Positions 1 to 42,634 of a stretch of DNA of 42,634 bases are shown here, in pieces; the first letter of the stretch is position 1; each line of letters begins with the position of its first letter. This stretch comes from Thermofilaceae archaeon. GTDB lineage: Archaea > Thermoproteota > Thermoprotei > Thermofilales > Thermofilaceae. Below the pieces are notes generated by a model that was not told the DNA's origin, searched no databases, and saw nothing but the letters and a program-made list of their open reading frames with translations. Made by a program: the position numbers and the translations under genes. The stretch is from contig JALSNQ010000004.1 in NCBI GenBank assembly GCA_026986905.1, forward strand, positions 1-42,634, written 5' to 3'.

Positions 1-67
1 CCACCCAAGGGGGGAGAAGTCGTAACAAGGTGGCCGTAGGGGAACCTGCGGCCGGATCACCTCCTTT
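1..67 (+). rRNA. 16S rRNA, 3' end only
   Basis: The last part of helix 44 and the 3' tail of 16S rRNA are present; the gene begins outside the window. The universally conserved decoding-site stretch around GTCGTAACAAGG lies at 19-30, and the tail ends in GGATCACCTCCTTT at 54-67. The anti-Shine-Dalgarno CACCTCCT is at 58-65. It predicts GGTG/GGAGG-type ribosome binding sites, which are found before many genes in this window. The exact mature 3' end is inferred from the conserved tail. Confidence 0.97.
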
Positions 68-232
68 AGATCCGGTTGGGGCAGACTTGCCTCCTGGCGC
101 GCACACCTCGCCTTTACGCTAACGTGTGATGCAGTCCCGGAGCCTGGGGCTCCTGGACGAAGGGCGTGAGGCCCCTCCTGGGGCACTGTGAGCGCCGTGT
201 GAGAGGAGAAGCGTAGACTGTGCCCGTAGTCC
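68..232 (+). other. 16S-23S internal transcribed spacer, without tRNA
   Basis: About 165 bases separate 16S from mature 23S. I find no tRNA in it, as is common in Crenarchaeota and unlike many Euryarchaeota, which carry tRNA-Ala here. It holds the 5' strand of the pre-23S processing stem (192 onward). The 3' strand of the 16S processing stem should lie near 70-120, but its partner is upstream of the window, so it cannot be assigned. Confidence 0.85.

Positions 233-243
<11 letters not shown>
192..243 (+). other. pre-23S processing stem, 5' strand with bulge-helix-bulge half
   Basis: Bases 192-210 are perfectly complementary to 3325-3343 (19 bp). Bases 218-243 pair with 3292-3317 (26 bp with two G-U pairs). 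Between the two helices, 211-214 pairs with 3318-3321 (4 bp, one G-U). This helix is flanked by a 3-base bulge AGA at 215-217 on this strand and another AGA at 3322-3324 on the other. Two 3-base bulges on opposite strands separated by 4 bp is exactly the bulge-helix-bulge motif cut by archaeal splicing endonuclease. Cleavage inside the bulges would release, and by analogy with other archaea circularise, the pre-23S. Confidence 0.9.
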
Positions 244-3291
<3,048 letters not shown>

Positions 3292-3303
<12 letters not shown>

Positions 3304-3343
3304 GGCTACGGGCACAGGCGCAGATTCTCCTCTCACACGGCGC
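3292..3343 (+). other. pre-23S processing stem, 3' strand with bulge-helix-bulge half
   Basis: This is the partner strand of 192-243: 3292-3317 pairs with 218-243, 3318-3321 pairs with 211-214, bulge AGA is at 3322-3324, and 3325-3343 pairs with 192-210. Together they define the excision site of pre-23S rRNA. Confidence 0.9.
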
Positions 3344-3366
3344 TTCTCTCTGTTTCTCTCATCTTG
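3344..3366 (+). terminator. pyrimidine-rich tract, probable rRNA operon terminator
   Basis: Directly after the processing stem the + strand turns into a T/C-rich run (TTCTCTCTGTTTCTCTCATCTT). Archaeal RNA polymerase terminates at U-rich tracts without needing a hairpin, so this is a reasonable end for the rRNA transcript. No experimental proof; the next gene starts about 100 bases on. Confidence 0.4.
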
Positions 3367-3482
3367 GTGTTCGGTTGTGGCGTTCCGTGTAGGGGCTTGG
3401 AGCGTAGAGCCTCTTCTGTTTCGTTGATCGTCGATGTAAAGTTAGGCTAATGATTTTAGGGAGACCCTCGCAGTCCCCTTTG

Positions 3483-4379
3483 ATGAAGATCTCGGAGATT
3501 CGTGTTGGCCGTTATCCGCCAGCCCTCTACCTGGAGCTGGACAAGCCATTGATCTACGTGGTTAAGGGGATGGCTGAGAAGTGGGTGCGGCACTGCCCCC
3601 TGGTCGACGCTGAGGGCGTGCTTAGGGGGATGGTGTCGATCAGGGACGTCGTCAACTTTCTGGGCGGAGGGGATCTATTCGAGAAGTACGTTGGGGGGAG
3701 GGATCTCTACCGCGCGCTGCGCGAGGTTCACGCGTCCCAGATAAGCTATAAGCCGCCCTACGTTACCCTTGACGACGATTTTAGCGAAGTTGTTGAGATT
3801 ATGCTTGAGCGTAGGGTGGGCGCGCTCGCCGTTGTGGACGGGGATATGAAGCTCCGCGGCGTAATCTCCGAGAGGCACATCGTCTCGCTCTTCTCCGACG
3901 TTAAGACGTATGTGAAGGTGAAAGAGCTCATGAACACGCCCCTCATCTCGCTGCCGCCTGAGGCGTCTATCGTGGAGGGCCAGAGGGTGATGACTAGGCA
4001 CAGGATTAGGCGTGTACCGCTGGTCTCTAATGGCGCGCTTAAGGGGATAGTTACGGTGAAGGATATCGTGAAGTTCTATGCCTCCGAGGACACCCTGAGC
4101 CTCCTGGAGCGGGGAGAGGTGGAGAGGGTGCATGGGACGCCCATGTCGTATATAGCGAGTAGGCCTGTGTACACGGTGGAGCCCCACGAGGATGTGGGGG
4201 ACGCTATAGCTGTAATGAGGAGGCATGGTATCGGGAGCCTAGTTGTAGTGGAGGACGGGAAGCCTGTGGGGATGTTCAGTGAGCGCGACGTTGTCACGAA
4301 GCTGCCCATGATCAAGGGCGTTGAGATATTCGTGGACGAGGCGGAGAAGCGTATAGTGGCTGGCAGGGTGGCGTTTTAA
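3483..4379 (+). CDS. protein with four CBS domains (two Bateman modules)
   Basis: The protein is about 298 residues made almost wholly of four CBS repeats. Their ends read LRGMVSIRDVV, LRGVISERHIV, LKGIVTVKDIV and PVGMFSERDVV, the usual G-hydrophobic-hydrophobic-x-x-x-D/H signature. Paired CBS domains bind adenosine nucleotides, S-adenosylmethionine or similar ligands and act as sensors. No catalytic, transporter or DNA-binding domain is attached, so the partner and ligand are unknown. I prefer the ATG at 3483 (MKISEIRV), which starts at the first structured segment. An in-frame ATG at 3450 would add 11 poorly conserved-looking residues; neither has a convincing ribosome site. It stands between the rRNA operon and a molybdoenzyme gene, with a 96-base gap to the latter. 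Confidence 0.85.
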   Translation: MKISEIRVGRYPPALYLELDKPLIYVVKGMAEKWVRHCPLVDAEGVLRGMVSIRDVVNFLGGGDLFEKYVGGRDLYRALREVHASQISYKPPYVTLDDDFSEVVEIMLERRVGALAVVDGDMKLRGVISERHIVSLFSDVKTYVKVKELMNTPLISLPPEASIVEGQRVMTRHRIRRVPLVSNGALKGIVTVKDIVKFYASEDTLSLLERGEVERVHGTPMSYIASRPVYTVEPHEDVGDAIAVMRRHGIGSLVVVEDGKPVGMFSERDVVTKLPMIKGVEIFVDEAEKRIVAGRVAF

Positions 4380-4475
4380 CGTAAACCATGCTCTTGTTTC
4401 CCCCTCTCCTGCCGTAGCCGCGCCGGCTAGGGGTTGCCTGCGGCTAGACCGGGGCTGGTTAGGGGTCTGGGGTCC

Positions 4476-6419
4476 ATGAGGCTTGTCCCCACTGTTTGCC
4501 CACGGGACTGCTATGATACTTGCTTCCTCCTTGCGGAGGTGAGAGGCGGCAGGGTTGCCCGCGTCCTAGGGGACTCTACGAGTAGGGTTACGAGGGGTTT
4601 CACCTGTGCCAGGGGCGCGGCGGACCATTTGAGGCTTTATAGGAACAGGGTGCTCTACCCACACCTTAGGGAGGGGAGGAAGCCTGGCATGCGGTTCAGG
4701 AGGATTTCATGGGATGAGGCGCTAGACGTTGTCTCGGAGAAGCTTAGTGAGGCCATAGAGGAGAGGGGGAGCGGCGCGGTGCTACATATAGACTACGCGG
4801 GCAACATGGGCCTGTTAACCCAGTATTTTCCGCTAAGGCTCTGGAACTTTATAGGCTCCGCGTCGACGGACTACTCTATATGCAGCAACTCTGGCCACGA
4901 GGCCCTGGCTTTACACTATGGCTTAAGCTACGGCGCCGAGCCAGAGGAGCTTGCAGGCGCTAAGCTGGCCGTGTTCTGGGGCTTTAACGCGGCGGTCAGC
5001 GCTCCCCATCTCTGGGCTCTAGCCCTAGAGTCTCGGAGGAGCGGCGGGCTAATTGTCGCCGTAGATCCTAGGAGGAGTGAGACCTGTGCCAGATCCGATC
5101 TCTGGGTCGCGCCTAGACCGGGGAGCGACGTCGCCCTTGCCTACGGCGTGATCTACTGGCTTGTTAAGGAAGGATTTGTTGACGAGGGCTTTGTGGAAAA
5201 GTGGACGGTCGGCTACGACCGCTTATTGAGAGAGGCTGAGAAGTGGGCTCCGGAGAGAGTGCAGAGGGTTACAGGGGTTCCCGGGGACGTTGTGAGGAAG
5301 CTTGCACGCCTTTATGGGGAGAGGAAGCCCAGCGTCACCCTCATCGGGTTCGGCATGCAGAAAAGCGTTGTAGGCGCCGAGGCCGTTAGGGCGGTGGCCC
5401 TTATACCGGCCCTGCTGGGTATTCACCGGGGCTTCTATTACTCCAACAGTAGGGGGTGGCTCGTTGACCTGGAGTATATATCTGGTCTTCGCTTCTGGAA
5501 GCCCTCGCGGATTGTCAGCCAGGTTGGTGTGGCGGATCTCATTGATAGAGGAGAGTTCGCCTTCATATTCGTCTACAACATGAACCCGCTCTTGACTCTG
5601 CCCGCGCAAGAAGTTTTAAGGCGGGGCTTGCTGAGGAAGGACGTTTTCGTGGTTGTTTATGAAACTCATTGGACGGAGACCGCGGAGTACGCTGACCTCG
5701 TCTTGCCCGCTCCAACATATCTCGAGAAGGACGACGTCGTTGTTTCTTACTCCCACGGGTATGTTAGACTGTCGAAGCGTGCCGTAGAGCCTCTTGGGGA
5801 AAGTCTTGAAGAGTATAAATTTATGTTTCTCTTAGCGGGGAGGCTCGGCATAAAAGATCGCAGGCTCCTCGAGGATCCCTGGAGTGTTTTAGAAAAAGCC
5901 TTGGAGAATGCCTTCGTGGACGGGGATTTTGGGGATCTGTTGAAGGGTAAAGTGTTGAAGCTTAGGTCTAGGAGCAGGTCTGAGTACCAGACGCCCAGCG
6001 GGAAGATAGAGTTATGGTCTTCTGTAGCCGAGGAGAGGGGTATATACCCGCTGCCCCAGCAAGCAGATGTGGGCGGCGACGGTTTTGTCCTGCTGAACTC
6101 CGCGACCCCGAAGTATACCCACACGCAGTTCCGGGAAGTTTACGGCGAAACCCCAGCCGTCATCCACTTAAATCCCATGGATGCTGAGAAGCTCGGCGTG
6201 GGGGAGGGGGACTTAGTGGTCGTCTACAATGATTATGGGGAGGTTCTGCTCAAGGCGTTCCCGAGTGTTGATGTCCCTGAGGGGGTTGTTTGGACGCCTA
6301 GGCAGCTTAAGGGCTTAGACGGCACCCCTCTTAACGCTCTTTTCCCGACTAGTGTCCAAGAAATAGGGGGAGGCCCGGTCTTTAACAGCGTAAGAGTATG
6401 GGTGAGGCGTGCCCGCTAG
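4476..6419 (+). CDS. molybdopterin-dependent oxidoreductase, DMSO reductase family catalytic subunit
   Basis: The 647-residue protein has the N-terminal [4Fe-4S] motif C8-x3-C12-x3-C16-x27-C44 (start VCPRDCYDTC). It also has the family's Mo/W-bisPGD domains, including VAVDPRRSETCARSDLWVAPRPGSD-type cofactor contacts, and the C-terminal molydopterin dinucleotide-binding domain (VHLNPMDAEKLGV-like segment near residue 555). The region that normally supplies the metal ligand reads ICSNSGHEAL near residue 143, so a Cys or Ser ligand is possible. There is no Tat signal, so the enzyme is probably cytoplasmic. No Fe-S or membrane subunit gene is adjacent, so the substrate cannot be told: formate-, polysulfide/thiosulfate- or acetylene-hydratase-like relatives are all possible. 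The ATG at 4476 leaves the Fe-S motif at the very N-terminus; a TTG at 4434 would add 14 residues. moaA for the cofactor lies at 26.3 kb. Confidence 0.85.
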   Translation: MRLVPTVCPRDCYDTCFLLAEVRGGRVARVLGDSTSRVTRGFTCARGAADHLRLYRNRVLYPHLREGRKPGMRFRRISWDEALDVVSEKLSEAIEERGSGAVLHIDYAGNMGLLTQYFPLRLWNFIGSASTDYSICSNSGHEALALHYGLSYGAEPEELAGAKLAVFWGFNAAVSAPHLWALALESRRSGGLIVAVDPRRSETCARSDLWVAPRPGSDVALAYGVIYWLVKEGFVDEGFVEKWTVGYDRLLREAEKWAPERVQRVTGVPGDVVRKLARLYGERKPSVTLIGFGMQKSVVGAEAVRAVALIPALLGIHRGFYYSNSRGWLVDLEYISGLRFWKPSRIVSQVGVADLIDRGEFAFIFVYNMNPLLTLPAQEVLRRGLLRKDVFVVVYETHWTETAEYADLVLPAPTYLEKDDVVVSYSHGYVRLSKRAVEPLGESLEEYKFMFLLAGRLGIKDRRLLEDPWSVLEKALENAFVDGDFGDLLKGKVLKLRSRSRSEYQTPSGKIELWSSVAEERGIYPLPQQADVGGDGFVLLNSATPKYTHTQFREVYGETPAVIHLNPMDAEKLGVGEGDLVVVYNDYGEVLLKAFPSVDVPEGVVWTPRQLKGLDGTPLNALFPTSVQEIGGGPVFNSVRVWVRRAR

Positions 6420-6506
6420 CTGGGCGGCTCACCGCCTTTTCCGCCGGGTCTTTGAAGCCGGGACGTTTCCCGAGTATAGACTTGGTTGTTGGCGCCAATA
6501 CCGGGG

Positions 6507-6546
6507 GATGCTTGCAAGGGCCGTGGAGAAACCACCGGCTAACAGG
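6507..6546 (-). terminator. possible tRNA terminator hairpin
   Basis: On the minus strand just after the tRNA CCA end there is a short inverted repeat, CCACC/GGTGG around an 8-base loop, followed by TTTCTCC. It could help end the tRNA transcript. Archaeal termination does not require a hairpin, so this is only suggestive. Confidence 0.25.
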
Positions 6547-6552
6547 TGGTGT

Positions 6553-6658
6553 TGGTGCGGCCGCCGGGATTTGAACCCGGGTTCTGCGGCTTTCCTCCAG
6601 GGCCGTCGCGGCGGCCAAGATGGGGGGCCGCCATCCTACCAGACTAGACCACGGCCGC
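6553..6658 (-). tRNA. tRNA-Gly, anticodon most simply CCC, with a 29-base intron
   Basis: Read on the minus strand: acceptor GCGGCCG (6658-6652) pairs with CGGCCGC. The D arm is GTCT...GGAT. The anticodon stem GCGGC pairs with GCCGC (6590-6586). The T arm is CCGGG-TTCAAAT-CCCGG, discriminator A, and CCA is encoded at 6555-6553. Removing a 29-base insert at 37/38 (about 6620-6592) leaves 74 bases before CCA and the loop CCCCCAA, which gives anticodon CCC with C rather than U at position 33. The acceptor sequence and discriminator match archaeal glycine tRNAs. The intron folds as GGCCG/CGGCC, but I could not draw a clean bulge-helix-bulge, so the junction may be off by one or more bases. Confidence 0.8.
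6592..6620 (-). other. tRNA-Gly intron (approximate limits)
   Basis: The insert lies between positions 37 and 38 of the anticodon loop. It contains an internal GGCCG/CGGCC helix, and its 3' part TGGAGG can pair with CCCCCA of the anticodon loop except for one C-A mismatch. The limits follow from the need to restore a 7-base loop. Confidence 0.6.
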
Positions 6659-6680
6659 TGGGTTAGATATTTCTCCGGGG

Positions 6681-6688
6681 ATTTATAT
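6681..6688 (-). promoter_or_regulatory. TATA box of tRNA-Gly
   Basis: ATATAAAT on the minus strand lies 23-30 bases before the first base of the tRNA, the standard archaeal TATA distance. Confidence 0.65.
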
Positions 6689-6735
6689 CGATTATTTTGT
6701 TTGAGGAGAAGAAATCACCGTAAACTTGGCGTTTT

Positions 6736-7149
6736 TTAGCCTCGGGGACTTTCCTCCTCTACGAGGATGGTATAGTTGGGGTCTTTTAGTGCTTTATGAT
6801 TAAGCTCCCTTGGGGAGAGGGTGCGGTTTTCCTCCACGACCTTCTCTAACAGGTCTCTTATCTCGCGGTCAAGTCGAGGAGTCTCGCACGTGTATTTTAT
6901 GCAGCCCCTCTTCTCGTCCCGTATAGCGCACCCCTCCTCCTCGAGTTTCTCGATTATATCTGGTAGCTCTACTATGTAGAAGCCGAAGCTCTCGCCGCGG
7001 TAGCTTAAATTGGTGATTCTCTTACCCCGCGTATTTAGGGACACGCTATCTGCCAGGAAGAGTATCCGGGAGATGTAGAAGGGATGTGTGCAGCCCAGCC
7101 GGGCCATAAGGTATCTGACAAGTTTCTCGTCTAGTTTTTCGGTTGTCAT
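6736..7149 (-). CDS. small winged-helix-like protein, possibly Panacea/SocA-like
   Basis: This 137-residue protein is probably soluble. Residues 25-75 (FYISRILFLADSVS..., NLSYRGESFGFYIVELPDII, EKLEEEGCAI) recall the helical core of Panacea/DUF4065 (SocA antitoxin-like) proteins, where a helix ends in LLYLAD and a YxxGPFG-type segment follows. That resemblance is by eye only, and function is unknown. No toxin-like partner is adjacent on the same strand. It is transcribed divergently from the GNAT fusion gene, with an AT-rich shared region (TTTATATATC, 7201-7210) that can read as TATA on either strand. The RNA leader for this gene would then be about 25-30 bases. Confidence 0.6.
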   Translation of the reverse strand: MTTEKLDEKLVRYLMARLGCTHPFYISRILFLADSVSLNTRGKRITNLSYRGESFGFYIVELPDIIEKLEEEGCAIRDEKRGCIKYTCETPRLDREIRDLLEKVVEENRTLSPRELNHKALKDPNYTILVEEESPRG

Positions 7150-7200
7150 GCTAAGAGGTATATGTTAGGGGGTAGGAGGTTTAGGGTTTTCCTGCCGTAG

Positions 7201-7210
7201 TTTATATATC
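7201..7210 (+). promoter_or_regulatory. TATA box, leaderless start of the GNAT fusion gene
   Basis: TTTATATATC is centred about 26 bases before the GTG at 7231, so transcription should begin at or next to that codon and the mRNA is likely leaderless. The element is nearly symmetrical and could also serve the divergent gene. Confidence 0.5.
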
Positions 7211-7230
7211 AATCCATCGATTTCCAACTG

Positions 7231-10200
7231 GTGGTTTATCTGGACTATATAATACGCAGCTATACTGCCGACGATGCAGACGCGCTGGCCAAGCTCTTCA
7301 ACGAGAGCCAGGAGGGATGGCCCGGCGGCTTCACGGGGGGAGCTAGGCTTACAGGGGAAAAAGTGCACGAGTGGCTGTCCCGGTCAAACAACATGCTTAT
7401 ACTCGTTGCCGAGGCCGGGGGCGAGATAGTTGGTTTCATGCAGCTTACAAGGCACTGGGCGGACCCCTACGCCGGCTATGTGAAGCTTCTCAACGTGCAT
7501 CCCCGGTATAGAGGGAGGGGCATAGGCACACGGCTCTTAAAGGGAGCTCTTGAAGCCGTAATGAGGGAGGGGCTTTTACGGCTCGACCTCCACACCTGGG
7601 GCGGCAACGAGAGGGCGCTTAGGCTCTACAAGAAGATGGGGTTCATGTGGGTGCCCGGGACTAGTGTTTACATGCAAAATTACCTCCCTTCACTGGCCCT
7701 CTTCCCGGGTTTCAGGGATCTAGTGGAAGACTGGAGCCGCATGCTAGCCTTCGAGAAGAACTTTGAGCCAAAAGAAGACGGGGTTGAGAGGCATGGACGC
7801 AAGGTCTTTCTGTACCGATGGGGGGATGGCCGCATGCTGGTTGCAGACTATAGGAGCTGGCGTGTATGCGGAGCCTATTGGGGGGAGGGAGGCGTAGAGG
7901 TGTGGACGCGGGAAAAGGTGTTGAGAGGCTTTTCCGAGGAGATGCTGGGCATAGTGGAGGGAGTCGAGGTTGCCGGCGTGTGGTCTAGTGAAGGTGTTGA
8001 AGTGGGCGGCTTAGAGAGTGGAGGGGGGCGGGTGAAGGCCAGGTTCAGGGTGAAGCCTGGAGTGAGGAGGATGAGTGGGGAAGAGCCTCGCCGCGCGGTG
8101 GGCCTCCTGGTCGCGGTTGGGGGGCGCAGAGCAGTAGTGGCGTCTGGCTTTGAGGACTTCGAGCCCTTAGAGGTTGAGGCATATAGGCCTGCCGTGCTGC
8201 CTAGGAGAGGCGGCGAGCTGAGTGTTTCACTGGTCAACAGGAGCGGCACCCCAATCACCGTGTCTGTGCCGAGCCTCGGGGTAGAGTCCAGGCGCGTAGA
8301 AGGGGGCGACGGGTTAACGTTGGAGCTTAGAGCCGGCGGATCGTGGCCTGAGTATAGGAAGAGCATCTTCTACATAGCGTCTAGGGGGGACGAGGAGGGG
8401 GTGTTCCACGTAGACGTCGCCGTTCCCGTAGATGATGCGTGGAGAGTGGGCTACACCGTCGACAGGGATCATCTGGTAGTCGCGCTTGGGGGCTACTTGG
8501 CGAAGGTCTCTCTAAAGGGGGGAAGAGTCTCTATTAGTAGACGGGGGCGCGGCATAGTTCATCTAAGTGAAGCAGTAGGGCCCCCTACCTGGCCGAACAT
8601 TGTTGAGAATAAGCGTTTTGACATAACCCTTAGTGAACGTGAAGGGATGCTTGTCGCGGAGCTTACGGCCTATCTAGAGGAGATTGGAGCCGTTTTCCGT
8701 AAAAGGGTTACATTCGCAAGGAGTACTCCAAGGCTTTTTGTAGAGTATTTTCTCAGAGCGTATAGCGATGGGGAGAGGGTTCTGTCTATAGATGCATGGG
8801 GGTCTAGTGGCATGGAAGACGAGATGGTTATACCGATCCTAGGGAACCTCGTGGGCTTCGACGTGCTTCCAGGCGAAACTGCGCCCGGCAGGTATGTCAT
8901 GCCCTTTAGGCCTAGAGAGTACTGTGAGGAGTGGGGGTATAAACGCTACGTGGACGGGGTCTCGGTCGCCACGGCGTGGAGCAGGGAAGGGCTAGAGAAC
9001 GTAGGGTACAGCTGGAGTAGCTTGCCCTCTCTAAGATATAAAGTACACCTTAAGAGGGGGGAGGAGAAGCGCGTAGCATACTATGCCGTTGATGTAGGAG
9101 AATTCCCGTGGAGTCATGCTAGGAGCATGTATCTGCGTTTAGGCGGGGAAAAGAGGTGCAACGAGTTTGTGCGGGAGCTGGAGCCCGTGTTAAGTCCCAG
9201 TATAATAGCTGTAGGTGCTCGGGAAACTATTGAGGTCGAATTTACCACATGGAGGAAGAGGGGTACCCGAGGCCGTATTATAATAAAGAATACAAGCCTT
9301 AACATAGACGAGAATAGAGAGTTCTATGTGGATGCCGACAAAAGATCCGAGAAAATTAGGCTTGTGGTCGAGGCGCGGGAACACGGCGTGTACCCCCTCG
9401 AGGTAGTCGTAGACAGTACCCACCGGGTCGAGAAGCGGAAACTGTACTTGGCTGCACTCTGGGGGCAGGGAAGTGTGCGTATCCGCGGCGGGGAGGTGGA
9501 TAATGGCCTGGTCTCCTTCAAGGTGGATCCCGAGTATATGGGAGTGCTGTACTCGCTCACGCTGCAGGGTTTTGAGAACATGTATACGCCGTATCCCACG
9601 CCGGGTACATTTGAATGGCTAAACCCCTGGTACGGTGGCGTGCAACTAGATTTCATGAAGGCGCAGTTGTGGAGGGAAAAGTGGAAGCTCAGGAGAATCG
9701 TGGGGGATCTCGTCTCCGGGGTGGAGAGTAGTACCGTGATATCAAGGCTTGAAAGCCCCTGCAGAGGGCTCGAGGTGAAACAGCAGTTTCTGACGATGCC
9801 TAACAGCAATCTCCTCCTTTACCGCCTTATTCTAGAGAATAGGACTGGAAGGATAATAGAGGCGGAGCCCTACGTGTATATATACGTAAAGCCGGGAGGC
9901 AGACTTCGCAATTCCTTCAAACTCGATGCTGGGCCGGAAAGCTATGCTTGGAGGAGGCATGGAGAAGTGTACGATGAACCGTATAAATTGTCGAAGCAGG
10001 GATTCGCGTACATCGGCGATGAGGAATGGGGTGTCGCCGCGATAGCTGCAAGTAGTGACCTCGGTGTCGGAGTGATGTGTTATGGTGAAAGGGGATGCCA
10101 CTTCTGGCTGCAGAACATGGAGGATAGGGTTTCAGTGAAGCCCGGTGAAACTGTGGCTAGGGAGGCGTACATAGTGTTAAAGTGGCCGGAATTAAAGGGT

Positions 10201-10278
10201 GAAGTGGAGGGCTTAGCGCCCCTCTCTGGGAAGACGTTGGAGTATGCCTTACGAAAACCCTATAAACCGGGTAAATAA
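7231..10278 (+). CDS. GNAT acetyltransferase fused to a large beta-rich region
   Basis: The protein has 1015 residues. Residues 5-150 are a GNAT N-acetyltransferase domain: the acetyl-CoA-binding motif NVHPRYRGRGIGTRLL is at about 88-103, followed by LDLHTWGGNERALRLYKKMGF, the typical NxxAxxLYxKxGF ending. The remaining ~860 residues are not recognised. They look beta-rich, with stretches such as VSLVNRSGTPITVSVPSLG and RIIIKNTSLNIDENREFYVD like immunoglobulin/fibronectin-type strands, and a last third rich in Trp/Tyr that recalls sugar-binding beta-sandwich folds. There is no signal peptide or membrane segment, so it is probably cytoplasmic. The GTG start is supported by the TATA box 20-30 bases upstream. 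The substrate (protein, sugar or small molecule) is unknown. Its stop codon sits inside the palindrome that precedes the next operon. Confidence 0.8.
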   Translation: MVYLDYIIRSYTADDADALAKLFNESQEGWPGGFTGGARLTGEKVHEWLSRSNNMLILVAEAGGEIVGFMQLTRHWADPYAGYVKLLNVHPRYRGRGIGTRLLKGALEAVMREGLLRLDLHTWGGNERALRLYKKMGFMWVPGTSVYMQNYLPSLALFPGFRDLVEDWSRMLAFEKNFEPKEDGVERHGRKVFLYRWGDGRMLVADYRSWRVCGAYWGEGGVEVWTREKVLRGFSEEMLGIVEGVEVAGVWSSEGVEVGGLESGGGRVKARFRVKPGVRRMSGEEPRRAVGLLVAVGGRRAVVASGFEDFEPLEVEAYRPAVLPRRGGELSVSLVNRSGTPITVSVPSLGVESRRVEGGDGLTLELRAGGSWPEYRKSIFYIASRGDEEGVFHVDVAVPVDDAWRVGYTVDRDHLVVALGGYLAKVSLKGGRVSISRRGRGIVHLSEAVGPPTWPNIVENKRFDITLSEREGMLVAELTAYLEEIGAVFRKRVTFARSTPRLFVEYFLRAYSDGERVLSIDAWGSSGMEDEMVIPILGNLVGFDVLPGETAPGRYVMPFRPREYCEEWGYKRYVDGVSVATAWSREGLENVGYSWSSLPSLRYKVHLKRGEEKRVAYYAVDVGEFPWSHARSMYLRLGGEKRCNEFVRELEPVLSPSIIAVGARETIEVEFTTWRKRGTRGRIIIKNTSLNIDENREFYVDADKRSEKIRLVVEAREHGVYPLEVVVDSTHRVEKRKLYLAALWGQGSVRIRGGEVDNGLVSFKVDPEYMGVLYSLTLQGFENMYTPYPTPGTFEWLNPWYGGVQLDFMKAQLWREKWKLRRIVGDLVSGVESSTVISRLESPCRGLEVKQQFLTMPNSNLLLYRLILENRTGRIIEAEPYVYIYVKPGGRLRNSFKLDAGPESYAWRRHGEVYDEPYKLSKQGFAYIGDEEWGVAAIAASSDLGVGVMCYGERGCHFWLQNMEDRVSVKPGETVAREAYIVLKWPELKGEVEGLAPLSGKTLEYALRKPYKPGK

Positions 10279-10298
10279 TTATTTACCGGGGTAAATAA
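10261..10298 (+). promoter_or_regulatory. TATA box and palindromic operator candidate before the ArsR operon
   Basis: TATAAACC at 10261-10268 is followed by the perfect 18-bp palindrome GGTAAATAATTATTTACC (10270-10287). A third copy of the half-site, GGTAAATAA, is at 10290-10298, directly before the ATG at 10300. A repressor bound here would sit between the TATA box and the predicted transcription start near 10290. The operon encodes an ArsR-type regulator two codons into its second gene, so autoregulation at this site is the simplest inference. Confidence 0.5.
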
Positions 10299-10299
10299 A

Positions 10300-10569
10300 A
10301 TGTATCCTTCATGTAGATGTTTTATAGACCTCCTCTTTGATCCACCTCCTCCCATGCCTATAGACTTTATCTCGGTTTTGCTAGGCCTAGTCTTTACTGT
10401 CCTGATCCTGCTGCTCCTGGTATGGCTTCTCCACCCTTCCTCCCGTGAGGACGATTTACAGTACGGCGTGGCGAGTAAACATCAAGAAGAGCTCATGGAG
10501 GAGCTGCTCTCCGAAATAAAGAAGCTTCGAAGGGAGATCGAAGAATTGAGGAGGGAGCTTGAGGAGTGA
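10300..10569 (+). CDS. small single-span membrane protein with cytoplasmic coiled coil
   Basis: The protein has 89 residues, or 71 if the ATG at 10354 (MPIDFISVLLG) is used. A hydrophobic span at about residues 20-45 is followed by a highly charged helix (EELMEELLSEIKKLRREIE, residues 63-81) with leucine heptads typical of a coiled coil. Arginines after the span suggest the coiled coil is cytoplasmic. It begins the ArsR operon, and its stop codon overlaps the GTG of the regulator gene, so the two are translationally coupled. It may anchor or oligomerise a partner; no family recognised. Confidence 0.65.
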   Translation: MYPSCRCFIDLLFDPPPPMPIDFISVLLGLVFTVLILLLLVWLLHPSSREDDLQYGVASKHQEELMEELLSEIKKLRREIEELRRELEE

Positions 10570-10862
10570 AAGGCGAGGAAGGGCTAAATCGCCTAGCTGA
10601 GGTTTTAAAGATACTTGCAAACCCGACGAGGCTTAGGATTCTAATGCTTTGTGCCGAGAAAGAAAGGAGTACGCGTGAACTAAGAGAAATGCTCGGTATA
10701 TCGAAGCCGCTGCTATTAGCTCACCTGAAGAAGCTAAAACATCACAAGCTTATAGAGGCCCGCGTTGTTGTGGAAGGGGATCGTGGAATAGTTAAGTTGT
10801 ACCGTACAGTTAATTTTAGAATATGTATTTCCCCTGAGGAGTTGATGGATTATGTCGAGTAG
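10566..10862 (+). CDS. ArsR-family winged-helix regulator
   Basis: This is a 98-residue HTH protein. It opens with LAEVLKILANPTRLRILMLC, the ArsR signature (VLKALANPTRLRIL), followed by the recognition helix region SKPLLLAHLKKLKHHKLIEA and a wing with VVVEGDRGIVKLYR. No obvious metal-binding Cys pair of the CVC type is visible; a single Cys in the LMLC segment and one near the C-terminus could still sense metals or redox. It probably controls its own operon through the palindrome at 10270. The GTG start overlaps the preceding stop (GTGA). Confidence 0.85.
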   Translation: MKGEEGLNRLAEVLKILANPTRLRILMLCAEKERSTRELREMLGISKPLLLAHLKKLKHHKLIEARVVVEGDRGIVKLYRTVNFRICISPEELMDYVE

Positions 10863-11307
10863 CCAAGGAGAAGACTTCCCGCTAGTTGATAGGGCGGCTA
10901 GAGCTATAAATACCGCTAAGGCGGCGTTGCCTTACCTAACACTAGGTATGCCGCTTATCTCAAGAGGCCCAGAGGGGAGTCTTCACGTAGATTTGCCCCT
11001 AATGTATAACGGGTTTGCGGTTGACAGGGTTCACTTCGATCCTCTACACATGTCTCTTTCGCCTAAAGGTAGGCCTGTGAGAATTTACGGCAGCGTTGAC
11101 GTTTCCGCTATAATAAAGCGGGTGGAAGACCTGCTAAGCGGCATGGAGGTTCTTGAGGGAGCCGAGTATAGAGAGCCCGAAAATGCTTGGGCCGTACCAG
11201 TAGTGTGGAGAAAGCTCATAGTCGCCCATATAAAGGTTCGCGATGGGAGCTGGAGTATAGTTCCTGACTACGCGTTAACAGAAGAGTTAAGGCGGCGCGT
11301 AGTATGA
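10852..11307 (+). CDS. conserved-looking protein of unknown function in the ArsR operon
   Basis: The protein has 151 residues, is soluble and mixed alpha/beta, with no signal or membrane span. No motif is recognised; the only Trp-rich stretch is AWAVPVVWRKLIVAHIKVRDGSW near the C-terminus. It starts 11 bases inside the end of the ArsR gene and its stop overlaps the transporter start, so it is embedded in a coupled operon. It could be an accessory of the transporter or a ligand-binding partner of the regulator, but nothing in the sequence decides. Confidence 0.7.
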   Translation: MSSSQGEDFPLVDRAARAINTAKAALPYLTLGMPLISRGPEGSLHVDLPLMYNGFAVDRVHFDPLHMSLSPKGRPVRIYGSVDVSAIIKRVEDLLSGMEVLEGAEYREPENAWAVPVVWRKLIVAHIKVRDGSWSIVPDYALTEELRRRVV

Positions 11308-12419
11308 GTTGGAAGATTTTCCGAGACCCATGTACTCGGTGTGTAGATTTTTTCAGATCGGAGCCCCTTTTTTCGCTCCTACTAATCGGCACAATCTTAG
11401 CGGCTTTATTCGAGGGGCAGCGGCTATCTGCAAATTTCTCCAAGTACCTTGACTTGCCGGCGCTGTCCGCCATAACGGCGTTTTTTATTACATCGTATTT
11501 GCTGGAGTGCTCAGGTTTTTTCTCGGCAATAGCCACTGCTCTAACGAGGCCCCGTAAGGGTATCTCGCCTAGTCTCGTTCCTGCGGGACTCGTTTTGATG
11601 ACCGAAGCTGCGGCCGCGCTCATGATGAATGATGCGGCAATGTTCATCGCTGTTCCGCTAGCGGTAGCGGTTGCCAGAGTATCTGGAAGCGATGAGAAGA
11701 AACTTGTCGTGGGGGTTACGCTTGCAGCTAATATAGGGTCTTCGCTTACGCCCAATGGGAACCCCCAAAATATTATCATCTGGATGAAGTGGCGGGTGGC
11801 GTACTGGGTGTTTGTTTACTCGATGGCCCCCTATGTTCTGTTGTGGTCGTTAATACTGGTAGCCTACATCTTCGCCTCGTCAGGTAAATACGTCGCGGGA
11901 GAAGCGCCTCCCCCTATATCTCTAAGGAAGCGTGTAGCCCTCATTGCTCTGGGGCTCCTGGCCGCCAATATAGTGTTTGTTGAGAAAGGATTATGGATTG
12001 AGGCGTTGGCTGTATCGCTCATAGTAGCTGCGGCAGTTGAGCCGAAAGTTTTGCTAAAATTCGACTACATGCTTTTGGCAACGTTCGCCTTAATGTTCCT
12101 GTTCTTCAACGCGATCTCGTCTCTACTAATAGTTCCCTCCCTTCGAGGCCTCGGGTTGATAGTTGTGGCAGCTTTGCTAAGTCAGGTTATAAGCAATGTC
12201 CCGGCCACTCTACTACTTTCCAGCAGAACACTGGAATGGTTGCCGCTCGCCATAGGAGTGAACCTCGGCGGCTTGGGGACGGTGATAGGCTCTATGGCAA
12301 ACTTCATAGGAGTTAGGCTCTCCCCGGTTACGGTGGAAGAGTTTCACAAATGCGTGATTCCACTATTCCTAGTGTTCGTCTTTGCGACCCTCGCACTATA
12401 TGTTGCATCAACAATATAA
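11304..12419 (+). CDS. ArsB/NhaD-type ion transporter (IT superfamily) membrane protein
   Basis: This 371-residue integral membrane protein has roughly ten hydrophobic spans. Two features mark the ion-transporter superfamily that includes ArsB, NhaD and citrate/anion carriers: LMMNDAAMFIAVPLAVA in the first half and ANIGSSLTPNGNPQNIIIW (re-entrant loop with NPQN) near residue 147. A second copy of the inverted repeat lies at QVISNVPATLLLSS and NLGGLGTVIGSMAN. The substrate is uncertain; arsenite/antimonite efflux is a natural guess next to ArsR, but anion or sodium exchange is equally possible. It is shorter than bacterial ArsB (about 430 residues). ATGA overlap couples it to the upstream gene. 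Confidence 0.85.
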   Translation: MSWKIFRDPCTRCVDFFRSEPLFSLLLIGTILAALFEGQRLSANFSKYLDLPALSAITAFFITSYLLECSGFFSAIATALTRPRKGISPSLVPAGLVLMTEAAAALMMNDAAMFIAVPLAVAVARVSGSDEKKLVVGVTLAANIGSSLTPNGNPQNIIIWMKWRVAYWVFVYSMAPYVLLWSLILVAYIFASSGKYVAGEAPPPISLRKRVALIALGLLAANIVFVEKGLWIEALAVSLIVAAAVEPKVLLKFDYMLLATFALMFLFFNAISSLLIVPSLRGLGLIVVAALLSQVISNVPATLLLSSRTLEWLPLAIGVNLGGLGTVIGSMANFIGVRLSPVTVEEFHKCVIPLFLVFVFATLALYVASTI

Positions 12420-12452
12420 GGCCCGGGGAACCATCTCATCGAGGCGTGAAGC

Positions 12453-12791
12453 ATGAAGGTCGCGTTCGCCGTCGAAGAGGATAAAGGGTTAGACTCCCAG
12501 ATAAGCCATAGGTTTGGGAGGGCCCCATTCTTCGTGATAGTGGAGATAGAAGGTGACAACATAAAAAGCGTCAATGTTGTGGAAAACCCCGGCGCAAAGG
12601 CGGCGGGCGGCGCCGGTATAAAGGCTGTACAGGCGCTGGTGGATCAGGGAGTGGAAATGGTAGTGGCGGGGGCTTTCGGCCCTAACGCTACTGCCGCTCT
12701 TGACGAGCTGGGGATAAAGTACTTCCCGTTCCATAAGGTTAGCATTAGGGAGGCCTTAGAAGAGATCGTAAAGAATGTAGGGCAGTTTTAA
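12453..12791 (+). CDS. NifX/NifB C-terminal-like (dinitrogenase FeMo-cofactor domain) protein
   Basis: This is a 112-residue single-domain protein of the RNase H-like NifX/NafY fold. The markers are the start MKVAFAVEEDKGLDSQISHRFGRAPFF, the central VVENPG and the glycine-rich GAGIKAVQALVDQGVEMVVAGAFGPNA. Such small proteins bind or carry Fe-S/metal clusters. No nitrogenase genes are here, and in archaea this family is often found beside ferredoxin-containing MinD-type ATPases, as is the case here (the next genes end 3 bases away on the opposite strand). Its role is inferred to be cluster trafficking for an unknown enzyme. Confidence 0.85.
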   Translation: MKVAFAVEEDKGLDSQISHRFGRAPFFVIVEIEGDNIKSVNVVENPGAKAAGGAGIKAVQALVDQGVEMVVAGAFGPNATAALDELGIKYFPFHKVSIREALEEIVKNVGQF

Positions 12792-12794
12792 GTA

Positions 12795-13766
12795 CTAACC
12801 ACGGAATTTCTCCGGCCTTATTATCTCGGGCTTATAGGGCCTTGGTTCACGCGGCCTGTGCTTCATAAACCATGCACGCCAGTCGGAGACTATAGATTCT
12901 ACGCGGGCCGCGGCGGCTAGTAGCGCCTTGGATGCTGGGCTATCGGGATACGCCTCTATTACGGGTTTCATGGAGGCTATGCTTAACGGCACAGCATCAT
13001 CATACGGTATTTTACCCACAATTTCCACGCCATTTTCCTTGGCGAAGTCTTCTATCACTGGTAGGAAGTCCTCGTTTATATCGTACTTGTTTATAACGAG
13101 TACCGCCGGCTGCATGAAATGTCTCGTCAAAGTGTAAACCCTTTTGAGGTCACTGAAGCTTGCCGGCGTAGGCTCTGCTACGAGCACCGCCAAGTGCGAC
13201 CCAGCCAGGCTCGAAACAACCTGGCATCCTATCCCAGCTGCAGAGTCGACTAGTATGAGCGTGTTCTCCTCAGCAGCACGCCTAGCCCTCTCTTTTTCCT
13301 CACTGACTATCTTGCCCGTATTAGGGCGCCCAGGCTCCATCCGGGCGGAGATCAACGGGAAGCCGTACCTCGTGGAAGCCTCCCTTATATACCCTGCAAC
13401 TCTACCGTATCTCCTAATCGCTCCTTTAACCGGGCACACCAGTGTACACGTCAAACACCCCTCGCAGAGGACGCTACTCACCACGTATTTTCCATCCACA
13501 AGGTCTATTGCGCCGTAAGGGCACTCCTCCATGCATCTCCCACACCTAGTACACTTTTCCTCCAGGATCTCCGCAACCATGGCCTCGCCGAAAGCCTCCT
13601 CTCTGCTCCAATCCGTTACGCCGAGTACTAGATGAAGGTTTGGGGCATCCGCGTCAGCGTCCACGGCGATGAGTCTTCGACGCCGCGAAAGATGTATCGC
13701 CAGCGTTGCGGCCACCGTGCTCTTACCTACACCGCCCTTACCGCTTGCAACCACTATTTCTAGCAT
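12795..13766 (-). CDS. MinD-superfamily P-loop ATPase with inserted 2x[4Fe-4S] ferredoxin domain
   Basis: The protein has 323 residues. The deviant Walker [11 protein letters not shown] is at 8-17. A bacterial-ferredoxin-type domain is inserted at 65-118 with Cys 72, 75, 78, 82 and Cys 101, 104, 107, 111. The MinD core follows, including [14 protein letters not shown] and [12 protein letters not shown]. It belongs with Mrp/NBP35-like cluster carriers but with its own ferredoxin. The stop of the upstream paralogue is immediately adjacent (13767), so the pair forms an operon and may act as a heterodimer. Function unproven; assembly or insertion of metal clusters is the usual inference. The last ~20 residues are Pro/Arg-rich. 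Confidence 0.88.
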
Positions 13767-14639
13767 CTAAATCACCTCGAGAATCCTATCCGACACTTCT
13801 CTCAGCGCCCGAGAAGCCGGCGACTCCGGCCGAGATACGACTAGGGGGACCCCCTTCACGTAGCTCTCAACAACATCCCTCGTATAGGGTATTTTCGCAA
13901 CCACCTCGGCGCCGTATCTGGCAGCAATCTTCGAGTGCTCTTCGTCGGGCCCTATACCTGCCCTATTGACCACCACGAAGCGGTGAGGGATCTCTAGCTC
14001 GTCGATAACCCTCAGTATGAGCTCTAAATCGTGGAGGCCTAGGGGCGTCGGCTCTGTGACGGCTACGGCCACAGAGGCCTTATACATCGCTGTTGAAACA
14101 GTATTGCTGGTTCCAGCCGCAGTGTCGACCAGGTATATGTCAGACTTCAATGAGAGAGCTCTACGCCTGGCTGCAAGCACCACGGGCGGAGTGTGCTCTT
14201 CCCCCTCTTTTAGCACCCCGGTTACCAGCGTAAAGGAAGACCCGCCTACATGTACCGGTGTCCTATAGGTTCTGCCGATTATGCGCGCGCCGGCGACTAT
14301 CGCGCCAGTGGGACACACGAAGAGGCAGGACTTGCAGCCGCTGCAGAGCCTGGGAATGACATATGGCGTGCCATCCCTGGCCGCCAGCATGGCCCCGGTG
14401 TCGCACACATTCACGCACGCCCTGCATTTAATGCACTTCTCGTAGTCGATAAATGGAAACATTATCTTTACAGGCTCCTCGTTTTCCAGGTCTACGCCAA
14501 GCAATATGTGGTCGTTTGGTGCTTCAACGTCTAAATCGGCTGCTACCAGGCTTTTATTGCGGGACAAGAGTACCGCGAGGTTTGTTGCCACGAAGCTCTT
14601 CCCGGTACCCCCCTTGCCGCCTGTAACGGCGACAATCAT
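13767..14639 (-). CDS. second MinD-superfamily ATPase with ferredoxin insert
   Basis: The protein has 290 residues and is paralogous to its downstream neighbour. Walker A GGKGGTGKSF is at 7-16. The ferredoxin insert has Cys 69, 72, 75, 79 and Cys 99, 102, 105, 109; the first motif ends in CDTGA instead of the usual CPxGA. The conserved YLVDTAAGTSNTV and PTPLGLHDLELI segments follow. Its ATG overlaps the stop of the DUF59 gene by four bases (ATGA), so the three genes form one coupled unit. Infer a two-ATPase machine for cluster handling together with the DUF59 and NifX-like proteins. Confidence 0.88.
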   Translation of the reverse strand: MIVAVTGGKGGTGKSFVATNLAVLLSRNKSLVAADLDVEAPNDHILLGVDLENEEPVKIMFPFIDYEKCIKCRACVNVCDTGAMLAARDGTPYVIPRLCSGCKSCLFVCPTGAIVAGARIIGRTYRTPVHVGGSSFTLVTGVLKEGEEHTPPVVLAARRRALSLKSDIYLVDTAAGTSNTVSTAMYKASVAVAVTEPTPLGLHDLELILRVIDELEIPHRFVVVNRAGIGPDEEHSKIAARYGAEVVAKIPYTRDVVESYVKGVPLVVSRPESPASRALREVSDRILEVI

Positions 14640-15004
14640 TGCCCACTATACCTCTTCTTCCATTCCTCAACGATGTCATAGCCGAAAATCTCTTTGAGCT
14701 GGCGCCTCCCCTCGGGCGTAACCCTGTCAGGGGTCCAGGGGGGATCCCACACTAAGTTGACCTTAACCTTATACTCGTCGCCCAGCTCTTCTTGCACCAT
14801 TGCCTCGGTCATTGTTATAACCATGCTGGCCACGGGGCAGCCCGGGGCGGTCATGGTCATGTCTATCTCGATCGTCTTATCGTCCCCGATTCTGATATCG
14901 TATACTAGGCCTAGGTCATACACGTTTACCGGGATTTCGGGATCATAGGTTTTCCTAAGCGCCTCTATAACCTTCCTCTTTATTTCCTCCTTGTCCACGG
15001 CCAC
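14636..15004 (-). CDS. MIP18/DUF59 iron-sulfur assembly protein
   Basis: This 122-residue protein has the MIP18/PaaD/SufT-type core: LRKTYDPEIPVNVYDLGLVY near 18-37 and MTMTAPGCPVASMV near 69-82, where the Cys is the conserved cluster-related residue. The family helps deliver Fe-S clusters to target proteins. It is the first gene of the minus-strand operon with two MinD-type ATPases, a logical grouping because MIP18 proteins work with NBP35/Mrp ATPases. The start is GTG at 15004 with GGTGG about 7 bases before it. The C-terminal extension WDPPWTPDRVTPEGRRQL is typical of archaeal members. Confidence 0.9.
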   Translation of the reverse strand: MAVDKEEIKRKVIEALRKTYDPEIPVNVYDLGLVYDIRIGDDKTIEIDMTMTAPGCPVASMVITMTEAMVQEELGDEYKVKVNLVWDPPWTPDRVTPEGRRQLKEIFGYDIVEEWKKRYSGQ

Positions 15005-15040
15005 TTCATGCCACCTGCATACAAAACCGGCAATAGGGGT

Positions 15041-15048
15041 TAATATTT
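15041..15048 (+). promoter_or_regulatory. TATA-like element before the membrane HTH gene
   Basis: TAATATTT lies about 40 bases before the ATG at 15086 in the divergent region shared with the DUF59 gene. A start near 15070 would give a short leader. Confidence 0.35.
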
Positions 15049-15085
15049 ACATCCAAGCGATGCCGATAGATTCCCAGGCCTATCT

Positions 15086-15835
15086 ATGCACGCCGCCGTG
15101 GAGAACATAGACCTGGACTGGCTGGATAAGAGGATTAGTGCGCTTAAAGCGCTGGCTAACAAGAAGAGACTCTGTATAGCATTCTCCCTTAGAAGACGCC
15201 CCTTAACCTTCACCGAAATCTACAGAACCTGTCGTTTTAATTCTAAAGGTGAACTGGCCTTCCACCTGGCTTCTATGAAAGGAATTATAGAGAAGACGAG
15301 AGATGGCCGCTACCGGCTGACCAGCCTAGGAGAAATGTTTGTACAGGTTTTACAGGAGTTAGAGCCTCCTAACACCAGTATAGAAGAAGTCCCGGCGACC
15401 CTATGGGACAAGGTTGGTCTCCTCACCGCTCTAGCTATAGGACTGTCAGCATGCCTGATTTCCGCCGCTAGAGGGGGAGTTTTTCTCCACATAATATCCC
15501 TAAATGTTTTCATAATACTCGTTTTTACTGTAGTATACGTTAAAAGATATTATATAATTAAACACCACCCCTACCTAGTCAACATGCCGGCCTTCACCTA
15601 CTTACTAGGATCAACGCTGATCTCTCCGAGGAGAAAGGGCGAATATATAAACAAAATATTCCGGGTAAACATCTTCGCCTCGCTAACATTCTCCGCTATA
15701 ACCCTCGTGGAGGCATTTGCCCACAGCGACGTGGTTGCCGGATACGGCCAACTAGCGGCTATACTTCTCCTAGCCGCAACGTTGCTATACTATAAGAGGC
15801 TTTACGGGGACATAAAGGAGCACATGGGTAGATGA
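15086..15835 (+). CDS. winged-helix DNA-binding protein with C-terminal membrane segments
   Basis: This is a 249-residue protein. Residues 12-85 are an ArsR/MarR-like winged helix (RISALKALANKKRLCIAFSL, then TFTEIYRTC and a wing ending TRDGRYRLTSLGEMFVQVL). Residues 112-160 and 193-240 hold about four hydrophobic spans (VGLLTALAIGLSACLISAA; LNVFIILVFTVVYV; the last pair near the C-terminus). Such one-component membrane-bound regulators are common in Crenarchaeota; the ligand is unknown. It sits between the metal-cluster operon and the hydrogenase island and could regulate either, but that is only position. The following 160 bases (15836-15998) hold no gene. Confidence 0.8.
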   Translation: MHAAVENIDLDWLDKRISALKALANKKRLCIAFSLRRRPLTFTEIYRTCRFNSKGELAFHLASMKGIIEKTRDGRYRLTSLGEMFVQVLQELEPPNTSIEEVPATLWDKVGLLTALAIGLSACLISAARGGVFLHIISLNVFIILVFTVVYVKRYYIIKHHPYLVNMPAFTYLLGSTLISPRRKGEYINKIFRVNIFASLTFSAITLVEAFAHSDVVAGYGQLAAILLLAATLLYYKRLYGDIKEHMGR

Positions 15836-15998
15836 CCACCCGCTACACCCTGGTTCTCAGGTTCAGCGTCCAGGATTTCCGCTAGCCTCACCTACCGATC
15901 TCCGCCTCGCAAGTAGCTAGCCACTAGGTTCCAGCTAGCAGACTCCAGCCTGCCGCTCCTCCTGTCCGGAGCTGTCGTGCGATAGGCTAGACCCGGGG

Positions 15999-16541
15999 CT
16001 ATAAGGCCTTGCGGGGGTCGAGAATCTTGGATGCGTTTTCCTTGAATCTCTCCTCGATGCACCTACAGTCTATCTCTTCGCCGAGCTCGCTCTCTAGAAG
16101 ACTGCAAAGTCTGCCAACACTCTCTCTCACGGTTTTAGATAGGGGCTTGGCGAATCCCACATTGTTGCTGACGATGCCCAGTATCATGGCTTCGCCGTCG
16201 AAAAGCCCGGAGGCATATGCGAACCCCACAATATGCGCCGGGGTGACCGTGTGGGGGCTCGTCTCGCGCGAGGCCAGTATAGCGTACTCCTCCTCCGAAA
16301 GAGCGGAGGGAACCACTCTTAGCTTTACAACGTCGCCCGGTTTGCCGTATTCCTCCGAGAGTATGTCTATAAACACGGCCCTCTCCTTCCCCTCGAGTAG
16401 CGAGGCGATGTAGAACATGCCGCCATCGCTAGTCACGGCGTAGCCCTTATAGCCGCACGTCTTCAGGGCTTCAACGAAGACGGGGCCTAGGGCGTCGTCG
16501 CCGTACATAACGTTTCCCACGCCGACTATAATTACGGCCAT
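15999..16541 (-). CDS. [NiFe] hydrogenase maturation endopeptidase
   Basis: The protein has 180 residues and the M52 peptidase fold: VGVGNVMYGDDALGP at 6-20, D59 in VFIDILSE, PGDVV at 68-72, and H97 in SPHTVTP. D16, D59 and H97 fall where the three nickel-binding residues of HybD/HycI lie. It removes the C-terminal peptide of the hydrogenase large subunit after nickel insertion; the cognate HynL at 18.6 kb carries a 15-residue extension after its last ligand motif. A C-terminal tail with CRCIE adds about 20 residues to the usual length. Its start overlaps the end of the upstream gene by 10 bases. Confidence 0.9.
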   Translation of the reverse strand: MAVIIVGVGNVMYGDDALGPVFVEALKTCGYKGYAVTSDGGMFYIASLLEGKERAVFIDILSEEYGKPGDVVKLRVVPSALSEEEYAILASRETSPHTVTPAHIVGFAYASGLFDGEAMILGIVSNNVGFAKPLSKTVRESVGRLCSLLESELGEEIDCRCIEERFKENASKILDPRKAL

Positions 16542-17218
16542 CCGGCCACCTCACCGAGTTTCTCCCGGATTTTCTCTATGCAGTCGGAGCAGTCATCGCT
16601 GGAAGGCTCACACTCTATCACTGTTAATTCCCCCTCGCCTAGAAACACGTTTAAGCCCATGATGAGGGCGTCTACGTCAAGTAGTCCTTCAAGGCTGGGC
16701 CGTATATCCTCCACGGCGTCTTCAGGGGAGGGTTGCTGTATCCTTGCATTATATACGTAGACGCCGGGTTGGCGGCCACGGCGTTTAATCGCTAGGACGA
16801 CTACTCTATCCGCCTTGGCGCGCCTAATATAGTCGGCAACCGTTAACGCGTCGGTGGAGAAATCTTCAACGACGATATTCTTCGGCGGAGACTCTCTTAG
16901 ACTGTTATAAAGAGAATAGGCTGATTCGCCGCAGCGGCCATATATGTATATCACGCCGACGAGGATCCGCGGCTCTTTGTCCAGTATTTTTTCGACAAGC
17001 TCTCCGTGCCCCGCCTCTCTAAGCTTTTTAACCATTTTCTCCACGTCCTCCTCCTTAGCGTCGTCCATCCTATATATTACCTCGAGGAGCGGTGAGAGGG
17101 GGTGGGGAAGCTCCCCTATAATTGAGTCTTTGAGGTCGTTGAAGAGCTTGTTTATGCTGGCTAGTATGCGTGCAATGTCGTGGAGCGGCGATGACATTGC
17201 GTCACCTAAGGGAATCAT
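16532..17218 (-). CDS. hydrogenase maturation peptidase-like protein lacking the catalytic residues
   Basis: The 228-residue protein has a helical N-terminal part (residues 1-80) and then a C-terminal domain. By eye this domain follows the M52 order: ILVGVIYIYGRCGESAYSL (first strand/loop), VVVLAIKRRGRQPGVYVY (second strand), LEGLLDVDALIMGL, and IECEPSSDDCSDCIEKIREKL (the usual IEP...GLS end). The GxGNxxxxDD loop, the central Asp and the His are missing, so it cannot bind nickel in the same way. It is cotranscribed with the true endopeptidase (10-base overlap) and divergent from hynS. It may be a chaperone for hydrogenase maturation. A shorter start at the ATG of 17197 is possible. Confidence 0.65.
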   Translation of the reverse strand: MIPLGDAMSSPLHDIARILASINKLFNDLKDSIIGELPHPLSPLLEVIYRMDDAKEEDVEKMVKKLREAGHGELVEKILDKEPRILVGVIYIYGRCGESAYSLYNSLRESPPKNIVVEDFSTDALTVADYIRRAKADRVVVLAIKRRGRQPGVYVYNARIQQPSPEDAVEDIRPSLEGLLDVDALIMGLNVFLGEGELTVIECEPSSDDCSDCIEKIREKLGEVAGWP

Positions 17219-17336
17219 TGTGAATACATGGAAATATAAATTATTAATATAGAAATTATTACACGACTATATATTTCATAAAAAATCTACATAACATATA
17301 TTAAATATATTTCATAATTATCAAAAGGCGCTGGGA
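17219..17336. promoter_or_regulatory. AT-rich divergent promoter of the hydrogenase island
   Basis: This 118-base region is strikingly AT-rich compared with its surroundings. TTAAATAT at 17301-17308 lies 29-36 bases before the hynS ATG. On the other strand TTATATTTC (17231-17239 reversed) could serve the peptidase operon. No clear inverted repeat for a regulator was seen. Confidence 0.5.
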
Positions 17337-18629
17337 ATGCAGACATCCAGCGTTAACATGTCGAGGAGAGACTTCCTGAAACTCGCCGGAGCCACAGCGC
17401 TCCTCTCATCGCTCAACTGGGACGAACTTATACGAGACGCAGTAGCCGCGGCGGCCTCGGGGACGGTAAACATCGTCTGGTTCGAAGCCCAGGACTGCGC
17501 CGGCAACACCACGGCTCTTATACAGGCCACCGAGCCTGACCTCATAGACGTCCTCGCTGGGAACAGTCACCTCGTCGGCCCGGGCGACGTGAAGCTCGTC
17601 TTCCACGAAACAGTAATGCCCGAGTGGGGGGAAGCGGCGCTGGATATTGCAAGGGGGGCTATCGAGGGCAAGTACGACCCATACGTTCTCGTGCTTGAAG
17701 GATCCTTCCCGCAGGACGAGAAGGCCGGGGGTCCTCCGGGCAGCGATTATTACTGCTTCATAGGTGACGAGGGAGGAAAGCCTATATCATGCGTGGAGTG
17801 GATGCGCAGGCTCCTCAAACGCGCGGTGGCGGTAGTCGCTGTTGGGAACTGCGCCTCCTATGGCGGCCTAGTGGCGAACAAGATAATTGAGCCTGTACCC
17901 GGTCTGCCCAGGTCAAGCTGGTCTCCGAGCCCCACTGGAGCGGTAGGCTTCTTCGACGACCCAATAAGGGGCATAAAGGGTCTCGTACACCTGCTCAAGG
18001 AGGCGGAGCCCTTCAGGCGCTTCGTGGACGGGGAATGTGTACCGCAGAAGCCGGGCGATCCCAACTGTAGACCCGCCGTCGCGGTGCCCGGCTGCCCGGC
18101 TAATGGAAACGGACAGCTTAGGGTTCTCGCAAACCTTGTTCTCTGGGCGAAGGGCCTCCTCCCACTACCGGAGCTCGACGCCTACTGGAGGCCTAAGTGG
18201 ATTTTCGGGCGTACGGTGCACGAGCAGTGCCCCAGGGCGGGTAGCTATGCTGCTGGCGACTTCAGGGCCTATCCGGGTGAGAATAGCGCAAAGTGTCTCT
18301 ATGCTGTGGGATGTAAGGGCCCCGTCTCAAACTGCCCGTGGAACAAGGTTGGCTGGGTGAACGGTATTGGAGGCCCTACGCGGACCGGCGGTGTATGCAT
18401 CGGGTGTACTATGCCGGGCTTTACGGACGCCTATGAGCCCTTCTATAAGCCCTTGCAGGCGCCCACTATACCCTCTGGCGCGGCAGGGGCCGCTACGCTG
18501 GGCGCAATACTCGTCGGGGCAGGAGTGGCGTACGGGATAGCGAGGAATATTGAGAAGAAGAAGGAGAAGGTCTCCGAGCAGGTCTCGGAGGCCATGGAGA
18601 AGCGTGAGGCGGAGGAGAGGGGTGAGTAG
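17337..18629 (+). CDS. hynS: [NiFe] hydrogenase small subunit, Tat-exported, membrane-anchored
   Basis: This 430-residue electron-transfer subunit carries Fe-S clusters. The Tat signal is [11 protein letters not shown] at 8-18, followed by a hydrophobic stretch. Proximal-cluster residues are in [21 protein letters not shown] and [10 protein letters not shown]. The medial/distal-cluster Cys motifs are [27 protein letters not shown] and CIGCTMPGF. Near the C-terminus [20 protein letters not shown] (about 384-403) is one membrane span with a charged cytoplasmic tail of about 28 residues, so the enzyme faces outside the cytoplasmic membrane. It is the first gene of hynS-hynL-isp1-isp2. An internal ATG (17358) would still keep the Tat motif. 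Confidence 0.95.
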
Positions 18630-18631
18630 GT

Positions 18632-20410
18632 ATGGTGAAGGAGGTATTTATAGACCCTATAACCAGGATCGAGGGGCACCTGGCCCTTAGAGCGCTCGTC
18701 GACGAGACGACTAGGAAGCCGCGGGACGTGTGGGTATTCGCTACCATGTTTAGGGGCTTTGAGGTTTTCCTCAGGGGAAGGCCCCCCGAGGACGCGATAC
18801 ACATAACCTCAAGGATATGCGGCGTGTGTGGCGCGAGCCACGCGAACGCCTCCATGCATGCTAACGACATGGTCTACGGGGTCGCGCCGGAGCCCTTCGG
18901 CGTAGTGTTGAGGAATATGGCCTTCGCGATGACAGATCCGCTCTACGACCACTCGATTATTCTCAACATGCTTGGGGGCCCGGACTATAGCGAGATAATG
19001 GTTAAGAAGCTGACGCCTAGCGTATGGGATGACGCCTTAAAGGTGGATGCGCCGCACCGCGACATACACGGTTTCGCGAAGATAGCGGACATAATGAGAG
19101 GGCTTAACCCGATTTCAGGAAAGATCTGGCAGCTTGCCGTCAAATACCAGAGGATAGCCAGAGAGGGCGGCGTGCTAATATATGGCAGGCACAGTCACCC
19201 CTCTACAATAATACCGGGCGGGATCTCCACGGATCTATCAAATGCTGAGTATCTACTCATAGGCTACACGTACAGGCTTACAAAGCTCACAGCATGGGTT
19301 AAGTACGTCTACACGGTGTGGCAGGATCTAGTATGGTTCTTTGAGGAACACGAGGGATACAGGGATCAGGGGAAAACCTATGACAAGCACAACATGGTTA
19401 GCGGAGGCGTATTCGACGACCCGGAGGCGTACTCGTCGCTAAACGGGTCCCCAGAGGAGTTCTACTCGCACATCGACGAGGCGGCGGCGAAGAGGGAGAT
19501 AAAGCCGGGGGCCTTTATAAATGGAGAGCTTGTAACCAAGAGCTACCGCGAGATAAACCTCAGCATAATGGAGCATGTAGATAGGGCCTTCTACAAGGAC
19601 TGGGACAGCAAGTTCACAGAGACAGACCCTGACGGCAACAAGCTTCTATGGGGGAAGGCGGATCCCAGGTTCCATCCATGGAACAAGACGACCATTCCGA
19701 AGCCGGGCGCGATAGACTGGAATGGAAAGTACACGTGGGCCGCCCATGTGCGCTTCGTGTGGAAGGACGGCACAATTACGCCCTTCGAGGTAGGCCCCAT
19801 AGCGAGGCTCACTGTGACGGCCTATCAGCCCAACGACTATGGCAGCGGCAACGGCGTGTTAAAGGTGACCCTGCCTAGAAGCGGCGGCGCGGACGACCTG
19901 CCTCCAGCTGTAGCGGAGGAGATGGAGCTCGAGTGGAAGGCGCCCCCCTATTCAACTACCCTGCAGAGGGACCTCGCAAGGGCCTTTAACCTCGTTATAG
20001 ACGCTGCAGCTGCGTGGAAAAACGTGGTTAAAGCGGTGGAGCTCGTGAAGGCGGGTCACGTTAAGACTTCGAGGCCGTGGAGCCCGCCTGGCAGGAGGAC
20101 GTTTGGTGTAGGCTTTACGGAGGCCCCGAGGGGCACTGTGAGGCACTGGATAGTCCAGGAAGGCGGGAGGATCGTGAATTACCAGATACACGCTCCGACG
20201 ACCGGCAACGTGTCGCCTAAGGATAAGTGGGGCATGTCGCCCTTCGAGCAGAGCGTGTACAACACTGTGGTTACAGAAGAGGTGCCGCCGGATCAGTGGC
20301 AGGGGCTCGACTTTGTCAGGGCCATTAGGAGCTTCGACCCGTGCATAGCGTGCGCCGTGCACATACAGGTGGGACGTGTAAAGGCGATAAAGAAGATGAT
20401 AATGAGGTAG
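18632..20410 (+). CDS. hynL: [NiFe] hydrogenase large (catalytic) subunit
   Basis: The 592-residue protein holds the Ni-Fe(CN)2CO site. The L1 motif RICGVCGASH at 61-70 provides C63 and C66; the L2 motif DPCIACAVH at 569-577 provides C571 and C574. The 15 residues after H577 form the C-terminal peptide removed by the endopeptidase encoded at 16.0 kb. The start FIDPITRIEGHLAL is typical of uptake (group 1) enzymes. It oxidises H2 outside the membrane, is co-exported with HynS by the Tat system, and passes electrons to Isp1/Isp2. The start is 2 bases after the hynS stop; a GGTGAG-like site at the end of hynS serves it. Confidence 0.96.
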   Translation: MVKEVFIDPITRIEGHLALRALVDETTRKPRDVWVFATMFRGFEVFLRGRPPEDAIHITSRICGVCGASHANASMHANDMVYGVAPEPFGVVLRNMAFAMTDPLYDHSIILNMLGGPDYSEIMVKKLTPSVWDDALKVDAPHRDIHGFAKIADIMRGLNPISGKIWQLAVKYQRIAREGGVLIYGRHSHPSTIIPGGISTDLSNAEYLLIGYTYRLTKLTAWVKYVYTVWQDLVWFFEEHEGYRDQGKTYDKHNMVSGGVFDDPEAYSSLNGSPEEFYSHIDEAAAKREIKPGAFINGELVTKSYREINLSIMEHVDRAFYKDWDSKFTETDPDGNKLLWGKADPRFHPWNKTTIPKPGAIDWNGKYTWAAHVRFVWKDGTITPFEVGPIARLTVTAYQPNDYGSGNGVLKVTLPRSGGADDLPPAVAEEMELEWKAPPYSTTLQRDLARAFNLVIDAAAAWKNVVKAVELVKAGHVKTSRPWSPPGRRTFGVGFTEAPRGTVRHWIVQEGGRIVNYQIHAPTTGNVSPKDKWGMSPFEQSVYNTVVTEEVPPDQWQGLDFVRAIRSFDPCIACAVHIQVGRVKAIKKMIMR

Positions 20411-20416
20411 GTGGCG

Positions 20417-21211
20417 ATGGATATACTCGACTTCGCAGTGTATGTGGCGCCCCCCTACGTCGTAGCGGCCTTCGCGTTCGGGGCAACCTATAGGCTACTA
20501 AAATACATCTTTCTCTGGAAGCGTGGACCGGGGCCCGAGCCCAGGAAGAGAGGGGCGGGCAGCCTGGTGAAGGGCCTCATAATGACATTCCTCAACCCTA
20601 TCATCGAGAGTATAAGGAGGAAGCCCCACGACTTTATCACAGGCCTGGTGATGCTCCACATACTTGGCGTGATCCCACTAATATTCCTCCTAGACCAGCA
20701 CATAGCCGCGTTCGCCTACTGGTTTCCACCCTACGCGCTCCTCGCCCCCCTGGCGATCCCTCTCTCCTTTACAACCAGCGCTTTAACAGTAGCCGCCCCC
20801 TTCAAACCTGTCTCGGAGATGCAGTGGGGCTTCGTCAACACGATATGGGGCCCCTTAACGGTGTTCCTCAACGGCGACGTTCTAGCTGTGCTCGCGATGC
20901 TAGGAGTCGCGTACAAGATAGGGGACAAGATAGTTAGGAGGGCCCACGGGCTTACCCATGTAAGGATAGGCGACTTCTTCGACCTAGGATTGCTGTTCAC
21001 TATACTGCTCTTCGGGTTCATGGCGGCTCACCACCTGCCCAGCGGGGACATAGTAACCTACAGGACCGTTCTCGGGATACACATAGTGCTCGCAGAGCTC
21101 CTCGTCGCGTTGCTGCCCTTTACCAAGTTCTGGCACTTCGTCTTCGGCTTCTGGTACGGGAAGCTCCACGAGTGGTATGACCTTAAGTATAAGAGAGGTG
21201 TGGCGGAATGA
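20417..21211 (+). CDS. isp1: hydrogenase-associated cytochrome b-like membrane subunit (Isp1-like)
   Basis: This protein of about 264 residues has around five hydrophobic spans (residues 4-30, 70-95, 97-125, 135-160, 190-245). His residues in or beside spans (MLHILGVIP, FMAAHHLPSGD, GIHIVLAELL, FWHFVFGFWYGK) could ligate b-type haem, as in NarI/DsrM-like quinone-linked subunits. In Acidianus, Isp1 sits in the hydrogenase operon and links it to the quinone pool; the same role is inferred here. I choose the ATG at 20417 with GGTGG just before it; a GTG at 20411 adds two residues. It overlaps isp2 by four bases. Confidence 0.8.
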   Translation: MDILDFAVYVAPPYVVAAFAFGATYRLLKYIFLWKRGPGPEPRKRGAGSLVKGLIMTFLNPIIESIRRKPHDFITGLVMLHILGVIPLIFLLDQHIAAFAYWFPPYALLAPLAIPLSFTTSALTVAAPFKPVSEMQWGFVNTIWGPLTVFLNGDVLAVLAMLGVAYKIGDKIVRRAHGLTHVRIGDFFDLGLLFTILLFGFMAAHHLPSGDIVTYRTVLGIHIVLAELLVALLPFTKFWHFVFGFWYGKLHEWYDLKYKRGVAE

Positions 21212-22569
21212 ACGGGGTTAACTGGGAGACATATGACGAGGCCCTTGTAAAAGAGGCCGCTAAGAGCGTTGTAGGGCACATAGACCCCGTTATGATGCAC
21301 TACATCGAGAACTGCGTCTCATGTGCCGCATGCGAGACGGCGTGCCCCTATTACGCCGTCGGCGAGGAATACGGCCCCGTAAACAAGGCAGAAAACCTTA
21401 GAAAACTCGTTAGAAGCGAAGTAGCCATACTCCCCAGAATATTCCCATGGCTCTTCCACTCACACGTGCCTAAGGACGCAGAGGAACTAAACAAATGGGC
21501 CGAAATGGCCTACCGCTGCACGAACTGTGGGCTATGCTACGTCACCTGCCCCTTCGGCATACACAGTGGAGAGATGATAAAACTGGTACGAGGGTTCCTT
21601 ACGAAGACGGGCCGCGTGCCAACAGTCCTTAAAGCAATGATAGACATGGAGGTATCCGGCACATACAGCGGGATAAAGGGGTTCATGGATCTCTGGCAAT
21701 CCGTGCTCAAAGAAGCTGAGAAGGCTATAGGGAAAGAGCTCCCGCTCGACAAGAAGGGGGCAGAATACGTCTACCTCCCCTCTCTAGCCGAGGCAATGAT
21801 AACGCCTGAAGCGATAGTCTCCTCCATAAAGATACTGGACAAACTAGGGCTAAACTGGACTATGCCCAGCGACCCCATGTCCATAAGAGCTCCCGTGGGC
21901 GCGCTGGCTGGAGACGGGGAGGCGGCCGCGGCCGTTGTAAAGCGCATATACAACTACCTAAAGGAGATAGGCCCAAGGTACGTTGTCATGAGCGACGGGG
22001 GGTACCCCTACACCACATACCGCTTCGACTTACCACGCATAGTGGGCGAGAAGCCGCCCTTCAAGGTAGTACACTTTGTAGAGTTGATACTCGAACTTGT
22101 GGAGGCTGGTAAAGCGAAGATAATTCAGGGAGACGAAGAGGTGACATGGCATAGCCCGTGCAAAATGGGCCGCTTCGCAGGCCTAATAGAGGAGCCCGCG
22201 AAGCTCCTCTCCATGGCGTCTAAAAACTTTAGAAAGCTTGAAAGCCACGGACTTTTCAGCAGATGCTGCGGTGGAGGAAACTCTATAGCCTGCATAGTGT
22301 TGCCGACAATGCAGTTCCTCGGCAAGCTGACGGGCACGACGATGCAGGTATCGGATGAAGAAATGAATTTCCTGAAGAAGCTGGAGCACGACATGTATAT
22401 TGCAAGTAAGGGCAAGATAGACGAGATCCGTAAGAGCAAGGCTAAGATAGTGGCGTCTGCATGTGTAGGCTGTATCCACACGATAAGGCTGTCTTCGAGG
22501 GTTCACGGATTAGATGTCAGCGTGGTAAACATAGTTGAAGTCCTTGCAGATAAAATAGAAAAGGCCTAA
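21208..22569 (+). CDS. isp2: HdrD/DsrK-like Fe-S subunit of the hydrogenase complex (Isp2-like)
   Basis: The 453-residue cytoplasmic subunit has two [4Fe-4S] motifs, Cys 36, 39, 42, 46 and Cys 104, 107, 110, 114. A C-terminal CCG domain has C318, C353-C354 and C419-x2-C422 (HSPCKMGR, SRCCGGGN, SACVGC). The first CCG domain is present as a fold but has lost its cysteines: the expected CCG is RAPVGALAGD near 227-236 and the expected CPGC is SDGGYPY at 262-268. So it can hold only one of the two non-cubane clusters of HdrD. It probably passes electrons between Isp1/quinone and a cytoplasmic or sulfur-related partner. It ends 27 bases from convergent hypE. Confidence 0.88.
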   Translation: MNGVNWETYDEALVKEAAKSVVGHIDPVMMHYIENCVSCAACETACPYYAVGEEYGPVNKAENLRKLVRSEVAILPRIFPWLFHSHVPKDAEELNKWAEMAYRCTNCGLCYVTCPFGIHSGEMIKLVRGFLTKTGRVPTVLKAMIDMEVSGTYSGIKGFMDLWQSVLKEAEKAIGKELPLDKKGAEYVYLPSLAEAMITPEAIVSSIKILDKLGLNWTMPSDPMSIRAPVGALAGDGEAAAAVVKRIYNYLKEIGPRYVVMSDGGYPYTTYRFDLPRIVGEKPPFKVVHFVELILELVEAGKAKIIQGDEEVTWHSPCKMGRFAGLIEEPAKLLSMASKNFRKLESHGLFSRCCGGGNSIACIVLPTMQFLGKLTGTTMQVSDEEMNFLKKLEHDMYIASKGKIDEIRKSKAKIVASACVGCIHTIRLSSRVHGLDVSVVNIVEVLADKIEKA

Positions 22570-22596
22570 TTCCCCTTTTTCTACGCCCCCTGCTGG

Positions 22597-23634
22597 CTAG
22601 CATATTCTCGGTACAAGCTCTCCTCGGGGAGGCTCTAGGATCCTAACTCCGCCCACAGCGCTCCGGTAAAGGACGTATCCCTTGTATTTTTCGCTAGACC
22701 TTGCCTCGCCTATGATGCTTGCATGCTTAAACCCTAGCTCATGCATCCTCTCAACAACATCCTCAGCGACCGTGGGTGCTACCCCAAGTACGGCGACTCC
22801 TTCAGATGCGAGTGAGAGGGGGTCTATCCCGAGCATCTCCGCGTAGGCTACCACGGGTTTTCTCAGAGGGATGCTGGCCTCCTCTACGACGATGACTGTG
22901 CCGCTTGAAGAAGCCCAGTCGTTCAGGGTCATGGCGAGGCCACCGCGGGTGGGATCCCTTGCTGCGTGGATGTGCTCGCCGTACTCCTCTATCAACGGTA
23001 GCATGAGGCCTGTTAGGGGTTTTACGTCGCTGCGAAGCTGTGCCTCTTCGAGGTCTATGCCGTACTGGAGGGCGAGGATTGTTGCCCCGTGCTCGCCTAG
23101 AGGGCCGCTTACGATTATCTTGTCTCCAGGCGCTAGGTTTCTGTCAACTATCACGCGATCCGCGACCCCTATTCCCAGGGTGGATATTATTACGCCGTTA
23201 AGATCGCTTTTCGGGAGAACCTTAAAGTCTCCCCCTATCAACGCGACATCGTTTTCCTCTAGGGTATTGACGAATGACTCCATTATTTTCTCCATATCCT
23301 CCACGGGAAACCCCTCTTGTGCCACTACGGCGTCCATCATCGCCACGGGCCGGCCGCCCATCATGAGCACGTCGTTTATGGAGCCTGCGGCGGCAAGCAG
23401 GCCTATGTTGCCGCCAGGGAAGAAGGGCGGGGTAACCGTGTATGAGTCTACGCTAAGTACGACGTGCTTGTCGCCTAGCTTCAGCGTCGCTCCGTCGTCG
23501 AGGACGTCGAGGCCCACGCCGCCGAGGGCTCTAGTAAGATAGTCGGGGACGCGGGATATTAGAAGATGGTTGAGGATCTCCTCGGTCTCCACGCCCCCGG
23601 CTCCGTGGGCCAATGTGAGAAACCTCGGCTTCAC
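22597..23634 (-). CDS. hypE: hydrogenase maturation protein HypE
   Basis: This 345-residue PurM-like ATPase dehydrates the thiocarboxamide on its C-terminal Cys to give the cyanide ligands of the NiFe site. The C-terminus is PRIC, with the catalytic Cys as last residue. Nucleotide-binding segments include LDVLDDGATLKL, VLSVDSYTVTPPFFPGG, LIGGDFKVLPK and ARDPTRGGLAMTLN. The first residues LTLAHGAGG match the family. It follows hypC with a 4-base overlap. Confidence 0.95.
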   Translation of the reverse strand: MKPRFLTLAHGAGGVETEEILNHLLISRVPDYLTRALGGVGLDVLDDGATLKLGDKHVVLSVDSYTVTPPFFPGGNIGLLAAAGSINDVLMMGGRPVAMMDAVVAQEGFPVEDMEKIMESFVNTLEENDVALIGGDFKVLPKSDLNGVIISTLGIGVADRVIVDRNLAPGDKIIVSGPLGEHGATILALQYGIDLEEAQLRSDVKPLTGLMLPLIEEYGEHIHAARDPTRGGLAMTLNDWASSSGTVIVVEEASIPLRKPVVAYAEMLGIDPLSLASEGVAVLGVAPTVAEDVVERMHELGFKHASIIGEARSSEKYKGYVLYRSAVGGVRILEPPRGELVPRIC

Positions 23635-23924
23635 TTGTGCCCCACCCCTAGTAGCTGCTTGTAGCGCTGGATGTATTCCTCTATTTCACGCCTTTCCTCG
23701 CTGTCGGCGAGGCTCGTCGCCATTTCCTTGTAGAGCTCTAGGGAGCTTAGAATTTCTTCCTCACTTATACGGCCTATAATGGCGCCAGCATGAACCATCA
23801 CGAGGTCGCCCTCCTTGATGCCGTTTGCAGCTAAAACAACCTCCCTGGTACTCCCGCCACCAAAGTCTACGATCGCTGTATACTCTCTTATCTCGACTAC
23901 ACGTGCGGGGACGCCCCAGCACAT
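23631..23924 (-). CDS. hypC: hydrogenase maturation chaperone HypC
   Basis: The protein has 97 residues. The start is the ATG at 23924 giving MCWGVPARVVEI; Cys2 after Met is the conserved residue that binds the Fe(CN)2CO precursor and the large subunit. An upstream extension of the frame is out of family and was rejected. G-D-L-V-M-V-H-A-G near the middle matches the HypC beta-barrel core. The ATG overlaps the stop of hypD by one base (TAATG), and the end overlaps hypE, so hypD-hypC-hypE is one coupled unit. Confidence 0.94.
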   Translation of the reverse strand: MCWGVPARVVEIREYTAIVDFGGGSTREVVLAANGIKEGDLVMVHAGAIIGRISEEEILSSLELYKEMATSLADSEERREIEEYIQRYKQLLGVGHK

Positions 23925-25108
23925 TATACACCCACCTCTTTCGCTATCTCTTCGGCAAGCCCCCCACCCCCAAAGCGGGCCCACACAGCACAGGTCCCCT
24001 CGAGAGACACCATGCAGGGGCCGATAGGGTGCTCGGGCATGCACACCCTCTTAAACAAGGGGCAGTCTGTAGGTTTCGCCAAGCCTAATGTAATATCGGC
24101 GCACTTGCACGCTGCCGGCAAGTCGTAGCTCCACTCCTCAGCGCTCAGCCTCTTCACACCGAATTCTTTGAAAGCGTCGTGCGCAGCGTAACTCCCCTTC
24201 AACTCCAGCCCACTCTCCGGTATAAACCCCAGGCCGCGCCAGGCCGCGTCCTCGACACTGAACACCCTGGAATTGACCTCCTGCACATACCTGTTCCCCT
24301 CCCAAGACACAAGGCGTTTATACTCTATGACGACCCTCGCCTCCCCCTCCCATATCATCTTTAGCAACATGGCTATCGACATCAGCAAGTCGAGGGGCTC
24401 GAACCCTGACACGACGGCAGGGATCCCGAATCGACGCGCCATTTCATCCCACGGTTTAGCCCCCGTTATCGTCGACACGTGGCCAGGCGCTATTATACCC
24501 TGTACAGGAGTAACACCTCTTTCCAAGGCGGCTTCAATGGCGTAGCTCGCGGCCGGAGGCGTTAAGCGGAGTACACTCATAAAGTAGAGGTTCTCGGGTA
24601 CATGTCCACCGTATAGTGGGATCGAGTAGCTCGGCGTCGTGGTTTCAAAGCCTATCCCGAGGAAGACGGAGTCTTTACCGTCTTTTGACGCCTTTTTAAC
24701 AGCGTCTAGAAAGCTGTAAACGACCTCTACGTTGCCGCCCAGAGCTTTGGCATCTTCGAGGCTGCGCGCCCCCTTAACGCGCCTCAGCGAGGGGAGTTTA
24801 AATGCGTCGCCAAAACTAAAGACGCGTACACCGTCCATGCTGAGCTTTATAGCCTGCTCGATATAGTAGGAGGGCGTTACGCATACCGGGCAGCCCGGTC
24901 CTGCGACGAGCTCAACGTTAGGGGGCATGAGGCTCCTCAGGCCGAAGTGTACGGTCGTCCACTCGTGTGTGCCGCAGAAGTTCATGAGTTTTATTTTCTT
25001 GCTTCCAAGCTTGTTAGCTAGTCTCCATATAGTTTTTTTAATTGAGGATGCAGCTGCGGCGTCGTATCTCAATACCTGCAGGCTCTCCGGGGACTCTGCC
25101 ATGAACAC
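23924..25108 (-). CDS. hypD: hydrogenase maturation protein HypD
   Basis: This is a 394-residue Fe-S scaffold on which the Fe(CN)2CO unit is built with HypC and HypE. Conserved elements are NFCGTHEWTT near 43, LVAGPGCPVCVTP near 69, LGIGFETTTP near 150, QGIIAPGHVSTI near 200, and the C-terminal Cys cluster (PAACKCADITLG, PTDCPLFKRVCMPEHPIGPCMVS). It is the first gene of hypDCE and diverges from hypA across 45 bases. A second ATG two codons in is also usable. Confidence 0.95.
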   Translation of the reverse strand: MFMAESPESLQVLRYDAAAASSIKKTIWRLANKLGSKKIKLMNFCGTHEWTTVHFGLRSLMPPNVELVAGPGCPVCVTPSYYIEQAIKLSMDGVRVFSFGDAFKLPSLRRVKGARSLEDAKALGGNVEVVYSFLDAVKKASKDGKDSVFLGIGFETTTPSYSIPLYGGHVPENLYFMSVLRLTPPAASYAIEAALERGVTPVQGIIAPGHVSTITGAKPWDEMARRFGIPAVVSGFEPLDLLMSIAMLLKMIWEGEARVVIEYKRLVSWEGNRYVQEVNSRVFSVEDAAWRGLGFIPESGLELKGSYAAHDAFKEFGVKRLSAEEWSYDLPAACKCADITLGLAKPTDCPLFKRVCMPEHPIGPCMVSLEGTCAVWARFGGGGLAEEIAKEVGV

Positions 25109-25118
25109 CGAGAGACAA

Positions 25119-25139
25119 TATTATAATCCTGCTATAATA
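25119..25139. promoter_or_regulatory. divergent promoter between hypD and hypA
   Basis: Two short TATA-like runs, ATTATAAT and CTATAATAC, fill the 45-base gap between hypD and hypA. TTATAAT at 25121-25127 is about 27-33 bases before the hypA ATG, pointing to a leaderless or very short-leader message. Confidence 0.45.
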
Positions 25140-25153
25140 CTTCACCGTTAGCC

Positions 25154-25597
25154 ATGCATGAGTGGAGTGTAACCCAGTCCATTGTAGAGGCGTTACTACG
25201 GTTTGCGGAGGAGAACGGGCTGAGGAATATCACGAGGGTCGTTATAGAGGTCAACCAGCTTTCACAGCTTGAGAATGATATAATCAAGGAAGCCTTCCAG
25301 ATACTGACAAGGGGTACGATCGCGGAGGACGCGGAGCTCGTAATCGACGAAGCGCCGGTAAGCTTTGTCTGCAGGAACTGTGGGTACCGGTGGGGTTTAG
25401 AGGATGTGTTAAGGGAGATAAACGACGCTGCAAAGACCCACGGTATAGTAGACGAAGAGGGTACCGTTGACCCACCGCTACACTACCTACCTATGCTCGT
25501 CTACAGCTTCGTAAAGTGCCCCAGGTGTGGTAGCAGGGACTTTGAGATAGAGAACCCCTATAGTGTTAGGATAAAAAACGTTGAAGGTGAGAAATGA
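25154..25597 (+). CDS. hypA: nickel metallochaperone HypA
   Basis: This 147-residue protein carries nickel to the hydrogenase large subunit. It begins MHEWSVTQSIVEAL, where His2 is the nickel ligand. The zinc site is formed by C73/C76 (CRNC) and C122/C125 (CPRC). About 45 residues separate the two Cys pairs, much longer than in bacterial HypA and like the Thermococcus form. It overlaps the following ATPase gene by ATGA. Confidence 0.95.
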   Translation: MHEWSVTQSIVEALLRFAEENGLRNITRVVIEVNQLSQLENDIIKEAFQILTRGTIAEDAELVIDEAPVSFVCRNCGYRWGLEDVLREINDAAKTHGIVDEEGTVDPPLHYLPMLVYSFVKCPRCGSRDFEIENPYSVRIKNVEGEK

Positions 25598-26379
25598 TGG
25601 TGGAGCCATGGGAGATTCTAGCTGAGAGGAGAATGAAGGAGGTAGGGAAGATACTCCTAGTGGGAAGTGGAAAGGGCGGCGTGGGCAAGAGCCTCATAGC
25701 CGCAGGTCTTGCAGAGGCCTTGAAAGCCAGGGGTTTTAGAACCGGGCTCTTCGACCTTGACATCCACGGCCCCTCCGTGCCAGAGATACTTGGCGTCGAG
25801 AAAATAGAGCTCAGAGGTACTAGAGAGGGCCTCGAGCCGCCAAGCATAAACGGGGTCAAAGCGATGTCCGTGGGCTTCCTCGTGGGAAAAAGCCCTGTGC
25901 CTCTGCGTGGCGCCGCGAAGAGCGAGGTTGTAGAGGACTTGATAGCCAACACCAACTGGGGGCACCTAGACTACCTCGTAGTAGACTTGCCCCCCGGTAC
26001 AGGTGAAGAGGTCGTGGATTCTCTAAGGGTGTTTCGCAGATTCCCCCACGGCTTTATCGTAGTGGCGACGCCCTCAGTACTAGCTCTAAGCGTCGTTGAG
26101 AGACTTCTAAGACTCTTAATTGACGAAAGAATATCCATTGAAGGACTTGTCGCAAACATGGCGACCCTCCCCGGAGGAGCCCCCCATCCCGGCCTCCCAG
26201 TCATAGAAGAGTTTTCGAAGAAGCAGCACATCAGACTGCTCGCTAAAATACCGTTTGATCTCACGCTCGAGGAGGTGTTAATGAAAAAAGCCCCACTTAG
26301 CGATGCAAAGGCCTTCTGGGAGTCGATTCTAGAACTTTCAGAAACGATTTCAGCGGAAACCTCGGCTCACCCCGGATAG
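25594..26379 (+). CDS. Mrp/MinD-type ATPase, probable ATPase-type HypB partner of HypA
   Basis: This is a 261-residue deviant P-loop ATPase. Walker [11 protein letters not shown] is at 24-33; FDLDIHGPSVPEILG follows, then VVDLPPGTGEEV and the TPSVLALSVVERL segment. It lacks the Mrp CxxC cluster ligand motif and the N-terminal DUF59 domain, and lacks the GTPase motifs of classical HypB. In Thermococcus kodakarensis an ATPase of this Mrp/MinD type (HypB-AT) binds HypA and enhances nickel uptake; direct 4-base overlap with hypA here makes the same role likely. The last 83 bases of the gene overlap the end of moaA on the other strand. Confidence 0.85.
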   Translation: MMVEPWEILAERRMKEVGKILLVGSGKGGVGKSLIAAGLAEALKARGFRTGLFDLDIHGPSVPEILGVEKIELRGTREGLEPPSINGVKAMSVGFLVGKSPVPLRGAAKSEVVEDLIANTNWGHLDYLVVDLPPGTGEEVVDSLRVFRRFPHGFIVVATPSVLALSVVERLLRLLIDERISIEGLVANMATLPGGAPHPGLPVIEEFSKKQHIRLLAKIPFDLTLEEVLMKKAPLSDAKAFWESILELSETISAETSAHPG

Positions 26380-27397
26380 AGCCGCGTGCAGCCATACATG
26401 CACCTTCCCTTATCTTAAAGAACGGCTCCCTCCGCTTATTGGCTTCCTTTATAGCCTCCATTAGCTTCGAAACCTTTTCCTCACGGGTAAGGCCCCGGTC
26501 CCTAAGGATGTGTTTTACCTCGACGAGGTTATCGTTCCTATTTATACATGGTTTCAGCATGCCGTCGTGCGTTAATCTGATCTTCGTACACGACGCGCAG
26601 AAATAGGGGTTGCAGTAACTGGCTATAAGCTCTACATAAATACCGCTATCCAAGTATATACGGGGCCTTGACTGCAGCTTACGTATCTCCACCTTCCTTG
26701 CATATCTTAAAAGCTGAGGTACAACCTCATCTATTTTTACAAACAACTTGTTAAAGGAGATAGCGCCGAGACCCACCGGTATAAGCTCAATTATATTCAC
26801 GTTGAAACCCATATCGGAAGCGTAGTTAATTATGTCACCCACCTCCCCTATATTGTATCTTGTAAGCACAAAGTTCAACTTAACCGGTAGATCGTTTTTT
26901 CTCGCAGACTCAAGGCCCCTTAAAACATTCTCCAATCCGTCAATACCTGTTATGCGACGGTAATTTTCTCTATGTATAGAGTGTAGACTAACGTTGGCTC
27001 TATCAAGCCCCGCCTCTAAGAGTTCATCGATTCTCTCCTCGAGGAAGAACCCATTAGTTGTGAGCGACACCTCGCTTCCAGGAAACTTTAATTGCCTTAT
27101 TATCTCTCCAATATCTTTTCTTAAAAGAGGTTCACCACCTGTTATTTTAAAAAACCGAATGCCGAGCCTATAGGCAGCCTCGCCCACGAGCCCTATCATC
27201 TCCGGCGTTAAACCGTCGGGCCTATTGATTTCGCCCTCCCTATGGCAGAAAATGCACCTATAGTTGCAGTTGCTGGTCACCGAGATTCTTAGGTGAGTTA
27301 GGGGGCGACCATAATTGTCTTCCAGTACTCCGGTCAAGAGGATAGGCACCAGGATACTATGGTTATAATGTAGCGTAAAAACGTTATTGCCAGTCAA
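26297..27397 (-). CDS. moaA: MoaA, GTP 3',8-cyclase (radical SAM) for molybdopterin
   Basis: The protein has 366 residues if the TTG at 27397 is used. The radical-SAM cluster is C44-x3-C48-x2-C51 (NCNYRCIFC), preceded by YGRPLTHLRISVT. GGEPLLRKDI follows near residue 107. The C-terminal second cluster is in YFCASCTKIRLTHDGMLKPC. It makes the first intermediate of molybdopterin, needed by the oxidoreductase at 4.5 kb. The start is unsure: AT-rich DNA with TATA-like runs at 27406-27418 would place transcription inside this frame, and a TTG at 27337 with GGTG before it would start just ahead of the conserved region. The C-terminus runs 83 bases into the hypB-type gene, giving an extra basic tail. 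Confidence 0.88.
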   Translation of the reverse strand: MTGNNVFTLHYNHSILVPILLTGVLEDNYGRPLTHLRISVTSNCNYRCIFCHREGEINRPDGLTPEMIGLVGEAAYRLGIRFFKITGGEPLLRKDIGEIIRQLKFPGSEVSLTTNGFFLEERIDELLEAGLDRANVSLHSIHRENYRRITGIDGLENVLRGLESARKNDLPVKLNFVLTRYNIGEVGDIINYASDMGFNVNIIELIPVGLGAISFNKLFVKIDEVVPQLLRYARKVEIRKLQSRPRIYLDSGIYVELIASYCNPYFCASCTKIRLTHDGMLKPCINRNDNLVEVKHILRDRGLTREEKVSKLMEAIKEANKRREPFFKIREGACMAARGSIRGEPRFPLKSFLKVLESTPRRPLHR

Positions 27398-27553
27398 AAA
27401 TAACGAATATATTATATATTATAATTTTAATATAAACTTGGTTATAAATAAATTTCAGGTTATATTTATATATCAAAAATGTGCTCCATTTACTAGAATG
27501 TAGTGACTTTTAGACAATTTTTATATAGAAAACACTTAAAGAAATATAGCCGT
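27398..27553. promoter_or_regulatory. AT-rich divergent region, promoters of moaA and livJ
   Basis: This very AT-rich stretch carries several TATA-like runs. TTATATAG at 27521-27528 is centred 30 bases before the ATG at 27554, which marks the livJ message as leaderless. Runs at 27406-27418 could drive moaA. No gene is seen in it. Confidence 0.55.
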
Positions 27554-28813
27554 ATGCCGGCTATAACTAAAGAAGCTTTAGCACTACTCATCATTGGAAT
27601 TATAGTGGGTGCAGCCGGGGGCTTCCTTGCAGCGAGCTCCATGAAACCTGCACAGCCGGCACAGCAGGCTGGAGGAAAAAAGATAGTTGAAATACCCATC
27701 GGAGCGCTTCTCCCGCTTACAGGCCCTCTCTCCTCCTTCGCTAAGAAGAATGAGATAGCCCTCCAGATGGCTATAGACGATGTTAACGCGTTCGCCGCGA
27801 AGAGCGGCTCAAAATTCCGGTTTAAGCTCTTAGTAGAAGACACGCAGCTTGACAAGCAGGTTGCCCTTTCCAGGCTTCAGTCTCTTGCGGCACAAAACGT
27901 TAAGATAGTTATAGGGCCGATGGCTAGTGGAGTCCTAGCAGGTATAAAGAACTTCGCTGATAGCAATAAGATCGTAATAATAAGCCAATCCTCCACGGCG
28001 CCGTCACTGGCCATACCAGGCGACTTCGTGTTCAGGCTCGCGCCTACGGATAACTTCCAGTCAAAGGCTCTTGCAAAACTTATCGAGACGAAGGGCTTCA
28101 AGAAGGTGGCGGTAATCTACAGGGGAGACGCGTGGGGAGTCGGGCTCTACGAGGCGTTTGAAAAGAAGTTCACCGCCGATGGAGGCCAGGTGCAGGGAGT
28201 AAAGTATGACCCCAAGGCTAAAGACCTCAGCGGCGAGGTTGCCAAGCTCTCATCTATAGTAAAGAGTATGGGCGAGGGGACGGCGGTGCTAATGATATCC
28301 TTCGAGGACGACGGGATACAGATCATAAAACTTGCGGCGCAGGATCCGACGCTCTCGAGTACGCAGTGGTTTGGTACCGACGGTACGGCGCTTTCCAGCA
28401 AGATAGTGAAGCAGGTGGGTAGCGAGGCTATAAAGCTTGGAGGGGTACTCTCAACAATATTCCAGCCAGCGCGCAACCCTATACAGGCAAACTTCATCGA
28501 GAGGTTCAAGGCAAAGGCAGGCGAGGCGCCGGATGCATACAGTATGAACGCCTACGATGCCGTGTGGATAGCGGCGCTTTCGGTGATGAGCGCGGGGACG
28601 GATGATGGCGCCGTCATAGTTAAGATACTTCCTACGGTAGCCGAGCACTACTTCGGTGTCAGCGGCAATACGATGTTCGACGCCAACGGGGACAGGGCTG
28701 GCGGCGACTATGCGATATGGCAGATCGTGAAGACCGCTAATGGCGCTGAATGGAAGCTTGTGGGCAGCTACAGCGCTTTAAGCGACTCTGTAACATTCTT
28801 CACTAAAAGCTAA
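27554..28813 (+). CDS. livJ: branched-chain amino acid/amide ABC transporter substrate-binding protein
   Basis: This 419-residue periplasmic-type binding protein of the Leu/Ile/Val family (peripla_BP_6) is anchored outside the membrane. An N-terminal hydrophobic segment (LALLIIGIIVGAAGGFLA, about 8-25) serves as signal/anchor, followed by an Ala/Pro/Gln-rich linker. The binding domains begin with IPIGALLPLTGPLSSFAKKNE and include IGPMASGVLAGIKNFADSNK and SQSSTAPSLA. I prefer the ATG at 27554 over a GTG at 27503 because of the TATA box 30 bases ahead. A T-rich tract (28813-28822) follows. The exact ligand (amino acid, peptide, amide or urea) cannot be read from sequence. Confidence 0.9.
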   Translation: MPAITKEALALLIIGIIVGAAGGFLAASSMKPAQPAQQAGGKKIVEIPIGALLPLTGPLSSFAKKNEIALQMAIDDVNAFAAKSGSKFRFKLLVEDTQLDKQVALSRLQSLAAQNVKIVIGPMASGVLAGIKNFADSNKIVIISQSSTAPSLAIPGDFVFRLAPTDNFQSKALAKLIETKGFKKVAVIYRGDAWGVGLYEAFEKKFTADGGQVQGVKYDPKAKDLSGEVAKLSSIVKSMGEGTAVLMISFEDDGIQIIKLAAQDPTLSSTQWFGTDGTALSSKIVKQVGSEAIKLGGVLSTIFQPARNPIQANFIERFKAKAGEAPDAYSMNAYDAVWIAALSVMSAGTDDGAVIVKILPTVAEHYFGVSGNTMFDANGDRAGGDYAIWQIVKTANGAEWKLVGSYSALSDSVTFFTKS

Positions 28814-28848
28814 ATTTTTTCTAATTCTACTGGGGAAAAATTTAAAAA
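28813..28848 (+). terminator. T-rich tract after livJ and TATA-like run before livG
   Basis: AATTTTTTCTAATT right after the livJ stop looks like an archaeal terminator or attenuator. ATTTAAAAAC at 28839-28848 could start a separate livG message. This would let the binding protein be made in excess over the transporter. Confidence 0.35.
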
Positions 28849-28874
28849 CTTTCATATTATTTTGGTGGTTCAGC

Positions 28875-29639
28875 ATGGCCGATGACCCCCTACTAAGGAC
28901 GGTTAACGTGAAGAAGCACTTTGGAGGCGTCGTCGCGTTGGACGGCGTCTCCATAGATGTTGAGCCAGCCAAGGTTACCATGCTTATAGGTCCTAACGGT
29001 AGCGGCAAGAGCACGTTGATAAACGTTATAGGCGGCGCCCTGAAGCCTGATGGAGGCCAAGTAATATATGGTGGCGATGATATCACGGGGCTTCCACCGC
29101 ACAAGCGCTACGCGCTTGGAATAGTACGTACATTTCAGGTTCCAAAGCCCTTCAGGTCTCTAAGCGTGCTTGAAAACATGCTTACGGCCTCGAGGATTCG
29201 CCTCGATGATAGTGCAGCTAAGATACTCTTCTCCTCTAAGTGGGAGTTTGAGGAAAAAAGGCTTATCGAGAAGGCCTTTGAGATACTAAAGCTGTTAAAT
29301 ATAGATCACCTATGGGATGCCCGCTCCGACCAGTTGAGCGGGGGCCAGATGAAGCTTCTAGAAATGGGGAGAGCGCTGATGAGCGACCCCAAGCTGCTGC
29401 TGCTAGACGAGCCCGTCGCCGGCGTGAACCCGACCCTTGCCCACGATATAATGTCACATATCGTTAAGCTTCGAGACGAAATGGGGCTTACGTTCCTCAT
29501 AGTTGAGCACAGGCTGGACATAACGCTCCGCTACGTGGACAAGGTGTACGCGATGCATCAAGGAAGGATTATCTCGAGCGGATCGCCGAGCGACGTCATG
29601 AGCGACCCACATGTAATAGAAGCCTACCTGGGTGATTAG
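28875..29639 (+). CDS. livG: ABC transporter ATP-binding protein, LivG type
   Basis: The protein has 254 residues. Walker A is GPNGSGKST near 38, signature LSGGQMKLLEMGRAL near 155, Walker B LLLLDEPVAGV near 175 and the H-loop in IVEHRLD. The inserted segment between Walker A and the signature (residues 80-140) and the C-terminal SSGSPSDVMSDPHVIEAYLG are typical of LivG. GGTGG at 28864-28868 is its ribosome site. It pairs with LivF on the inner face of the membrane to power uptake. Confidence 0.93.
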   Translation: MADDPLLRTVNVKKHFGGVVALDGVSIDVEPAKVTMLIGPNGSGKSTLINVIGGALKPDGGQVIYGGDDITGLPPHKRYALGIVRTFQVPKPFRSLSVLENMLTASRIRLDDSAAKILFSSKWEFEEKRLIEKAFEILKLLNIDHLWDARSDQLSGGQMKLLEMGRALMSDPKLLLLDEPVAGVNPTLAHDIMSHIVKLRDEMGLTFLIVEHRLDITLRYVDKVYAMHQGRIISSGSPSDVMSDPHVIEAYLGD

Positions 29640-29641
29640 AC

Positions 29642-30361
29642 ATGGCAAATGTATTTGAAATAGACGAGCTAAAGGTCGGGTACGGCAAGCTAGAGATTAT
29701 ACACGGAGTCACATTTAGCGTCGAGAAAAACGAGCTATTCGTGATAGTCGGCCCTAACGGTAGCGGCAAGAGCACGTTGCTCAAAGGGCTATTCGGTTTA
29801 GCTTCGATAAAGGGTGGGAAGATACTCTTCAACGGCGAGGATATAACCAAGCTCCCTCCCCATGAGAGGTCGAAGCTAGGGCTGGCGTATCATCCTCAGC
29901 TCAACAATACCTTCGAGAACCTTACCGTGCGCGAGAATATACTTCTTGCAGGCTACTTCTTGGACAGGGACGAGCTTGAGAGGAGGCTTGAAAACGTGCT
30001 GGAATTTCTCCCCGAGATAAGGGGGTTCATGGAGAGGAAGGTGAAGACCCTTAGTGGGGGTGAGAGGCAGATGGTGGCTTTCGCGATGAATATGATAAAG
30101 GAGCCAAACACCGTGATGTTCGACGAGCCGACAGCCGCCCTGTCCCCGAAAATGGCGGATCTCATATTTGACAGGATCAGGAGGCTAAAGACGGAGTACG
30201 GGCTGACAGTGGTTCTCGTCGAGCAGAACGCCAAAAAGGCGCTGGAAATGGGGGACAGGGCGATGCTCCTAGTTACGGGGTCTATCAAGTATCTCGGCCC
30301 CGCCCAGGAGCTCCTCACCCACGAGGATCTAGCATCCATGTATCTGGGGTTGCGTGATTAG
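29642..30361 (+). CDS. livF: ABC transporter ATP-binding protein, LivF type
   Basis: The 239-residue protein has Walker A GPNGSGKST near 38, signature LSGGERQMVAFAMNM near 139, Walker B TVMFDEPTAAL near 159 and VVLVEQNAKKALEMGDRA, a LivF hallmark. It starts 2 bases after livG. The order livG-livF before the permeases differs from E. coli livKHMGF. Confidence 0.93.
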   Translation: MANVFEIDELKVGYGKLEIIHGVTFSVEKNELFVIVGPNGSGKSTLLKGLFGLASIKGGKILFNGEDITKLPPHERSKLGLAYHPQLNNTFENLTVRENILLAGYFLDRDELERRLENVLEFLPEIRGFMERKVKTLSGGERQMVAFAMNMIKEPNTVMFDEPTAALSPKMADLIFDRIRRLKTEYGLTVVLVEQNAKKALEMGDRAMLLVTGSIKYLGPAQELLTHEDLASMYLGLRD

Positions 30362-30363
30362 CC

Positions 30364-31278
30364 ATGATGTTGGACACTAACATATTGTTGGACGCGCTCG
30401 TGTACAGCAACATGCTGGCCCTCCTCTCGCTAAGCCTTACACTGACTATTATGACTCTGAAGGTGGCGAACTTCGCGCATGGAGACTTGGCTATTATAGG
30501 CGTCTACGGCGCCTACACGTTCCTCATACTTGCACACGTTGCGACGTACCTCACCCTGCCCATAGCCTTTCTTTTCGGCGGCCTCTACGCGCTGCTAAAC
30601 TACGTCTTGGTTTACAGCCCCATGAGGAGGCGGGGAGCGAACTTCGTGATGCTGATGATAGCGTCCATGGCCATAGACATAGCCACGCGCTCCATGCTAC
30701 AGATGTACGCTGACGTGCTGAAGCTGAACTTCAAGGTTTACTCTAGAGCGTTTATATTCAACGACGTCGTCTTCAACATCGCTGGTACACGCGTCAGGGG
30801 CCTCGTGCTGATATCGACTCTATCCGTGGTATCGCTTCTCGCGATATTATACGTCCTACTAATGAAGACGAAGTTTGGCGTAGCGATGAGAGCGGCCATA
30901 GAAAACCCGGCACTGGCGGAGGTTCTAGGTATAAACGTGGAGAAAGTATATGCGACAAGCTGGTTCCTGGCAGGCGGCTTCGCAGGAGTGGCGGGCTTCT
31001 TCCTGCCCTTCAGGATACCCACTTCGCCCGATCTGGGCTTTATAATACTCCTGCCCATATTCGCGGCCTCGATACTGGGCGGGATAAACAGCCTCTCGGG
31101 CGCCGTGATAGGCGGCTACATAGTTGGCGTGTCTGAGATACTGGGCACATACCTGCTGTCGCAGCCACCCATCAACCTGAGCACTGCGTATAGGCCTGCG
31201 ATACCCTTCGCGATACTCATACTAACCCTACTCCTGCTCCCCCAGGGAATAGCTAGTCTGTGGTCAAGGGGTGAGTGA
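30364..31278 (+). CDS. livH: branched-chain ABC transporter permease, LivH type
   Basis: This is a 304-residue membrane protein with about eight spans. The LivH/M loop is seen in FGVAMRAAIENPALAEVLGINVEKVYATSW near residues 171-200, followed by LAGGFAGVAG. The start is one of two adjacent ATG codons (30364/30367). It overlaps livM. Confidence 0.92.
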   Translation: MMLDTNILLDALVYSNMLALLSLSLTLTIMTLKVANFAHGDLAIIGVYGAYTFLILAHVATYLTLPIAFLFGGLYALLNYVLVYSPMRRRGANFVMLMIASMAIDIATRSMLQMYADVLKLNFKVYSRAFIFNDVVFNIAGTRVRGLVLISTLSVVSLLAILYVLLMKTKFGVAMRAAIENPALAEVLGINVEKVYATSWFLAGGFAGVAGFFLPFRIPTSPDLGFIILLPIFAASILGGINSLSGAVIGGYIVGVSEILGTYLLSQPPINLSTAYRPAIPFAILILTLLLLPQGIASLWSRGE

Positions 31279-31279
31279 G

Positions 31280-32332
31280 ATGATAAACCTGTTCCTCCTA
31301 ATGGTTGATATAGGGACGATGTATGGAATATTCCTTATACTAGCTTCGAGCATGGAGCTAGAATACGGCGAGCTAGGTATACCGAACTTCGGTAAGGTGA
31401 TGTTCTTCGCGGCTGGCGCCTTTACAGTTGGAGCACTAGCAGTGAGGATCGGCACTTGGCTTGCAGGCATCACCTGGGAGGGCGAGTTCAAGACTAAGAG
31501 CATACTTTACAGCACGCTCGTAAGTCGATACTTCGCCTCTCATCCGCTCGACGCGATAGCGGTATTCCTCTTTACACTCTTTCTAGCGTCGATTATGGGC
31601 GCGGTTCTCGGCATAGTTGCCTCCTATCCCGCTATAAGGCTAAGGGAAGACTACCTGGCGATAACGCTTATCGCGGCTGGCGAGCTTTTTAGAATCTTCG
31701 GTAGGAACTATGACCCCCTCATAGGAGGCACCATGGGTGTCGGGGTACCCGACGTATTGGCATGGCTCCCCAGCGGCGCTAAAGAGGCTGGTTACATCCT
31801 ACTCTCCCTCTCCTTCGCCGCGGCTACATGGTTGATCCTCTACAGGCTGTCCACCTCGCCCTATGGTAGGACTCTGAGGGCTATACGTGACGAAGAGCTT
31901 GCAGCTTCCACGCTTGGAAAGGACATCGTAAAGTACAGGATGAGGGTTCTCGCCTTAGGCTCGGCAATGGCCGCGGTAGCGGGCGTCATATATGCATTCT
32001 ACATGGGCTCCGTGCTCGCAGACGACTTTAACCCGCTTAAGACCTTCCTAGTAGTTCTGATGGTGGTACTAGGCGGCAGCGGCAACCCCTTCGGTACACT
32101 GGTGGGGGTCGCGGTCTACATTTTGCTGGACAGGACGCTCGCCATACTAAAGCACTACGTCGTCCTGCCCTTCGACATAAACTACTTCGCGATGTTCTTG
32201 TTCGGAGTCCTCCTGCTTCTCGTTCTCATGTACAAGCCGGAGGGCATTATACCTGAAAGGCCGCTGCTCACCGTCAGGGCGAAGTTCTGCAGGAGGGAAG
32301 ACGGAACCCCTGAGAGGAAGCTGTGCGACTAG
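31280..32332 (+). CDS. livM: branched-chain ABC transporter permease, LivM type
   Basis: This protein of about 350 residues has around nine membrane spans. Family features are YPAIRLREDYLAITLIAAGE near 115-134, YGRTLRAIRDEELAASTLGKDIVKYRMRVLALGSAMAAVAG near 195-235 (the EAA-like coupling loop) and VVLGGSGNPFGTLVG. I choose the ATG at 31280 with GGGGTGAG just ahead; a GTG three codons earlier is also open. It ends the livJGFHM operon; a short T-run follows at 32339. Confidence 0.92.
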   Translation: MINLFLLMVDIGTMYGIFLILASSMELEYGELGIPNFGKVMFFAAGAFTVGALAVRIGTWLAGITWEGEFKTKSILYSTLVSRYFASHPLDAIAVFLFTLFLASIMGAVLGIVASYPAIRLREDYLAITLIAAGELFRIFGRNYDPLIGGTMGVGVPDVLAWLPSGAKEAGYILLSLSFAAATWLILYRLSTSPYGRTLRAIRDEELAASTLGKDIVKYRMRVLALGSAMAAVAGVIYAFYMGSVLADDFNPLKTFLVVLMVVLGGSGNPFGTLVGVAVYILLDRTLAILKHYVVLPFDINYFAMFLFGVLLLLVLMYKPEGIIPERPLLTVRAKFCRREDGTPERKLCD

Positions 32333-32337
32333 AAGGC

Positions 32338-32350
32338 CTGTTTTTCATAA
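32338..32350 (+). terminator. T-rich tract after livM
   Basis: CTGTTTTTCATAAATTT follows the livM stop within 10 bases, consistent with a U-tract terminator. A TATA-like GATATATCC near 32393 may start the next message. Confidence 0.35.
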
Positions 32351-32432
32351 ATTTAATTTATTATTAACTAGGTGGCTCTTTTCAACTAAAAACGATATAT
32401 CCTTAGCAGCGTTATCCACGTGGTGAAGTATT

Positions 32433-34571
32433 TTGAACCAGGAGATAGACCCCATACTCAGGCTCCTCAGGCCCGAGAGTGTAGCCGTTATAGGGGCCTC
32501 CAGGCATCCGGAAAAAATAGGCTATCAAGTGGTGAAAAACCTCCTCGAGTCAGGTTTTCCGAGAAATAAAATTTATCCCATAAACCCGCGTGCAAAAGAG
32601 ATTCTGGGTCTAAAGGTTTACCCGTCTATACTAGATGTACCAGAGCCCGTAGACCTGGCCGTGATAGTTGTGCCAGCGCAGATAGTGCCGCGCGTACTAG
32701 AGGAGGCGGGCAGGAAGGGGGTTAAAGCGGCCGCAATAATCACGAGCGGATTCAAGGAGATAGGCAACATCGAGGGCGAACGCAAGCTCGTTGAGATAGC
32801 TAAAAAGTACGGCATGCGTATACTCGGCCCCAATATCGTCGGGATATGCGACACCGTGAAGGGTGTGAACGCGAGCTTCTGCCAGGCACTGCCGAACCCC
32901 GGGGAGATCGCCTTTATAACCCAAAGCGGCGCGCTCGGCATAGCGCTAGTGGGATGGACTAAGATAAAGGGCATAGGGCTCTCGGATCTCGTCAGTATAG
33001 GCAATAAGGCCGACATAAACGAGGTAGACCTAATAGAATTCTTCGGCCGGGATCCCCATACAAAGGTTATCACCGCGTACCTGGAGGGTATAGAGGACGG
33101 CCCCCGCTTCTTGCAGGTAGCCCGCTCTGTGTCTAGGAAAAAGCCCATTATAATACTCAAGGCGGGTAAGGCTAAACGAACCCTGGGAGCGATAAAGTCT
33201 CATACGGGCACCTTGGCTGGCAGCGACGCCGCGTACGACGCGGCTTTCAAGCAGACAGGCGTCGTGAGAGCGCCCTCCTTCATAGCCCTCTTCGACTGGG
33301 CAACGGCCTTCGCTAAGGCGTCCCTGCCACGCGGCGAGAAAGTAGTCATATTGACAAACGGTGGCGGGGCCGGCATAATGGCCACCGATGCAGCGGAGGA
33401 GTGGGGGGTAAACCTTATAGACATCCCCGCCGACCTGGCTAAAAAGCTCCGCCGCCACATGCCGCCTTTCGGCAGCGTTTTTAATCCAGTGGATCTCACA
33501 GGTATGGCTGACGATGACAGCTACTATGGAGCGATGAAAGACCTGTTATTGGACAAGAATGTAGACGCGATAATAGTACTCTACTGCCACACAGCTATAA
33601 CAGACCCCGTACAGATAGCCGACGCCGTGCTCAGGGCGATACAGGAGACGGGGGCGTCTAAGACCGTAGTTGCCTCGTTCATCGGAGGAGAGGAGGTGCT
33701 CTCAGCTTGCGCCAGGCTCACGGAAAACGGCGTGCCGTGCTATGAATCCCCGGAGAAGGCGGTGGCGGCCCTAGGTATGCTCTACAGCTATGTGCGTATG
33801 CGCGAGAAACTTGACAAGAGAACGATGATAAGCGTGGAGCGCGACGTGGAGGCCGCTAAAAGATTGCTCGCCCAGGTGATGGCGGAGGGCCGCAACGTCT
33901 TAACTCCCAGCGAGGCTGCGGAGCTGGCCAGCTACTATGGGATTCCTGTTCTGAAGCGGGTCTTGACTCATAGCCCCGAGGAGGCGGTGGAGGCTGCTAG
34001 GAGGCTCGGGTACCCCGTGGTGCTAGAAGTCGAGTCGCCTGACATCTTGCATAAAAGCGATGTGGGAGGAATACTGATAGACATTAAGAGCGACGAGGAG
34101 GTAAGGGACGCCTACCAGCGTATACTGGACTCCGTGAAGGCGAGGGCCCCCAATGCCAGGATTAAGGGAATAGTTGTTCGACGCATGGCGGAGAAGAGCA
34201 GGGAAGTGATAATAGGCGCCCACCGCGACCCGATATTTGGCCCGCTAATAATGTTCGGCTCGGGAGGAATACTTGTAGAGCTCATAAGGGATGTGAGCTT
34301 CCGTGTAGCGCCCCTAAGCCTGGAAGACGCCTACGACATGGTGGAGGAGACGAAGGCCTACAAGGTGCTTAAGGGGTACCGCGGCGAGCCGCCGGGGGAC
34401 ATAGAGTCGGTGATATATACGCTGCTGAGGGTCTCGCAGCTAATGCTAGACTTGGAGGAAGTAGAGGACGTCGACATAAACCCATTCTTCGTCTACGATA
34501 AGGGCAAGGGAGGACTCGCCGTCGACGTAAAAATAGTACTGCGTAAACCCGAGGAAAAAAGCCGGCAGTAA
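32433..34571 (+). CDS. ADP-forming acyl-CoA (acetate-CoA) synthetase, fused alpha and beta subunits
   Basis: The 712-residue enzyme converts acyl-CoA + ADP + phosphate into acid + CoA + ATP, the energy-conserving last step of sugar and amino acid fermentation in archaea. Residues 10-460 are the alpha part: CoA-binding Rossmann domain ([15 protein letters not shown] at 18-32), then succinyl-CoA-ligase-like domains with the phosphohistidine H257 in [10 protein letters not shown]. Residues 475-705 are the beta ATP-grasp part with the second phospho-His H540 in [10 protein letters not shown]. In Pyrococcus the two parts are separate genes; here they are fused as in Archaeoglobus. The start is TTG with GGTGA 8 bases before. 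Position behind the liv operon suggests use on branched-chain or other amino-acid-derived acyl-CoAs. Confidence 0.93.
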
Positions 34572-34572
34572 G

Positions 34573-34863
34573 CTAGGCGCGCTCCACTACTATAAGCCAC
34601 GTTTTTTCGGGCGACCTGTTTAGTAGAGAGGGGTCCTCGGCTACGCTTTTATTTGTCTCCACAACTCTCCCGTTGAAGGGCAGCGAGAGCTCATATATGC
34701 TCTTAAGGCTCTCGAGAGCCACTAGCGGCTCTCCAGCCTTGAAGCTTTCCCCCTCTTTTTTAGTGAACTCTACATAGAGGAACTCCTTGTACTGCTCTAC
34801 AAGGCTCCTCGTAACACCCACGCGGATCCTGCCATTCTCCTCCCTAAGCCATATGTCGCCCAT
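34573..34863 (-). CDS. GcvH-like lipoyl-carrier protein, short form
   Basis: The protein has 96 residues with a single lipoyl domain: VEFTKKEGESFKAGEPLVAL then ESLKSIYELSLPFNGRVVETN, where K54 matches the lipoylated Lys of glycine cleavage H protein. Typical GcvH is about 125-130 residues; the N-terminal and C-terminal ends are shorter here. No other glycine cleavage genes (P, T, L) are in the window, so it may serve glycine cleavage encoded elsewhere or another lipoate-dependent reaction. It is last in the minus-strand run GGPPS-IPK-YjbQ-GcvH and ends convergently one base from the acyl-CoA synthetase gene. Confidence 0.82.
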   Translation of the reverse strand: MGDIWLREENGRIRVGVTRSLVEQYKEFLYVEFTKKEGESFKAGEPLVALESLKSIYELSLPFNGRVVETNKSVAEDPSLLNRSPEKTWLIVVERA

Positions 34864-34872
34864 CCGCTTCCC

Positions 34873-35286
34873 CTATTCGCCGAGGACCTCTACTATAACC
34901 CTCCTAATGGATCTAGGGCCATCCATCTCTACAAGGAATATGTTTTGCCAGGTTCCCCTGATAAGCCGGCCATCCTTTACGGGGAAAACCCTGTCGGCGC
35001 CTATGAACGCCGAGCCCAGGTGCGCCGCCGCGTTATCGTCTATTCTATTGTGCTTCCACCCACCGTTCCTTGGAAACTCCTCCCTTATCTTTTCCAAAAT
35101 ATCCTGCATGAGGCCGCTTTCATGCTCGTTCGCCACTATGGCCGCAGTAGCGTGGGGTGCGAAGACGAGGCAGATACCGTTTCTGACGCCGCTCTCCCTT
35201 ACAGCTTTCTCTACATCATATGTTATGTCTACTAGCTGGTACATCTTATCCGTGGAGAACCTGAGCTCCTTAAAGTACACCTTCAT
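34873..35286 (-). CDS. YjbQ/UPF0047 family protein
   Basis: This is a protein of about 137 residues with the family signature VFAPHATAAIVANEHESGLMQD and the metal-site-like DDNAAAHLGSAFIGADRVFPV and GTWQNIFLVEMDGPRS. E. coli YjbQ has secondary thiamine-phosphate synthase activity; the native role is uncertain. I place the start at the ATG of 35286, with GGGGGTAG just before it; the frame extends upstream to 35334 without family support. It lies 9 bases from the GcvH-like gene, so both are likely cotranscribed. Confidence 0.88.
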   Translation of the reverse strand: MKVYFKELRFSTDKMYQLVDITYDVEKAVRESGVRNGICLVFAPHATAAIVANEHESGLMQDILEKIREEFPRNGGWKHNRIDDNAAAHLGSAFIGADRVFPVKDGRLIRGTWQNIFLVEMDGPRSIRRVIVEVLGE

Positions 35287-35336
35287 ACCTACCCCCTCAT
35301 TGAGACCCGCACACTCTCCGATAAACGTTGACATCG

Positions 35337-36110
35337 CTACACTATTATCCGCGTATACTCCCCCTCTCCGCCCTCAACCATCTCTATAATACTCGACACT
35401 CCGCCTATGGCAACGGGTACACCACGCTGCGCGGCCCAAAAAGCAGCCAAAAGCTTGCGGCGAAGGCCCTGCGTGACATCGACCCCCCTACTCTCCCCTA
35501 CGACCAGCCGGCTCTCCGGGGATATCTCCCTTAAAAGCCTCGCCCCAGGCATGCTGGGCGGCCTGTCGTATACGCCGCCTGCCCCCATCACGTATACCAG
35601 CCTGGACGCGTCTAGGGCTACGGAAAGCCTGGCGGCCACGTCGTCTCCCGAGAGAATGGACGCGCCCCTACGAGTGTCCACTACGACGTCGCCGTAGAGT
35701 ACAGGTACGGCGCCTATCTCGAGAAACGAGTAGACGACGCGTGTATCAAGACGGCACAGCTCCCCGTCCCTGTTAAACGCTATGGCGGACGTCTGGAGAG
35801 GAGACGCCGGCACGCCCGCTGAGAGGAGTTTTCGCGTAAACCTAGTATTCAGGACTGTCATCCAGTATCTAATCTCGGCGAACCCCCTGCTCAAGCGTTG
35901 TGGGGAAACTTTACCGTTAAGGTTGTAGGCGGCGGCTACTGGATGCCCGAAGGATCCGCCGCCATGTATGACTACGAGGCTCCACCCCTTGCTGTACAAG
36001 GCTTTGAGGGCAGAGGCGACGCGGTCAATGTTTTTAGTGTTAACTGTGAAATTCTTTGTTTTATCGGTTATTACGGAGCCCCCAACCTTTACTACGGCTA
36101 GTTTCTCCAC
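35337..36110 (-). CDS. isopentenyl phosphate kinase
   Basis: This 257-residue amino acid kinase-fold enzyme makes isopentenyl diphosphate from isopentenyl phosphate in the alternative archaeal mevalonate pathway. VVKVGGSVITDK (6-17) binds ATP phosphates. HGGGSFGHP has H56 at the position of the catalytic His that separates this family from other kinases. SGDDVAARL and the YVMGAGGVYDRPP segment follow the usual layout. The gene lies 50 bases downstream of GGPP synthase on the same strand, which uses its product. The GTG start is at 36110. Confidence 0.93.
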   Translation of the reverse strand: MEKLAVVKVGGSVITDKTKNFTVNTKNIDRVASALKALYSKGWSLVVIHGGGSFGHPVAAAYNLNGKVSPQRLSRGFAEIRYWMTVLNTRFTRKLLSAGVPASPLQTSAIAFNRDGELCRLDTRVVYSFLEIGAVPVLYGDVVVDTRRGASILSGDDVAARLSVALDASRLVYVMGAGGVYDRPPSMPGARLLREISPESRLVVGESRGVDVTQGLRRKLLAAFWAAQRGVPVAIGGVSSIIEMVEGGEGEYTRIIV

Positions 36111-36160
36111 GTAGGCACCCTTATTTTATTCGTGGAAAGAATAGCGGGGATGTAGGGGGA

Positions 36161-37180
36161 CTAGTATTCCCTCTCCTTTATAAACACCGCCAGCTCTCTG
36201 AGTAGCCTTGTATACTCGTTTTCACCAAGCTCGTTGAGAGCCTGCAGCGCCTCTTCAACATACCTGTCCCTTATCTCTTCAGCCCTTTTCTTCGCACCTG
36301 TCTCGGCGATTATCTCCAGCGCCCTTTTAACGTCACCCCATGAGATCTGAGGCGTAGTTATGATACGCCGGAGCTCCTCTCCGCGCTCACTCCCCTCAAG
36401 CTCTTCCAGAGCCAATAGCGTCACCACGTTGCCCAGCTTGTGCTCTTTTATGTCTTGTCCAACACGCTTACCGGTGCGCTCCTCGACACCAAATAGGTCT
36501 ATTATGTCGTCCCCTACCTGGAAGGCTATGCCGACATTATAGCCGTAGCGTGCGAGTGCCTCCACGATGCGTCGGGGCGCGCCGACGGACATGCCGCCGA
36601 ACCTGCACGAAGTCTCTATAAGCCTAGCGGTCTTTTTCTCCACCATCTTCAGGTAATCCTCTATTCCCATCTTCGCCAGCCGGTTTTCCACGACGTATGG
36701 TTCATCCTCCCTGCCGGCCTGCTCCATAAGTACGTCCAGTCTCTCGCCGTCTAGCAGCTCCTTATCAGTCCAGGCGAGAAGCTCGTGAAATGCGACGGGG
36801 TCGGGTGTATCGTTTAACGCCTCTACAGCGCTCTCTCTGTAGTGGACGGCGACGAGGATGGCTGTGCTTAGCCCGTACTTTTTCCATACAGTAGGCTTTC
36901 CGCGGCGTTTTTCACTGTGATCAATAATGTCGTCTAGGATTAGCGAGTAGTTGTGTATAATCTCCACAGCGGCCGCCGCGGGGTAGGAGTCCTCGATCCT
37001 GCCGCCAGCGGCGCCTGCTGAGACCATTGTTAATGCTGGCCGTATCCTCTTGCCGCCGGCTTTAACCTGGTATAGTATTGCCTCCAAGAACTCCGGCGCC
37101 GCGTGGCGGGAAAGGTATCTCTCCATCACAGGGTCTATCTTCCTGCCTGTTTCGACGAGGATGCTTACCACTTCGCTCAA
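36161..37180 (-). CDS. short-chain prenyl diphosphate synthase (probably geranylgeranyl diphosphate synthase)
   Basis: This 339-residue all-alpha enzyme condenses isopentenyl units for archaeal ether lipids. The first aspartate-rich motif is DDIID at 83-87 and the second is DDIID at 224-228; GGKRIRPAL at 42-50 binds the pyrophosphate. Tyr78 five residues before the first motif limits chain length, consistent with C15-C20 products. The start is TTG at 37180 with GGTG about 10 bases ahead and a TATA-like TTTAATTAAA at 37212-37221 (minus strand). It heads the minus-strand run that continues with isopentenyl phosphate kinase. Confidence 0.92.
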   Translation of the reverse strand: MSEVVSILVETGRKIDPVMERYLSRHAAPEFLEAILYQVKAGGKRIRPALTMVSAGAAGGRIEDSYPAAAAVEIIHNYSLILDDIIDHSEKRRGKPTVWKKYGLSTAILVAVHYRESAVEALNDTPDPVAFHELLAWTDKELLDGERLDVLMEQAGREDEPYVVENRLAKMGIEDYLKMVEKKTARLIETSCRFGGMSVGAPRRIVEALARYGYNVGIAFQVGDDIIDLFGVEERTGKRVGQDIKEHKLGNVVTLLALEELEGSERGEELRRIITTPQISWGDVKRALEIIAETGAKKRAEEIRDRYVEEALQALNELGENEYTRLLRELAVFIKEREY

Positions 37181-37211
37181 CTACTTGCACCAGGGGGTAT
37201 TCGACCCAGTG

Positions 37212-37221
37212 TTTAATTAAA
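37212..37221 (-). promoter_or_regulatory. TATA box of the prenyl synthase operon
   Basis: TTTAATTAAA lies 32-41 bases before the TTG start; a transcript from about 37190 would have a short leader with the GGTG ribosome site. Confidence 0.45.
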
Positions 37222-37434
37222 TTCGCCTCGCGGCTATCTAACCTTCTAGTATAGATGCCGTGGAGCGACATAATAATCCGCGGCGAATGTAAAGATGGGG
37301 CCTGTGAGATGAAGAGAGTCAGCTGACCGGGTGAAGAGGGTTCCCCCTTATCCTCGAGGCCCCCTCTCGTAGGGGAGGATTATTATACTCACAGGGTCTT
37401 ATGATGACGTCTCAAGTATAGAGGGGTGATCGAG
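37222..37434. other. intergenic region with a hairpin, no gene recognised
   Basis: About 210 bases lie between divergent genes. A GC-rich imperfect hairpin (TCCT/AGGA plus CCCC/GGGG) spans 37351-37379. Before it a C/D-box-like arrangement (GAGATGA 37306, CTGA 37323, GTGAAGA 37331) lacks a closing D box. ATTATTATAC at 37379-37388 may be the TATA region of the following kinase. Confidence 0.3.
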
Positions 37435-38361
37435 ATGGACGCGTTTCTACTGGGGCACATGGTCGTGGACACGGTGACGCACGGCGGCAAGCCGAGGAAG
37501 AGCCTAGGCGGGACCGTCGCATTCGGCGCTCTGGCAGCGTTAAAGCATCAGGTGAAACCACACATAGTGTCCAAGATAGGGCTAGACTTCCCTGACGAGT
37601 ACCTGATATTCCTGTCAAGACAGGGCGTAGATATAAGCCACGTAAGGGTCTCCAGGAGCAGGCCTACTACCAGGTTTAAGCTCGTATATGAGGACCACGG
37701 GAGGGTTCTCTATCTGCAAGCTAGGTGTGAGGACATATTGATAGGGGACGTGCCGCTCGAGGAGATAAGGGGTAATGTAGCTATCATAGGAAGCATAATA
37801 GGGGAAGTGCCCCCCAATGTAGTCCAGGCCGTGTCGGAAAAGGCTTCCTTGACGGTCAGCGATATACAGGGCTATATAAGGAAGGTTTCGAGGGACAAGA
37901 AGGTGTATTTCACGGCTACACCGGAAGCGAGGGCGGTGATATCTCTCTCAGACATTGTGCACGGAGAGGCGGTCGAAGCCAAGGTGCTATATGGCGATCT
38001 GGAGCCCAAACTCCTGGCTTGGAACCTGGTGAAAGACGGCGCCGGGATCGGAGTCGTGACTATGGGGCCAGAAGGGGCGTATATAGCGACGTCCCAGAAA
38101 GGCTATTATATACCGCCGGCCCCCTCCGGCCCAGTGGTCGATAGGACGGGTGCCGGAGACGTATTTACCACGGTGTTCGCTGTGGAGTACCAGAGAACTG
38201 GGGACGTTAGGGAGGCCGGCGCCTACGCGTCGGCGGCAGCGTCGTTTCTGATAGAGAAGCCGGGTATAGAGGGTATAAGAAACCGCTGGGAGATACGTGG
38301 AAGGGCTAGGGAGGTGTTAGAGAAGATAGTGGAGGAGGACCTGCCGCCTAAAGAGCAATAA
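37435..38361 (+). CDS. PfkB/ribokinase-family carbohydrate kinase
   Basis: This protein of about 308 residues phosphorylates a sugar, polyol or nucleoside. The PfkB signature appears as PVVDRTGAGDVFTTVFAVEY near 240, with the catalytic Asp in DRTGAGD. The N-terminal glycine motif is LGGTVAFGALAALK near 24, and VVTMGPEGAYI marks the ATP site. Substrate cannot be read off; inositol, ribose/nucleoside or fructose-6-phosphate kinases all belong here. The ATG at 37435 has GGGGTGAT just before it; an upstream GTG (37426) overlaps that site and is less likely. Confidence 0.88.
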   Translation: MDAFLLGHMVVDTVTHGGKPRKSLGGTVAFGALAALKHQVKPHIVSKIGLDFPDEYLIFLSRQGVDISHVRVSRSRPTTRFKLVYEDHGRVLYLQARCEDILIGDVPLEEIRGNVAIIGSIIGEVPPNVVQAVSEKASLTVSDIQGYIRKVSRDKKVYFTATPEARAVISLSDIVHGEAVEAKVLYGDLEPKLLAWNLVKDGAGIGVVTMGPEGAYIATSQKGYYIPPAPSGPVVDRTGAGDVFTTVFAVEYQRTGDVREAGAYASAAASFLIEKPGIEGIRNRWEIRGRAREVLEKIVEEDLPPKEQ

Positions 38362-38401
38362 ATAAGACATTGTTTCTCCCCATGGAGATGCGCGGCAACG
38401 G

Positions 38402-38409
38402 TATTTATA
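38402..38409 (+). promoter_or_regulatory. TATA box of the threonine ammonia-lyase gene
   Basis: TATTTATA is centred 23-26 bases before the tandem ATG codons at 38428 and 38431, so the message should be leaderless and the upstream ATG at 38416 would not be transcribed. Confidence 0.6.
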
Positions 38410-38427
38410 GGATGCATGTTATTTTAC

Positions 38428-39666
38428 ATGATGGAGCTAGACGTAGACAGGCTCGTAGATGAGGTAAATATAAAGATCAAGGAGGCGCGTCAGGTTCTCC
38501 AAGGCGTTGCACACAGGACTCCCCTGAATTATAGCAGGACGTTCAGCAGGATGAGCGGGGGCGAGATATACCTTAAGCTCGAGAACCTCCAGAAAACAGG
38601 CGCCTTCAAGATCAGGGGCGCCTACTACAAGCTGTCCAAGCTGAAAAAAGAGGGGGTGGAGAAGGTTGTCGCGGCGAGTTCTGGAAACCACGCGCAGGGG
38701 GTGGCTTATAGCGCCGCGCTGCTGGGCATGAAGGCTACCATAGTCATGCCCCGCTACACACCCTTCTTCAAGGTCGAGGCTACTAGAAACTACGGCGCAG
38801 AGGTCATACTGTACGGTGAGACCTACGACGATGCATACTCTAAGGCTCTCGAGATCTCCGAGGAGACGGGGGCCGAGCTCATACATCCCTTCAACGACAC
38901 CGACATAATGGCGGGGCAGGGAACCATAGGCGTCGAGATATACGAGGACCTCGACTCGGTTGATCTAGTAGCCGTCCCCGTGGGCGGGGGAGGCCTCATA
39001 TCAGGCATAGCGGTAGCGCTGAAAAAGATAAACCCTGACATCAAGATCATCGGCGTACAGCCGGCGGGGGCCCCCTCAATGTACCTCTCCTACCATGAGA
39101 ACCGCATCGTTGAGACCCCCCACCCCTATAGTATAGCCGACGGTGTGGTCGTGAAGAAGCCGGGGGACAAGACCTTCGCAATCATAAAGAGGCTTGTAGA
39201 CGACATGGTGCTAGTAGAGGACAAGGAGATTGCGCGCGCAGTGTTCCTACTTCTGGAGCGGGCCAAGGTGGTGGCTGAGCCAGCCGGCGCGTTGCCCCTC
39301 GCGGCAATGCTATCCGGTAAGATACCGGTTAGCGAGAAGAAAGCCGTAGCGGTGATAAGCGGGGGCAATATAGACCCGTCCCTCCTAGCACGCATAATAA
39401 ACCAGGCCCTCTACATGGAGGGGCGCCAGGTTAAGATTACGGGTATACTGCCCGATAAGCCCGGCCAGCTCAAAAAGGTTATAGACGCGGTTGCCTCTCT
39501 CGGCCTAAATATAATATCCATAGAGCATGAGCGTGTAAACCCGCTCGTCTCCCCCGGGACGGCGCAGGTCACTCTGGGCCTAGAGGTTCCTGACAAGAAC
39601 AGCATCACGCTCCTGATCACAAAGCTCAAGGGCATGGGCCTCGACTTTAAGGTAGTAGAGTGGTGA
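38428..39666 (+). CDS. threonine ammonia-lyase (PLP) with C-terminal ACT domain
   Basis: This enzyme of about 412 residues converts threonine to 2-oxobutanoate and ammonia (serine also possible). The PLP Lys is K61 in KTGAFKIRGA, with SSGNHAQGVAYSA and GGGGLISG as further cofactor contacts. Residues 335-412 form an ACT domain (VKITGILPDKPGQLKKVIDA) for allosteric amino acid binding. The domain layout fits the catabolic/biodegradative form with one ACT domain. The start is set by the TATA box at 38402. RidA follows after 4 bases, matching the chemistry: RidA clears the enamine/imine that this enzyme releases. Confidence 0.93.
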   Translation: MMELDVDRLVDEVNIKIKEARQVLQGVAHRTPLNYSRTFSRMSGGEIYLKLENLQKTGAFKIRGAYYKLSKLKKEGVEKVVAASSGNHAQGVAYSAALLGMKATIVMPRYTPFFKVEATRNYGAEVILYGETYDDAYSKALEISEETGAELIHPFNDTDIMAGQGTIGVEIYEDLDSVDLVAVPVGGGGLISGIAVALKKINPDIKIIGVQPAGAPSMYLSYHENRIVETPHPYSIADGVVVKKPGDKTFAIIKRLVDDMVLVEDKEIARAVFLLLERAKVVAEPAGALPLAAMLSGKIPVSEKKAVAVISGGNIDPSLLARIINQALYMEGRQVKITGILPDKPGQLKKVIDAVASLGLNIISIEHERVNPLVSPGTAQVTLGLEVPDKNSITLLITKLKGMGLDFKVVEW

Positions 39667-39670
39667 GAAA

Positions 39671-40045
39671 ATGCCGGAGACCGTGTTCACAGAGAAGGCG
39701 CCGCGCCCCGTAGGCCCCTATAGCCAGGCCGTAAAGTCCGCCGGCCTCGTCTTCGTGGCCGGCCAGATACCGATAGACCCCGAGACGGGGCGGCTCGTGG
39801 AGGGCGGTATAAGGGAGCAGACCCGCCGCGTTATAGAGAATATCAAGGCCATATTGGAGGCTGCCGGCACGGGCCTCGACAGGGTTGTATATGTGACGGT
39901 CTACCTCGCCGACCTATCACTATACCCCGAGTTTAACGAGGCGTACAGCGAGTACATGGGCGACGTGAGGCCTGCGAGGGTCACCGTCCAAGCGGCGATA
40001 CCGAAGGGCGCGCTGCTAGAGATGAGCGTGATAGCTGAGGCTTAG
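39671..40045 (+). CDS. ridA: RidA, enamine/imine deaminase
   Basis: The protein has 124 residues with the YjgF/RidA signature PVGPYSQAVKSAGLVFVAGQIP at 13-34, the catalytic Arg in RPARVTVQAA and Glu near the C-terminus (LLEMSVIAEA). It is a trimeric cytoplasmic enzyme that hydrolyses 2-aminoacrylate or 2-iminobutanoate. GGTGAG from the end of the lyase gene is its ribosome site. T-rich GTGTTTTTCT at 40078-40087 may end the message. Confidence 0.94.
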   Translation: MPETVFTEKAPRPVGPYSQAVKSAGLVFVAGQIPIDPETGRLVEGGIREQTRRVIENIKAILEAAGTGLDRVVYVTVYLADLSLYPEFNEAYSEYMGDVRPARVTVQAAIPKGALLEMSVIAEA

Positions 40046-40104
40046 CGCTGAAGGGCAAACTAGATAATACTCCACTGTGTTTTTCTAAAACGGTTACGTG
40101 GAGA

Positions 40105-40214
40105 GCGGGGGTGCCCGAGCTAGGACAAAGGGGGCAGCCCTCTTCAGGGGCCCCTAGGGACTTAGGCTCCGCTGGCGAAGGCCTGCCCGGGTTCGAATCC
40201 CGGCCCCCGCACCA
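40105..40214 (+). tRNA. tRNA-Leu (UAG), with a 22-base intron in the anticodon stem
   Basis: Acceptor GCGGGGG (40105-40111) pairs with CCCCCGC (40204-40210); discriminator A and encoded CCA follow. The long variable arm TGGCGAAGGCC and A73 mark leucine rather than serine. Joining 40135 to 40158 restores the stem GCGGA/TCCGC around the loop CTTAGGC, with anticodon TAG. The 22 bases between (40136-40157) are therefore an intron at 28/29, not at the usual 37/38. No other junction gives a paired stem. The mature tRNA is 85 bases before CCA, normal for leucine. Confidence 0.9.
40136..40157 (+). other. non-canonical tRNA-Leu intron
   Basis: At the junctions GGGG (40131-40134 or the run before it) pairs with CCCT (40152-40155), a four-pair central helix. 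It is flanked by three-base bulges and closed by an inner GCCC/GGGC helix. This is the bulge-helix part recognised by archaeal splicing endonuclease; the outer helix is weak, as for other introns outside position 37. Confidence 0.75.
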
Positions 40215-40276
40215 CTTGCCCGGAAACGCCGGCTAACACTTCTTCGAGCAGAGGTAAAATAGGAGTGAAGAAAAAA

Positions 40277-41293
40277 TTAGGGCCACTTGAAGCGTGCAGC
40301 CGTATCCTCGAGCCTTTTCATCACATCGTCGCTGAGCTTGACGTCGAGGGCCCCGAGGTTTTCCTCTAACTGTGAGAGGCTTGACACGCCGATTAGGGGA
40401 ATAATTGTTACGCCGAGCCTCCGGCCTTTTTCTATGAGCCACGCGATCGCCAGCTGTGGAAGGGTTGCACCCACCTCGGAGGCCATCTCGTTAAGCTCCC
40501 TTATGACTTCTAGGTTTTCCCTCGTCAATAGTCTTCGGAGCCTAGGCGAGTATGTGGCCCTGGAGAGCTCCGGGATACCGCCCAGGTACTTTGAAGATAA
40601 CAGGCCCTGCGCGAGTGGGGAGTATGCCATTACGGCGAGCCCATAGCGGCGGGCTACTGGTATATTCGTTTTCTCCAATCTCCTGTCAAGCAGGTTGTAG
40701 GGATCCTGGAGCACCGTGTATGCGTGAAGGCCGTAGCGTTCGGCAAGCTCCATGCCTTCTACGACGCCTTCAGGCGGCTCGTTGGAGGCGCCTATGTAGT
40801 GTACTAGGCCCCTCTCAACGATCGTGTTGAGGGCACGTAGGGTTTCGAGTTTAGGTGTATCCGGGTCTGGCCAGTGGGTGAAGTATACGTCAACGTACTC
40901 CATGTCTAGCCGGCGTAGGCTTTCCCTTATCTGCCACATTATGTGCTTCCTGGAGAGGCCTTCTCCGTTGGGCCATGGCGCCATCTTCCCCCTGACCTTC
41001 GTTGATATCACGAGCATTTCCCTGTCATACTCTTTGAGTAGCTTGCCGAGAAGCTTCTCAGCATAGCCGACATGGTTCAGATCCACGGGGGTCTGGGCGC
41101 CGTGGTACCTGTTAGCCGTGTCTATGAAGTTTATACCTGCATCAACGGCGGCCTTTAGTACGCGCCGGAATTCGTCCCCGTCGACTTTAAGAACGCCGTA
41201 CTCGTCGCGTTCGGGGGAACGCGGCAGGTGCCATGTGCCTAGGGCTAAGATTGACACCTTTACCCCGCTCCACCCCAGCTTCACGTACTTCAT
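40277..41293 (-). CDS. aldo/keto reductase
   Basis: This 338-residue NADPH-dependent TIM-barrel oxidoreductase has the catalytic tetrad visible as Asp and Tyr in FIDTANRYHG (near 55-64), Lys in VISTKVRGK (near 98) and His in YFTHWPD (near 140). The cofactor site near GVSSLSQLEENL at about 310 is typical. The substrate (aldehyde or ketone) is unknown. It stands alone, ends next to tRNA-Leu and diverges from the uL6 gene across about 95 bases with TATA-like runs for both directions near 41343. Confidence 0.9.
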   Translation of the reverse strand: MKYVKLGWSGVKVSILALGTWHLPRSPERDEYGVLKVDGDEFRRVLKAAVDAGINFIDTANRYHGAQTPVDLNHVGYAEKLLGKLLKEYDREMLVISTKVRGKMAPWPNGEGLSRKHIMWQIRESLRRLDMEYVDVYFTHWPDPDTPKLETLRALNTIVERGLVHYIGASNEPPEGVVEGMELAERYGLHAYTVLQDPYNLLDRRLEKTNIPVARRYGLAVMAYSPLAQGLLSSKYLGGIPELSRATYSPRLRRLLTRENLEVIRELNEMASEVGATLPQLAIAWLIEKGRRLGVTIIPLIGVSSLSQLEENLGALDVKLSDDVMKRLEDTAARFKWP

Positions 41294-41389
41294 GCCTACT
41301 CCACGCCGCCTCTACGGCTCACCATAGAATACCTGTGCCAGGCATAAAAGACTTAAACACGTGGAGAAGGTGAATGTGGGGACTCGTAT

Positions 41390-41971
41390 ATGGTTAGAGA
41401 GTACTATGTCGCCCACGAAGTGCAGATACCCGAAGGGGTCACCGTCAACGTTGACGGCAAGCGCGTTGTAGTCGAGGGCCCCCTAGGCAAGGTGGAAAGA
41501 GACTTTTCCCACTTAAAGAAGATATTCATATCAAAGGAGGACAGTAAGGTGAGGGTTGAGACCTTCCACGCCACAAAGAGAGAGTACGCAGCAGTACGCA
41601 CGGTGGCCAGCCATATAGAGAACATGATTATCGGCGTCACCAAGGGGTTCAGGTACAAGATGAAGATAGTTTACGCACACTTCCCCATGAGCCTCAAAGT
41701 CCAGGGAGACAAGGTAATCATTGAAAACTATCTCGGCGAACGCGGAACCCGGGAGGCGAAGCTCCTCCCAGGTGTAACAGTGAAGGTTCAGAAGGACGAC
41801 GTGATCATTGAGGGCATAGACAAAGAAGCGGTGGGCCAGACCGCGGCCAACATACACCGTGCAGCTAAGCTCACCGGTAAGAGGAAGATGAGCCCACACG
41901 GCCGTGAGGGGAGCGGCCCGGGCATCCTCGACGGCATATATCTTTACGCTAGGGAGCATATAAAGGAGTAA
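41390..41971 (+). CDS. rpl6: large ribosomal subunit protein uL6
   Basis: The 193-residue protein has two L6 folds. The first has VTVNVDGKRVVVEGPLGKV; the second ends with the archaeal/eukaryotic signature, including GQTAANIHRAAKLTGKRKMSPHGR-like residues and a terminal DGIYLYAREHIKE. It binds 23S rRNA near the sarcin-ricin loop. It is not flanked by the usual uS8, eL32 or eL19 genes, so it appears to be outside the spc-type cluster. GGGGA lies before the ATG; CATAAAAG at 41343-41350 is the likely TATA box. Confidence 0.95.
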   Translation: MVREYYVAHEVQIPEGVTVNVDGKRVVVEGPLGKVERDFSHLKKIFISKEDSKVRVETFHATKREYAAVRTVASHIENMIIGVTKGFRYKMKIVYAHFPMSLKVQGDKVIIENYLGERGTREAKLLPGVTVKVQKDDVIIEGIDKEAVGQTAANIHRAAKLTGKRKMSPHGREGSGPGILDGIYLYAREHIKE

Positions 41972-41982
41972 GGGCCTCTAGC

Positions 41983-42634
41983 GTGGAGCTTCACATAGCC
42001 ATAGACGACACCGACTCCCCCCTCGGCCAATGCACGACATATATCACCTACCTCCTAGCGAAGAATATCGCCGAAGAAAACCTTGCGCGCTTTCTGGACT
42101 ACCCCAACCTTGTCAGGCTTAACCCTAATATACCGTTTAAGACACGAGGCAACGCTGCTACAGCGCTCCACCTCGAGGCAACTCCCCGGGAAGCCGAGAA
42201 AATTGAGGACATGGCCCGCAGAATCCTCGAGGAGAATGTGGAAAAGCATGGAAAAACCTCACCAACACTAGTGATTTTAAGGGGCGGCGTCCCCCATGGA
42301 CTAAAAACTGTATATGAAAGGGCGCTGAGAGAGTTCCTGCCCAGGTCGTATCTTTCTAAGCTCATAGGGGAGGGGCTTCTAGGCCCCCTAAAGGTGTGGC
42401 CCAGCACTGAGAACAGGGGTCTCGTGGGGGCTCTTGCGGCTCTAGGCGCCTACCCGCTCAGAGATTATACCTATGAGCTCCTCGTTTACCGAGATTCCAG
42501 AGATAAGGGCCCACGGAGTGTGCCTGCGGAGCTTCTAGTAGAGCTTGACAGAAGATACAGGCCGGTGCTCTTCACGACATATGATTACATGACTAGACGC
42601 CCCTTAGCAGTGCCGCATGGCCCGGATCCGGTGG
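41983..42634 (+). CDS. tiaS: tRNA(Ile2) 2-agmatinylcytidine synthetase, 5' part
   Basis: The frame is open from GTG 41983 to the window end (217 codons seen; the full protein is about 420). It begins VELHIAIDDTDSPLGQCTTY, the TiaS signature (IDDTDSPxGMCTTY), followed by RLNPNIPFKTRGNAATALHL, LRGGVPHGLKT and the last visible residues RRPLAVPHGPDPV. TiaS attaches agmatine to C34 of tRNA-Ile(CAU) so that it reads AUA. It starts 11 bases after uL6 with GGAG overlapping the end of that gene, so the two are cotranscribed. Confidence 0.94.
   Translation, partial: MELHIAIDDTDSPLGQCTTYITYLLAKNIAEENLARFLDYPNLVRLNPNIPFKTRGNAATALHLEATPREAEKIEDMARRILEENVEKHGKTSPTLVILRGGVPHGLKTVYERALREFLPRSYLSKLIGEGLLGPLKVWPSTENRGLVGALAALGAYPLRDYTYELLVYRDSRDKGPRSVPAELLVELDRRYRPVLFTTYDYMTRRPLAVPHGPDPV

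Follow-up and report, generated by a model that had tools for sequence, protein, structure and literature searches.

Repeated departures from U33 among glycine tRNAs of archaea, seen from a tRNA-Gly(CCC) gene of a Thermofilaceae archaeon

In the standard account of tRNA, position 33 is almost always U, the base responsible for the U-turn in the anticodon loop. The window analysed here, a stretch of 42,634 nucleotides from a Thermofilaceae archaeon, carries a tRNA-Gly(CCC) gene with C in this position, and C33 is encoded in glycine tRNAs of at least 81 of the 398 genomes that we searched in the same phylum (Thermoproteota). The exception to U33 recurs among glycine tRNAs of archaea and is larger than the single-gene observation of the first-pass annotation. 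We consider it probable (about 0.8) that the gene encodes a working elongator tRNA that reads GGG once its intron is removed, with a genuine and selectively tolerated C33 of the kind that recurs in archaeal glycine tRNAs.

The gene and its orthologues

The gene was identified by a match to Rfam family RF00005 on the minus strand, from 6658 to 6556, with 52.2 bits against a gathering score of 29. Together with a check of the letters, this match confirmed the tRNA-Gly with a six-C run and C33 that the first-pass annotation had placed at 6553-6658 (Table 1). ARAGORN with default settings found no tRNA in the window and, with introns allowed, split the gene wrongly and called tRNA-Ser(GGA); Rfam settled its identity as tRNA-Gly(CCC). 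The window opens with the end of a 16S rRNA gene followed by a complete archaeal 23S rRNA gene (Rfam). The frames flanking the tRNA gene, by a guess by eye, encode CBS-domain-like and molybdopterin-oxidoreductase-like proteins and have no evident link to the tRNA. A search of plasmid records gave no match. The assembly comprises 690 kb in 25 contigs and is 57% complete.

Table 1 Features of the tRNA-Gly(CCC) locus in the window
Feature	Positions	Strand	Description	Basis
tRNA-Gly(CCC) gene, pre-tRNA with intron	6556..6658	-	103 nt, 74 nt spliced	Rfam RF00005 and letters checked
Encoded 3' CCA	6553..6555	-		Direct reading
5' exon	6621..6658	-	Positions 1-37 (38 nt)	Rfam match and letters checked
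Six-C run	6622..6627	-	Positions 31-36; anticodon CCC at 6624-6622	Direct reading
C33 replacing U33	6625	-	Same base in same-genus orthologue L117	Direct reading
Intron at 37/38	6592..6620	-	29 nt, boundary free by one A; last 14 nt CGGCCCTGGAGGAA common to same-genus orthologue	Letters checked and orthologue comparison
3' exon	6556..6591	-	Positions 38-73 (36 nt)	Rfam match and letters checked

Both the letters and the fold of the spliced form give a seven-base loop with anticodon CCC, closed by a five-pair stem, GCGGC (27-31) with GCCGC. The loop reads C32 C33 C34 C35 C36 A37 A38 (CCCCCAA), so that this tRNA-Gly(CCC) departs from U33 at 6625. The loop sequence claimed from the first pass stands. 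GCGGC adjoins the C run directly with no T between them, and the sole ambiguity of the junction, with the intron between A37 and A38, is a slide by one A that leaves the mature sequence unaltered. The intact cloverleaf and the orthologues that share this loop indicate that C33 in the window gene is more than chance.

With the spliced tRNA as query, orthologues were sought in the window genome and in 60 relatives, 61 genomes in total. Intronless C33 orthologues are present in G016, G017 and G019 (loop CCCCCAA) and in G045 and G049 (loop CCCCCGA), and in G005 the sequence CCCCCA is followed by a short intron. Comparison with the intronless genes bears out, along with the letter check, the placement of the intron at 37/38, and because such relatives encode the loop CCCCCAA directly, C33 in the window is not an artefact of splicing. 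In the family relatives G010, G012 and G015, the orthologue is likewise intronless and shares 97% identity with the spliced window gene over the whole tRNA; its loop is CTCCCAA. Archaeal tRNA-Gly(CCC) of this U33 type is like the window gene in cloverleaf, anticodon, acceptor arm and T arm and differs from it by U versus C at position 33.

The Gly(CCC) orthologue of the same-genus genome G001 (L117) has C33 and an intron in the same position, with an identical terminal segment. Its exons differ from those of the window gene in 5 of 74 positions, two of which are the two sides of pair 28-42 in the anticodon stem (C-G in the window, U-A in G001), that is, a compensatory change. In G001, Gly(GCC) has U33. 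The Gly(UCC) gene of this genome (L118; G001:C92:1300-1520) also has C33, with the loop CCTCCA/A and an intron at 37/38, the 3' end of which resembles that of the CCC gene's intron.

C33 across the phylum and among named archaea

Three patterns were searched in the phylum. The pattern for intronless C33 Gly(CCC) genes matched 70 genomes (73 rows), of which 61 (62 rows) were true by the T arm; rows were kept if they ended in GGGTTCRAATC, a filter on the T arm alone, and the 5' halves were read for fetched rows only. The corresponding U33 pattern matched 163 genomes, unfiltered; among its matches listed, those in G083, G116, G124, G162, G167, G260, G291 and G392 were judged on inspection not to be tRNA and were excluded. 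The third pattern, a 5' half with C33 and any NCC anticodon that is blind to introns at 37/38, matched 72 genomes, 71 of which were kept after one match (G220) that is not a tRNA-Gly was dropped.

The 81 C33 genomes, among them one-contig genomes, comprise 79 with C33 in the CCC isoacceptor, 29 in UCC and 2 in GCC: CCC alone in 50, CCC and UCC in 28, and UCC alone, CCC with GCC and GCC alone in one each. With the 5'-half pattern alone, where all three anticodons were sought, the numbers are 68, 29 and 2 of 71, respectively. The detected C33 genes thus rank CCC before UCC before GCC, the counts being lower bounds from patterns that detect some gene layouts, such that introns elsewhere could bias the isoacceptor proportions. 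With C33 in Gly(CCC) of at least 79 of the 398 genomes, U33 does not define this isoacceptor in the phylum.

In 78 of the 79 C33 Gly(CCC) genomes, the U33 pattern has no match in the per-genome table read by eye, although this search is blind to any U33 copy that is interrupted at 37/38; the sole match, in G392, is not a tRNA. Conversely, among the matches listed, none of the 69 genomes with U33 rows outside families f17 and f54 is a C33 Gly(CCC) genome. All 62 true intronless C33 rows have C32, even though the pattern permitted T. Both states occur within three genera: in g6, G016 has C33 and G006, G008, G010, G012, G014 and G015 have U33; in g8, G017 has C33 and G023 has U33; and in g21, G033 has C33 and G036 has U33. 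In the family of the window, position 33 of Gly(CCC) could be assigned for 10 of the 17 genomes, with four C33 and six U33. Base composition found no support as the cause of C33, the sampled C33 genomes spanning GC3 values from 0.28 to 0.77.

Loops of all tRNA matches were read by hand in two genomes. In the window genome, 22 of the 23 tRNA matches have U33, in line with the near-universal U assumed from the first pass, and the exception is the glycine tRNA. In the one-contig genome G193, U33 is found in 40 of the 42 matches; the C33 tRNAs are Gly(CCC) (L277) and Gly(UCC) (L275) only, and Gly(GCC) (L291) has U33. In these two fully read genomes, C33 is confined to glycine. The Gly(GCC) gene of the window genome (L012; G000:C3:17143-17441) carries U33, and its insert lies ahead of the anticodon stem rather than at 37/38; unusually placed introns seem to be present in several tRNAs of this genome.

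A scan of contigs from named genomes yielded at least 119 C33 stretches, and the 80 listed consist of 47 CCC, 32 UCC and 1 GCC. Among the matches listed are Thermofilum sp. Bin P1, Vulcanisaeta sp. JCM 16159, Staphylothermus sp. and Thermosphaera sp., along with Acidilobaceae, Desulfurococcales, Methanodesulfokora, Bathyarchaeota, Hecatellales, Wolframiiraptor, Methanomethylicota and Marsarchaeota; those outside Thermoproteota by name are Micrarchaeota and Diapherotrites assemblies. Two near-identical C33 Gly(CCC) genes (L140 and L163) come one from a Diapherotrites and one from a Micrarchaeota assembly, for which transfer, misbinning or shared ancestry could account, and a contig titled Spirochaetes bacterium with an archaeal-type C33 tRNA-Gly(CCC) (L132) is probably misbinned. 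C33 in Gly(GCC), among the matches listed, was seen solely in L182 (a UBA158 contig titled Acidilobaceae), G297 and G331. At two loci, L108 (G384:C105:23300-24800) and L120 (G304:C49:12750-15550), the intact tRNA-Gly(CCC) gene is accompanied by a second copy of a 3' part of it, at a distance of about 1.3 kb and about 2.6 kb, respectively, an arrangement that resembles the attachment-site duplication produced when an element integrates.

Editing, splicing, decay and frame shifting as alternatives

The alternative that survives best, although we regard it as improbable, is that a tRNA C-to-U deaminase converts C33 of the precursor to U33, in the way that C8 is edited by CDAT8 (presumably a member of PF00383), so that the mature tRNA would be ordinary. 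The precedent comes from a hyperthermophilic archaeon: in Methanopyrus kandleri, 30 of the 34 tRNA genes encode C8, likewise a conserved U encoded as C, and CDAT8, a cytidine deaminase that acts as a C-to-U editor of tRNA, edits it (available text of PMC3695527). The scatter of C33 among lineages is also what an edited base could show. Unlike the Methanopyrus case, with its many affected genes and known editor, glycine alone is affected here in the two fully read genomes, and PF00383 is without a match in the window family, of which 11 genomes were searched, several of them incomplete, including the window's own. These 11 genomes include five with a C33 tRNA-Gly (G000, G001, G005, G011 and G016) and six with U33, so that the domain is missing from C33 and U33 genomes alike. 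Outside the family, PF00383 was matched in all 14 C33 genomes searched (in G049 only below the cut-off), which would suit editing, but also in 5 of 5 U33 genomes. Overall, 19 of the 30 genomes have matches, as do 12 of the 14 named controls. The presence of PF00383 tracks lineage, not position 33, and an editor of the PF00383 type is unlikely in the window family. The RNA editing raised in the first-pass annotation thus finds no support in this PF00383 search, although an enzyme with another deaminase fold could still act here.

Far less probable is shifted splicing that would yield an extra base or U33 in the mature loop. What speaks for it is the irregular setting of the intron. The intron end GGAGG faces the C run with C34 opposite A, so that the single C-A mismatch reported earlier is real; it is accompanied by an irregular internal loop in the predicted fold. 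As also stated in the first pass, the pre-tRNA lacks a clean bulge-helix-bulge: the RNAfold structure does not have the 3-4-3 arrangement of two three-base bulges and a four-pair helix. The folds of the window and G001 pre-tRNAs contain an anticodon stem, an A-rich 3' bulge and an imperfect central helix, that is, a relaxed bulge-helix-bulge, and crenarchaeal splicing endonucleases accept relaxed motifs. In fold energy, the window pre-tRNA does not stand out from shuffled sequences (z -0.98). Against shifted splicing, intronless orthologues encode exactly CCCCCAA or CCCCCGA, and in the window itself the stem meets the C run without a T, with one A as the only ambiguity and the same product either way. 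Unusual splicing is therefore not needed to account for the loop, which the intronless relatives encode exactly as predicted. The mismatched A, which is fifth from the end of the intron, lies opposite C34 in Gly(CCC) and would pair with U34 of the G001 Gly(UCC) paralogue, where another C-A mismatch arises at position 35; the fit of this A to U34 at most hints that the CCC copy and its intron might be derived from a UCC-type gene.

Equally doubtful is a decaying gene, as suggested in the first pass, or an assembly error, with GGG read by another tRNA. In a 57%-complete genome in 25 contigs, another gene could be absent from the assembly, and Gly(UCC), for which the assembly yielded no gene, might decode GGG through wobble. 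The check for a second intact Gly(CCC) gene that the first-pass annotation proposed was run, and none was present among the 23 tRNA matches of this incomplete assembly. Nevertheless, decay and assembly error are largely contradicted: C33 is found also in the same-genus genome and in one-contig genomes, the stems are intact, and a stem pair is changed on both sides in the sister genome. Furthermore, GGG accounts for 28% of the glycine codons in the window, as it does in the U33 sibling G012; given that the codon is common, the cell needs a tRNA that decodes GGG well, unless Gly(UCC) takes on this task. A real C33 glycine tRNA, the other option listed in the first pass, is supported by conservation within the genus, by the intronless relatives and by the one-contig genomes.

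The least credible alternative is that C33 extends the run complementary to G and that the tRNA contributes to +1 shifting at GGG-G. Pairing of CCCCC with GGGG is conceivable in principle, and GGG before G is not depleted in the sampled C33 genomes (395/1094 versus 1440/3829 for other glycine codons, p 0.38) and is depleted in the sampled U33 genomes (198/614 versus 714/1741, p 0.00014), but the direct comparison of GGG-G in C33 with U33 genomes is not significant (p 0.11) in a small sample pooled from short stretches of 12 genomes, and the test lends frame shifting no clear support. The loop consists of 7 bases and not 8, and shifting by the only Gly(CCC) seen would be costly at 28% of the glycine codons.

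Proposed tolerance of C33, wobble and meaning

For the gene as a working C33 tRNA, we propose that the archaeal splicing endonuclease would cut the intron at 37/38 through the relaxed bulge-helix-bulge and so generate the seven-base loop; we infer splicing and expression from the DNA. C33 most likely stays in the mature tRNA, with a U-turn that tolerates it thanks to G-C-rich pairing and little need for wobble. The turn could still form, either with a protonated C33 that gives the N3-H bond to phosphate 36 or with this bond absent; a protonated C can found a U-turn (PMC5311481, as far as its text is available). Glycine tRNAs may be particularly tolerant, given that N35-N2 and N36-N1 would both be G-C pairs and that N35 is a pyrimidine, so that the bond from the 2'-OH of U33 to a purine at 35 would be missing anyway. 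In the accessible part of PMC9023292, the bond from the 2'-OH of U33 to N35 is limited to purines at 35, and U33 is considered to loosen pairing at the third position, with N34 free at the edge of the turn. Gly(CCC) reads a single codon by Watson-Crick pairing and would have the least need of the wobble freedom from U33, whereas Gly(GCC), the rarest C33 isoacceptor in the 5'-half search, must wobble for GGU. The observed ranking of the isoacceptors fits this scheme, because CCC needs no wobble and these anticodons have C35 and C36.

It is possible, although we advance this only tentatively, that U33 has been lost repeatedly in nature, first in the non-wobbling CCC isoacceptor, next in UCC and only very rarely in GCC; this order would suggest that U33 supplies wobble freedom and that the C33 U-turn works on archaeal ribosomes. 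Two observations speak against the scheme of tolerance proposed for glycine tRNAs. In G193, Ala(CGC), Pro(CGG) and Arg(CCG) are equally G-C-rich, yet have U33, so that pairing strength alone is insufficient as an explanation. The wobble argument is weakened by tRNA-Cys(GCA) of Sulfolobales, an archaeal elongator that shares C33 and must wobble for UGU (available portion of PMC7668247). That tRNA differs from the ones described here in isoacceptor and order, and in the same portion G27-U43 is named alongside C33, which the authors did not isolate. The eukaryotic initiator tRNA-Met shows C33 in another functional tRNA, differing as an initiator and by domain (PMC9023262, partial text).

U33 is described as conserved in an analysis of glycine tRNAs (PMC2630981, available part), and C33, U33, tRNAGly and CCC are absent from the main text, as far as available, of a paper on tRNA cDNAs of A. 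pernix and S. tokodaii (PMC4307357). Our search of the literature on C33 and U33 and on glycine and archaeal tRNAs, which covered mostly freely available papers, found no report of C33 in an archaeal tRNA-Gly. Marck and Grosjean (2002), cited in PMC7668247, could mention it. Public tRNA databases very probably contain such C33 genes.

Thus, many archaea, including cultured genera, encode C33 in the tRNAs of one amino acid, and do so in the only Gly(CCC) detected, so that a base thought to be near-universal seems dispensable in their glycine tRNAs. Filters for tRNA genes that expect U33 may misjudge good genes. The U33 relatives in the same genera are natural controls, and pairs of genes that differ by a few bases make the role of U33 testable both in vivo and in vitro.
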